In this document: piece by piece, positions 1-64,000 of the stretch
How positions within the stretch are numbered: position 1 is the stretch's first letter
Layout of the letters: every line of letters starts with the position of its first letter
From: Spiroplasma endosymbiont of Cantharis nigra
GTDB taxonomy: Bacteria > Bacillota_I > Bacilli_A > Mycoplasmatales > Mycoplasmataceae
Reading direction: 5' to 3'
Assembly (NCBI RefSeq): GCF_964019925.1
Contig: NZ_OZ026470.1
Coordinates: 1,054,001 to 1,118,000, forward strand
Length of the DNA stretch: 64,000 bases
Position numbers and translations under genes: made by a program
The notes under the pieces: model-generated
Database searches by the model: none
What the model saw: only the letters and a program-made list of their open reading frames with translations
Told to the model about the DNA's origin: nothing

Positions 1-1150
<1,150 letters not shown>

Positions 1151-1152
1151 TT

Positions 1153-3585
1153 TTATTCACCTTTATTTCATTCTAATGTAGTTGATGTAATAGTTTCATC
1201 CTCTTCTAAGTTAAAACCAATTACCCCAGCAGAATTTCTTGATTGTAAGTTGATATCTTGAGCACCAATTTTTATTATTTTACCTTTTGAAGAAATCATT
1301 AAAATTTCATCTGTTTCTCTAATTGCTAAAAGAGATTTAAATTTTCCTGTCTTATCACTAAGCTTCATTCCTAAAACACCTTTAGCACCTCTACCAAAAA
1401 TATTATATTCACTTATAAGTGTTTTTTTAACAATTCCTTTTTCTGATATAGTTGCCACACTTTCATTTTTGTAACTTGAACATGATGATACAACAAAATC
1501 ATTTTTGTCTAATCCCATACCTTTTACTCCTCTAGAAGATCTAGACATTGGTCTAAAATTATTTTCATTTACTTTAATTATTTTTCCATTCAATGAAGCT
1601 ATTAAAATTTCAGTACCTCCAATTGTTGGTATTACTGAAACTAGCTTATCTTCTTCATCTAGATTAATTGCAATTTTACCAAAGTTATTAATTCTGTTAA
1701 ATTCTTCTATTTCAACTTTTTTAACAACTCCTTTTCGAGTTACAAAAAGTAAATATTTAAAGATATTTTTTTTATTTTTTAGGGGTAAAATCGATGTTAC
1801 TTTTTCAGATGAGTTTATTCCAATAAAGTTAATTACTGGTACACCTCTAGCATTTCTAGAGAATTGTGTTATATTATAAGCTTTAATTCTATAAACTTTT
1901 CCTTCATCTGTAAAAAATAATACATCATCTTTTGTTTTACCAAATTTTGCAATTGAAATATTATCTTCATGATTATTATTTATAATGACACCTTTACCAC
2001 CACGTTTTTGAGTTTTAAATTCCTCATTAGAAAGTCTTCTAATATATCCATCTTCTGATAAAGTTATTAGCATTTGACTATCTTGAATTAACTCTTCATC
2101 ATCAATTTGAGTTTCATCCTCTTCAATAATTTTTGTTCTTCTTTCATCACCAAATTTATTTACTATTTCTTCAAGTTGACTAATTAGTAAATCATTTTGT
2201 TTCTCTTTTGAAGCCAAAATTTCTTCAAGTTCAGATATTCTTATTTCTATATTTTTAATATCTAATTCTACTTTTTCTCTTTCCAATCCTACTAATCTTT
2301 GTAATCTCATATCTAAAATTGCTTTGGATTGTTTTTCATCAAAACCAAAAGCTTTAAATAATTTTTGATGTGCAATTTCAGTAGTTTTTGATTCTTTTAT
2401 AATTTTTATAATTTCGTCAATATGATCTAATGTAATTCTAATTGCATTTAAAATATGTAGTTTAGAATTTAATTTATTTTTTTCAAAAATACTTCTTTTA
2501 ACAATTATTTCAATTTGATATTTTACATAAAATTTAATTATATCTCTAATGTTTAAAACAACAGGAATCCCATTATTTAGAGAAAGCATATTTATTGCAA
2601 AACTTGACTGCAGATTTGTATATTTATAAAGTTTTTTAATTATAAGTTGAGGATTAGAGTTTTTAGATAATTCTATAACAATTCTAATTCCTTCATAGTT
2701 AGATTCATCTCTAATATCTGAAATACCCATTATAATTTTATTTTTATAAAGTTCTACAATTTTTTCAACAACCTTTAATTTATTAGTTTGATATGGAATT
2801 TCACTAACAACAATTCTTTGATTTTTGCTAGTTTCTTCAATATCAATTTTTGACCTTATTATTAAATTGCCTTTACCGGTTCTATAACCTTCAATCATAC
2901 TTTTTCCATTTGTCATTAATGCTCCTGTTGGAAAATCAGGACCTTTAATAAACTTTAAAATATCATCAATTGTCATTTGATCATCTTTTATATATGCAAT
3001 AGTTGCCCCTACAACTTCTCTTAGATTATGAGGTGGAATATTAGTGGCCATACCAACAGCAATACCAGTTGCTCCGTTAACTAAAAGATTTGGAAAATAA
3101 CCTGTTAAATACTTTGGTTCTCTTTCAGAAGCATCATAGTTATCAACAAATGGTACTGTTTCCATATCAATATCTTTTAATAGTAAAGATGTGATTTTTG
3201 AAAGTCTTGCTTCAGTATAACGCATTGCAGCTGCACCATCACCATCAATTGAACCAAAATTTCCATGTCCTTCAACTAATGGATATCTGTAGGAAAAATC
3301 TTGTGACATTCTAACCATAGCTTCATAAACTGATGAATCTCCATGTGGATGATATTTACCAATTACTTCCCCAACAATACGAGCAGACTTTTTATGAGGA
3401 GTATCTGATGTAATTTTTAAATCATTCATAGCATAAATAATTCTTCTATGTACAGGTTTTAATCCATCTTTTAAATCAGGAAGAGCTCTACTAACAATAA
3501 CACTCATTGAGTATTCTAAAAAATCTTTTTCAACTTCACTTTTAATGTCCATTTCCAAAATACGACCGTGTTTTATTTCACTCAT
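1153..3585 (-). CDS. gyrA: DNA gyrase subunit A
   Basis: Breakage-reunion subunit of the A2B2 gyrase that introduces negative supercoils. The 810 residues begin with the conserved [19 protein letters not shown] segment. The active-site tyrosine lies in [10 protein letters not shown], and the quinolone region [15 protein letters not shown] follows GKY. The C-terminal beta-pinwheel contains the GyrA box, here QKRGGKG, and repeated blades of the RGVPVI/RGVKGM/RGAKGV type, which favours gyrase over topoisomerase IV ParC. A TGA (Trp) five codons from the end is followed by the true stop at 1153-1155. It sits 20 bases after gyrB and directly before serS. Confidence 0.97.
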
Positions 3586-3605
3586 TTAGTTATACCTACC
3601 TATTT

Positions 3606-5510
<1,905 letters not shown>

Positions 5511-5520
5511 AATAAAAATA

Positions 5521-5562
5521 CCTCTCACTTACTTTAATTATATCATTTAAGTAAGTGAAAGG
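5521..5562 (-). promoter_or_regulatory. Hairpin over the gyrB ribosome-binding site
   Basis: Arms 5521-5534 (CCTCTCACTTACTT) and 5549-5562 (AAGTAAGTGAAAGG) are inverted repeats of 14 bases with one mismatch, which becomes a G-U pair in the leftward transcript. The proximal arm contains the GAGAGG ribosome site of gyrB. The 14-base loop carries TATAAT on the minus strand. The element could be a translation-limiting hairpin in dnaN-gyrB readthrough mRNA, a promoter, or both. No strong -35 box was seen. Confidence 0.5.
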
Positions 5563-5580
5563 TATGTACATATAAAGTTA

Positions 5581-6705
5581 TTAATTTGAAAACATAGGTA
5601 AAATTATTTGACTCAAATCCATATCTTCAGAAGAAGAAATAACAATTGGTTTTTTTGAATCAATTAAATTAATTTCTACATTTTTAGTTTCAAAAGTTTT
5701 TAATGAATCAATTAAATATTTTGAGTTAAAACAAATATTTTGTTCATCCAATCCTTTTAATTCAAATTCTTTAAAAATTTCTTCAAAACTACCAATTTGA
5801 TGAATATTAGATTTAATAAAAATACTATCATTATTTAAAATAAGATTTACAACTGTTGACGTATTTTCTTCACTTGGAATATCTGCTCTTGATATTAGTT
5901 TAAAAAACTTTTTATTCTCCATATATAATGTTGTATTAAAATCTGTTGGAAATACTGCATTAACATCAGGAAATTGCCCCTCTAAGATTGTTGTTTGAAA
6001 TAATGTATTATTGATTATAAAAGTTACATGACTATCAACAGATACAATTTTACACTCTCCCTTTTCTGGTAATAGCTTTATTAATTCTAAAACACTTTTA
6101 TGAGGTATATTAGTTTCAAACTTAGTTGGGATTTCATCAAACAACTGTATTCTTTTTCTTGATACTCTAAAACCATCAGTTCCCGTAATATAAAACATTG
6201 AATTGTTTATAGAAAAATTTAAACCAGCTAATACTATTTTTTGATTTCATTCATTTACAGAAATTATTGTTTGATTCAAACTTTTTTTAAGATCTATATT
6301 TTTTACTGTAACAATATTTCCCTTTTCTCTAAAACCAATAGTAGGATAGTCATTATAATTTAAAATGTTTAATGAGAATTCAGATTTTTCTCCTGATAAC
6401 GAAACTAAATTTTCTTCTATACTAGAAATATTAACAATGTCATCATCCATACGTCTAAGAATTTCAAGGAAATATTTACTTCTTATTAAGATTGAACCAG
6501 TTTCTTTTATTAATAAACCATTGGTTCCCATGTCAATAATTGTTTTTATTGACATTGATGTATTTGAAGAAATTAAAGAAACTTTATCAGCTTCAATTTC
6601 TAATAAAATTCCACTGATACTTGGTGTAGGTGCTTTTGAATCAATAATTCTATTACATTTATTTATCTCTTCAATAAAAGATAACCTATTTATACTAAAG
6701 AACAT
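5581..6705 (-). CDS. dnaN: DNA polymerase III sliding clamp (beta subunit)
   Basis: Ring-shaped processivity clamp for the replicative polymerase, 374 residues. Position directly after dnaA and the length are typical. The sequence begins MFFSINRLSFIEEI and contains the conserved GTDGFRVSRKRI stretch. An in-frame TGA Trp joins the two halves (VNEWNQKIVLAG). The C-terminus shows the ILPM that lines the partner-peptide pocket. The ATG follows a GGAGG ribosome site. It stands 133 bases downstream of dnaA, and that gap contains a DnaA box. Confidence 0.96.
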
Positions 6706-6720
6706 TTAAAATACCTCCAT

Positions 6721-6770
6721 ATTTATTATCTATTATTTATATTATTATTATGCTCTTAAAATGTGGATAA
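6721..6770. other. Candidate origin unwinding element: DnaA box plus trinucleotide run
   Basis: In the dnaA-dnaN gap a perfect DnaA box lies at 6762-6770 (TTATCCACA on the minus strand). After a 10-base spacer on that strand comes a run of TAA/TAT/TAG triplets (6721-6751). This resembles the DnaA-box plus DnaA-trio layout known from Bacillus-type origins. The functional role is inferred. Confidence 0.5.
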
Positions 6771-6838
6771 CTTTTAAAATACCAATAAAATAAGAACTTT
6801 ATGAAAATATTTTACCACTTTATACTATTTTTTTATAA

Positions 6839-8167
6839 TTAAGAAGTTATGTCCTTTTTAATCTTCTTTAATGTATTTTTAAAAATCTTATCTTCAGCAA
6901 TAGCTTTTTTAATTTTATTACATGCATTTATAACAGTTGTATGATCTTTTCCACCAAATAATATACCAACTTCTGAATAATTTTTTTTCATTAGTTCATT
7001 TGTTAAATACATTGAAACATGTCTTGCAATAACAACACTAGAGACTTTATTTTTTGCATCAATTGATTTTACATTTACTCCATAATTTTGAGCTACAACA
7101 CTTTTTATTTTTTGAACAGTTATTTCTCCACCAGGAGCATATGAGTAATCCTCTAATAATTTTTGTATAGTATCAAGTTCAATTATTTCTCCTATTGAAT
7201 CTTGTTCTTGTATTAATTTGAATTCAATTTTATTAATTATTCCTTCAATTTTTCTTACATCAGATCCAAAATGAGATGCAATATATTTTTTTGATTCATT
7301 TGTTAAATTTAAATTTGCCATTTGAATTTTATAATCAATTATTTTTAAAGCTGTTTCAAAATCTGGTGGTTCAATTTTTATACTTAAACCTTGATTAAAT
7401 CTTGAAACAAGTCTTTTATCAAAACCATTTAATAATTCAGGAAATTTATCTGAAGTTATTACAATTTGTTTACCTTCCTCAATAAAAGAATTAAAAATAT
7501 TGAAGAATATTTCATTAGTTTTTCCACTATTTGCAAGAAATTGAATGTCGTCTATTAATAGAACATCAATTTCATTCATTTCAGTTTTTGTTTGTTCTAT
7601 TTCTTTGAAACCACCTAGTAGTGAATCTAAAATTTCTTTTCTAAAATCATTTGATGCATAGTATTTGATATTTAATTCATCCTTTTGCAGATTTAATTCA
7701 TTATTTATTGCTTTAAGTAAATGAGTTTTACCTAAACCAGAATCTCCATAGATAAATAATGGATTTCATTTATTACCCAAATTATTTATCAAAGCTTTTG
7801 AAGCATTATATGCTTCACTATTACTTTTACCTGAAATAAAACTATCAAAATTAAAATCTCTTCCAATATTTTTTTTCTTACTTATTATTATTTCACTTAT
7901 CTTTTTTTCTTTTTTAAATTCTTCTTTTGATAAAAAACTTATTGAAATATCTTTTTCCAATATTTTACTTATTTTGTCCTTAAGTTCTTTTCCAATGTTT
8001 TCCAAATAATATTTTGACAAGTCTTTATTAACAACAATAACTTTCTGATTTTCTGAAAGATCTTCAATTGAAGCACTCTTTACATACTCTTCATATACGT
8101 TTGGTTCGATTAAATCTGAAGATATTAATCATTTTTTTATTTCTTTTCACAATGCTATGTTACTCAT
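6839..8167 (-). CDS. dnaA: Chromosomal replication initiator DnaA
   Basis: AAA+ ATPase that binds DnaA boxes and opens the origin; 442 residues. The N-terminal domain begins MSNIALWKEIKKWL. The AAA+ core has Walker A GDSGLGKTHL and Walker B VLLIDDIQF, then the sensor/arginine region GFDKRLVSRF. The C-terminal DNA-binding domain carries the DnaA signature, with SSVVIARHVSMYLTNEL followed by GGKDHTTVINA. Several TGA Trp codons lie in the N-terminal third. It is flanked on both sides by DnaA boxes, so its own transcription is probably autoregulated. Confidence 0.98.
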
Positions 8168-8439
8168 TTTATACCTACCTTGAATACAACATTTAAATTA
8201 TAAGTTATCCACATAGTTTTGATGTGTATAACTTTAAAAATATACCAAAAAATACTTAAATTGGGGATAAAAAAAGTTAAAATATGCCTTAAATAAAGGT
8301 TATCTTACTAGTTATCCACATACAAATGTTATTAATAAGTTATTAGAAGTTACACAAAATACAATAATTAGTATCAAAATATCTGTGTTTTAAGTTATAA
8401 TATTTAATGAAGTTTTGTTTTAAAAAAAGGAGGTATTTT
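8168..8439. other. oriC: Replication origin region (oriC) with DnaA boxes
   Basis: AT-rich intergenic region between divergent dnaA and rpmH. Perfect TTATCCACA boxes occur at 8205-8213 and 8312-8320. One-mismatch boxes occur on the opposite strand at 8223-8231 (TGTGTATAA) and 8262-8270 (TGGGGATAA). The divergence of leading-strand genes at this point, and the dnaA-dnaN/rpmH-rnpA-yidC context, mark it as the chromosome origin. It also holds the promoters of dnaA and rpmH (TATAAT at 8396-8401). Confidence 0.85.
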
Positions 8440-8574
8440 ATGAAAAGAACTTGACAGCCAAGTAAAATCAAGCATGCTAGAACTCATGGTTTTAGAGCAA
8501 GAATGGCAACTAAAAATGGTAGAAAAGTTATTAAAGCAAGAAGAGCTAAAGGTAGAGCTAAACTTACTGCATAA
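8440..8574 (+). CDS. rpmH: 50S ribosomal protein L34
   Basis: 44-residue basic protein of the large ribosomal subunit. The sequence [18 protein letters not shown] then [12 protein letters not shown] is diagnostic. Codon 5 is TGA read as Trp, which is invariant in L34 and shows the genetic code directly. An AGGAGG-type ribosome site ends 7 bases before the ATG. It is the first gene of the rpmH-rnpA-yidC-khpB cluster. Confidence 0.97.
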
Positions 8575-8582
8575 TAATAAAT

Positions 8583-8912
8583 ATGAAAAACAAAAATATA
8601 ATTAAAAAGAATCATGAATTTCAAAGTATTATAGGTTCCAAAAGATTTATTAAATCAAAGGAATTTGTGATTTATTTTAAAAAAAATACTTTAAATAGAT
8701 TTAGATACGGAATATCTGTTGGAAAAAAAATGGGTAATGCAGTATTTAGAAATAAAATTAAAAGACAACTAAGGTCAATGATTTATGAATTATTAGATGA
8801 TCACAAAAATAAGAGCTTTGATATTATTTTAATAGCTAGAAATTTATTTTTAAATGAAGATTATAGTTTTAATTTAGAAGTTCTTAGAAAGTCTTTATTA
8901 CAAATTAAATAA
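8583..8912 (+). CDS. rnpA: Ribonuclease P protein component
   Basis: Protein cofactor of RNase P, which matures tRNA 5' ends; 109 residues, normal length. The RNA-binding helix is visible as GNAVFRNKIKRQLRS, the RNR-type motif. The N-terminal KKNHEFQSII and the central YGISVGKKMG are typical. It starts 8 bases after the rpmH stop. Confidence 0.95.
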   Translation: MKNKNIIKKNHEFQSIIGSKRFIKSKEFVIYFKKNTLNRFRYGISVGKKMGNAVFRNKIKRQLRSMIYELLDDHKNKSFDIILIARNLFLNEDYSFNLEVLRKSLLQIK

Positions 8913-8928
8913 AAGAGAGGTGAGCATC

Positions 8929-10137
8929 TTGTACAAACAGGATTATTCTAAATATTTAAATAATAGCAATAATAATAAGAAAAAAACTCCAAAAGACAAA
9001 TTAAAAATCTTTTGAGTTTGAACAAAATTGATATTATTTGTATTTATTATTGTTTCAATGCTTTGAGGTTGTGTACAGATGTATCAACCAAAATATACAG
9101 TTAGTACTGTTACTGATATGTCTGGAAATAAAATATTTTCTCCAGGTGTATCTTTTGAAATAATTATTAATTCATTAGGTGATTGAAGCTCAAAAAATCA
9201 TTGATTTCAAGTAGACAATAATGGGAATATGGTTGAATATGCCTTTAATCCAATATCCTCTTGAGGTCAAGCATTTACAGTTACATCATCTCCATTTTAT
9301 GGTTTCTTTGTTTATCCAATCTCTTGAGTATTAGTTGGGTTTATAAGTCTGTTCTCTACTCATAATGAGAAAGGATTAGACCCTAATTCAGCATCATATG
9401 GAGTTTCGGCCATATTTGCAATATTTTTCACTTCTTTAATAATTAGAGGAATTACATTAGCATTTACTTGAAAAACACAAATAAATCAAGAAAAAATGCA
9501 GGGTTTACAATCAAAACAAGCTGAAATTCAAGAAAAGTATAAGCATTCATCGGATCCAAGTGCAAAACAAAAGCAACAAATTGAATTAATGGGATTATAT
9601 AAAAAGGAAGGTATAAGCCCAATGAGTTCGCTTGCAACGTCATTCTTATCTATGCCTTTCTTATTTGCGATGTTTTCCGTTGTTAGAGCAACACATGCTC
9701 TAAAAGTTGCAACTGTTGGAAAAATAACTTTGGTAGAGGTACCATTTGAACAAATAAAACAAGGGAATTGAATATATTTAACTTTAATTGTTATTTATTT
9801 ACCCCTACAAATTACTTCGATGTTACTTCCAATGATATTGCAAATGTTTAAAAAGAAACCAAAATTAGAATCAGAGCAACAAAAAAAAGCTAGAAAAAAA
9901 CAATTAATTATGCAAATAGTATTTATGGTTGTATTCTTATTCGTTGTATTTAATATTGCTTCTGGTGTTGCTATATATTGAATTTTCTCTTCAACATTTC
10001 AAATAATCCAAACTTTAGGTTTCCATTACTTAAAGGAAACTAGAGTTTCAAGATTAAAGAAAAAAAGAGAAAAGCAAAATAATAAGAATAAGACATTAGC
10101 TGCAAAAGTCTCAAATGAATCTAAAAATAAAAAATAA
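8929..10137 (+). CDS. yidC: Membrane protein insertase YidC/OxaA
   Basis: Inserts and folds membrane proteins; 402 residues. After a Lys/Asn-rich leader there is a hydrophobic segment (about residues 29-48) ending SMLWGC. That matches the lipobox found in Gram-positive YidC proteins, so Cys48 may be lipidated. Further membrane segments surround the cytoplasmic loop that starts MQGLQSKQAEIQEKYK, and the last segment is followed by a long basic tail (LKKKREKQ). The start is TTG at 8929, chosen because GAGAGG lies 8 bases upstream and the frame is open. About ten internal TGA codons are Trp. It overlaps khpB by 23 bases. Confidence 0.93.
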
Positions 10138-10675
10138 TAAAATAAATCACTTCCTAATAAGTACAAAGTCAAAAACAAAACTGGTTTTTTACGAAAAAAT
10201 AAATGAAGTGATTTTATTTATTTCTAATCAAAAAAGAATTGAAATAATGAAGTTTTTAAATGAGCAGCTATTAAAAATTTCTAAAATTAAAATAATATCA
10301 ATTTTTAGAATTGAGTCAAAGAGTAAAAATGTAATTGCTTATGATTCAGTTTTAGAACTTAATAAGGAAACAAAATTGAATTTATGAAGGGTTATTAAAA
10401 GCTTAATAAAAATAAAGTTTAATATTTTTTTAGATTTTGAAATTATTAATTTTAATATTTCAAATAAAAATAAGAAGTATTTTAATAGATTAAAATTGAA
10501 TAAGATTATAAATAATGTTCTACTTTCAAAGCAAGAAGAGATATTGCCATCATATCCAAAACCTTTGAGAAAGGAAATTAATATGATAATTTCCAAGTAT
10601 AATAACCTTAAAACAAAGACATCAGGGCAAATTGGCGAAAGAAAAATTAGAATAATATACAAGTCAGAACATTAA
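10115..10675 (+). CDS. khpB: Jag/KhpB-like RNA-binding protein
   Basis: 186 residues, overlapping the end of yidC as jag usually does. The C-terminal 50 residues fit an R3H domain: LPSYPKPLRKEINMIISKY and then SGQIGERKIRIIY, with the Arg and the GER loop. The N-terminal part is Lys/Asn/Ile-rich and poorly conserved; a KH domain is hard to see by eye. Family members bind RNA and influence membrane or division proteins in Firmicutes; the target here is unknown. A TGA Trp at 10385-10387 must be read through. Confidence 0.78.
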
Positions 10676-10693
10676 TATTCTGATTTTCTTTTT
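10664..10693 (+). terminator. Weak terminator at the end of khpB
   Basis: TCAGAA (10664-10669) and TTCTGA (10678-10683) form a short stem overlapping the khpB stop, followed by a T-rich tail. The stem is only 6 bp. A TATAAT at 10696-10701 directly after it probably serves mnmE. Confidence 0.45.
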
Positions 10694-10722
10694 GTTATAA
10701 TCAAGATTGGGAAGTTGGTAAA

Positions 10723-12075
10723 ATGAAATTAAATATAAATGATACTATAGTTGCTTGTGCTACTAAAGTAGCAAAGCAAGCAATATCCATTATTAGAATA
10801 TCTGGAGAAAGTGCTTTTAAAATTACAAATAAGTTATTAAAAAATAAATTAACAAAGAGTAGTAAAATTCAAATTAGAAAATTATTTGATAGGAAAGATC
10901 TTATTGATGAAGCTTTAATTTTGACATTTACAAATGGTAATTCATTTACAGGTGAGGATGTTATAGAAATACAATGTCATGGAGGAATTCTACTTACAAA
11001 TCATATTGTATCTCTATTAATATCATATGGAGCAAGGCCAGCCCTACCAGGTGAATTTTCTCAAAGAGCTTACTTAAATGGAAAAATAAACCTTATACAA
11101 GCTGAAAGTATTAATAATTTAATTGATTCCAAAAATGAACTATCCTTAAAAATTAGTGCTCTAAATTTAGAAGGAAAAAATCATAAGTCGCTAATAGATA
11201 TGAAAAATAATTTAATAGATTTAATTTCAAAAATTCAAACATCAATTGATTATCCAGACTATGACGATGTTGAGGGTTCAAGTCCGGAAGAAATTATTGA
11301 ACAACTAGTTTTTTTAAAACAAGAAACCTTAAAAATATTAGATATAAGTAAAAGATTTAATTTTTTAAAAACTGGAATAAATACGCTAATACTTGGAGAA
11401 ACAAATGTTGGAAAATCTTCACTTTTAAATACTTTAATTTCAGAAGAAAAAGCTATAGTAACAGAAATTGAAGGTACTACTAGAGATATTGTCGAGGGAG
11501 AACTAAATTTTACAAACTTTACATTAAATTTAATAGATAGTGCAGGTATAAGAAAAACTGATAATAAGGTTGAAAAAATTGGAATTGAAAAAAGTATTTC
11601 TTTAATCAATACATCAAATCTTATTTTATTTGTTATAAATAAAGGTAAAATTAATTATGAGATATATGAAAAAATAAGAAATAAAAAACATCTCGTTGTA
11701 CTAAATAAATCTGAATTACTTAAAAAGAGTGATATTGAAGAGGTTAGAAAAGAGTTTAAAGATTTAGTTGTTGTTTCTGCTCTTAAGGGAGATATAAAGG
11801 ACCTTCTTAGCAAAATTGAATTAGAATTTAATAATGAAGATATTTTGGAAAGTGATATTCCAGTTTTATCTAACTTATTTCACATAGAAATGTTTAAAAA
11901 TATATTAACATTATTAGAAAATAGTTTAAAAAGTATTAAAGAAGGTTTTACAACTGATTTAATAAATGTAGATCTTTATGATATTTTAAAAATTCTAAAT
12001 AATCTTTTAGGAATTTATGATGCAGATGAAGAAGTTATTGACAATATTTTTAGAAAGTATTGTTTAGGAAAGTAG
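10723..12075 (+). CDS. mnmE: tRNA modification GTPase MnmE
   Basis: With MnmG (34552-36423) forms the complex that adds carboxymethylaminomethyl to wobble U34 of tRNAs. 450 residues. The N-terminal formyl-THF-binding domain includes SIIRISGESAF and ALPGEFSQRAYLNGKI. The G domain has G1 GETNVGKSSL, G2 EGTTRDI, G3 DSAGIR and G4 NKSE. The C-terminus is FRKYCLGK, keeping the essential C-x-G-K cysteine. Only a weak GGGAAG ribosome site precedes it. Downstream tatD follows after 9 bases. Confidence 0.97.
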   Translation: MKLNINDTIVACATKVAKQAISIIRISGESAFKITNKLLKNKLTKSSKIQIRKLFDRKDLIDEALILTFTNGNSFTGEDVIEIQCHGGILLTNHIVSLLISYGARPALPGEFSQRAYLNGKINLIQAESINNLIDSKNELSLKISALNLEGKNHKSLIDMKNNLIDLISKIQTSIDYPDYDDVEGSSPEEIIEQLVFLKQETLKILDISKRFNFLKTGINTLILGETNVGKSSLLNTLISEEKAIVTEIEGTTRDIVEGELNFTNFTLNLIDSAGIRKTDNKVEKIGIEKSISLINTSNLILFVINKGKINYEIYEKIRNKKHLVVLNKSELLKKSDIEEVRKEFKDLVVVSALKGDIKDLLSKIELEFNNEDILESDIPVLSNLFHIEMFKNILTLLENSLKSIKEGFTTDLINVDLYDILKILNNLLGIYDADEEVIDNIFRKYCLGK

Positions 12076-12084
12076 GTTTAAATT

Positions 12085-12879
12085 ATGGCAGGTATATTTG
12101 ATACACACACACACTTTAATGATGTTGTATATAAGGAGCAAGAAATTGAAGTTTCTGAAATGATAAAAGATGCAAAAATAAATGGAGTATCTCATTTTTG
12201 TTGTGTAGGGTTTGATATTGATTCTTCTAAGGAGGCATGTAAGTATGCTTTAAAGTATCCTAATGTTTATGCAGCAATTGGTATTCACCCTAATGATGTT
12301 TATAAATTTAAAAAGGAAGATCTATTAGAAATTGATGAAATGGCTCATAGTGATAATGTAGTTGCAATTGGAGAAGTAGGACTTGACTATTTTTATACAG
12401 ATGAACATAAGGAAATTCAAAAAGATTTTTTTAAAGAGCAAATAAAAATTGCAAAGAAAAATGAACTAGTTGTTATGATGCATATTAGAGATAAGGATGA
12501 TTCAGAACAAGCCTACTTAGATGCACTCGAAATTTTGGATAAACTTCAAGTTAAAAGAGCTATTGTCCACTGTTATACAAGAGGAATTGAACTTGCAAAA
12601 AAATTTACTAAAAGAGGTTATTTAATATCAATACCAGGTGTTGTAACATTTAAAAATGCAACTAAACTCCATGAAACTGTTGAGAAGTTATCTTTAAATG
12701 AAATGATCGTAGAAACTGATGCACCGTATTTAACTCCAGAACCAAAAAGAGGAAAATTAAACATGTCTAAAAATATAGCTTATACTATTGAAAAAATTGC
12801 AAATATTAAAAAACTTAATAAAGCTGATATTATTGAGGCAACAACAAGTAATGCAATGAAGATATTTAAAATAGCATAA
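12085..12879 (+). CDS. tatD: TatD family metal-dependent DNase
   Basis: 264-residue TIM-barrel hydrolase of the TatD family (3'-5' exonuclease/DNA repair in characterised members). Metal ligands are visible: DTHTHF at the N-terminus, IGEVGLDYF, HIRD, VHCY and ETDAPYLTPEP. It follows mnmE closely and ends at a strong two-way terminator shared with the converging mreB. Confidence 0.94.
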   Translation: MAGIFDTHTHFNDVVYKEQEIEVSEMIKDAKINGVSHFCCVGFDIDSSKEACKYALKYPNVYAAIGIHPNDVYKFKKEDLLEIDEMAHSDNVVAIGEVGLDYFYTDEHKEIQKDFFKEQIKIAKKNELVVMMHIRDKDDSEQAYLDALEILDKLQVKRAIVHCYTRGIELAKKFTKRGYLISIPGVVTFKNATKLHETVEKLSLNEMIVETDAPYLTPEPKRGKLNMSKNIAYTIEKIANIKKLNKADIIEATTSNAMKIFKIA

Positions 12880-12880
12880 A

Positions 12881-12906
12881 AAAATTGGTTTTTTAAAACC
12901 AATTTT
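12881..12906. terminator. Bidirectional terminator between tatD and mreB
   Basis: Perfect 12-bp stem AAAATTGGTTTT / AAAACCAATTTT with a 2-base loop. It is flanked by A and T runs on both sides, so it can end transcription from both strands. Confidence 0.9.
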
Positions 12907-12907
12907 T

Positions 12908-13969
12908 TTATGATAAATATGATGTTTGACTACCCTTTTTAACATTTTTTGCGTTTTTACCGTAGTAATCATTTTCAATTCTTTGATTAATAGTTTTTTC
13001 AAATACTTTTGAACCTTCAATAACTCCAGTTAATGGGTTTGGTGTTAAATGACAAGGTACTGAGAAAATCCCATTAAAGTACTCTTTAATACCTCTAATT
13101 TTTGATCCACCACCACATATTGTAAATCCATTAGTAATTATATCTCCTGCTAATTCAGGTGGTGTATTTTCCATTAATTCAATTAAAAGGTCTGTAATTC
13201 TACTAAAAGCGTTAACTAAAACGTTTCTTATTTCTTCAGAACTAATAATTGCTTCTTTTGGTAATCCTGAAATAATATCTCTACCAAAAACAGACATAGT
13301 TCTTTCACCTTTATATTTTGCTAATGAACCTAATTCTTTTTTTACTTCTTCGGCAGTTTTATCACCAATTGTTACATTATATTCTGATCTAATATATTTT
13401 TTTACTTCTTCATTAAATGCATTTCCTGCAATTTTAATTGATCTAGAAATAATTATATCTCCAGCTGAAATAATTGCTATATCAGTAGTTCCTCCACCAA
13501 TATCAATTACTATATTACCTTTTGGAATTTCAATATTAATTCCTGCGCCTAAAGCTGCCATCTTTACTTCTTCTTCAACAATAACGATTTCAGCTCCCAT
13601 ATCGTAAGCAACTTGTTTTAGAGCTTCTCTTTCCAATTCAGTTACTTCGCTTGGACAAGCTAATAAAATAATTGAATTTTTTCATTCATTTAACATTTTT
13701 AACTTACCAAAAACATGTTTTAACATATCTCTTGCTGCATCTAAATCTGTAATTACACCATCTTTAATTGGTATTTCCATTCTAATATTATCATTAGTTT
13801 TTCCAATCAAATTATATGCATCTTGACCTAATGCAACTAGTGTATTAGTTATATTGTCATATGCCATAATTGAGGGTTCATCGTAAACGATTCCTTGTCT
13901 TCCTACATAAGCTAAAATATTACTTGTACCTAAATCCAATGCAATAAATGTACGTTCCTCTATTTTCAT
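12908..13969 (-). CDS. mreB: MreB-like actin, copy 1
   Basis: Bacterial actin, 353 residues. Nucleotide-binding motifs: phosphate-1 ALDLGTSNILAY, phosphate-2 VIDIGGGTTDIAI, catalytic region VEEEVKMAALG, adenosine motif ICGGGSKIRG. The C-terminus is extended and basic (YYGKNAKNVKKGSQ). In Spiroplasma, MreB filaments make the internal ribbon that sets helical shape and drives kinking motility rather than wall synthesis. The protein closely resembles copy 4 (23110-24153), sharing the IISAGDIIISRSIK stretch. A TGA Trp at 13679-13681 joins the two halves. It has its own promoter at 14003-14031 and an AGGAGG ribosome site. Confidence 0.95.
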
Positions 13970-14002
13970 AAATACCTCCTATGTCATAAAGTTTGTAATA
14001 TA

Positions 14003-14031
14003 ATTATACCTATTTTAATTGCATAAAACAA
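14003..14031 (-). promoter_or_regulatory. Promoter for mreB copy 1
   Basis: On the minus strand TTGTTT (14026-14031) and TATAAT (14003-14008) are separated by 17 bases, about 35 bases before the ATG. This is a good sigma-70-type match. Confidence 0.65.
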
Positions 14032-14039
14032 TATAGCTT

Positions 14040-14498
14040 TTACTTAATTTTTAATATAATTGAATTTTTAGTTTTTATAAATAATTGAGATGACTTTTCA
14101 TTTTTTGGTGAGGCCTCAAATTTAAATATACCTAAAAATTTATATCCTTTATAAATAAGATTATCTTTAAATTTTGCAAATACTATTATATCGTCATTCT
14201 CATTTTTTAATTTTTCATATCTTTTTACTTTCAATTCCTCTGATCCAGTATTATTGTACAAAGTTATTTTTTCTAGATTTTCTGAAGGAAATATTGCATA
14301 TTTTTCTAATTTCATTACTTCTTCCTTCTTTTTTGTTTCAACAAAATTAATAAATCAAACACGACAATTATCATTGATTCTATTGTTGTTTCCTTTAAGA
14401 ATACTTTTATTATTTATTGTAAAAAATTTAAATATAATTTCAGATATTAATTCATAATATTCATTATTTTCTTCTATTTTTATAGTGTAATTCTCCAT
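14040..14498 (-). CDS. Unknown protein between two mreB genes
   Basis: 152 residues beginning MENYTIKIEENNEYYELI, with an AGAGG ribosome site 8 bases upstream of the ATG. A TGA Trp (CRVWFINF) must be read through. The C-terminal half (YKGYKFLGIFKFEASP) looks like a compact beta-rich domain. No membrane segment or signal peptide is present. I do not recognise the family. It stands alone between mreB copies 1 and 2, on the same strand. Confidence 0.72.
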
Positions 14499-14600
14499 GC
14501 TATTTACCTCTTTCAAAATAAATTATGACATAATCTAAAATAAAAAAATTTTAATAATATGTATAAAAGTTATTGATTTCCTTTCTTATTTTAAAAATAA

Positions 14601-14647
14601 AAAATTTCCCTATTATATGATTTTGTGGATAGTCATAAAAGGGAAAT
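14601..14647 (-). terminator. Terminator of mreB copy 2
   Basis: In the leftward transcript ATTTCCC...TTATGA pairs with TCATATAA...GGGAAAT (arms 14604-14619 and 14633-14647 with small internal loops), followed by TTTTTT. Confidence 0.75.
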
Positions 14648-14676
14648 ACTTTTTTATTATTTTATATACTTAATAA

Positions 14677-15708
14677 TTATCTACCAAGTATATCTTCATG
14701 TCATTTTTCGGCCTTAATAATTTCTCAAATTTCACTTTCGAATTTTTTAGTTCCGTTAATAACTGCTAATAATGGTTGTTCACCAATTTTTGTTGGTAAT
14801 TGTAATGTATCTGCGAAGTATTTGTCGATTCCTTTAATTAGGGCTCCACCTCCACAAATTGTAATACCATTTCTAAAGATATCTCCTGCTAATTCAGGTG
14901 GTGTATCTTCTAAAACTTGTACTGTTAAATCAATAATTCTTGATACTGGTACTTTTAGTACTTCACGTACTTCTTCTGGAGTAATTTCAATTTCTCTTGG
15001 TAATCCAGAAACAACATCACGTCCATAAACTTTCATACGTCTTTCATCTGGGAATTTTGCTAATGAACCAACGTTAACTTTAATTGATTCTGCAGTTTTT
15101 GATCCCACTTCTAATCCATATTGTGAACGAATAAATTTTTGACATTCATCATTTAAATAGTTTCCTGCAACTTTAACTGATTTTGAAAGAACTATATCTC
15201 CTGAAGCTAAAACAGCTATATCAGTAGTTCCTCCACCCATATCAACTATTAAGTTTCCTGTAGGAGCATAAATATTTACTCCTCCACCTAAAGCTGCCAT
15301 TTTTACTTCTTCTTCAACAAATACTTGAGATGCTCCAAGGTTAACAGCAATTTTTTTAAGAGCTGTTTTTTCCAACTCAGTAATAACTGAAGGACATGCC
15401 AACAACATTATTGAATGTTTTAATTGTTTTGTAATTCTAAGTTTTGAAAATATATATCTTAACTGAGCTTCAGTAGCTCTAATATCAGTAATAACTCCGT
15501 CAACCATTGGTCTTACAACACGAATAGTTTTGTTTCCTTTACCTATCATTTTGTATGCTTCTTCACCTACAGCGATTATTTTGTTTTCTTTAATTCTGTA
15601 AGCTACTATTGATGGTTCGTTATAAACGATTCCTTGTCCAGCAATGTATACTAATGTATTAGCTGTTCCAAGGTCCATAGAAACGAATGTTGGTTTTTTA
15701 TTTGCCAT
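14677..15708 (-). CDS. mreB: MreB-like actin, copy 2
   Basis: 343 residues with full actin motifs: SMDLGTANTLVY, IVDMGGGTTDIAVL, VEEEVKMAALGGG and ICGGGALIKG. Reading through TGA codons adds WEIIKAEKWHEDILGR at the C-terminus, an amphipathic-looking helix that may bind membrane. It is the most distinct of the three canonical copies in the window. The start ATG has an AAGGAG ribosome site. An imperfect palindrome (15747-15773) overlaps the AT-rich promoter area upstream. Confidence 0.95.
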
Positions 15709-16000
15709 ACCGTTTTCTCCTTTAATATTTCTAAATAAATGAATTATATATTTCTATTCAAAACTAGAATATATAATCTTTAACAATTCTACCATAAAAA
15801 AAGCAAAGTTGCAAACAAGACTTATTAGCACAATGCATATAAACTATTATTCATTTTATTATAAACCTTTTTTTCAAATGTTCAAAACTTTATAAAAGGT
15901 ACTCACAGTTATAAATATTATTTGTATTTATAACTATTCAAATTACTTCAAAATATTTCAAATTATACCAAAAGTGGTACAATTAATTTGTGGAGGTTAT
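15709..16000. promoter_or_regulatory. Divergent control region mreB / deoR
   Basis: This 292-base gap has no gene. It holds a perfect 11-bp inverted repeat AGTTATAAATA (15907-15917) / TATTTATAACT (15925-15935) with a 7-base loop, a plausible operator. Downstream are three CAAA-containing repeats (15939-15962) and a TACAAT -10 candidate (15978-15983) just before the deoR ribosome site. An imperfect palindrome at 15747-15773 lies in the mreB leader. Confidence 0.5.
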
Positions 16001-16783
16001 ATGCACAAATTAGAAAGAAAAGATATTTTGTTAAGTAGAATTATACAAAAAAATTTTATGTCTTCAAAAGATTTCTTTGATTATGCAGCGAGTGTAAACA
16101 TTAATAAATCAACTGCTAGAAGAGATCTAAATGAATTGGAACAAGAAGAAAAAATAAGTTTAACTTTTGGAGGAATTATTTCAAGAGTTGAAAACATATA
16201 TGAGCCTGATAGAATGGGGAAGGTTCAGAAAGAACATTTTGAAAAAAATGTTATTGCAAAAGATGCTGCAAAATTTATTAAAAGTGATGAGATTATTTTT
16301 TGTTCTCCTGGAACAACTATTGAGAGATTTGTAAGAGAAATAAAAACTAAGGTTAAATTATTAGTTACAAATTCTTTTCCAGTTTTTTTAGAAGCATGGA
16401 AAAATAATAAAGTAATGGATGTGCTGTTGCTTGGAGGAGTTTTTAAAGAAAAGTCTCAGGTATTTTATAGTCGTAGTACTAAAAAATACCTTGAAGGAAT
16501 TAAGTTTTCTAAAATATTTTTTAGTTGCTTATCTTTAGATTTGGAAGGAAATATTTATGATGATTTTCTACCCGAAGTAGAGACAATAAGAGATGTTTTA
16601 AGAATAGCAAAGGTAAAGATCCTCCTTGTGGATTCATCAAAAATAAAGGATGAAGGAGTTGAAAAAGTTACTAATATAAAAGATATAGATATTGTAATTA
16701 CAGATGAAAAGAGTAAAGAAAAAATTGGGGATTCATTTCAAAATTTAAATATAATTTACTCTAATGGAGAAGAAAATGAGTAA
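16001..16783 (+). CDS. DeoR-family transcriptional repressor
   Basis: 260 residues. The N-terminal winged helix-turn-helix runs about residues 3-60 and includes the family recognition segment KSTARRDLNELEQEEKI. The C-terminal sugar-phosphate-sensing domain has SPGTTIERFVREI and LLGGVF. The start ATG at 16001 is preferred over the TTG 27 bases upstream because GGAGG lies just before it. It overlaps the next gene (AgaS-like) by 8 bases, so it most likely controls the sugar genes that follow. Confidence 0.9.
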   Translation: MHKLERKDILLSRIIQKNFMSSKDFFDYAASVNINKSTARRDLNELEQEEKISLTFGGIISRVENIYEPDRMGKVQKEHFEKNVIAKDAAKFIKSDEIIFCSPGTTIERFVREIKTKVKLLVTNSFPVFLEAWKNNKVMDVLLLGGVFKEKSQVFYSRSTKKYLEGIKFSKIFFSCLSLDLEGNIYDDFLPEVETIRDVLRIAKVKILLVDSSKIKDEGVEKVTNIKDIDIVITDEKSKEKIGDSFQNLNIIYSNGEENE

Positions 16784-17909
16784 AAATTTCAGAGAAGAAA
16801 AATTTAATACTGTTAAAGAGATTTTGCAACAATCTCTTATATGAAAAAAAATAAATAAAGAAGTTGTTGAACAAATAGAAACTTTTAAAGAATATATTGA
16901 AAAGTATAAGGACTACAAAATAGTATTTACAGGGGCTGGAACTAGTGAGTTTATAGGGCAATCATTAAGTCCTTATTTCTATAAAAGAGGACTTAATGTA
17001 TCATCAATACCAACAACAGATATTGTTTCAAATCCACTAAATTTTTTAAAAAAAGAAGAGAAAACTGTTTTGATTTCCTTTGCAAGAAGTGGCAATTCAC
17101 CAGAATCAATTGCTACTTTTAATATAACTAATAAACTAATAGATGAAATTCATCATTTAATTATAACTTGCAATGAAGATGGCGAATTGGCAAAAATAGG
17201 AGAAAGCAGTAATAACGCAAAGGTATTTTTATTACCAAGAGAATCAAATGATAAAGGTTTTGCTATGACGTCAAGTTACTCTGGAATGCTTTTGGCAGCT
17301 TTTTTAATACTAGAAATTATATTAAAAAAAAGTAGTGAAATTAATATTAAAAAATTATGTAATGATTTTGAAAAAAATTTAAATCTTATTGATTTAAATA
17401 TTCAAAATATTAAATTAGATGAAAATGATAGAGTTGTCTATTTGGGAAGTTCAGAGTTTAAGGGTTTTTCAAAGGAAGCTCATTTAAAATTATTAGAATT
17501 AACACAAGGAAAAATTCCGTGTTTTTATGATGGAATATTAGCATTTAGACATGGTCCCAAATCAATAATAAATAATAGTACAACAGTTATTATTTTTATG
17601 AGTAAAAATAAATATGCAAGAAAGTATGAAACTGATTTATTAAAAGAGATTGCTTTAGAAAAAGTTGTTAAAAATTTAATAGTTCTTGATAATACAAATT
17701 CTGATGAGATAAAAAAATATTCTGATATTGTATTGAATTTTGAAAATGAAGATTTGAATGAAATTTTTATTGGTTTAAATTATATATTGTTTGCTCAGAT
17801 TTTGTCTTTAAGTACATCTATCAAATTAAATATTAATCCAGATAATCCATGTCCATCAGGTGAAGTTAATCGAGTTGTTAAAGGAGTATTAATTCATGAG
17901 TTATTCTAA
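16776..17909 (+). CDS. agaS: AgaS-like SIS-domain sugar-phosphate isomerase/deaminase
   Basis: 377 residues with two SIS domains. Diagnostic AgaS features are FTGAGTSEFIGQSL, TTDIVSNP, SFARSGNSPESIA, ITCNEDG and LRHGPKS-like FRHGPKSI. Characterised members convert galactosamine-6-phosphate to tagatose-6-phosphate or act on related amino-sugar phosphates. Here it is coupled to a DeoR repressor and a PTS permease, so a role in using an imported amino sugar is inferred; the exact sugar is not shown. Its TGA Trp (SLIWKK) lies in the N-terminal part. Confidence 0.88.
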
Positions 17910-17912
17910 TTA

Positions 17913-18149
17913 GTGAACTTAACTAAAATAGCTTTGCTAATTGGAATGATATTATCTTTAATTTTAATTATTGCTGTAATAGTATATTTAATTATTCACT
18001 ATAAAAATAGAAATCCTCAATTAAAAGTGAAACCAAGGGGGGAGATGTTTCAATTATTTAAAGGGTGAATGATTGTTTTTTGTATTTTTTTTATAACTCT
18101 TGTTTTTATTTTTTGTTTCTCAATGTTTATAGTTGAAATGACTAAATAA
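17913..18149 (+). CDS. Small two-helix membrane protein
   Basis: 78 residues from GTG 17913, or 67 from ATG 17946. Two hydrophobic segments (about residues 5-26 and 50-74) flank a basic loop (KNRNPQLKVKPRG). There is one TGA Trp. No clear ribosome site precedes the GTG, so it may be translated by coupling to agaS, whose stop is 3 bases upstream. Function unknown; its place between agaS and the PTS gene suggests the same operon. Confidence 0.6.
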
Positions 18150-18187
18150 TGAAACTTTATCTCAATTTATTCCAAAAAAAGTGAATA

Positions 18188-18243
18188 TTTCTCATTTAAA
18201 AAGTTTTTCTTATAATTTTATATAGAGAATATAAGTGAGAAAG
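18188..18243 (+). promoter_or_regulatory. Promoter with inverted repeat ahead of PTS gene
   Basis: TATAAT at 18211-18216 lies between TTTCTCATTT (about 18188-18197) and AAGTGAGAAA (about 18233-18242), a 9/10 inverted repeat. This is a candidate operator for the DeoR protein, but it does not match the palindrome at 15907-15935. Confidence 0.4.
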
Positions 18244-18256
18244 GAAAAGGAAAAAA

Positions 18257-20206
18257 ATGAATACAGTTTCAAAAGAAACAAAAATGAAGAAAGAAAAAAA
18301 TTTTGATAAGACTAAAAAAAATAATTTTTTTAGTAACTTATTGATAAAACTACAAGGTCTTGGTAAATCCTTAATGTATCCAATTGCATTATTGCCATTT
18401 GCAGCTTTACTTAATAGATTTGGCTCTTTAGCTATGGAATTAAACAGTGATGCTCAATATAATGTGGGTTGGTGAATTGGTTTTATTATACAAAAACCTG
18501 GTGCAACAATTTTTGATCAATTGCCATTATTATTTGCAATAGGAACCGCTTTTGGTCTATCAAAGGACCAACGTGGTGAAGCAGCTTTAGTGGGAGCGGC
18601 ATTTTATCTTATACTAGTAGCATTTCTTGCTGAAGGTGGATTGCCAAAGTTATTTTATGATAAAGTAGTAACATTTGATTTCTATAAGGAATCAGAAGGA
18701 AATAAGGAATTAGCAGGGGCTCTTTCAGGACTCTTCTATGTGCCAAAATATGGAATGATTAATCAAAAGCTAGAAATTATTGGTGGAACATATATTTTGA
18801 ATATTGGTGTATTAGGGGGAATAGTAGCAGGATGTTTATCAGCTTGATCTTACAATAAATTCAAGGGAATTAAATTACCCCAAGCTCTTTCATTCTTTGG
18901 AGGAAGAAGATTTGTACCTATGGTTATAATGGTAGCTTCTTTACCAGTAGCATTCTTATTTGCAATACTTTGACCATGATTTCAATATGGTTTAGTATCA
19001 TTTGGTAAATTAGTATCCTCTGGGGATTCTTGAGCGGTTCCAGGAGCATTCTTATATGCTCTATTAAATAGGATTGTTCAGCCCACAGGGTTACATCATA
19101 TTGTAAATACATTCCTGTGATTCCAAATGCCTATTGAAGGTCAAATTGTTGACTTTTCAGGAAGTATTGTTTTATTTAACAATATGAATGAATCACCACT
19201 AATTGGTGAAAATGGTATATTAGATTCAAAGGCTATTGAGACAATTTTACAACCAATATCAAATTACTTTTTAGGGGGAGTTACCATTACTAATGATAAC
19301 TTCAAAGAGTTTTTTAACATTAAAATGTCTGGATTACCTGATGGTGTATTAATGAATAACGTTGATGGAATAACAAGTTTTACAATTTTTGGAGATATTA
19401 ATGCTTTCCAAAAATCTATGGTCTCAGGGAATTTTCAGACAGGATTTTTTCCAATGTTTTGAGGAGGATTACCAGGGGCAGCATTAGCTATGATAATGTG
19501 TTCTAAAAAAGAAAAAAGAAAAGAGGTAACAACTTTCTTAGCTGGAGTTGCATTTGTAGCAGCTTTAACAGGAATTGATGAACCTTTAGTTTTCTCATTT
19601 ATTTTTGTTGGACCCATTCTTTGAATGGTAAATGCTTTATATACCTCAATTTTTGCAGCTATTGCTATTGCAATGCATATGCATATTGGTTTTGGGTTTA
19701 GTGGTGGTTTTATTGATTATATAATCTCATTCCCTAATGCCTGAGGAATGAGTAAATATGAAGGAATGGTAAATGGTAAAATGTATGGAGTAACATCAAA
19801 TCCACTTTGAATGTTTGGTTTAGCTGGATTGGCTTTCCCTGCATATTACTTTACATTTAGTATTTTAATTAAAAAACTTGATATTAAAACTCCTGGTCGT
19901 GAAGATGAAGGAGATGCAGTACCTTTACTTCAAAAAGGTAAAAATAATAAGACAAATCAAAAATATGAAATGATGGCGAAAGGCATTATTGATATTGTAA
20001 AAGTAGAGAATATTGTAAAAGTAGAGAATTGCAGTACTAGATTAAGGTTAACCGTTAAGGATAATAAATCTGGAATTGATGATAAAGATTTAAAGGCCTT
20101 AGGAATATATGGCATTAAAAGACTTGGCAATCAAGGACTTCAACTTATAATTGGTACTGATGTCGAACATGTTGCAGATATTGTTCAAGAAATGATAAAA
20201 ACTTAA
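18257..20206 (+). CDS. PTS glucose/N-acetylglucosamine-type permease, EIIBC
   Basis: 649 residues. The N-terminal EIIC domain has about ten hydrophobic segments and family motifs such as GLHHIVNTFLWFQ and GIDEPLVFSF; the latter carries the conserved Glu-Pro of the glucose superfamily. The C-terminal EIIB domain carries the phosphorylated cysteine in VENCSTRLRLTV. There is no EIIA domain, so a separate Crr protein must donate phosphate. The long insertion after TFLWFQ resembles NagE/PtsG relatives in Mollicutes. Substrate is inferred to be an amino sugar from the agaS neighbour. An exact 18-base tandem duplication sits just before the cysteine (19994-20029). Confidence 0.9.
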
Positions 20207-20211
20207 AAAAT

Positions 20212-20249
20212 AAAAACATCCAGTTATTTTTAAATAACTGGATGTTTTT
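20212..20249. terminator. Bidirectional terminator between PTS gene and argS
   Basis: Perfect 16-bp stem AAACATCCAGTTATTT / AAATAACTGGATGTTT with a 2-base loop and A/T runs on both sides. It serves both converging genes. Confidence 0.92.
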
Positions 20250-21905
20250 TTACATGCTATTTTTTACATCAATTCCTATTAAATTAAATGCATTTGATAA
20301 TACTTGATAAACTGATTTTATTAATAAAACTCTTTGATTTGTTAAGACAATATTTTCATCATCCAATATTTTTGTTTCTGCATAATAAGAATGAAAATAT
20401 TTTGATAGTGATTGTATAAAGTCACAAATTATATTAGGAAGTCTAGAACTTGCTGAGTATTCAAGTATTGAGTTAAAGCTATCTAATAAGATTATAATTT
20501 CCTTTTCTTTTTGATTTTCAAATTTAATAGATTTATTTATTTCTAGTTTTAAGTTTTTAAAACTAGAAATAATTTTATTACATCTTGCTGTCGCATATTG
20601 GGCATAATAGACTGGATTAGTTGAATTTTTCTCTAGAGCTAAGTCTAAATCAAAATCCATATGGCTAGAAGGGGTTTTAGAAACCAATGTGTATCTAATA
20701 CAATCCTTTCCAACCATTTCCAAAAGATCTATTAATCAAACAGCAGTGCCCTTTCTTTTTGACATTTTAAATTCTTGCCCATCTTTCATTAAACGAACCA
20801 TTTGAATCATATCAATGTCAATAAGGTTAAAGTCATATCCCAATAAAGCAAGACCAGCTTTTAATCTTGTTATATATCCATGATGATCGCCACCTCAAAA
20901 ATTAATGTACTTATTAGCTTTTGTTCTATCAATTCTATCACTGTGTGACGCGATATCTGGAGTTATATATGTAAAACTTCCGTCACCTTTTTTAAGAACT
21001 CTATCTTTATCGTCACCAAATTCTGTTGTTTTAAGTCATAATGCATTGTCCATTTCATATGTTGCACCAAGTTCATTGTATTTTTCTATTATTTTATTAA
21101 TTGAGTTATTTTGATACATCTTTGCCTCACTTGAAAAGTGATTGATGGTAACTCCTAAACTGCTCATTTGATTTTTAATTTCTTTCATAAAAAATACAAT
21201 TGATTTTTGCTTGAATAAGTTATTAACTTCTTCATTATCAATTTTATTATTTACTATTGATATATCTTTAAATTTATCTTTATATTCATTTATAAAAATC
21301 TGAGCAACTTCTTTATACATTTCCCCACCATAAATTTCTTCGGGTTTATCAACACTAAGTCCTTGCATTTCCTTATAATGATAAAAAAGAGTGGCTGCAG
21401 ATATATTAATTTGATTTCCAGCATCATTAACATAATATTCTGTCTCAACATCATAACCTGCAAATCTTAAAATTCTTGCAACAGAATCTCCAATAGAACC
21501 ATTTCTTGCATGACCAACATGTAAATATCCAGTTGGATTAGCAGAAACAATTTCTAGATTATATTTTTTTCCTTTAGATTTTGATTTACCAAAATTATGA
21601 CCTTCTTTTATGACCATTTTAATTACTTCATTTAAAAGAGAATTGCTTATTCTAAAATTTATAAAACCAGGTTTTATAAATTCTACATTTTCAAAAATTT
21701 CATTGTCTTTAACTTCTTCAACAATTAATTGTGCTAGATCTATTGGATTTAACTTATTTAATTTAGAGTTAATTAATGCAAAATTTGTTGCAAAATCAGC
21801 ATTTTGAATTAACTTAGGTCTTTCAATTAAAATATCTCCTTTTAAATTGAGTTTTTTTACTGCTTTTTCCATAACATCTCTAATTTTATTTATTAATATA
21901 TTCAT
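20250..21905 (-). CDS. argS: Arginyl-tRNA synthetase
   Basis: Class I synthetase, 551 residues. The HIGH signature appears as [16 protein letters not shown] and the KMSKS loop as [12 protein letters not shown]. The N-terminal additive domain and the C-terminal anticodon-binding helices match family length. In-frame TGA Trp codons occur around both motifs. It starts 75 bases after the mreB copy 3 stop, behind two overlapping hairpins (21926-21963), with an AGAGG ribosome site. Confidence 0.96.
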
Positions 21906-21925
21906 AATTTCCTCTAAGTTCTATA

Positions 21926-21963
21926 GTCTTATTTTATAAAAAAAAATAAGACTTTGTCTTATT
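21926..21963 (-). terminator. Terminator/alternative hairpins between mreB copy 3 and argS
   Basis: On the plus strand GTCTTATT (21926-21933), AATAAGAC (21945-21952) and GTCTTATT (21956-21963) occur in series. The middle block can pair with either flank. In the leftward RNA the first pairing (3-base loop, then a run of U) is a terminator for mreB. The second would break it and fold 20 bases before argS. Confidence 0.7.
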
Positions 21964-21980
21964 AATAAAAAATATTATTA

Positions 21981-22991
21981 CTAACCCATTGCTTCTATAA
22001 TATCAAATGTTTTTTCTTTATGCATTATAGCGCCTTCAATAGTTGCTGTTGCGGCATTTTTTGCAACAATTACTGGAATTTCGAAAAAGTTTTCGAAGAA
22101 TAATTTTACACCAGGTATTCTTGAAAGACCTCCAGTAATAATTAAACCATTCTTTATTATATCTCCAGCTATTTCACTTTGAGTTTCTTCAAGAAGTGAA
22201 GTGATTGTATTAGTTATATTTCCAAATACTGACAAAATAAGTTTAGATATATCCTTATCTTGAACTTCAATTTCTCTTGGTCTTGCTGAGTTTAAATCAT
22301 AACCATAAGCTTTTGTTTTTAGAGGTTCCTTATTTTTCAGAACTGAACCTACAGCAATTTTAATTGCCTCAGCAGTAACATCTCCAATTAAAATTCCTTC
22401 TTTTGTTTTTAGAGTTTTTATAATTTCTTGATCAATTGCTTCTCCACAAGCCTTTGTTCATTTATAATTTATTGTTTCTCCATTATTAACTAAACCTATT
22501 GTTGCTTTTCCTGCTCCAAGTTCTAAACACATATATGAATCTGACCCGTATATGTTGTATCCTGCTCCAAGTAATGCTAATTTGATATCATCTTCAATAA
22601 TTACATGAGAAACACCAAGAGATTTAATTGATTCAATAAGAGCTCTTCTTTCAATATCACTCATACTAATAGGACAAGCTACAGTAACAACTGAGTTTTT
22701 TACTTCTTCTTCATATTTTAAAAGAATATTTGATAAAAATTTCTTTAATAAATTCATATCAGTTAAAATCCCACGTTTTAAAAGACTTTTAATTTGCATT
22801 GCTCCACTTAATTTACCTACAAACTTTTTTGTAGCATCTCCAATTGAGATAACTTTTTTAGTTTTATAGTCAATAGCTATTAAACTAGCTTCATTAAAAA
22901 CCATTCCTAATTTTTCAATAAAAATTCTAGTTTTGCTTGTTCCAATGTCTATTGCAATATGTCTTTTTGTTCTTAAACTTGCTCTCGCCAC
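21981..22991 (-). CDS. mreB: Divergent MreB-like protein, copy 3
   Basis: 336 residues, start GTG with GAGG 8 bases upstream. The overall actin fold is recognisable (AIDIGTSKTRIF, ACPISMSDIERRALIE, GDIIKNGLIITGGLSRIPG). However, the phosphate-2 loop normally DIGGGTTDIA reads LELGAGKATIG (residues 156-166). The catalytic-loop Glu pair of the other copies (VEEEVKM) reads IEDDIKL. The fourth glycine-rich motif is TGGLSR instead of CGGGA. This suggests altered or weak ATPase activity. It lies upstream of argS and has its own terminator. Confidence 0.88.
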
Positions 22992-23081
22992 AATGGTTAC
23001 CTCACTTTTTTACTATATATTTAGTTTAAACATTTTTCTTTAAATAATCTAGTATTTATTGAATAAAAAAAACAAATAAAA

Positions 23082-23104
23082 AAGGAAGATTCATTCTCTT
23101 CCTT
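23082..23104 (-). terminator. Terminator of mreB copy 4
   Basis: Stem AAGGAAGA (23082-23089) / TCTTCCTT (23097-23104) with a 7-base loop, followed in the leftward RNA by a long U-rich stretch. Confidence 0.85.
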
Positions 23105-23109
23105 ATTTA

Positions 23110-24153
23110 TTATTTTATGTTATATTCTCTTGAATCACGTATTTCAATAATTTCTAATCATTTTTCTGCTTGTTTTTCGTATTCTTTAGTACCTTCAATA
23201 ACTGTTAGTAATGGATCTTGAGCTTTAGTTACTTTTAATTGGAAAATTGATTCAAAGTAAGTATCAATTCCTCTAATTAAAGCTCCTCCTCCACATATAG
23301 TAATACCATTTCTAATGATATCTCCAGCTAATTCAGCTGGTGTGTTTTCCATTACTTCAACAATTAGGTCTGTTATTTTTGAAAATGGTGCTAATAAAGC
23401 ATTTTTTACTTCATCTGGTGAGATAACAACTTCTCTTGGTAATCCAGAGATAACGTCACGTCCGAATGCACGGAATGTACGTCCATTATCTATTTTTGTT
23501 AATGCTCCAATTTCAACTTTAATTTTTTCAGCAGTTTTAATTCCGATTAAAACATTATATTCAGCACGGATATATTTTCTGATTTCTTCATCTAAATGAT
23601 TTCCAGCAACTTTAATTGATCTAGAAATAATTATATCTCCAGCTGAAATAATTGCTATATCAGTAGTTCCTCCACCAATATCAACAACTAAGTGTCCACT
23701 AGCGATAGAAATATTTATTCCAGCTCCGATTGCTGATAATTTAACTTCTTCTTCAACAAGAACGTGTCTTGCTCCCATATCTGAAACAACTTGTTTTAAT
23801 GCACTTCTCTCTAATTCAGTAACTCCTGAAGGGCAGGCAAGAACTACTAATGCATGTTTTAAGATGTCTGATAATTTAATACGTGAAAAGATTATTTTAA
23901 TTAAATCTTTAGCTGCGTCAAGGTCTGCTATAACTCCATCAACTAATGGAACTACCATTCTAATATCATCGTTTGTTTTTCCGATCATTTCGTATGCTGC
24001 TTCACCTGAAGCAATAACAGTGTTTGTATGAACGTCGTATGCCATTGTTGAAGGCTCATTATAAATGATACCTTGTCCACCTAGATAAGCAACAACGTTA
24101 GCTGTTCCTAAATCTAAAGCAACGAATTCTCTTTTACGATCTCATGATGCCAT
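23110..24153 (-). CDS. mreB: MreB-like actin, copy 4
   Basis: 347 residues with intact motifs: ALDLGTANVVAYLGG, VVDIGGGTTDIAII, VEEEVKLSAIGAG and ICGGGALIRG. Two TGA Trp codons (residue 4 and near the end, AEKWLEIIEIRDSRE) must be read through; the C-terminal helix is amphipathic. It is close to copy 1 in sequence. The ribosome site is a strong AAAGGAGG. Upstream is a palindromic GTATAATTATAC that offers a -10 box to both mreB and the divergent rnmV. Confidence 0.95.
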
Positions 24154-24185
24154 ATTTATTTCCTCCTTTATAAGAAAAAAACCCT

Positions 24186-24242
24186 TCGTGTATAATTATA
24201 CTATAAATGTATTTTGAATACTAGTAATATACACGAGAAAGG
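24186..24242. promoter_or_regulatory. Shared divergent promoter mreB copy 4 / rnmV
   Basis: The palindrome TATAATTATA (24191-24200) presents TATAAT on both strands. A larger inverted repeat CGTGTATA (24187-24194) / TATACACG (24228-24235) brackets the region. A regulatory role is inferred. Confidence 0.4.
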
Positions 24243-24255
24243 TAATGTTAAGTCT

Positions 24256-24786
24256 ATGAAGATAAAACAAGTTATAATTGTTGAAGGTGTTACAGACACT
24301 GCCAAACTTAAGAAAATATTTGGAAATGATAATGTTGATACCATAGAAACAAATGGTCTTGCTTTGTCTAAAAATACTTTAAATTTTATTTCTGATGTTA
24401 ATAGCACACGTGGTGTAATTATATTAACAGACCCTGATGGACCTGGTTTAAAAATTCGCGAAACTATTAATATCTTTCTTAATTTTAAATGTTTTAATGC
24501 ATTTATCAATAAGAAACGCATAAATAATTTAAAAAAAATTGGTTTAGCAGAAGCTGAGGATAATGATATAAAAGAGGCTCTATCTAATTTAATTTCATTT
24601 GATTTATTAAACTTAAGTATAAGTTGAGAAGATTTTTTAAAAAATGAGTTCTACAAACCACAAGCAAGAAAAAAAATAGCACAAAAGTATAATTGAAGTG
24701 AAAAAATAAACTCTAAGACCTTATTTAAATGAATTAATTATATTAATCTAAATGTTAAAGAGCTTAAAAAAATAGTAGGAGAATAA
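24256..24786 (+). CDS. rnmV: Ribonuclease M5
   Basis: TOPRIM nuclease that trims the 5S rRNA precursor; 176 residues. The TOPRIM motifs are VIIVEGVTDTAKLK (catalytic Glu) and LTDPDGPGLKIR (the D-x-D-x-x-G pair). The start MKIKQVIIVEG matches the family N-terminus; the ribosome site AGAAAGG is rather far (about 14 bases). It is followed 2 bases later by rsmA, the usual rnmV-rsmA pair. Confidence 0.92.
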
Positions 24787-24788
24787 GA

Positions 24789-25592
24789 ATGCAATATGCA
24801 AAGAAAAAGTTTGGACAAAACTTTATAACAGATAAAAATTTAATTAATAAAATTATTGATATTTTAGATCAAGATGAAGATCATTTAATAATTGAGATTG
24901 GCCCGGGAAAGGGAGCTTTAACAAAAGAACTAGTTAAGAGATTTAATAAAATTATTGCCATAGAAATTGATAGAGATATGGAGAGTATTTTAAAATCAGA
25001 GATTAATTCTGAAAGACTTGAATTAGTAATTAATGATTGCCTAGAAGTTGATTTTAAGGAACTAATAGAGAAATATGAGTATAAAAAAGTTTCAATTATT
25101 TCAAATACTCCATATTACATTACAAGTGAAATAATTTTTAAAGCCTTAAATATTTCTAAAAAATTAAATAAAGCAATATTCATGGTTCAAAAAGAAGTTG
25201 CACAAAGAATTTGTGCAAAGGTTAGTGAAAATAATTACAATAATTTATCAGTTGCGGCGCAGCTTTACTCGGATATAAAATACGAATTTACTGTTAATAA
25301 GAATATGTTTAAACCAATTCCAAAAGTGGATTCTGCAATTATTTCTTTTAAATTTAATGATACTAATTTAAATAAATTAAATGATAATGATTTAAAGTTT
25401 GTATCTTTTGTAAGAAAGTTATTTAATAATAAGAGAAAAACAATATTAAATAATTTATCAGTTATTACAAATAATAAAGAGCAGGCTTTTAATATTCTCA
25501 ATAAGGTTGGAATAAGAGAAAATCTTAGACCAGAGAATATAAGTTTAGATCAGTACATAAATATTTATAATGAGGTAAAGAAATGTTATTAA
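24789..25592 (+). CDS. rsmA: 16S rRNA dimethyladenosine transferase (RsmA/KsgA)
   Basis: Dimethylates the two adjacent adenosines near the 3' end of 16S rRNA; 267 residues. It starts KKKFGQNFITDKNLI and has the SAM motif IIEIGPGKGALT. Motif IV reads NTPYYIT, where most family members have N-[LIV]-P-[YF]; the catalytic Asn, Pro and Tyr are kept. FMVQKEVAQRI and PIPKVDSAII are also typical. It overlaps ispE by 10 bases. Confidence 0.95.
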   Translation: MQYAKKKFGQNFITDKNLINKIIDILDQDEDHLIIEIGPGKGALTKELVKRFNKIIAIEIDRDMESILKSEINSERLELVINDCLEVDFKELIEKYEYKKVSIISNTPYYITSEIIFKALNISKKLNKAIFMVQKEVAQRICAKVSENNYNNLSVAAQLYSDIKYEFTVNKNMFKPIPKVDSAIISFKFNDTNLNKLNDNDLKFVSFVRKLFNNKRKTILNNLSVITNNKEQAFNILNKVGIRENLRPENISLDQYINIYNEVKKCY

Positions 25593-26260
25593 AAAGTTAT
25601 GCAAAAGTAAATTTGAGTTTAAAGGTAAGTAAAAGGAAAAAAAAGCTTCACAAAATTAATTCTATCTTTACAAAAGTAAACGATTTATATGATGAGATAG
25701 AAATTAATAAATGTAATCAAAAAAGAGATTTAATAACTTGTAATTTTAAGGAACTAGAAAAAGAGAATTTTGTTTATAAAGTTTTAAGTTTCTTACGAGA
25801 TAAAAAAATTATCAATTCTTATTATCATATTAATATTTTTAAAAATATTCCTATTGGTTCTGGATTAGGCGGAGGAAGTAGTAACGCAATTACTGTAGCA
25901 AAGTATTTTACAAAAAATATTAGAATATTAAAAAAAATCTCAAAAATCATAGGCTCAGATTGCTTTTTTTTCATATGAGATTTTAATACTGCAATAGTAA
26001 AAGGTTATGGAAATAATGTTAAAAAAATTTCAGATGTTACTCAAATAAAAAAACAGGATTTAATTTTTACAAAAGTTAAATGTAATACAAAAGAGGTTTA
26101 TGACAAGTTTGATAAAATTAAAGCTTGAAAAAATGTCTTAGAAAAAAATATGTTAGAAATTCCTGCTTTGCAATTGTATCCTAATTTAAAGAAATATAGA
26201 GAAATAGGCCAAATGAGTGGTTCAGGGTCAACTTTTATTAAAAAAACTAGTTTATTTTAA
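25583..26260 (+). CDS. ispE: 4-diphosphocytidyl-2-C-methyl-D-erythritol kinase (short form)
   Basis: GHMP kinase of the MEP isoprenoid pathway. The N-terminal motif KSYAKVNLSLKV, ATP loop PIGSGLGGGSSNAI and C-terminal MSGSGSTFI are all present. At 225 residues it is clearly shorter than the usual ~280, with the loss in the middle and C-terminal domain. Two TGA Trp codons must be read. IspF at 43321 supports a working MEP pathway. The last codons overlap the terminator stem. Confidence 0.86.
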
Positions 26261-26273
26261 TAAACTAGTTTTT
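26242..26273. terminator. Bidirectional terminator at the end of ispE
   Basis: AAAAACTAGTTTATT (26242-26256) pairs with AATAAACTAGTTTTT (26259-26273) around a 2-base loop. The left arm encodes the last ispE residues. T runs on both sides allow use by the converging small gene. Confidence 0.88.
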
Positions 26274-26281
26274 ATTTTTTT

Positions 26282-26440
26282 TTAAGCATGTCTTGAACAA
26301 ACTTTAATGTTATCTAAATCTTGGTTAGCAACATTTTGTTGCATTTTCATAGCTAATACACTTGCAGCAGCGCCACCTTGATTTGTTTTTCTCATTTCTT
26401 CAACGCATTTAAAACATGATGAATCAAATTCTTTTTTCAT
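26282..26440 (-). CDS. Small CxxC protein, unknown function
   Basis: 52 residues, start ATG with a strong GGGAGG ribosome site, stop beside a terminator. Near the N-terminus is CFKC, and a third cysteine lies near the C-terminus (VCSRHA), so metal or disulfide binding is possible. The middle (NQGGAAASVLAMKMQQN) looks helical. It is the gene immediately downstream of the ABC-F ATPase (29-base gap), so the two are probably co-transcribed. I do not recognise a family. Confidence 0.7.
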   Translation of the reverse strand: MKKEFDSSCFKCVEEMRKTNQGGAAASVLAMKMQQNVANQDLDNIKVCSRHA

Positions 26441-26469
26441 TATGTAAACCTCCCAGTTATAAACTTATT

Positions 26470-28002
26470 CTACACTAAATCTGAAAAATCTAGTGTTCTA
26501 TTTGCTCAGTTTGTAGAGAAGTTAATATCGTGAGTTGTAAGAATTACTGTTCCTTTAAAGCTTTCTATTGCTTCCAATAAAGCTTCTTTTGCTAGAACAT
26601 CAATATGATTAGTTGGTTCGTCAAGAACTAACAAACTACATGGAATCATACTTAAAGCAGCTAATCTAACTCTTGTTTGCTCTCCCCCAGATAATTTTTC
26701 CATTGGTTGCATCATTAATCCACTTTTAACACCAAATTGAGCAATTTTAGCTCTTGCTTCTGATTCAGTAATGTCATTGAATTTATTAATTAAATATTGA
26801 ACAGGACTAATTCCTCTTACATCTTCAATTTGTTTAAAGTAAGCATATTCAACAGCATTTCCGAGCTCTACTTCACCTTTAAATGCAGGTATTTCTGTAG
26901 ACATAGTTTTTAGAAATGTTGTTTTACCAATACCATTTCTACCACTAATAATACATTTTTCTCCTTCTCTTAATTCAAAGTTAAGTTCGTGTAAAAGAGG
27001 TGAGTCGTAGCCAATAATTAAATTATGAGCCTTCACAATAACATTAGTGCTTGGTCTTTTATAAGAAAAAGAAAACTTAGGTTTTGTTAAATCTCTTCTC
27101 TCTTGTATTACATCTATTTTTTCTAATTGTTTTTGTCTTGATTGTGCTGATTTTGCAGTAGAAGCTCTTGCTTTATTTTTTGCAACATAAGTTTCTAGTT
27201 TTTTAATTTCTCTTTGTTGAGCTACAAAAGCTTTGTCATATTGTTCCTTTTGAATTTCTGCTTCTTCAATATATTTATCATAATTTCCAACATATCTTGT
27301 AAGTTTTAAATTATCAAGTGCATAAATTATTCCACAAGTTTTATTAATAAAATCATTATCATGTGAAACCATTATGAAAGCCTTTTCAAAGGATTGTAGG
27401 AATTTTGCCAGTCATTTAACTTGTTCTAAATCTAAAAAGTTTGTAGGTTCATCAAGTAATAAAAAGTCATCTCCACTTAATAATAATTTTGCCAGTATTA
27501 CTTTACTTCTTTGACCACCACTCAATTCACCCATTGATGTTTGAAGTTTTTCTAATCCAATTCCTAAACCAGTAACTAAATTCCCAATTTTTTTATCAAT
27601 AGAATCAAAGTCATTTAAATTTAAAGTGTCTTGATAACTTAAAGCTTTTACTAAATCATCTTCTTTATATTCAATAGCCATATCTTCATAAATTTTATTC
27701 ATTCGTGCTTCTAATTCAAAAAGTTCTATAAAAGCTCCCTTTAAATATGAATCAACACTTTCATTTAGATCAACATCTTGATGTTGATCTAAATATCCAA
27801 TTTTTGTTTTTGGGTGTATTTTTAATTCCCCTTTATCACATAACATTTTTCCAGCTATTATATTTAATAAAGTTGTTTTTCCAGTTCCATTTGGTCCAAT
27901 CAAAGCAATATGCTCTCCTCTATTTAGTCTAAAGCTTGTATTGTCATACAATTTTTTTCCACCATTAGCATGTATTAAATTATCTAAAAAAACTAATCCC
28001 AT
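26470..28002 (-). CDS. ABC-F family ribosome-associated ATPase
   Basis: 510 residues with two ABC domains and no membrane segments, the ABC-F layout. Domain 1: Walker A GPNGTGKTT, signature LSGGQRSK, Walker B FLLLDEPTNFLDL. Domain 2: GRNGIGKTT, LSGGEQTR, LVLDEPTNHIDV. The linker between them (about residues 215-280) is Lys/Gln-rich and helical (AKSAQSRQKQLEK), as in EttA/Uup/YdiF-type proteins that act at the ribosomal E site. TGA Trp codons occur at the domain-1 edge and near the C-terminus. Upstream leader elements are listed separately. Confidence 0.93.
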
Positions 28003-28032
28003 TTTTAACCTCCATGATTATTGCAATAAAAA

Positions 28033-28094
28033 AAGTCCTTAAGACTTATAAATAAACAAGCATAGGAATTTTTATTAACTCCTATTAGATTATA
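28033..28094 (-). promoter_or_regulatory. Possible attenuator leader of the ABC-F gene
   Basis: Reading leftward: TATAAT (28089-28094), an AGGAG motif, an ATG at 28063-28061 opening a 5-codon ORF MLVYL with stop TAA at 28048-28046, then the hairpin AAGTC/GACTT (28033-28047) followed by seven U. The leader stop overlaps the hairpin stem. The main ATG is ~30 bases further on. This is the classic order for ribosome-mediated attenuation; the stem is short (5 bp). Confidence 0.42.
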
Positions 28095-28292
28095 TATTAA
28101 TTTCCTTTATTTAACTTTTTTCAAGTAATATTTATCCTTTTTATTAATTTAATTTTCTTCGAATATTTAGTGTTTAGACAACTTAAAAATTATTTAAATT
28201 AGATAATCAAGGTTATATTTAAGGTCTTTAAATTTAGCAAATCATAAAAGGTAGTTAAAAATTTGATATTATATTTAAGGAGACTTATATTT

Positions 28293-29330
28293 ATGAACAA
28301 ACAAGATATTAAAATTTTTGGTTTATCATCAAACAAGAATTTAACAAAAAAAATATGTGAGATATTAGGGGTTGAAGAATCACAAGCCAATACGTCAAAA
28401 TTTTTAGATGGAGAAATGATTGTTCAATCACTTGATTCTGTTAGAGGGCAAGAGATATATATTGTGCAATCAACAAATCAACCAGTAAATGATAATTTAA
28501 TGGAGTTATTAATTGCAGTAGATGCTTTTAAAAGAGCAAATGCAGCTAAAATAAATGTTGTTATTCCATATTTTGGGTATGCTCGACAAGATAGAAAAGC
28601 AAAGGGTAGACAACCAATTACTTCAAGATTAGTTGCTAATCTCATTGAAACAGCGGGTGCACATAGAGTAATAACTGTTGATTTACACTCTGCTCAAATT
28701 ATGGGATTTTTCAATATTCCAACAGATAATTTTTCAACTGCTCAAATAGTAGCTTCAGAAATTATAGATACAATTTCAAAAAATAAATTAGATCCATCAC
28801 AGTGTATACTTGTATCTCCAGACCATGGGGGTTTATCAAGAGTACACGGTGTTGCAAAATATACAGGTAATATAACTAATGGTATTGCTGTTATTGCAAA
28901 AAGAAGACCAGAGCCAAATAAGGCAGAAGTAGAATTTATTTTGGGAGATGTTAAGGATAAAACTTGTTTTATTATTGATGACATGATTGACACGGGTGGA
29001 ACAATTATAAAAGGAGCTCAAGCTTTAAGAGAACAAGGTGCAAAGGAAATACATATAATTGCTTGTCACGGTTTATTTAATGGTGAAGCTGTTTCAAAAA
29101 TGCAAGCAGTGATTGATAATAAAACTGTTAATAGTGTTGTTGTAACAGATACAATTCAAATACCTGAAGAACGTAAATTTAAAGGATTAAAAATTATTTC
29201 AGTTGCAAAACTCCTGGCTCGAATGATAAAAAGCTCATATGAAAAATCTTCATTAACAGGAGTTTATAATGAAGAGCAAGATAAGATAGTGAAAAGAGTT
29301 AATACATATATTAAAGGATATAAAAAATAG
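28293..29330 (+). CDS. prs: Ribose-phosphate pyrophosphokinase
   Basis: Makes PRPP from ribose-5-phosphate and ATP for nucleotide synthesis. 345 residues. Family marks: FLDGEMIVQSLDSVRGQE, PYFGYARQDRKAKGRQPIT, the metal site VDLHSAQIMGFF and the PRPP loop IIDDMIDTGGT. The start ATG has AAGGAG 10 bases upstream. It is separated from pth by one base, so the two are translationally coupled. Confidence 0.97.
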   Translation: MNKQDIKIFGLSSNKNLTKKICEILGVEESQANTSKFLDGEMIVQSLDSVRGQEIYIVQSTNQPVNDNLMELLIAVDAFKRANAAKINVVIPYFGYARQDRKAKGRQPITSRLVANLIETAGAHRVITVDLHSAQIMGFFNIPTDNFSTAQIVASEIIDTISKNKLDPSQCILVSPDHGGLSRVHGVAKYTGNITNGIAVIAKRRPEPNKAEVEFILGDVKDKTCFIIDDMIDTGGTIIKGAQALREQGAKEIHIIACHGLFNGEAVSKMQAVIDNKTVNSVVVTDTIQIPEERKFKGLKIISVAKLLARMIKSSYEKSSLTGVYNEEQDKIVKRVNTYIKGYKK

Positions 29331-29331
29331 A

Positions 29332-29892
29332 ATGTCTAAATTAATTGTTGGTTTAGGTAATCCTGGGAAAAACTATGTTAGGACAAGACATAATGCGGGT
29401 TTTATAGCTATTGATGTGTTATTAGAAAAATATGGTTTTCAAAAAAGTTTAGAAAACTTTAATGCTGAAATTTTTTTCTCAAATATAAAAGGAGAGAAAG
29501 TGCTTTTTGTAAAACCTCAAACTTTTATGAATCTATCTGGAGAAGCAGTTATATCAATATTGCAATATTATAAAATAGAAATTAAGGATTTTATAGTTTT
29601 GTACGATGATAAAGATTTGGAATTATCTAAAACTAGATTCAGAAATACTGGTAGTTCTGGTGGGCATAATGGAATTAAAAACATTATAAGTCATTTAAAA
29701 ACTGAAAATTTTAATAGATTAAAAATAGGAATAGGCAATCCAGGAGATTATAAAATTGTGGATTGAGTACTGTCAAAAATGTCAGAAGATGAAATTAATT
29801 TAATTAAAAATCAAATTTTAAATATTTCATCTTTTGTAGAAGAATTTATTTTTGTAGAAGATTTAAAAAAAATTATGAATAAGTTCAATTAA
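29332..29892 (+). CDS. pth: Peptidyl-tRNA hydrolase
   Basis: Releases tRNA from stalled peptidyl-tRNA; 186 residues. Signature segments: IVGLGNPGKNYVRTRHNAGF (catalytic His), KPQTFMNLSGEAV, YDDKDLEL and GSSGGHNGIKNI. A TGA Trp near residue 144 joins the C-terminal helix. It follows prs and precedes purA by 8 bases. Confidence 0.96.
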
Positions 29893-29900
29893 GGAGAAAA

Positions 29901-31190
29901 ATGAAAAAATATAATTCATTAGTTGTAGTTGGTGCCCAATGGGGTGATGAAGGTAAAGGTAAAATGACTGATTATTTTGCTCAAAAAGCAAATCTAGTTG
30001 TTAGATTTGCCGGTGGTGATAATGCAGGACATGTTATTAATTTTAATGGTCAAAAGCATAAAGTTACAATAATACCTTCAGGAATTTTTAATAGGAGAGT
30101 AACAAATATAATTGCAAATGGTTGTGTTGTAAATTTATTAAACTTAGTTAAAGAATTTGAAATTATTAAACAAAGTGGAGTTGATTATGGTAATCTTTTA
30201 ATTTCAGATAGAGTTCAATTAATTTTACCTTATCATGTGATGATTGACGAAGCTCAGGAAAATGAGCGTGGAGAAAATAAAATAGGAACTACAAAAAGAG
30301 GAATAGGACCTGCTTATCAAGATAAAGTTTCTAGATTAGGAATAAGACTTGGTGAATTAGGTGAAGAAAACTTTAAAGAGCGATTTAAATTAGTTTTTGA
30401 TTATCAAATGAAATTTCTAAAGAATATGTTTAATATTAAATCTTTGGATTTTGAAAATACATATAAAGATTTGATTGAGGCATACAATAAAATTAAAGAA
30501 AGAGTAATTGATGCTGATTCATTTATTGAATCAGCAATTAAAGAAGGCAAAAAAGTTTTATTTGAAGGAGCTCAAGGAGCTCTATTGGATATAGATCATG
30601 GAACTTATCCTTATGTAACCAGTTCTAATACATCTGCAAATAATGCTTCAACAGGTAGTGGAATAAGTCATAAATTAATTGATTCGACTATGGGTGTTGT
30701 TAAAGCATATTCAACTAGAGTTGGTGCAGGTGCATTTCCTACAGAATTAAATGATAAAATTGGTGATGAAATAAGAGAACGCGGTAATGAGTATGGTTCA
30801 AATACAAAAAGACCTAGAAGAATTGGATGACTAGATGCTGTTGCATTAAAACACGCAATTAGAACGTCTGGAATAGACTCAATATTTATTACATTACTTG
30901 ATGTTTTATCAGGAGTTGATGAAATTAATATTTGTATAAAATATGAATTAGATGGAAAAGAAATTAATAATTTGCCTAGTGTAAATCAAAAATATGAAAG
31001 ATGTAAACCAATATATTTATCAAATCCTGGCTGAAAAGAGGACATAACTAAAGTAACTTCATTTGATCAATTACCACATGCTGCTAGAAACTATTTAATG
31101 ATGATTGAAAAAATATGTGAAGTAAAAGTATCAGGATTCTCAGTGGGACCAGATAGAGAACAAACAATAATATTAGAAAACATTTTTTAA
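29901..31190 (+). CDS. purA: Adenylosuccinate synthetase
   Basis: Converts IMP, aspartate and GTP to adenylosuccinate in AMP synthesis; 429 residues, full length. Motifs: [15 protein letters not shown] at the N-terminus, [43 protein letters not shown] and [13 protein letters not shown]. One TGA Trp lies after RPRRIG. It is followed by purB (15 bases), the next enzyme of the same branch. Confidence 0.97.
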
Positions 31191-31205
31191 GTGAGGTAAA
31201 TTAAA

Positions 31206-32510
31206 ATGATAGAACGTTATGCTATAAAAGAAGTTGAAAAAATTTGAGCTGATAATAATAAACTTAATATCTGATTACAAGTAGAAATTAATGTTGTAAA
31301 TGCTTGAGCACAATTAGGCTATGTCCCGCTTGAGGAAGCAAAAAAAATTGAAAAAAGTGCAAAAGTTGATATTAAAAGAATGCTTGAAATTGAGCAAAAA
31401 ACAAAACATGACGTTGTAGCATTTACAAGGATGATTTCAGAACAACTTGGATCAGAAAAAAAATGAGTTCATTTTGGATTAACATCTACAGATGTTGTCG
31501 ATACTGCTCAAAATAAAATGATTCAACAATCAAATATTTTATTGGAAGAAGCTTTAATTAATTTAAGCGTTATTTTAAAACAAAAAGCAGAACAAACCAA
31601 AAAAATAATTATAATGGGAAGAACTCATGGTATGTATGGAGAACCAACATCTCTTGGTCTAAAATTTCTTTTATGATTTGATGAAATTCAAAGACAAATC
31701 ATAAGATTAAAATTAGCAAGACATCAAATAGAGGTTGCTAAAATATCTGGTTCTATGGGAAACTATGCAAATTTAGAACTTGAAGTTGAGGAATATGTTG
31801 CAAATTCAATGAATTTAAATTTAGATAATATATCTACTCAAGTTACTCAAAGAGATAGACATGCATTTTTAATATCTGTAATTGCTAATATAGCATCAAC
31901 TTTTGAAAAAATAGCTACTGAAATAAGACATTTTCAAAGAAGTGAAGTTCAAGAAATATGTGAAGGTTTTGGTAAAGAGCAAAAGGGGTCTAGTTCAATG
32001 CCTCATAAAAAAAATCCAATAAGTTCGGAAAATATATGTGGTCTTTCAAGATATGCAAGGTCTTTTGTTAATACAGCCTTTGAAAATAACGTTTTATGAC
32101 ATGAAAGAGATATTTCACATAGTTCAAACGAAAGATTAGTTTTTCCAGATATTTATAATATAATCATTTATGTATCAAAAAGAATGACAAATACAATTAA
32201 TGATTTGGTGATTAATGAAGATTTAATTGCCTTACATATTAATGACCAAAAAGGAATATTTTTTAGTCAAAGAATATTAACCTACATTTTAATGAAATAT
32301 GAATTTTCAAGAGAAGAGATTTATGACTTTATACAAAAGTGTACTTTGGAATGTCAAACCTCAAAAAAAAGCTTTAAAGAAATTTTACTTAAAAATGGAA
32401 TTATGAAATATATTTCATCAAAGAATGAATTAAATGAGCTTTTTGATATTAATTTTTTCATTAGAAATGTTGAAAAAATATTTAGAAGGGTGATGAATAA
32501 TCATGGATAA
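31206..32510 (+). CDS. purB: Adenylosuccinate lyase
   Basis: Cleaves adenylosuccinate to AMP and fumarate; 434 residues. Fumarase-superfamily signature GSSSMPHKKNPISSENI is intact, and HFGLTSTDVVDTA and GRTHGMYGEPTS carry substrate contacts. About six TGA codons are Trp. It overlaps the HPRT-like gene by 8 bases. Confidence 0.97.
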
Positions 32511-33015
32511 TCAAAAGTTAGTAACTTTAATAACAGAAGAAGAAATTAAAGCAGCAATTGCAAAGGTAGGAACAGATTTAGGTAAAACTTATGAAAATCA
32601 GCAATTAGTTATTGTGGCTGATTTATCTAGCTCATTTATTTTTATAGCTGATTTAATTAGAGAGTTGCCAATTGATGTGACAATTCAGTTTGTAACAACA
32701 CCAAAAGAAAATGAAGATTTATTAATAGACCTAGGTTTAAAACATACTTTGACAGATAAAAATGTATTAATTGTAAATGATGTTTTAAATAAAGGTAATA
32801 GGCTAGAAAAATTACATAATCTTGTTGAAAAAGAAAAGCCTGCGAATATTCAAATTTTAAACTTAATTGAAAAAAACATTAAGGATAGAAAAATGGAATT
32901 AGAAAGTGCATCACTATTTAAATTAGAAGATGTATTTGTTGTTGGTTATGGATTAACTTATAAAGAAAGTTATAGAGGACTAAAGGGAATATATAGTCTT
33001 TCAATAGAAGAATAG
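32503..33015 (+). CDS. HPRT-like protein with lost catalytic loops
   Basis: 170 residues. The fold and C-terminus resemble hypoxanthine phosphoribosyltransferase: [19 protein letters not shown] and the C-terminal [18 protein letters not shown]. But the pyrophosphate loop (normally a LKGS-type turn) reads ADLSSS (residues 39-44). The PRPP loop (normally VEDIIDTGxTL) reads [11 protein letters not shown] (91-101). The flexible SSYG loop is also missing or shortened. It is therefore probably not an ordinary HPRT; it may be a regulatory or structural relative. It sits between purB and metG in a tightly packed operon and has a plausible start. Confidence 0.78.
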
Positions 33016-33017
33016 TT

Positions 33018-34532
33018 ATGAAAAAATATTTTTTTGTAACAACTCCTATATATTATCCAAGTGGAAACTTGCATATTGGTCATGCTTATACAACAACCTT
33101 AGCAGATGTTATTTCAAGATATAAGAAGGAAAATGGATTTGAAGTTTTCTTTTTAACTGGTTCTGATGAACATGGTCAAAAAATTGAAGAAAAAGCAAAG
33201 GAAAATAATTTAAAGCCAAAGCAATATGTTGATAAAATAGTTCAAGGTTTTTTAAATTTATGAAAGCTATTAAATATTGATTATAATCGCTTTATCAGAA
33301 CTACTGATGAAGATCATGTGGCAGCCGTTAAAGAAATTTTTAGTGAACTATTAGAAAAAAAATTAATATATCCATCAACTTACAAGGGAAAATATTGTAT
33401 TAGTTGTGAAGAATTTTTAACAAAAGAACAAATGGATGAGTCGTATAATCATTTTATTTGTGGTAAAAAAGCTGAAGATTTTGAAGAAGAAACATATATG
33501 TTAAAAGTCTCAAGTTTTAAGAAGTATTTGCAAGAGTTATTTACTACAGATTTCTTAGAGCCAGAATCAAGAAAAAAAGAGATGCTAAATAATTTTATTA
33601 ATAACGATTTAGAAGATTTATCAGTTACAAGAGTAAGCTTTAATTGGGGAATTCAAATAAAAGAAAATCCAAAACACGTAATATATGTATGATTGGATGC
33701 ACTTTCAAATTATATTACTGCGTTAGGTTATAAATCAAAAAATGATGAACTATTAAAAAAATTCTGATCAAAGGATACTGAAATTTTACAAATTATTGGA
33801 AAAGAAATTACAAGATTTCATTCAATTTATTGACCAGTAATATTAAACTCACTTGGTTTAAAAACTCCTGATAAATTATTATCTCATGGTTGAATATTAA
33901 GTGGTGATAAGAAAATGTCAAAATCAATTGGTAATGTTTTAGACCCAATTGAAATAATTAATAAATACTCAAGTGATGCATTACGATTCTATATAATAAA
34001 TAATTTACCTACAGATAAAGACGGAAGTTTTACAAATGAATTATTTATAGAATCATTTAATAATAACCTTGCAAATAATATTGGAAATTTAATTTCAAGA
34101 GTATCTAATATGATAATTAAATATTTTGACGGTTTACTTCCAAATAAAAATGTTTTAAATCATTGATTGGTTAAAAATGCTTTTGAAACAATCGAAAATT
34201 ATAAAGAACAAATGGATAAATATAGTATGTCACAAGCAACTCAGATTATTTTAATGTTAGCACAAGAATGTAATAAATTTATTGAAGATGCAAAACCTTG
34301 AACTTTAGAAAAAGAAAATAAGACTGAAGAGTTACTAGAGGTATTATCTGTTTTACAAAAAAATATAGTTATAATTTCTTATTTATTGAAACCAATTTTA
34401 GTTAATTCATATCCTGATATGATAAATCAGATGGGATTAGATCCAAAACAAATTAATTTTAATAATTTAAAAGAGGATTTTAAATTTAAAAAAATAGTTG
34501 ATAAATTAGTATTATTTGAAAGAATAAAATAA
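33018..34532 (+). CDS. metG: Methionyl-tRNA synthetase
   Basis: Class I synthetase, 504 residues. HIGH motif as [20 protein letters not shown] as [15 protein letters not shown], and ISCEEFLT in the zinc-knuckle position, with cysteines reduced to CISCEE...C. The C-terminal dimerisation domain of longer enzymes is absent. Many TGA Trp codons lie in the middle. Starts 2 bases after the HPRT-like gene. Confidence 0.95.
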
Positions 34533-34551
34533 AAGAGAAGGAGGCGTGCAC

Positions 34552-36423
34552 ATGCAAGCTGAAATAGTTGTAGTTGGTGCAGGCCATGCTGGTGTAGAAG
34601 CAGCATTAGCTTCTGCAAGAATGGGAAAAAAAACAATTTTAGTTAACTTGTATAAAGATAAAATTGCAACAATGCCATGTAATCCATCAATTGGTGGTCC
34701 AGCTAAAGGAATTGTTGTAAGAGAAATTGATTCACTTGGTGGAGAAATGGGTAAAGCTGCGGATGCTACTGCAATGCAAGTTAAACTATTAAATTCTTCT
34801 AGAGGACCTGGTATTTGGGCATTACGTGCTCAATCAGACAAAATTGAATATTCAAAGTATATGGAAAATGCTGTTAATAATCAAAAAAATTTAGAATTAG
34901 TCGTTGGAGTAGTTAAAGATATATCTTTGGATTCAAATAATAATATTAAGTCAGTTATACTTGAAGACAAAACTGAAATTCATTGTAATGCAGTTATATT
35001 AACTACTGGAACTTATCTCTCTTCTTTAATATATCGAGGTGAAGAAAAATATGAAGGTGGTCCAAATGATGAAATTACAACGAAATCATTAAGTCAAACA
35101 TTAGTTAAACTCGGACTTAGAACTTTTAGATTTAAAACCGGAACACCTCCAAGAGTTAAAATGAACTCTATAAATTTAGAAAAAGCATTAATTGAACCCG
35201 GTACAAATGAAGAGTTAGCTTTTTCTTTTTCTACAAAGAAATTTTTACCATTTGAAAAACAAGAAGTTTGTTATTTAATTCATTCAACTTCAAAAACTAA
35301 AAAAATTATTGAAGATAATTTACATAGGTCAGCAATGTATTCTGGAGAAATTGAGTCTGTAGGACCAAGATATTGCCCAAGTTTTGAAGATAAAATTGTA
35401 AGATTTAGTTCAAAAGAAACTCATCAAATTTTTTTAGAGCCAGAATCAAAATCTTTGGATACTTTTTATGTTCAAGGATTCTCAACTTCTATGCCTATTG
35501 AGATACAAGATAAGATGCTTAGAAGTTTACCAGGTTTTGAAAACGTTGTAGTAGATAAATGAGCTTATGCAATTGAGTACGATTGCATTGATCCTCAACA
35601 ACTAAAATTATCTTTAGAATTAAAATTGATAGGTAATTTATTTTTGGCAGGTCAGATTAATGGAACTAGTGGCTATGAAGAAGCTGCAGGTCAAGGTTTA
35701 ATTGCTGGAATAAATGCAGTAAGAAAAATTGATAATTTAAAACCTCTAATTTTAAAAAGAAATGAATCTTATATAGGAGTTATGATTGATGACTTAATTA
35801 ATAAGGGAGTAATTGAACCTTATAGATTACTTACAAGTAGAGCAGAAAATAGATTAACTTTGAGAAATGATAATTCTGAAATACGACTAAAAAAATATGG
35901 CTATGAAGTGGGTTTAGTTTCAGAAAAAGAATGAAAACTACATCAAAAATTTGAAAGAGAAATTTTTGAAAAAATGGATTTATTAAAAGAAGTAAGATTT
36001 AGTCCTAAAACAGATTTAGCAATAGAATTAAAAGAAACTGGTCAAGCTGTTTTAACTCAGGGATTTAGTGCTTATGAAATTTTAAAACAGCCTAAAGTAG
36101 ATATAAATATTTTTAAAAAATATATTAAAGAATTAAATGAACTTTCAAAACAGCAGCTTCAAACTTTATTAATATTAATAAGATTTGAAGGTTATATAAA
36201 AAAGGAAAATGAAACAATTGAAAAATTCGTAAAACTGGAGAATAAAAAAATACCTAAGGATGTTGATTATTCAAAAGTTGAGAATATTGCTTTAGAGGCA
36301 AGACAAAAGTTGGAAAAGGTTAAACCTACTTCAATTGGTCAAGCTTCAAGAATAACAGGAGTAAATCCTGCAGATATTCAAATGTTACTATTTCACTTAA
36401 AAAGGAAATATAATGAGGTATAA
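34552..36423 (+). CDS. mnmG: tRNA uridine-5-carboxymethylaminomethyl modification enzyme MnmG
   Basis: FAD-dependent partner of MnmE in wobble-uridine modification; 623 residues. The FAD-binding Rossmann motif is [20 protein letters not shown]. Family hallmarks are [49 protein letters not shown] and [23 protein letters not shown] 34552 is chosen over the GTG at 34546 because GGAGG (34540-34544) sits 7 bases upstream of it. TGA Trp codons occur at 35563, 35932 and nearby. Confidence 0.97.
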
Positions 36424-36426
36424 TTC

Positions 36427-38013
36427 ATGATTAATGTTAATAAGAAAAATAAAACTAAGAACAAGATTTTTGAATTTTTATCTGTTTTCTCAATGACCTT
36501 TGGAATAGTTGTTGGTAGTGGAATTTATTTAAAAAATGCTGGAGATAATGGTGTACTTGCAAAAGCTGGGAATAATCCCTATTTAGCAATAGCTGTTTGA
36601 ACACTTATGGCATTTTTTTGTTGTTCAATGATGTTATCTTTTATAGAGTTATCAAGTTCAACCAAAAAAGGTGAACATAATACCTTAACTGCTTGAGCTG
36701 GAAGATTTCTTGGGAGAAGATATGGCTCATTAGTAACAATACTATATGCCATTATTTATCTTCCAGTTTTAATAATAATTGGAGCATTATTTACAACCAG
36801 TAGTTTTTTTCAATCTATTAATATTATTTATGAATTCTCTACAGGTAAGGAAAGTTGATTAACAGGAGATACAAAAATTATTGTTGAAATATTTGTAGCT
36901 TCATTAGTATTAATTTTATTTCAAATTGTTAATACTTATACAACCAAGCCAGGTAAAATTCTGCAAACTACTCTTTCTTTTTTAAAGTTTATTCCTTTAA
37001 TTACTGTCTTAATAGCAGGAATTACTTTTTTCTCGCTTGGTAAAGAAAGTTCATTTGATCCAGAAAAAGTAGGAGGTTTTCAAATTAATAATATATTTTT
37101 GACCATGGTTCCAATTATGTTTGCTTTTGATGGCTTTCTAGACTCAGCTGCAATACAAAAGGATTGTGAACATAAAGAAGTCGTTGCTCCAGCTATGATG
37201 ACTGGAATTGTTGCGGTTTCTATATTTTATATAATAATTAGTGTTGCAATTTTTATGGGAGCTTCTGATGGGAATATATTAAATATTTTTAAAAGAGAGG
37301 GTATAGATCCAAGAATTCATTTTACTTTTAATTTAATAATTACTTTAACTTTATTGACAATGGTAAATGCATATAGTGTTATTTATCCAATAGTTATAAG
37401 AGCTTCAATTGAAGAGAAATTTGTTTATTCCAAAAAAAATGGAGGAGAACTGTCTAAAATAAAATCAAGTTGAATCTCAATATTAATTGTTTTTATATTT
37501 TTTATTGCCTTTGTTGGTTCAAGTTTATTACTACCAAAAAGTATAACTGGAGATGACTCTTACTTATATACAGCATATTTATCTTCTGACTCAACAATAA
37601 TAATTGTTTACTTATTTCACATTCCTTTGTTAGTGCAAATGCTTATAAATAGAAAAACCAAAAAAATTGAAGTTAGAAAAGTCAGAGGGGCCTATTGTGC
37701 GGCAATATTTTCTTCTTCAATGTTAATTTTGACTTTGGGTTACATTTATTATTTAAATATTATAAAATCATTAATAGATGGACAGCTGGTATCTCCAATA
37801 ATGTGATTTGTATTTATAATAATATTAGTAGTTTTTTGGATTATTAATGAAATGATTATTTCAAAAAATAATATTGAAATAAATGATTTTTATTTTAGAA
37901 TAAATCCAAAAAATTGATTTAACTATGATAAGCAAAAATGTTTAGATATTTTTAATGCTAGAAAGGTTTTAAAAAATGATAAAGGTAAACAAAGTAAACA
38001 AGGCAAAAAATAA
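36427..38013 (+). CDS. APC-family amino acid permease, copy 1
   Basis: 528 residues with about 12 hydrophobic segments. The APC opening FSMTFGIVVGSGIYLKNAG in the first helix carries the G-S-G substrate loop. Further marks are the short cytoplasmic segment QKDCEHKEVVAPAMMTG and a basic C-terminal tail. It starts 4 bases after mnmG. It is a tandem paralogue of the next gene. Substrate is unknown; mycoplasma relatives import amino acids. Confidence 0.9.
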
Positions 38014-39553
38014 GTCATTTGAATTTTTAACTATATTTTCAATGGTTTTTGGAATTGTAGTTGGTAGTGGAATCTATTTAAAAAACAAGGTAGAGGCTGG
38101 TGGAGTATTACATGAAGCTGGAAGGAACCCATGATTAGCACTAACTGTTTGATTATTTATAGGAGTTTTATGCTCACTTATAATGTTAACTTTCATTGAA
38201 GCAGCATCTGCAACAAAAAATGATGGCCATTCTACAGCTCAAAGTTGAGCAAATAAATTTATTAATAGAAGAACGGCTTCTTTATTTTCTATTTTATATA
38301 TTTGTATGTATCTTCCGATTTTAGCTGGTTTGGGAGCGCTATTTACAGTTAAAACGGTCTTTAGTGGAATTAACTCATTTTATTTTATTGTAAATGAAGA
38401 AAGTCTAATTTTAAAAATTGGAAAAGTACAATGGATGTCGTTGGAGTTATTTTTCTCAACATTAGTATTAATTGGTTTTTCATTAATGAATATTTTTACC
38501 CATAAGCCAAGTAAACTTATTCAGAGTATTTTTACTATTGTTAAGTTTTTACCTTTAATAACTATTGTAATTGGTGGGTTTACACTCTTTGCAATTAACT
38601 CAGATGGCAATAATTCATTTAATCCTCCATCAGACTTTGAACCGTGACAAGTAAATACTTTTTTTGGAACAATGATCCCAATACTATTTGCATTTGATGG
38701 ATTTATTTATGCAGCAACTTTACAAAAGGATTGTGAACATAAAGAAGTTGTAGCTCCAGCAATGCTTTCTGCAATTATTGCAGTGACATTGTTTTATATA
38801 ATAATTACTATTTCAATTTTTTTTGGAGCAAATGATGGAGACGTATTTAAATTATTTGATAATATGTTTAGTAAATCTCCTTGAGTATCTTTATTATTTA
38901 AAATTGTAATTGCTTGTACAATTTTGACAACTGTAAATGGTTATACAACTTTAATCCCTAAAACAGTTCAATCTGGTGTTCAAGAAAAATTTATTTATTC
39001 AAAAAATGGTAAAGATAATATTAGCTATGTAAAATCTGGTTTTATTGGAATGGCAATAACAATGTCAATTTATGTATTATTTATTACAATATCAATCTTA
39101 ATTGACTGAAACAGTGCAGAAATTAATTATTTCTTAGTTGCCGACTATTCCTCAAATAGTACAGTAATGTTTGGTTTTGTAGTCTATTTAATATTAATGA
39201 TTTTTGTATTACATAATAGAAAAACCAAAAAAGTTGAGACTTTAAAAATCAAAGGTGGTTTTGTAATTGGAATAATAACATCAACAATATTGTCTATTAT
39301 AATGGCATATGCATATTATGACTTTTTAATTGGCAAGTTTATGTCAAATGATTTAAACACAATGATTGATCCCATTTTATTAATATTTTTTGCTATGATA
39401 CTTGCCATTGCTTGAATAATTAATGAAAGCTTAATTTCAAAAAATAATATTGATGCTAATGACTTTGTTTTAAGAATTAAACCAAAAAATTGATTTAATT
39501 ATAATAAAGAGTTGGAAATTGAAAAATTTAAAAGTAAAAGTAATGTAAAATAA
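37976..39553 (+). CDS. APC-family amino acid permease, copy 2
   Basis: 525 residues, same architecture as the preceding permease, sharing FGIVVGSGIYLKN, QKDCEHKEVVAPAM and the C-terminal NPKNWFNY. Its start lies 38 bases inside copy 1, so translation is coupled. The pair looks like a local duplication followed by divergence. An A/T-only hairpin terminator follows (39552-39581). Confidence 0.9.
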
Positions 39554-39581
39554 AAAAGAAATTAATCTTTTTTATTTTTTT
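39552..39581 (+). terminator. Terminator after the permeases
   Basis: AAAAAAGA / TCTTTTTT stem with a 6-base loop followed by a T-run, just before the rsmG ribosome site. Confidence 0.6.
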
Positions 39582-39596
39582 TAGAGGAGTGATTAA

Positions 39597-40292
39597 ATGG
39601 ATTGAAATAGATTTAAAGAATTAAATATTGAACTAACTGATTTTCAAAAAAATTTATTATTAAACTATAAAACTATTTTGCAAAAAGAAAATGAAATTCA
39701 TAATCTTACTGCAATAGTTGAAGATCAAGAAATATTGGATAAGCATTTTCTTGATAGCTTATTATTTACAAAAGTTTTTAATCCAGATAATTTAGAAATA
39801 CTTGATATAGGAACAGGCGCTGGCTTTCCAGGAATTATTATAAAAATATTCTATCCGAATACAAAAGTATTTCTTTTAGAGTCAAACTCTAAAAAAATAA
39901 ATTTTTTAAAGAAAGTAATTTTAGAATTGGATTTAAAAAATATCTCAACTATAAATGCTAGAGCAGAAGAGTATACAATAGATAATAAAGAAAAATTTGA
40001 TGTAATTATTTCAAGAGCAATGGCACCACTTAATATTTTGTTAGAAGTGGGTGTTCAGGGTTTAAAAACAAATGGAACTTTTATATGCTTAAAGTCTAAA
40101 AATGTAAATGTAGAATTGAGTGATTTGAATAATCAAGAAAAAAAATTAGGATTAAATTTATTTTTAAAACAAGAATTAAAAGATGAAGTTTTAGGAGAAA
40201 GAAATAATTTGTTTTATTCAAAATATAAAGTAACACCCTTAGAATATCCAAGACAATATAGTCAAATTAGAAAAAGACCTTTGGGAAAATAA
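39597..40292 (+). CDS. rsmG: 16S rRNA (guanine-527-N7) methyltransferase RsmG
   Basis: SAM-dependent methyltransferase, 231 residues. The true start MDWNRFKELN needs TGA as Trp at codon 3. NEIHNLTAI, LDIGTGAGFPGI (SAM loop), SRAMAPL and the final YSQIRKRPLGK are diagnostic. The ribosome site is GAGGAG. It stands before parA/parB as in many low-GC Gram-positive relatives. Confidence 0.95.
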
Positions 40293-40312
40293 TAAATAAT
40301 AAATATTTAATA

Positions 40313-40318
40313 TATAAT
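40313..40318 (+). promoter_or_regulatory. -10 box for parAB operon
   Basis: TATAAT lies 21 bases upstream of the parA ATG, with an AGAGG ribosome site between. No clear -35. Confidence 0.45.
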
Positions 40319-40339
40319 AATGATTATGAGAGGTATTTT

Positions 40340-41113
40340 ATGGCAAAAGTAATTTCAGTTTCGAATCAAAAGGGTGGTGTTGGTAAAACTACAACCTCAG
40401 TAAACTTAGCATGTGGCCTTGCTCTGGCAAATAAAAGGGTACTACTTATAGATATGGACCCTCAGTTCAATGCAACAACAGGAGTGGGCTTTGAAATAGA
40501 TAGTAATACCTTAAGTATGTATCATGTCTTTGTGGGAGAAAAAACTCTTGGTGAAGTAGTTATCAAAAATATTAAAAAAAATATAGACTTGGCTCCAAGT
40601 TCAATTGATGTGGCAGCAGTTGACCTTATTCTTTTAGAACAAAAAAATAATAATCAAAATGTTTTAAGAGAAGAAATTAATAAAATTGGGCATAATTATG
40701 ATTTTGTTATTATTGATTGTCCACCAAGTTTAGGATTAATTAATAGAAATGGACTTGCAATTTCTGATACAGTATTAATTCCGATACAAGCAGAGCATTA
40801 TGCAATGCATGGAGTTGCGCAATTATTAAGAACTATTAAAAAAGTAAAAGAGACATTAAATCCAAATCTTACTATTGAAGGTGTATTAGTAACAATGTTT
40901 GATTCAAGAACAAAACTAGCACACGATGTTTTAGAAGAAATAATGAAAACGTTTGGACCAAAGGTTTATAAATCAGTTATTCCTAGAAATGTTAGAATAT
41001 CTGAATCTTCAATGGAGGGTAAATCAATATATGAATATGATAAAAATGGAGCTGGCTCAATTGCTTATATTGAGTTTGTAAAAGAGGTGTTAAAAGAAAA
41101 TGGCCAAAGCTAA
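40340..41113 (+). CDS. parA: Chromosome-partitioning ATPase ParA/Soj
   Basis: Deviant Walker ATPase of 257 residues that binds DNA non-specifically and moves ParB-bound origins. The P-loop is SNQKGGVGKTTTSVNLA with the deviant lysine, followed by LLIDMDPQFNATTG and the Walker B IIDCPPSLG. There is no N-terminal HTH, so it is the chromosomal Soj type. It overlaps parB by 14 bases. Confidence 0.96.
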   Translation: MAKVISVSNQKGGVGKTTTSVNLACGLALANKRVLLIDMDPQFNATTGVGFEIDSNTLSMYHVFVGEKTLGEVVIKNIKKNIDLAPSSIDVAAVDLILLEQKNNNQNVLREEINKIGHNYDFVIIDCPPSLGLINRNGLAISDTVLIPIQAEHYAMHGVAQLLRTIKKVKETLNPNLTIEGVLVTMFDSRTKLAHDVLEEIMKTFGPKVYKSVIPRNVRISESSMEGKSIYEYDKNGAGSIAYIEFVKEVLKENGQS

Positions 41114-41972
41114 AGGAAAATATAATTTTAAAGGATTAGATGATATTTTTGGAGAATCAGTTTCAGATATTATTGGTGTTATTGAAAACGATAAAAACAA
41201 AGTTGAAGATAATAAGACAATGATAGATATAAAAGTTCTTGTGGCAAATCCATATCAACCAAGAAAGAATTTTGAAAAAGAGGAACTAAACGAACTTGCA
41301 AGTTCAATTAAAACACATGGTATAATTCAACCAATTATAATTAATAGTAAGAACCAAATTATTGCAGGTGAAAGAAGAACTAGAGCTGCTAAATTGGCAG
41401 GACTTAAGAAAATTCCTGCAATAGTTTTAGAGCTAAGTGAAAGTCAAATGGAAGAGTTTGCAATAATTGAAAATATTCAAAGAGTTGATTTATTGGATAT
41501 TGAAGAAGCTGTTGCATATAAAAAGCTTTCAGATAATTTAAAACTAAAACAAGAAGATATTGCAACAAGAGTTGGTAAATCAAGATCACATATAGCAAAT
41601 ATTATGAGACTTTTAAATCTGCCTGAAAAAGTACAAGATGCTATGTTACAAAAGAAAGTATCAATGGGTCAGGCAAAACCTTTATTAGCAATTGTTAACA
41701 ATGAAAAATTATTAGATTCTATATTTAAACAAATTTTAGAAAAAGATTTAACTTCAAGAGAAGTAGAAAATTTAATTAAAAAAAGTAATTTACTAAAAAA
41801 TGAAAAAAAACAAGATTCTAAAAATAACTCAATAGTTCATATGGAAAATAAGATGATGAGAAAACTTGGAACAAAAGTAAGTATTGAAAATGGTAAGTTA
41901 ACTATTAGATATTCAGACGAATCTGATTTAAATAGAGTTTTAGAGATTTTAGGATTAACTAATGAAGATTAA
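41100..41972 (+). CDS. parB: Chromosome-partitioning protein ParB/Spo0J
   Basis: CTP-dependent DNA clamp that loads at parS sites; 290 residues. The CTP-binding N-terminus includes NPYQPRKNFEKEEL and IIAGERRTRAAKLAG. The helix-turn-helix is LKQEDIATRVGKSRSHIANIM. The C-terminal segment forms the dimerisation domain (VSIENGKLTIRYSD). No parS palindrome was noticed in the window by eye. Confidence 0.95.
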   Translation: MAKAKGKYNFKGLDDIFGESVSDIIGVIENDKNKVEDNKTMIDIKVLVANPYQPRKNFEKEELNELASSIKTHGIIQPIIINSKNQIIAGERRTRAAKLAGLKKIPAIVLELSESQMEEFAIIENIQRVDLLDIEEAVAYKKLSDNLKLKQEDIATRVGKSRSHIANIMRLLNLPEKVQDAMLQKKVSMGQAKPLLAIVNNEKLLDSIFKQILEKDLTSREVENLIKKSNLLKNEKKQDSKNNSIVHMENKMMRKLGTKVSIENGKLTIRYSDESDLNRVLEILGLTNED

Positions 41973-42147
41973 TTTAGGAGATAAAGTATTTTTAAAAAAA
42001 TCTCATCCAAGTAAAACTATATTTTGAATTGTTTTAAGGATTGGTACTATTTATAAATTGCAATCTAATATAGATGAAAAAATAATATTAGAATTTCAAA
42101 AAGATGATCTTTTAAAAAAAATTAAAAAAATAGAAAGTGGAAAATAA
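41962..42147 (+). CDS. DUF951 family protein (YyzM-like)
   Basis: 61 residues starting [17 protein letters not shown], typical of DUF951, which usually has MxxGDxVxLKKxHPCG followed by a CxxC knuckle. Here the cysteines are replaced ([14 protein letters not shown]), so zinc binding seems lost. One TGA Trp. The position between parB and ychF matches the Bacillus order spo0J...yyzM-ychF. It overlaps parB by 11 bases. Confidence 0.82.
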
Positions 42148-42148
42148 T

Positions 42149-43246
42149 ATGGGATTACAAGTAGGGATAGTTGGTTTACCAAATGTTGGAAAATCCACTT
42201 TATTTAATGCAATTACAAACTCAAAAGTTGAAGCAGCAAATTATCCATTTGCAACAATTGAACCAAATGTTGGAGTTGTAGAAGTACCAGATTGAAGATT
42301 AGATAAATTAGCTGATATATTCAAATCAAAAAAAACTATCTATACAACAATTGAATTTGTTGATATTGCTGGTTTAATTGCAGGAGCAAGTAAAGGTGAA
42401 GGATTAGGTAATGCCTTTTTAGCAAACATTAGAGAAACAGATGCTATCTGTGAAGTTATTAGGTGCTTTGATTCAAAGGAAATAACTCATGTTGAGGGAA
42501 GCGTTGATCCGATAAGAGATATTGAAATAATAGAGTTAGAATTAATTTTATCTGATGAAGCAACTGTTAAAAAAAGACTTGCAAAAGTGGAACCAAAATT
42601 TAAGTCGACTAAAGATAAAGAAATCATCTTTGAATATACTTTACTTAAAAAACTGGCAACTCAACTTTCTGATGGTAAGTTATTAAATAAACTTGATTTT
42701 AGTGAAGAAGAAAAAATTGCTTTAAAATCATTTCAACTTTTAACAACAAAAAAATTTATTTATGTGGCTAATGTTGGTGAAGACGAAGTTAGAGAAGATA
42801 ATAATTATGTAAGGCTTGTTAGAGAATATGCTCAATCATGTAATTCACAAGTTGTTAAAATTTCTGCGAAAATTGAAGAGGATTTAAGTGAACTTGAAAA
42901 AAATGACAAAGAGATTTTTTTACAAGATGCTGGAATTGAGACGTCAGGACTCGAGCAATTAATCAAAGCTGCATATTCAACACTGGGCCTAAAGACATAT
43001 TTTACTTGTGGTCCTCAAGAAGCAAGAGGATGACAGTTCAAAGATGGTTTTAATGCTCCACAATGTGCTGGAATTATTCATACAGACTTTGAAAAAGGTT
43101 TTATTAAAGCTGATGTTTATAAATGTGAAGATATTTTTGAACTTGGAGATGAACAAAGTTTAAAGAATAGTGGAAAAATAAAGCTTGAAGGAAAAAACTA
43201 TATCGTTCAAGATGGAGATGTTTGCTTTTTTAAATTTAATAAATAG
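42149..43246 (+). CDS. ychF: Redox-regulated ATPase YchF (Obg-related)
   Basis: 365 residues, normal length. G1 [16 protein letters not shown]3 [17 protein letters not shown] and the modified G4 region [10 protein letters not shown], consistent with ATP rather than GTP preference in YchF. The C-terminal TGS-like domain has [23 protein letters not shown] Trp at 42294, 43031. A strong terminator follows. Confidence 0.96.
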
Positions 43247-43253
43247 CATTAAG

Positions 43254-43292
43254 GATTTATAACTTTAATTAGTTATAAATCATTTTTTATTT
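43254..43292 (+). terminator. Terminator after ychF
   Basis: Perfect 11-bp stem GATTTATAACT / AGTTATAAATC with 6-base loop, then ATTTTTTATTTT. Confidence 0.9.
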
Positions 43293-43320
43293 TATAATCA
43301 TTTTGTTAAGAGGAATAAAT

Positions 43321-45223
<1,903 letters not shown>

Positions 45224-45233
45224 GAGGTTGATT

Positions 45234-46424
45234 ATGGAAAAGTTTATAAGAGATAATGTTCATGGAGAAATTTATTTTGAGGATAAAGTGTTTTCAGAAT
45301 TAATTGATACAGATGAATTTCAAAGATTAAGAAGAATTATTCAACTAGGTGGAGGACAATTTGTTTTCCCAAGTGCGAATCATACAAGGTTTTCTCATTG
45401 TATAGGTGTTTATCACGTTATTTGTAAGTTTTTAGAAAATGAAATTATTAATAAAAATATTTCAGCAAAAGATAAAAAGATTTTAAAAATAGCAGGTTTA
45501 CTTCATGATGTGGGGCATGGTCCATTTTCACATACTTTTGAGTTGATATCTCCTGTATCTCATGAGCAATATACTGTAGAAATTATAAGAGGAAATACTC
45601 AAATTAATAAAGTACTAATTAATAATGGAATCAATCCTAAAGAGGTTGTTTCAGTAATTGAAGGTAAACATAAAAATAAAATAGTTAATTTTTTAGTTTC
45701 AAGTCAGTTGGATGCAGATAGGTTAGATTACTTATTAAGAGATTCAAAAGGTGCTGGAGTTAACTATTCTAAACCTGATATTGATTGAATAATAAGAAAT
45801 GCTAGAATTTATGAAGGTCAAATTGTATTTACAAATAAAGCCATAAATGCAATTGAGAATTTTTTATTAGGAAGATATCATATGTTTAAACAAGTGTATG
45901 AACACAAAATTTCTATTGCTTTTGATAATACATTTAAAATGTGATTTAAAAGATTAAAAGACTTATATATTGATAAATATCAATTTAGAGCATCAAAAAC
46001 AATTGAGATTTTTAAAGAAGTATTTGAAAACAAAATTATGCCATTAGAAAAGTATACTAATTTAGATGATTATACAATGTTTGAAATATTTAGAGTATTA
46101 AGAGATGAAGATGATATTATCTTAAAGGATTTATCAAATAGATTAATAAATCGAAAATTATTAAAAGTATCTTCAGATCTTTCTTCAGAAACAATTGAAA
46201 AAATGAAAACTGACTTTCAAGGTAATAGTAAATATTATTTTGATATTGCTACAATAAGAGATATCTCGATTTATAAGCACAGTTCTGAAAAAAAAGATGA
46301 AAATATATACATATTAAATAATGGTAAATTAACCAATATAAAGGACTTGTCAGAAATAATAAATGTTGATTGAAATAATAAAATAAAAAAAATATATATT
46401 TTTCCAATGTATAATGTAGAATAG
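45234..46424 (+). CDS. HD-domain phosphohydrolase (dGTPase/YwfO-like)
   Basis: 396 residues. The HD metal-binding set is visible: RFSHCIGVYHV, AGLLHDVGHGPFSHTFE and LDADRLDYLLRD. This combination is typical of SAMHD1/YwfO-type dNTP triphosphohydrolases, and the flanking FQRLRRIIQLGG supports that group. Substrate is inferred only. It lies directly before rpoE, as ywfO/rpoE are near neighbours in related bacteria. Confidence 0.88.
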
Positions 46425-46444
46425 AAATTATGGGGGAAAATCTT

Positions 46445-46906
46445 ATGAGTAAACTATCACCAATTAATTTGGCCTATGATTACCTAAGTCAATGTAAAGA
46501 TGACGCTTCATTTGAAGATATTTGAAATACAATTTCAAAAGAAATACATGGAGATAATGATAGCAAAAATGAAATTATAGCTGAACTATATAGTGATTTG
46601 GTTCTTGACAATAGATTTGCACTGACTTCAGATGGTAAATGAGGTTTAAGAGAATATCTAAAATTTGATGATGTTAAAAAACAATATGAATATGTTGATA
46701 AATTTGAAACAACAGAAGAGTTTGAAGATTTTGATACTGATTCAATTCTTGGTATTGATACTTTTGATGATGATACTGGAGAAAATGTTGGTAAAATTAA
46801 AAAATTATTAAATCATAAAGGAAATGATGATTCTATAGATATAAGTTTAGATGAAGATCTCGACGATGATGATTTCGACGATGACGATGATGACGATGAT
46901 TATTAG
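46445..46906 (+). CDS. rpoE: RNA polymerase delta subunit
   Basis: 153 residues. The N-terminal HARE-HTH domain (about 1-85) includes LAYDYLSQCKDD, FEDIWNTISKE and SDGKWGLREYL. The C-terminal half is acidic and ends in a long Asp run encoded by GAT/GAC repeats (46859-46903). Delta promotes recycling of RNA polymerase. GGGGGA ribosome site. Confidence 0.92.
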
Positions 46907-46920
46907 TAGAATTTAATCAG

Positions 46921-46950
46921 AAGTAGTTTAATTAACTACTTTTTATTTTT
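46921..46950 (+). terminator. Terminator after rpoE
   Basis: AAGTAGTT / AACTACTT stem (46921-46928, 46934-46941) with TTTTTATTTTT tail. Confidence 0.85.
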
Positions 46951-46964
46951 GGGGGAATTAGATT

Positions 46965-48560
46965 ATGGTAAAACACATATTTATTACTGGTGGAGTTGTT
47001 TCTGGTTTGGGAAAAGGAATTACTGGGAGCTCGCTTGGAGTACTTTTAAAAAATAGTGGACTGAAAATATTTATGCAAAAATTTGATCCATATTTAAATA
47101 TAGATCCAGGAACTATTAATCCAATTGAACATGGGGAAGTTTATGTTACAGATGATGGGGGAGAAACTGATCTAGATTTAGGTCATTATGAAAGATTTAT
47201 TGATGTAAACCTTTCTAAAATATCTTCAACATCAGCTGGAAAAATATATTATGAGGCCTTAGAAAAAGAAAGAAATGGTAAGTATGAAGGTAAAACTGTT
47301 CAAGTTATCCCTCATATTACTAACGAGATTAAACAAAGAATTTATGCTGCAGAGATTGAAAACAAAGCAGATGTAGTTATTACTGAAATTGGTGGTACAG
47401 TAGGAGATATTGAATCTCAACCATTTTTAGAAGCCTTAAGACAAATTAGAATGGAAAAAGGTAAGGAAAATGTAATGTTTATTCATGTGGCATTATTACC
47501 TTATTTAAAAGTATCTGGAGAATTTAAAACCAAACCAATTCAACATTCAGTTAAGGAATTATTAAATTTAGGAATTCAACCTGATGTAATTGTTGCAAGA
47601 AGTGAATTAGAATTTGATAAAAAACTTAAAGATAAAATCTCTTTATTATGTAGTATTCCAGTAGAAAATGTTATTGCTTGTCCAGATAGTGATTCAATTT
47701 ATAAAGTGCCTTTAGTTGTTGAAGAAGGTAATCTACATAAAATTACAGCAAAACAGTTAGGTTTAAAATTAAAAGCAACAAATTTAAAAGATTGAAAAAA
47801 ATTTGTTAATAATATTGAAAAATCAAAAGAAATTTTAACAATTCATATCGTAGGAAAATATGTTGAATTAAGTGATGCATATTTATCAGTTATGGAATCT
47901 TTAAAATTCTCTGGTTATGAAATTAGTAAAAAAGTTAAATTCAATTGAGTAAATGCCAGAACATTAAAGCAAGAAAATATAGCAATGGAATTAAAAGATG
48001 CAAAAGGTATTTTAGTACCAGGTGGCTTTGGCGAAGATGGTGTTGAAGGAAAAATTTTGGCAGCCAAATTTGCAAGGGAGAATAACATTCCTTATTTAGG
48101 TATTTGCCTTGGTATGCAAGTAGCGTGTATTGAATTTGCAAGAAATGTTTTAAACTTAAAAGATGCTAATTCAACAGAATTAAAACCAAATACAAAATAT
48201 CCAATAATAGATATTTTAGAAGGCAAAAATAGAGAAAATATTGGTGGAACTTTAAGATTAGGAAGATATATAACTTCTCTAAAAGAAAATACATTAGCTT
48301 ATGAACTTTATAAATCAAATGAAGTTATTGAAAGACATAGACACAGATATGAATTTAATAACTCATTTAGAAGTGACTTTGAAAAAAACGGAATGGTTTT
48401 TTCAGGTCTATATTTAGAAAAAGATTTAGTAGAAATAATAGAATATCCTAAAAATGATTTCTTTATTGCAGCTCAATATCATCCAGAATTTACTTCAAGA
48501 CCAAATAAACCAAATCCTTTATTTATGGGATTTGTAAATGCAGTGAACAAAAAGTATTAG
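46965..48560 (+). CDS. pyrG: CTP synthase
   Basis: Makes CTP from UTP and glutamine; 531 residues. The N-terminal synthetase domain has [14 protein letters not shown] and [20 protein letters not shown]. The glutamine amidotransferase domain has catalytic Cys in [17 protein letters not shown] and the His/Glu pair in [17 protein letters not shown] ribosome site precedes the ATG. No hairpin terminator was seen after it. Confidence 0.97.
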
Positions 48561-48605
48561 TATATTTTTTGTTTTTTTTATCTAAAATTAATTTAAGGTG
48601 AGATT

Positions 48606-49208
48606 ATGAAAAAAATTAATTCAAGACAAATAGCAATTTGTGGTTTATTAACATCTGTTATGTTCATTATTGGATTAGTAACTAATCTAATCTCAATTGG
48701 AACTGGTAAAAGTATTTTTCAAGTATCAGATTTTTTGTATATTGCTCTTTTAGATTTTCTTAATCCATTTATATCAATTTTATCTGCAATAATGGCAGGA
48801 GTTTTAACTGATTTATTTACGGGTGGGATTATTTATATTCCCATAACAATTATTGTAAAATTTTTAATTGGAGTAAGTTTTATAGTTCTAAAAAAATTTA
48901 TTTGATCTTATTTGAATATTTTTATTAGTTATTTATGAATTTTTACATATGTATTATATGCCTATTTTTTATTTGATTCTTCCTTAGCTATTGTTGAATT
49001 ATTAACAGATACAATACAGTATTTTACTAATACATTACTTGCCCTAGTTTTATATTTATATTTTAAAAAAATTGGGATAGAGCAAAAAATTATTAAATCC
49101 ACTAGTTCAAAAGTGAAAACGGCCACTCTAATATACTTAAAAAAGTCTCGTCTATCTAAAATAAGGAGTATAATCATAAGGTATAATAAAACTTTAGGAG
49201 GAAAAAAT
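48606..49208 (+). CDS. ECF transporter S component with no stop codon before fba
   Basis: From ATG 48606 (AGGTGAG ribosome site) about six hydrophobic segments follow: GLLTSVMFIIGLVTNL, FLYIALLDFLNPFI and so on. The substrate-binding S subunits of energy-coupling-factor vitamin transporters have this size and pattern. The membrane part ends near residue 158. The frame then continues through a basic tail with no TAA or TAG straight into the fba ATG at 49209 in the same frame. The end given here is arbitrary: the open frame runs to 50102 (498 residues). Substrate unknown. Possible explanations are a lost stop codon, a genuine fusion or a sequencing error. Confidence 0.75.
49169..49201 (+). promoter_or_regulatory. 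fba promoter and ribosome site inside the upstream reading frame
   Basis: Two TATAAT boxes (49169-49174 and 49182-49187) are followed by AGGAGG (49196-49201), 7 bases before the fba ATG. They indicate that fba is expressed separately from the upstream ECF frame. Confidence 0.65.
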
Positions 49209-50102
49209 ATGTCAAGAATTTATCATTCAAAATTAGTTAATTCTACAAAAATGATTAAAGATGCACATGCAAAGAAATATGCAATTGGGCATTTTAACAT
49301 CAATAATTTAGAGTGAACTAAAGCCATTTTAGAAGCGGCTCAAGAGTCTAAAACACCAGTAATCATTGCTACATCAGAGGGAGCAATGAAATATATGGGT
49401 GGACCAAATGTTGTAGTGGGAATGGTTAATGGATTATTAGATTCATTAAATATTACTGTTCCTGTTGCTTTACATTTAGATCATGGTCAATCAATTGAAA
49501 CTGCTAAAAAATGTATAGAAGCTGGATATTCATCAGTAATGTTTGATGGTTCTCATTTACCATATGAAGAAAATATCTCAAAAGTTAGGGAATTAATGAA
49601 TTTTGCAAACAAACACGAAATTTCAGTTGAAGCAGAAATTGGTTCAATTGGGGGAGAAGAAGACGGTGTAGTTGGTGAGGGTGAATTAGGAGATCCTAAA
49701 CAAGCTGCTGAAATGTCTACTACAGGAATATCTATGCTAGCAGCTGGTATTGGAAACATTCATGGAAAATATCCAGAATGATGAAAATCACTATCATTTG
49801 ATACATTAGAAGAATTACAGTCAGCATGTAATTTACCTATGGTATTACATGGAGGTTCAGGAATTCCTCAAGACCAAGTAGAAAAAGCAATTAAATTAGG
49901 AATCTCAAAAATCAATGTTAATACAGAATTACAATTAGCTTTCAGAGATGCAACAAGAGAATATATTGAAGCTAAAAAAGATTTAGATGATGAAGCTAAG
50001 GGATTTGATCCACGTAAATTATTAGCTCCAGGATTTAAAGCAATAAAACAAACATTCTTAGATTTAACAAAAGTGTTTGGTTGTCAAGGAAAAGCTAAAT
50101 AA
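49209..50102 (+). CDS. fba: Class II fructose-bisphosphate aldolase
   Basis: Glycolytic enzyme, 297 residues. Zinc-site and catalytic segments: YAIGHFNINNLEW, VALHLDHGQS, SVMFDGSHLPYEEN, VEAEIGSIGGEEDG, IGNIHGKYPE, VLHGGSGIP and KINVNTELQ. The N-terminus MSRIYHSK and the AGGAGG ribosome site fix the start. The upstream frame is open and continuous with it. Followed by a small HTH gene after 31 bases. Confidence 0.97.
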
Positions 50103-50133
50103 TATCAATAATGAAATAATGGAGGATTACATT

Positions 50134-50307
50134 ATGCATTTAACAGTTGAAGAGAAAATTAAGATTATTAGAGATTTTAAAAATAGTGGTGTCACAGCTA
50201 CTCAGTTTGCGCCAACAAGAAATGTTAGTGTAGTTTCTTTAAGAAATTGAGTTAAAAGATATGAACAAGGTGGAGAAGAAGCTTTAAAAACAAAATATGA
50301 AAAGTAG
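50134..50307 (+). CDS. Small orphan helix-turn-helix protein
   Basis: 57 residues, ATG with GGAGG ribosome site. LTVEEKIKIIRDFKNSG followed by VVSLRNWVKRYEQGGEEAL matches the helix-turn-helix seen at the start of IS3-type transposases and related homeodomain-like proteins. No transposase catalytic part, inverted repeats or target duplications are nearby. It could be a domesticated transposase domain acting as a DNA-binding protein. One TGA Trp lies in the recognition helix. Confidence 0.72.
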
Positions 50308-50350
50308 GTTTTTTTTAGCCTATTTTTTTATTAAAGAGGAAATTTAAAAT

Positions 50351-51187
50351 ATGAAAAATTTATTTAATGAAAATATGAAGAGTTTTTCAAAAAATTGAAA
50401 AGTAATTATAGTTAAATTTATATTGCTTATATTAGGTATCCTATTAACTGCATTTGGGTTAGCTTTATATCAGCAACCATCTGTTGGAGGAAGTCAAATT
50501 GACTGACTTATTTATAATGTACTTTCCATCTCAATACCTTTTGTAAAAGAGGGAAAAGTTGGACAAGGAGTTTATGATAATTACGCTATAAGTTTAACAA
50601 CTCTTTATATTGTTTTAATATTGTTTGCAATTTGTTTTTCAATTAAACCAACTATTGATGAGTATAAGAAAACAAAAAGTAAAAGTGCCTGATTTAAATT
50701 TTCATGATTTATTTTGGCAGATATAATTATAACTTTTATAGTACCTCAAATTGTAGGTTTATTTATAGCTCCTTTAAGTCAAATGGGTATTAGAGAGTTA
50801 ATTCCAGGAGCTAGAAATTTAATTTTTATAGCAGGTTTTTTATGTTTTGTATTAGGTATAGCTTTTTGAGTCAAATCAGGCTGATTATTAGGACCATTTA
50901 ATAATATCTGTGAACAATTTTTAAGATTAACAAAAATGAGTTATTCTAAAAGTAGATTAATAATAGATATTTCAATATTAATAATAGCCTTTGCTTTTTT
51001 CCCATTTGTTAAAGGAGAAGGAGCAAGTAAAACCGATTTTTTATTAACAAACTTTGGATTAGGAACGATATGCTTTACTTTTTTAGTGGGGCCTTTAGTC
51101 AATCAAATTTTAATTATTTTAGATAAGGTATTTGATTATAAAAAAATGAATAATAAAGAAAATATTGTAGTAAATAAAGAAGTATAA
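50351..51187 (+). CDS. Polytopic membrane protein, YczE/YitT-like
   Basis: 278 residues with about six hydrophobic segments starting at residue 19. The first carries LLTAFGLALYQQPSVGGSQIDWL, reminiscent of the ALGIALxxxAxLGxSPWD start of YczE/YyaS proteins. Several TGA Trp codons. ATG preceded by AAAGAGG. Function unknown; the family assignment is tentative. Confidence 0.72.
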
Positions 51188-51235
51188 GAGTCTTAAAAGT
51201 AATTTATAGGCTCTTTAAGTTAAAGGAGATAAATT

Positions 51236-51261
51236 AAGTTATTGATTTTTATAAATAACTT
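51236..51261. repeat. Inverted repeat before rpmE
   Basis: AAGTTATT (51236-51243) / AATAACTT (51254-51261), perfect 8-bp stem with a 10-base loop, in the 202-base gap ahead of rpmE. It is not followed by a T-run on the plus strand; an operator or weak terminator role is possible. The rest of the gap shows no gene. Confidence 0.4.
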
Positions 51262-51389
51262 TATTGGAACTATTTTTATTAAAAATTCGATTATTTATAT
51301 AAGAAATACTTAAAAAATAAAAGTTTTATTAAAAATATGGTATTATTTAATTTGTATTAGAAAGACTTTAAATAAAGGACGGTGAAAAC

Positions 51390-51680
51390 ATGCCAAAAGC
51401 AAACATACATCCACAATATTTTGAAGCTAAAATTGTTTGTACAACTTGTAGCAATGAATTCATGTCAGGATCAACAAAAGGAGAAGAAGTAAGAATAGAT
51501 ACTTGTTCAAATTGTCATCCTTTTTACACTGGAAAACAAAACTTTGCAAATGCAGAGGGACGTGTTGAAAAATTCAAAGAAAAATTTGTTAAAAAAGATG
51601 CTAAATTAGCTGAAGCAGAAAAGGCTTCAGCAGCTCAAAAAGCAGAAAATGAAAAAAAAGCAAAAGAAGCTAAAAAATAA
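51390..51680 (+). CDS. rpmE: 50S ribosomal protein L31 with C-terminal tail
   Basis: 96 residues. L31 marks: KANIHPQY, zinc-type cysteines in VCTTCSNEF and DTCSNCHPFYTG, then the VEKFKEKF helix. Family length is about 66-90; here an Ala/Lys/Glu-rich helix of about 25 residues (KLAEAEKASAAQKAENEKK) is added. Both CxxC pairs are kept, suggesting the zinc-binding form. Confidence 0.94.
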   Translation: MPKANIHPQYFEAKIVCTTCSNEFMSGSTKGEEVRIDTCSNCHPFYTGKQNFANAEGRVEKFKEKFVKKDAKLAEAEKASAAQKAENEKKAKEAKK

Positions 51681-51694
51681 TTTAATACAAAAAG

Positions 51695-51715
51695 CTAGAC
51701 TATCAATTAGTCTAG
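51695..51715 (+). terminator. Terminator after rpmE
   Basis: CTAGACTA / TAGTCTAG perfect stem with 5-base loop, followed by TTTTATTATTTTT. Confidence 0.9.
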
Positions 51716-51770
51716 TTTTATTATTTTTATTGAAAATGTTATACAATTATAAAGTTATGGGGGTCTTTAT

Positions 51771-53621
51771 ATGAGTTTTACAATTTCAAATGTTAAATTT
51801 TTTAACAGAAAATTATTGCCTAAAACAATTAATTTTAAATGTGAAGATTCTCAAATGGTAGCAGTGATTTCTCAAGATAGATATTTAAGAAAAAATTTTA
51901 GAAATGTATTGCAAGGTAAGCATCTTGTTAGGTCCGGAATTTTTAAAATCAATCAGTATGATATGGTTAATAAACAATGAACTAAAAGGAAAGTTTCAGT
52001 TATAGGAGTTAATAAGTTATTAAAAAAATGACCTGAAAAGTTTTGACTATATACATCTTTATTATTAAATAAAAATTTTCTTAGTAAGGCTAAAATAAAT
52101 TACATTAATAAAAAGTATTCATATTTATCTTTTTCTACATCAAAAAATAATAAAACAGATTTAGAAATGAGAGATAAGGTTGAGAGTATGATATCTAAAT
52201 TTATTAATAATTCATTAGATATCGAAGAACAATGATTGTCTGAATTTTTGGAACAAATTATTTATTTTAATAATAAAAATTTAGAAAAAAGTTTTGGAAA
52301 CCTAGAGGATCATATAAAAATTATTGTTAAGGATTATTATTATTTAATTGAGAAAGCTCAAAATCTTGAATTAATGCAAACTTTTTTACAAACTTTATGA
52401 GATAAGGTTTATTCTTTTATGGAATTATCTTCATTATGTACTTGTGAATATAATACAAAAAAGGCAAAAGATAGACAAAAAAGAAAATTAGCAAAAGAGC
52501 TGAACTTCAATCAAACAAATTTTGTTACAAGAAAGCAATTAAAGATCATTGATTTAAAAGTAAATGATATTAAGAGAAAATTGACAAAAACTAATTTTAT
52601 TATCAAAAACTTAAAGAAGCAAATCTTTTTTGAATTAGATAAATCTGAGACAAAAACTAAAAAAACTAAAAACTTAGAAGAGCTATTTTCTTGAAGAAAG
52701 GCATCTGAAGACCAAAGATTTGAATTTAAAATTAAACAAGAGAAAATGTTTTTTGAGGGTTTATCAGATGAGGCTAATACTTTAAGAGGTAAAATAGTTG
52801 AAGTAATGCATAGGTATCATAAAAAAGTATTAAATGATGAATGTGAAAAAGGAAATATTGAAGAGTTTAGAGAAAAAAAACAAATTCTGAAAAGTGAAAT
52901 AGTAAGTATATATAAACAGTCACTTTTATTTATTGATGAAACTGCAAAAGAACTTGGATTTGAATTTAGTATTCTTTCATTGAAAATCAATAGAATGGAA
53001 GAAATATGATTTCAACTTTTAACTGCTATTTATTTAAAGCAATATAATATTATTTTTTATAATGTCTTTTCAAAAATAAATCAAGCTGAGAGGGAGGAAT
53101 TATTAAAAGTAATAAATAATTTATTAAATATTAATCCTAAATTCTCAATAGTTTTTATTGAAGAGAGTATTTATGAAATACCGGAATTAAATAAGAATAT
53201 TTATTTAATTAATGAGAATGAAATAACTGAAACAAGTTTTGAAAAAGTTCTACAAAAAAATTGAACAACTTATGGAGGAGAATTTTTTGCAAAAAATAAT
53301 AGATTCAATTATAAGTATGATGGTAAAAAATTAGAAACTATGAATGAGTCTTTAAAAATTGAAAGTTCTAAATTTAAAGAAGCAGGTCAGATAATAATAA
53401 ATCCAATGAAAGTATCAACCAATAAAAAAGAAAATGGAAATATTATTTTAGAAATAACTGGAATAATTAACTACAATAAAGAATTTTTAGATACAAATAT
53501 GTATGAAGTTATAACTAAAGAAAATGATTTAAAATTATATTTTTACTCAATAAAAAAATATAATAATAATGAAAAAGTTAAATTATATCTAACAGAAGAG
53601 TCAATATTAAAAGTGCTATAA
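51771..53621 (+). CDS. ABC-ATPase-like protein without catalytic motifs
   Basis: 616 residues. The start (FTISNVKFFNRKLLPKTINF) and the end both resemble an importer-type ABC ATPase: AEREELLKVINNLL and PKFSIVFIEESIYEIPEL align with the post-Walker-B region, and a C-terminal beta domain follows. But Walker A reads SQDRYLRKNFRN (about residues 34-45), there is no LSGGQ, the Walker B/Glu site reads IIFYNVFS (about 427-434) and no switch His is seen. A large Lys-rich helical insert (about residues 190-400) fills the middle, as in some Mollicutes UgpC-like proteins. Six or more TGA Trp. Probably a non-hydrolysing structural relative. Confidence 0.7.
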
Positions 53622-53629
53622 GGAGAAAA

Positions 53630-54574
53630 ATGAAAGATACTTTAATTAAAAAAATAAAGAATTATAAGAATATAATAATTGCTAAGCATGTATCTCCTGA
53701 TTGAGACACTCAGGGTAGCGCGTATGGGCTTAAAGAAATTATTTTAGATAATTTTAAAAATAAAAATGTTTATGTTGTAGGAGAAAAACTTAATTTGGGT
53801 TTAAGAGAAGAATCTGAAGATGCTTTAACTGAGCAAGTAATAAGTGATTCTATTTTAATAACAGTGGATGTTGCAAATTTTGAAAGAGTAGATTTTTTAT
53901 TTAAAAATATTGTCAAAGAAGTTTTTAAAATAGATCACCACTTAGAAGATGATGAATTTGGACAAAATAAAATTGTTGATTCAAGTGCAATTGCTTGTAC
54001 TCAAGTCATAACTCTTTGGGCTTATAAAAATAAATTAAACATCTCAAAAAAAGCAGCTAGTTTTTTATACTATGGTTTAGTGACTGATTCTGGAAGATTT
54101 CTTTTTGAAAAAACAAATGGAGAAACTTTTCAAGCTGCAAAGATACTTTCTGAAACTGGAATAAAAATTACTGATATTTATTCTGACTTATTTTTAAAAA
54201 AAATTGAGTTAGCAAAGTGGCATAATCAAGCTTTTGGAATGGCTAAATTTTTAGAAGATAACTCTATTGGAATTATTAAAGTTGAGGAAAAAGTCTTTAA
54301 AAAAATAAATCTTGGAGATGAAGAAATAAAAAGTGCTTTAAGTACTTTAGGAGGGATTGAGGAAGTCAAAATTTGACTTATGGCTTATCAAACTCCTGGA
54401 AGTGATAAAATAAAAATTTCTATTAGAAGTAGAGATTTTGATATAAACTCAGTGGCAAAAAAATATAATGGTGGTGGCCATAAGTTAGCATCAGGAGCTA
54501 AGATTAGCAGCTGGAAGGAATTAGATAAAATAGTTGATGATTTATCTAATTTAATTAAATTAAAGGGGAAATAA
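53630..54574 (+). CDS. DHH/DHHA1 family phosphoesterase (NrnA-like)
   Basis: 314 residues. The DHH domain shows HVSPDWDTQGSAYGL, VDVANFER, IDHHLEDD and LVTDSGRF. The DHHA1 domain shows NGGGHKLASGAKI. Characterised relatives degrade short oligoribonucleotides (nanoRNA) or cyclic dinucleotide products. Two TGA Trp codons (one in the first motif). Starts 8 bases after the preceding gene. Confidence 0.93.
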
Positions 54575-54579
54575 ATATT

Positions 54580-55182
54580 ATGAATTACAGAATGAACCTG
54601 AATAGTAAAAGAGGCTGAATTGAGTTAATAACTGGTTGTATGTTTGCTGGTAAAACCGAAGAATTTATCAAAAGGTTAAATAGATACAAACATGCTCAGC
54701 AAAATGTTTTAGTTTTTAAACCCTTAATAGATACAAGATACTCAAAAGAAGATGTATTTTCACACTCTGGAATGAGAATTGAATCAGTTACTGTTAAAGA
54801 TAGTGAAGAAATTTATAAAATTTTTAAAGAGCAAAATGCAAAGCAAAAAATTGATATAATAGGTATTGATGAAGTTCAATTTTTAGATGCTAAAGTTGTT
54901 GATGTTATATCTAAAATTGCTGATGATGGGGTCATTGCAATTGTTAATGGTTTAGACAAAGATTTTAAAAATAATCCATTTAAAAATGTAGACAGATTAC
55001 TTGTTGAAGCTGAATATGTTGATAAGTTAAGTGCCATATGTCATTCATGTGGTGGTAATGCAAGTAGAACTCAAAGAATAATTGAGGGTAAACCAGCAAA
55101 GGCAAATGAACCAATAATTGTAATTTCGGCAAATGAAAAATATGAGGCTAGATGTAGACACTGTTACATTAAGCCAGAATAG
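54580..55182 (+). CDS. tdk: Thymidine kinase
   Basis: Type II thymidine kinase, 200 residues. P-loop GCMFAGKTEEFIKRL, catalytic IDEVQFL, and lasso-domain zinc cysteines CHSCGG and CRHCY. Start taken as ATG 54580; a second in-frame ATG is at 54592. Salvages thymidine for dTMP. Followed by prfA. Confidence 0.95.
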
Positions 55183-55191
55183 GAGAATATG

Positions 55192-56277
55192 ATGAATAAG
55201 AAAACCTTAGAAGCTTTAGATGTAATGGAAAATAGAGTTAACTCAATTGATGAAACAATTCAAAAAGAAGAAACTTTAAAAGATATTAAACTTTTAACAG
55301 AGTTAAATAAAGAGAGATCAAATTTAGAAGAAATTGTTCAAAAATATCAAGAGTATAAAAAAGTGAATAAGGATATTGAGGAGGCAAAATTAATTTTAGA
55401 AACTGAAAAAGAAGAAGAAATGAGAAGTCTTGCTAAACTTCAATTAGAAGAAGAACAAGTAGCTATTGAAATTATTGAAAAAGATTTAGAACTTCTATTA
55501 CTGCCTAAAGATCCTAATGATGATAAAAATGTTATTTTTGAAATTAGAGGTGCTGCAGGTGGAGATGAAGCAAATATTTTTGCAGGAGATTTATTTAGAC
55601 TATATACAAAATATGCTGAAAAAAATAACTGAAAAATTGATGTAATTGATGTTAATGAATCAACTGCTGGTGGATTTAGTCAAATCTCTTTTATGTTAAA
55701 GGGAGATAAGGTTTATTCAAAAATGAAATTTGAGTCTGGAAGTCACAGAGTTCAAAGAGTTCCTAAAACTGAATCAAAAGGTAGAATTCAAACTTCGACT
55801 GCAACAGTTGCAGTTCTTCCAGAGGTTACTGATGTTGAAGTTGATATTAAAACAGCCGATTTAAGAATTGATACTTATAGAGCATCTGGTGCAGGTGGAC
55901 AACATATTAATACAACTGACTCAGCTGTAAGAATTACACATATTCCAACTGGGATAGTTGCAGCATCACAAGATGGAAGAAGTCAACATGATAATAAAGA
56001 TAAGGCAATGACTTTATTAAGAGCAAGAATTTATGATGCAGAGCTTGAAAAGCAACAAAGTGAAGCTGCAAGTATGAGGAAAAATGCTGTTGGTACAGGA
56101 GCAAGAAGTGAAAAAATTAGAACTTACAATTATGCTCAAAATAGAGTTACAGACCATAGAGTAAACTTAACTTTAAATAAGTTGGACCAAGTAATGGAAG
56201 GTAATTTGGATGAAATTATTGTTGAATTAATTAATGATGAACAAAAAAATATTATTACTCAACATATACAAGGTTAA
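55192..56277 (+). CDS. prfA: Peptide chain release factor 1
   Basis: Recognises UAA and UAG; 361 residues. The GGQ motif is [18 protein letters not shown] and the codon-recognition region [12 protein letters not shown] carries the P-x-T-like element. RF1 alone suffices because UGA is a sense codon in this organism. Two ATGs overlap (55189, 55192); the second is 6 bases from AGGAG. Its methylase prmC follows after 2 bases. Confidence 0.95.
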
Positions 56278-56279
56278 AT

Positions 56280-57119
56280 ATGAATATTTATAAACTAAAA
56301 CAAAAATATGTACCATTAGTATTTAAATCAAATGACTTTAAAGAAATAATAATTCATGTAACAAATAAATCTGATTTTAACTTTTTAACTGATATGTCAT
56401 TATCAAAAAGTGAATTAGATTTATTTTTAAAAATAACTAAAATATTTTTGGAAACTAAAAAACCTCTTGCTTATATATTGAAAAATAAATATTTTTATAA
56501 GTATGATTTTTTTGTAAATGAAGATGTTTTGATACCAAGACAAGAAACAGAATGTATAGTTGAAGAAGTTATAAAATATGATCTTAAAAATAAAAATTTA
56601 TTTGATATATGTTGTGGAAGTGGTTGCATAGGTATAACTTTAAAAAACTTACAGCCTGAAGCTAATTTATATTTAACTGACATTTTACCAGAAGCTATTA
56701 AAGTTGCAAAATTAAATTTAGAGAAACATAATAAAAAGGCTAAAACTTTTATATCTGATTTTCTAAATATTTTTGAAGAGACTAAGATAACTCCTGATTT
56801 TATTACAATTAATCCTCCTTATATTAAATTATCAGATTTACATATTCAAAATAGTGTTAAAAATTTTGAACCTCTTTTAGCTCTTTTTGCAAAAGATGAT
56901 GGTCTAGAATTTTATAAAATATTAGTAAATAAATTAGATTTCCTATTTCAATTAAATAGTAAATTAGTTATTTTTTGTGAGTTCGGTTTTGAGCAAAAGG
57001 AAGAATTAGAAAGTATTTTTTCTGGAAAGATAGTAAAATATAATATAGATTTCAAAAAAGATTATTCAAATAATTGAAGAATGTTTATAATTACTTCTAA
57101 GGAGATTTATGGAAAATAA
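56280..57119 (+). CDS. prmC: Release factor glutamine methyltransferase PrmC
   Basis: Methylates the Gln of the RF1 GGQ motif; 279 residues. Substrate-loop DVLIPRQETECIVEEV, SAM loop FDICCGSGCIGITL and catalytic NPPY (INPPYIKLSDL) are present. Co-located with its substrate gene prfA. A TGA Trp near the C-terminus (NNWRMFIITS) must be read. Confidence 0.94.
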
Positions 57120-58425
57120 TAGGGATAAATTTAAAATAGATAAATTTAAAGTTAACAATAATTTGGTATTTAAATTTTTATTGCTTTTTTTAATTTTATC
57201 TATTCAGGCAATAACTTTTCTTGTTATAATAAATATTAATAATTCTCTTAAATATTACTTAAATCACTTGGATGTTGTTAAAACTAACTTTGGTAAAAAC
57301 CTAGTAGTTAGTCAATTTGAAATTGAAACTCTAATGTGAGTATCAATATCTTTTTTAATTATTGGTTTTATATTAATTGGATTTTTAAAGTTATTTTTAA
57401 GACAACAATTTTCAAATTATTATAAGGCTTTGTATATTATGATAATAGCAATGTTTGCAGTTCTTTCAATTGTTCTAGAAGCAATTTCTGAGTATTCTTA
57501 TTCAAAATTTTATAATCTTTTTGACTTTTTATCTCAGAAGGATAACTCAATTTTTGAATCGGAAGCAATAAAAGAAATGCAAGAGGTTTTTTATAGTATG
57601 TCCATAAAGAATACGGGTAATAAGTATAAGTGAGCATCTGATAGTACTACATGATGATTAGCTGTTATTAAAATCATAGCAGTAATACTTTTTTTAACTA
57701 TTTGATTTAAAAATCAGCAGTATAATAAAGTAGCAATAAAACGTAGTAATTTTAAAGAAAATAGTGGATCTAAATTTAAAGAGTTAGTAAAGAAATTTTC
57801 TTTAAATAACAGTAAAAATATCTCATTTTGATTAATTATAGCAACAGCTTTAGTTTTTCTTCCTCCTCTAGCATATATAATTAATATGACTATTTTTGGA
57901 ACAAAAATGAATTCAATGCTTAATTGAACTTTTATTGTTAAAGATTTATATAAGTCCGTTACATATAATGGTATTTCCATAGAAGAAATGAATATCACCA
58001 ATTCCTATTTTGCAATTAAATTTCTACCTATTATAATTTCTAGCTTTTTAATGGCAAGCATTTTTATTTTTATTACTGCTTATATTAAAAATTGAAATAC
58101 TTCAAAATCAACATTTACTTTTCAATTTATTATTTTATTAATTGAAATATTATCTGTTTTAGTTGCCATTACATATTCAAGTCATCAAGCACAAAAAATA
58201 ACTAACTTATGAAATAATGGAACTTTTAAAGTTAATCCTAAGGCTCTATCTTTTAATTATTTAAAAAATACATATGGGTTTCCATTTGATAATAATAATT
58301 TAATTTCAGAACCTTGAATGAGTGGTTTAAAATATATTTCACAAACAATAATAAGTCTGAGTTTTTTATCAACCATCTATACAATTCTTTTTATAAAATA
58401 TAAAAAAATTCAAAATAATATTTAA
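57109..58425 (+). CDS. Polytopic membrane protein, unknown function
   Basis: 438 residues; the start overlaps prmC by 11 bases. About eight hydrophobic segments, e.g. KFLLLFLILSIQAITFLVII, SISFLIIGFILIGFL and LIIATALVFLPPLAYII. Soluble loops between them are basic. No transporter motif was recognised. Several TGA Trp codons. Confidence 0.78.
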
Positions 58426-58700
58426 TTATTATTTTAGATTTTATCTTTACTGGATCAATTTGTTCTAGAGATAAAAGTGCAGTATTTTGTGTTATAATAA
58501 CTTTATAAAATAAATAAATAAAAAAGATGGGGTTTTTAAATTATATTTAGCAGCTTTTAATAACTTCTTCTTTTTAATTTTGCAAAATTACTAATAAAAA
58601 AAGTAATATATCATATCAAACTATCTATTACATTGCAATAAAAGAAGTAAAAAACTTTAAAAAATATGGTATAATAATTTTGGCATTAGGAGGTTATAAT
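58426..58700 (+). promoter_or_regulatory. Intergenic region with hairpin and promoter
   Basis: A long imperfect hairpin (TTTTATCT near 58439 with AGATAAAA near 58474) may end the previous gene. TATAAT occurs at 58493-58499 and again at 58670-58675, the latter about 12 bases before an AGGAGG site and the next ATG, giving a very short leader. No gene seen. Confidence 0.45.
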
Positions 58701-60374
58701 ATGTATTTAAATCCATTTGAAAGGATGAAAAAACAACGTGAGGAAGATGAAAAAAGAGTCTTGGAAGAAAGAAAAGAACAGGAACGATTAACAAAATTAG
58801 GAACTCAAATGGGATTTATAGATTATAATCATTATCCGGAATCATCTTATAAAAATAATATAAATCCTTCAAAAAATAATTATAGTAATAAATATACAAA
58901 TATAGAATCTCAAGAAAATAATTATTTATATAATAAAGCCGAATCTGATAAATACTTTGAAAATAATTTTGAAGATTTTGAAGAAAAACATTTTGCAAAT
59001 TCGATATCTCCTGAAAAGGGTTTAAAAAGAGAAAATGCTTTTTTAGAACCTCAAGTGTATAATCAATCAGAGAAAAATTATTTTAATGAAAATTTTGAAA
59101 GAGCTTATGATGAAAGTAATCAAAAGGTTTTAAAACTAAATGAGATTTTTGAAAATGAAAATAGTGGATTAATAATATCAAACACAAAAAGTAAAAATTT
59201 AATTACAGAGTCAAAAAATTTAAATAATAAAATAATATCAAAAGATAAATATATTTCTTTGAAAAATAAAAGGGAATTATTTTCAAAGAATACATTAATG
59301 GTAAATCATCCAGAATTATTAAATGATATGAATAATGAGAATTTGATTTATATAGATTTACAAAAAATTGTTATATATTCTTCACCTTGCTTATTCTTTT
59401 TAAAAAAATTTATAAATAATTTACCTGAAAAGATTAGTTTAGAAGATAAGAAGATTTTATGAGAAAGAACTTCTGTATTGCTAGCAGCAACAGATTGAGG
59501 TAAGACTACATCTGAAATTGATGATATTTTAGACGATTTAAATATTACAAATGATCCAGAAAAAATGTTTATTAATGAGTTTATTAATTTATTGGATTCA
59601 TATAACTTTAATGAAAAAATGAATATAGTAATAACTAATACAGAGGGAATTGATTTGAATAAGATTTTATTAATTAATGAGTTTATAGCAAAGTCCTTAA
59701 TTAAAATACCTGGTTTATCTTGTAGAATGAATCTTGATTCAAAAGTTATTGATATTAATAGAATTGATGAAATATCTGAAAACTTTGATTATGTTATATT
59801 TGATGGGGTAAATTCTAATGAAGAATTTAATCTAATTGAAAATAATTTAGACAAGGATTTTAAATTAAACAAATATAAGAATGAATCTTCTAATTTTGAA
59901 AAAGTTAATATCCAAAATCAGGAGTATAATAAATTAAATTTTTTAATAGAGAATGAAACTATTCAACAACAAGAAGAAAATTATGATCCAGGAATAGATT
60001 CAATTTTAAGAATTAATATCGATGAGTTTATTGAAAAACAAAGAAATGAAATGTTAGATCAAAAAAAATTGGAAGAACATGAAATTCTAAAAAGAAAAGT
60101 CAATACTGAATTTAATCCATCAATTCTTTCAAACAATGAGGTTGTAATTGATAGTTCAATTACTCCTTCTGAAGGAAGAAGAAGATTTCAGGCTCCTTCT
60201 TACAGAAAAGAGGGTGTTGAAATACAAGAGTCCTATAAAGAAATAGATAAGAATTTAAACTTATTAAGAAGAGGTCCAATTAGTATTGAAAACACATTTA
60301 GTAATAAAGTAAATCAAGATAAAAATACAAAACAAATTTCAGTTCCTGGTAGCTGGAATCAATTAAAAAAATAG
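58701..60374 (+). CDS. Large low-complexity protein, unknown function
   Basis: 557 residues starting MYLNPFERMKKQREEDEKR, with AGGAGG 7 bases upstream. The N-terminal 40 residues form a charged coiled-coil. Residues about 45-190 are Asn/Glu/Lys-rich and probably disordered. A more ordered middle (about 210-400) has hydrophobic segments such as LIYIDLQKIVIYSSPCLFFL. A basic tail (EGRRRFQAPSYRKEG) is near the end. No signal peptide or membrane helix. It lies 12 bases before a large membrane protein, so a shared complex or cytoskeletal role is possible but unproven. Confidence 0.7.
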
Positions 60375-60386
60375 GAGGAAAACAAT

Positions 60387-62786
60387 ATGTTCGCTATATT
60401 TATTATATTTGCATGGTCATTAACCTTAGTAGCGTCTGTATCACTAATAGTATTTGCTACTTCTGCAATTATGTTATTATTGACATCAGCAAATCCACCA
60501 GCAATTATTACAAAAATTTTAAATATTTTCACAGAGCCATTATTTGGTTCAATATTTGGTTCAAATGGGAAGCCCAATATTTCAAATATTGGAAAACCTG
60601 AATTTAATGAAAAACCAATCTTAATTTGAATTGTAGTTTCAATAGCAATAGCAATAGTATTAATTGTTTTATCAATTATAGAACTTGTTAGATTGAGAAA
60701 ACATCAAAAACTTTCAAAGCCATTTGTTAAAATAACTTTATTAGCTATTGCAGTTGTTATTTTATTAACAGGGCAATTAGTATTCTTTGTTGCTTCAATG
60801 TTAATTTTTGCAGCAGTTGTATTATTAGAAGTAGTACTATTTGATTCAGTCGCTTTAAATAACTATGCTGAAGAAAGAAATTTAATTTCAATTTATAGAG
60901 AAGAAAGAAAATTTGAAAAAGAGGTAACAAAAGAGGGAAAGTTAATTGGCAACGTAGAATTGAGAAACCAAAAAAAGGTTTCCCAAAAAGAAAACGAACA
61001 AAACAAAAGAAATGATAACTCTGCGTTGCCTATTTTAAATGAAACTCAATTAGATAGCTTCTTTAAAGATACAAAAAATAAAAAATATTATTTAAAATGA
61101 AAAGAGTATAAAACAAAATTGGAAATTAAAAGAGTTCAAATTGAAGAAAACTTTTATTCATTTGAAGATGATAAAAAATCTGAAATTGTTAGAAAATTTA
61201 ATTTTAATGTAATTAGACTTAATAAGCTAGGTAAAAAAATAAAAATACCTGATGACTATCAAGTAATGCACTTGGATCTAAATAAGCTAGTAGATGATAA
61301 TTATCCACAGACTTCAGTTATTTTTAAAGATAACATTAATGAAAAAATAGAAGATAGTTTGAATGAAATTGAATTTGATGAAAATTTTATAGAAGGACAA
61401 AAATCTAAGGCCATTAATATGTCTGTTGAACAACTTGAAGAAATAGATTTACCATCTAATGTAACCAGTGATTTAATATATCAAGATTTTAATTTACAGC
61501 AACCAAAAAGTAATGAGGGAATTATTGTTGAAGATATTGGATCTTCAAATAATAATCAAATAATTATTTCTGATGTTAAAGAATTTTCTGATATTACAAA
61601 AGATTCTTCAAGTAGTTCTGAAATTATTAGTGATAAAATTGAAACTAAAAAAGAAGAAGATTTAGATATGATAGATCTTCCTAAACTAGAGTTTAGTGAA
61701 TTTAACCAAAATTTTGATGGCCCATCAGCAAAGGCAATTAATATGTCTATGGAAAAGATTATAGAAACTAATTTACCAGTGAAATCAAAAGAAGATATTG
61801 ATTCTCCTAACTTTGAATTTAATGATTTAGAATTAAATAAGCGTGAAAATTTAGAAGGAAATGTTTTAAAATCTGATATTTTGGAGCAATCAACAATTAG
61901 TGAGAAATTAGCTAGAGCTGTTAATATGGATATAAATCAATTATTTGAATCTTCAAATACAAATATAGATTCAATATACTCTGACTTTAATTTTAAACAA
62001 TCAGATTTGAGCCAACAAATAGTAAAAAGTGATTCAAATATTATAGAGAATTCGGCTAAGTCTTATATTACTTTACCTCCAAAAATGAGTTTGGAAGTGG
62101 ATAATCAAAAAGATACTCAAGTAGAAGATACAGAAAAGAATTTTATATTTGAAAATATTGAAGAAAAAAAATCTAATAAGTTGGCAGAAGAAAATATATT
62201 AAAAACAAATATTAACCAATCAGATTCTAAAGAAAGCGTTTATGCAAATCAAAACAGTTTTAATGAAGATTTAATTACAGAAAGCAAAGAGACTAATGAG
62301 TTAATTCCAGATAACTATATACAAGAAAATTTATTTAGTAAAAATCAATTAATTGCAGAAGAAGTTAATTGAAGTCATGAAATAAATTTAGAAGAAAATA
62401 AAACTAATAAATTTAATAGCTCTATAAATGAACATAATGAAAGACATTTATCTGATAATTATGATAATAAGTATGAAATTAATAAAATTAGAGAGCAGTT
62501 AGTTTTGGAACAACAAAATTTAGCAGCAAGTTATAGTTCAAAAATTTTAGAGTTTGAAAAGAAAAAAATAAGTTCTATTGAAGAAAGAATATTCAAACTT
62601 GAAAATTTATTAGAGAGATTAGAAACTAAAATTATTAAAGAAAATATGGTTTCATATGACTTTAGAAGTGTTTCAAGTCAATTAGAATCTATTTCAAAAG
62701 TTGTTAGTGAGTTAAATAATAACAATCCAAGGAATATTATTAATTCTTTAACAACAAGATATGAATATAATAAAAGTAATGGTTAG
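60387..62786 (+). CDS. Large membrane protein with A-[IV]-N-M repeats
   Basis: 799 residues in one open frame once TGA is read as Trp. Three or four membrane helices lie in the first 152 residues (about 2-32, 80-100, 115-152). A long acidic/Asn-rich cytoplasmic part follows, then a C-terminal coiled-coil (about 690-780: LEQQNLAASYSSKILEFE, ERIFKLENLLERLE). In the cytoplasmic part a motif recurs: KAINMSVEQLEE (~341), KAINMSMEKIIE (~449), RAVNMDINQLFE (~509), with similar flanks (YQDFNLQQ, YSDFNFKQ). Strong AGGAGG start. I do not recognise the family; a scaffold between membrane and cytoskeleton is a guess. Confidence 0.75.
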
Positions 62787-62826
62787 CCATTATTTTTTTT
62801 GTTATTGTATATATAGGAGAAACAAA

Positions 62827-63510
62827 ATGATATATGATTTAACAGATTTAATTTTTAGAGATGATAATTTTAATTATATAATTCAAAATGATATTGAAAT
62901 ACCATTGTACTTACAAAATTTTATAGGAAAAGATAATAAAATTAATTTACCTTTTGTTAGTCTAATATTAGAAAAAAACTTTCCTTACATTCACAATAAA
63001 TTTATAAAAAAAGATTTAGTTGATAATTCAATTAAGCAGGGAATATGTGTTCACAATATGATTTCACATTCAATTAAAGATAGGAAAGACTTTAAATTAA
63101 ATTTGAACATATTAGACTGTAAAAATTCAAATCATATAAATATTGCAAAAAGAATAATTACTGAGCTAAATTCATTTATATATAAATATAATATTGATCA
63201 AATTTATTCTGAAAAAACTTATTTATATTTGGGTTATGATTGCAATTATCTTGGAACTATTGACATAATTTTGAAATCGAAAGATACTTATTACATAATG
63301 GATATAAAAACCAGTAGAACTAATTTTGTTGATAAATATAATGCACAATTATTTCTATATAAAAAAATGTTTGAAAATGCTACAAAAAAAATTGTAGAGA
63401 GTTGTTTCATACTTAATCCAAGAGAAGATAGAATTTTTATGGAGTATTTGCCAATTTCAAAAAATGAGCAAACTAAAATAATATCTTCAATAAAAAATAT
63501 AAAATTTTAA
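62827..63510 (+). CDS. PD-(D/E)XK (RecB/Cas4-like) nuclease
   Basis: 227 residues, start ATG with AGGAGA. The core motifs of RecB-type nucleases are in order: GTIDIILK (metal Asp), YYIMDIKTSRTNF (D-x-K) and QLFLYKKM (the Q-x-x-x-Y motif). An upstream ICVHNMISHSI may supply the His. There is no helicase domain, no cysteine cluster for a Cas4 Fe-S centre, and no CRISPR nearby. It stands alone between unknown membrane-associated genes and lemA. Role unknown; DNA repair or exclusion are both possible. Confidence 0.8.
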   Translation: MIYDLTDLIFRDDNFNYIIQNDIEIPLYLQNFIGKDNKINLPFVSLILEKNFPYIHNKFIKKDLVDNSIKQGICVHNMISHSIKDRKDFKLNLNILDCKNSNHINIAKRIITELNSFIYKYNIDQIYSEKTYLYLGYDCNYLGTIDIILKSKDTYYIMDIKTSRTNFVDKYNAQLFLYKKMFENATKKIVESCFILNPREDRIFMEYLPISKNEQTKIISSIKNIKF

Positions 63511-63515
63511 ATCAA

Positions 63516-63540
63516 AATAATTTAAAGTGATAAAATTATT
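63516..63540. repeat. Inverted repeat before lemA
   Basis: AATAATTT (63516-63523) / AAATTATT (63533-63540) with a 9-base loop, in the gap between the nuclease gene and lemA. May act as a weak terminator or operator. Confidence 0.35.
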
Positions 63541-63579
63541 ATATTCACGGATGTGTAAAAAGAAGGGGAAAGTAAAATT

Positions 63580-64000
63580 ATGATAGCACCAAATAAAAAG
63601 CAAGATTTAAATAGGGATGCAGATACTTCACCAAAGGTTTCAGCTTTTGGAAAGTTTTTTTGATATTTAACATTTATATTAATTATTCCTTTATTTATTC
63701 ATATTGGAAATGTAAATAAATTAAAGAAAATGGATACAAAAGTACTAGAATCGGAATCAGGTATAGATGTTCAATTAAAAAGAAGAAGAGATACTTTAAT
63801 TAAATTAATGGATACTGTTAAAGGAAGCATTGATTTTGAAAAAAGTACTTTAGAGAAAGTTACTAATATGAGAATGGGTGGGGGAGCAAAAGAAATGATG
63901 GAAAATAACAGAGTTCTTGATCAAGTTTCAAGAAACATTATGATCCAAGTTGAAAATTATCCAAATCTAAAGTCAACAGAATTATTTCAATCTATGTCTA
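63580..64000 (+). CDS. lemA: LemA family membrane protein (3' end outside window)
   Basis: 140 residues are visible. A cytoplasmic N-terminal segment precedes one membrane helix (FFWYLTFILIIPLFI). The LemA helical domain then follows: IDVQLKRRRDTLIKLMDTVKG, corresponding to the family's VQLKRRxDLIPNLVETVKG, and further on IMIQVENYPNLKST. The TGA Trp lies in the helix. GGGGAA ribosome site. Molecular role of LemA is not established. Confidence 0.92.

Follow-up and report, generated by a model that had tools for sequence, protein, structure and literature searches.

Proteins A and B are uncharacterised products of adjacent genes in the window (the whole 64,000-nucleotide stretch of Spiroplasma DNA analysed here); they are always paired, and almost all lineages that possess canonical MreB and Fib have them. 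A has a hydrophobic N-terminal region, a tail carrying a repeated module and a conserved C-terminus, and we propose tentatively, putting the chances not far below even, that it is a membrane-tethered multivalent scaffold that works with B in the cortex of helical spiroplasma-type cells. This would entail anchorage of A in the membrane, multivalent docking through its tail, a complex between B and A, and a cortical or cytoskeletal role. The pair is a more useful object than the module alone, and bears on the question of how the spiroplasma ribbon gains its hold on the membrane and its polarity.

Domain anatomy of protein A and its repeated module

The elements of A in the window are listed below.

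60387..62786, + strand: protein A, ORF of 799 aa (translation table 4), with orthologues in 39/60 family genomes
60387..60860, + strand: predicted four-TM membrane domain, residues 1-158 (hydropathy, AlphaFold helices, invariant residues)
60846..60956, + strand: predicted juxtamembrane cytoplasmic helix, residues 154-190, ALNNYAEERNLISIYREERKFEKEVxKEGK, the best conserved stretch of A
61074..61280, + strand: helical domain of ~70 aa (residues 230-298), common to the tails of all lineages (iterated profile, AlphaFold hairpin)
61374..61538, + strand: AINM module copy 1, residues 330-384 (profile 1.5e-22)
61698..61862, + strand: AINM module copy 2, residues 438-492, degenerate in its second half (profile 1.4e-15)
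61881..62036, + strand: AINM module copy 3, residues 499-550 (profile 4.9e-21)
62466..62783, + strand: predicted C-terminal coiled coil (694-778) and terminal helix with a T-x-R-x-x-Y-N tip (AlphaFold helices)

The ORF includes three TGA codons read as Trp (code 4). A preliminary description of this stretch had the ORF, its coordinates, the N-terminal membrane region and the coiled-coil C-terminus right, as judged from the ORF itself, hydropathy and AlphaFold. In the AlphaFold model (27-row alignment; mean pLDDT 55, with structured parts at 80-90) the predicted TM helices span residues 2-33, 75-104, 112-127 and 131-203, the last extending into the cytoplasm; a helical hairpin at 229-284 (pLDDT ~85) forms part of the ~70-aa domain, and the C-terminus is modelled as a coiled coil at 694-778 followed by a helix at 781-797. 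The tail is predicted to be disordered, with weak isolated helices at modules 1-3. Isolated short helices within a disordered tail are typical of docking motifs, and their prediction here supports a docking function.

The invariant residues, M1, F2, W10, R102, P112, K115, E148 and D153 in the membrane domain and N159, E163, R164, N165, E177, E179 and G184 in the juxtamembrane helix, cluster on the presumed cytoplasmic face. The juxtamembrane helix is 97-100% identical to that of orthologues with which A shares 61-92% identity overall, and the C-terminal coiled-coil part is 61-71% identical to that of G029, as against 23% for the spacer before it. The ~70-aa helical domain was found by iterated profile in the tail of every lineage, including tails encoded by separate genes. 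On sequence comparison, the universal parts of A are thus the TM domain, the ~70-aa helical domain and the coiled coil, and the AINM module is not among them. A matched no Pfam family at E<0.001 (the best match, at 0.02, was to an unrelated DUF), and Pfam, NCBIfam and PDB sequence searches with A, B and their profiles gave no family, curated cut-offs never being reached. A literature search by a set of locus tags found no mention.

Matches to the strict pattern [KR]A[IV]NM[SD]xxx[LI] lie at residues 341, 449 and 510, so that the three copies placed earlier at about 339, 447 and 507 stand, both by profile and by shuffling: when the tail was shuffled 200,000 times, a single match arose in just five cases and two or more in no case. 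The weaker fourth copy that had been noted near residue 556 was dropped, as the module profile finds nothing there. The repeating unit is a module of ~55 residues, [LE]-E-x-F-x-x-x-K-M-A-R-A-[IV]-N-M-D-[LI]-x-Q-L-x-E-S, a linker of 6-10 residues and [IV]-Y-x-D-F-N-F-x-Q-x-D-L, aligned and profiled from units of 17-18 genomes. The Y-x-D-F-N element described after the motif belongs to this same module in copies 1 and 3, as [IV]Y-x-D-[FL]-N-F, and is degenerate in copy 2. Over 27 units, A13 and N15 are invariant, and L21 and D38 are conserved in at least 90%.

The repeat is no longer visible at the DNA level in the window copies, and exact tandem DNA repeats with a period of 243-375 nt persist in A of 11 relatives from the window's genus (g1, 20 genomes), showing that the array is a real and still-duplicating repeat. 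Tandem duplication thus both enlarges and homogenises the array, and that of the window is old and diverged. With presence defined as a profile match at E<1e-3, A carries one to six modules in all 20 g1 genomes, so that one refuting outcome named in the preliminary description, a motif not conserved in orthologues, did not arise; strict A[IV]NM is found in 17 of the 20, and the remainder have variants such as AINLD. One genome of the neighbouring genus g6 (G006) has two weak copies in A. A family-wide profile search gave nothing better than E 0.01 outside A, and in the window's own genome matched only the three copies in A. The idea of a motif common to other proteins was dropped: outside g1 A there are only the weak G006 copies and sub-threshold noise.

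Profile searches found no module in A of the S. citri/eriocheiris genus, which has MreB and Fib, or in g4, g5 and g9, which keep A or its tail together with the same MreB/Fib set. Its absence from these lineages marks the module as a lineage-specific array and not a universal link to MreB or the ribbon. In g9 an unrelated repeat array lies where g1 has the AINM array, and g8 shows no exact DNA repeat in A. The tail thus appears as one anchor displaying quite different repeat arrays by lineage.

The variable copy number, the exact DNA repeats of the 11 relatives, the unrelated g9 array at the same place and the lack of exact repeats in g8 could all be accommodated if the repeats arose incidentally, through tandem duplication within a disordered spacer, tuning length only and binding nothing specifically. 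We consider this improbable, because the same positions (A, N, L, D and IYxDFNF) are kept between copies and between species whose spacers cannot be aligned; between G000 and G029 the modules are 43-64% identical and the spacers that follow them 23-39%. An anchored, disordered, coiled-coil-ended protein with a repeated conserved module fits the multivalent binding proposed in the preliminary description.

Protein B, the locus and the divided forms of A

The gene directly upstream of A encodes protein B.

58704..60374, + strand: protein B, 556 aa, with A-adjacent orthologues in 39 genomes and forming one ORF with A in G046
59205..59819, + strand: conserved domain of B, predicted alpha/beta fold resembling that of P-loop NTPases, with no P-loop in the usual position (AlphaFold pLDDT 85.8, Foldseek, hhalign)

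B lies upstream of and adjacent to A in 39/39 genomes with A. In the window its TAG stop, 12 nt before the A start, overlaps the A Shine-Dalgarno sequence (TAGGAGG), and in G046 the stop position reads AAG instead of TAG (L049 5280-5370), giving a single B-A ORF of 1708 codons. Adjacency, overlap and the read-through ORF together support the pairing of A and B; the A Shine-Dalgarno and ATG are retained in G046, so A may also start independently there.

Foldseek matches to the B domain are led by P-loop NTPases (ORC/Cdc6, RdrA, ABC and KaiC), weakly, with a best E of 1.3e-3; the AAA+ matches at the head of the list have TM-scores of 0.30-0.46. By hhalign, B is collinear with mollicute KAP NTPases over 162 columns, again weakly (E 0.005, probability 7%), and there is no Pfam KAP match. 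In its modelled order of strands and helices B weakly resembles KAP and AAA+ P-loop NTPases but differs in lacking a P-loop: none of the 40 B proteins has the Walker A motif GxxxxGK[ST] behind strand 1. A GKT-like match in 14/40 was rejected as a Walker A, since it lies in a loop that follows a helix and is modelled with low confidence, and g8 does not have it. As modelled, B is probably soluble, with an NTPase fold but without the usual mode of nucleotide binding.

The constant adjacency, the stop overlap and the in-frame B-A ORF would also be expected if the modules docked B, or another soluble g1-specific partner, and A served as a platform concentrating B at the membrane. We regard this as unlikely for the modules themselves: the B domain is conserved also in lineages without the AINM module, and any core contact between A and B is more likely to be made through the universal helical or TM domain.

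In several lineages A is divided. In the three g9 genomes the A gene covers the membrane domain only, and the gene that follows it encodes the tail; its product, rich in LFDKxGxPVY-type repeats, measures 3111-3280 aa in the two genomes whose sequence extends to the end of the gene. The g4 tail has an ORF of its own, which overlaps A. In g5 the A membrane domain was not found by tblastn-type and profile searches, and B and a tail-like gene remain. The separate tail genes of g9, g4 and g5 show, by eye, no N-terminal signal peptide or TM segment; taken with the fusion of soluble B to the N-terminus in G046, these soluble tails point to a cytoplasmic location for both termini. A is accordingly best described, conditionally, as anchored by four putative TM helices with both ends in the cytoplasm. 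Its TM2-TM3 loop has six K/R and no D/E, in keeping with a tail on the inner side of the membrane.

The divided genes have further features of their own. The g9 tail gene following the short A (L083 in G047, L085 in G049, L056 in G048) encodes dozens of ~15-aa LFDKxGxPVY repeats; the A helical domain occurs in it three times, and a coiled coil at the C-terminus is accompanied by a CxxC/His-rich end. In G004 (L055 5968-6077) the short A gene and the tail gene share ~110 nt, the 3' end of the former and the beginning of the latter being read in different frames, and the overlapped frame still encodes tail residues known from fused relatives. The C-termini of g4, g8 and g9 tails (for example L055 4203 and L059 6620) carry a CPxC/CxxC motif (CPLCKK, CPYCGAKV, CEHCGKTYKY), compared with T-x-R-x-x-Y-N in g1.

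The locus adjoins prfA, prmC and ywlC. Protein C (57109-58425) was excluded from the system, because genera without canonical MreB and Fib have it as well. In most relatives ywlC (Sua5/YrdC-type) lies between C and B; it is missing from this interval of the window (58426-58703) and from close relatives. Downstream of A, the gene at 62828-63510 has a PD-(D/E)XK/Cas4-like C-terminal match at 3e-6, below the cut-off, and this PD-(D/E)XK-like (PDE) gene stays beside ywlC even where A and B are absent.

Distribution relative to MreB, Fib and RodZ

A and B are present in 39 of the 60 family genomes, and one g5 genome adds B with a tail-like gene; these 40 genomes have MreB matches of ~1e-128 and Fib of at least 61% identity. 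Both proteins are absent from 18/18 genomes without canonical MreB and Fib. The searches thus turned up no orthologue in genera lacking these two, so that the other refuting outcome named in the preliminary description, orthologues in non-helical Mollicutes with no MreB, did not arise either. Among the ten A/B-less loci examined, nine read prfA-prmC-C-ywlC-PDE, with A/B excised exactly between ywlC and PDE, and the tenth is also without C and PDE. As they are confined to spiroplasma-type relatives and absent from round ones, A and B are good candidates for a part in cell shape or swimming.

The correlation with MreB and Fib is suggestive only. In a FastTree locus tree including only sampled members of the 18-genome group, those members form one clade beside g4, and the branch losing fib and mreB lost ~15% of core genes (PMC6117150), so that the co-loss is a single phylogenetic event on a gene-losing branch. 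Two g10 genomes have MreB and a divergent Fib (34-43%) with A/B absent, which counts against a cortical or cytoskeletal role for the pair and against a link from the motif to MreB or the ribbon. The retention of MreB without A/B in g10, the many unrelated genes lost on the same branch and the position beside prfA, prmC and ywlC would suit another membrane-linked process, such as one at the division site or in chromosome tethering, that spiroplasmas happen to keep. To this we assign a low probability, given the clean absence of A/B from all genomes without MreB and Fib: cell division and chromosome segregation go on in those lineages too.

RodZ is the usual membrane anchor of MreB in walled bacteria. 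Its N-terminal HTH (HTH_25, PF13413) was over the cut-off in 0/60 family genomes and in 11 of 14 controls. The family-wide absence of this HTH leaves an anchor role vacant, which we count in favour of a cortical role for A/B. The same absence, the confinement of A to lineages with canonical MreB and Fib and the suitability of repeated motifs for a filament lattice would also favour direct binding of the modules to MreB or Fib, with A as a RodZ-like link between ribbon and membrane. We find this distinctly improbable. The module is absent from the S. citri/eriocheiris genus and the three other lineages with the same MreB/Fib set, as described above. In G048 fib has an in-frame TAA (G048:C1:366301-367833) and in G037 it is split over two frames (G037:C1:424287-425815), with the mreB genes and A/B intact in both, which speaks against Fib as the partner of A. 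S. sabaudiense, for its part, is reported to be fib-less yet swimming (PMC9663586).

The composition of the ribbon also bears on this. In S. eriocheiris 16 ribbon proteins were identified in the 0.8% Triton-insoluble fraction (PMC5289999, Table 1). The A orthologue of this species (985 aa, at ~71 kb) lies just upstream of a 468-aa gene matching SPE-0075, a match on which G016 was taken as S. eriocheiris; SPE-0075 is among the 16 and A is not, although the list covers stained bands only and low-abundance proteins could escape (PMC5289999). The omission of A counts against a cortical or cytoskeletal role as well as against direct ribbon binding. The preliminary interpretation is thus partly supported overall; the direct link from motif to MreB or ribbon that it proposed is possible and is not indicated by a motif so lineage-specific.

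Among genomes without canonical MreB, those of G002, G003, most of g7, g11 and g12 have PF06723 matches of 1e-40 to 1e-61, compared with ~1e-20 in G001 and G056. These are possibly divergent MreB-like proteins.

A possible cortical role and comparison with known systems

In the scaffold model that we favour, four TM helices and the charged juxtamembrane helix would hold A in the membrane with both ends cytoplasmic, and the conserved helical domain and C-terminal coiled coil would probably serve self-association or binding of a core partner. Between these two lies the fast-evolving disordered tail. In g1 this tail shows one to six two-part modules, each with a putative short amphipathic helix, x-x-K-M-A-R-A-[IV]-N-M-D-L-x-x-L, followed by [IV]-Y-x-D-F-N-F; as repeated docking sites these could add avidity to the binding of a cytoplasmic partner that is itself polymeric or clustered. 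A and soluble, NTPase-like B would form one unit of the cortex of spiroplasma-type cells, possibly at the contact between the membrane and the internal ribbon or the polar end of the ribbon.

A resembles RodZ in being an integral membrane protein with a cytoplasmic part, and the same job is proposed for it, but RodZ has one TM helix and an MreB-binding HTH whereas A has four predicted TM helices, no HTH and no Pfam match. In Mycoplasma pneumoniae, HMW1, HMW2 and P65 are disordered, acidic, repeat-bearing, coiled-coil scaffolds of the terminal organelle. They are likened to A by general description, as cytoplasmic scaffolds in a wall-less cell, and unlike A they are not four-TM proteins.

Reconstitution experiments place limits on any role for the pair. 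Two MreBs confer helicity and swimming on a synthetic minimal mycoplasma with no A/B supplied (PMC9710875), so that A/B are not needed for a minimal motor. M. capricolum with MreB1-5 and Fib forms kinking helices with no tip core and no efficient swimming, and the authors suggest that firm polar attachment of the ribbon may be lacking (PMC9663586). A/B could conceivably be dedicated to attaching the internal spiroplasma cytoskeleton to the membrane or to making it polar, and might for instance supply the tip core or polar attachment that mycoplasmas given MreB and Fib do not form. The tail, which is exchanged between lineages for an AINM array, another repeat array or a giant protein of its own, would then act as a tunable multivalent linker; this more specific version we hold to be unlikely. 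Their pairing and their precise excision in lineages without MreB and Fib make A and B concrete candidates for inclusion in MreB/Fib reconstitution.

One of the published proteins of the detergent-insoluble S. eriocheiris ribbon, SPE-1201, is a Spiroplasma-only transmembrane protein of similar length to A (769 aa, 2 TM; PMC5289999). It was rejected as the A orthologue on map position, being numbered near the mreB cluster, away from the orthologue at ~71 kb.
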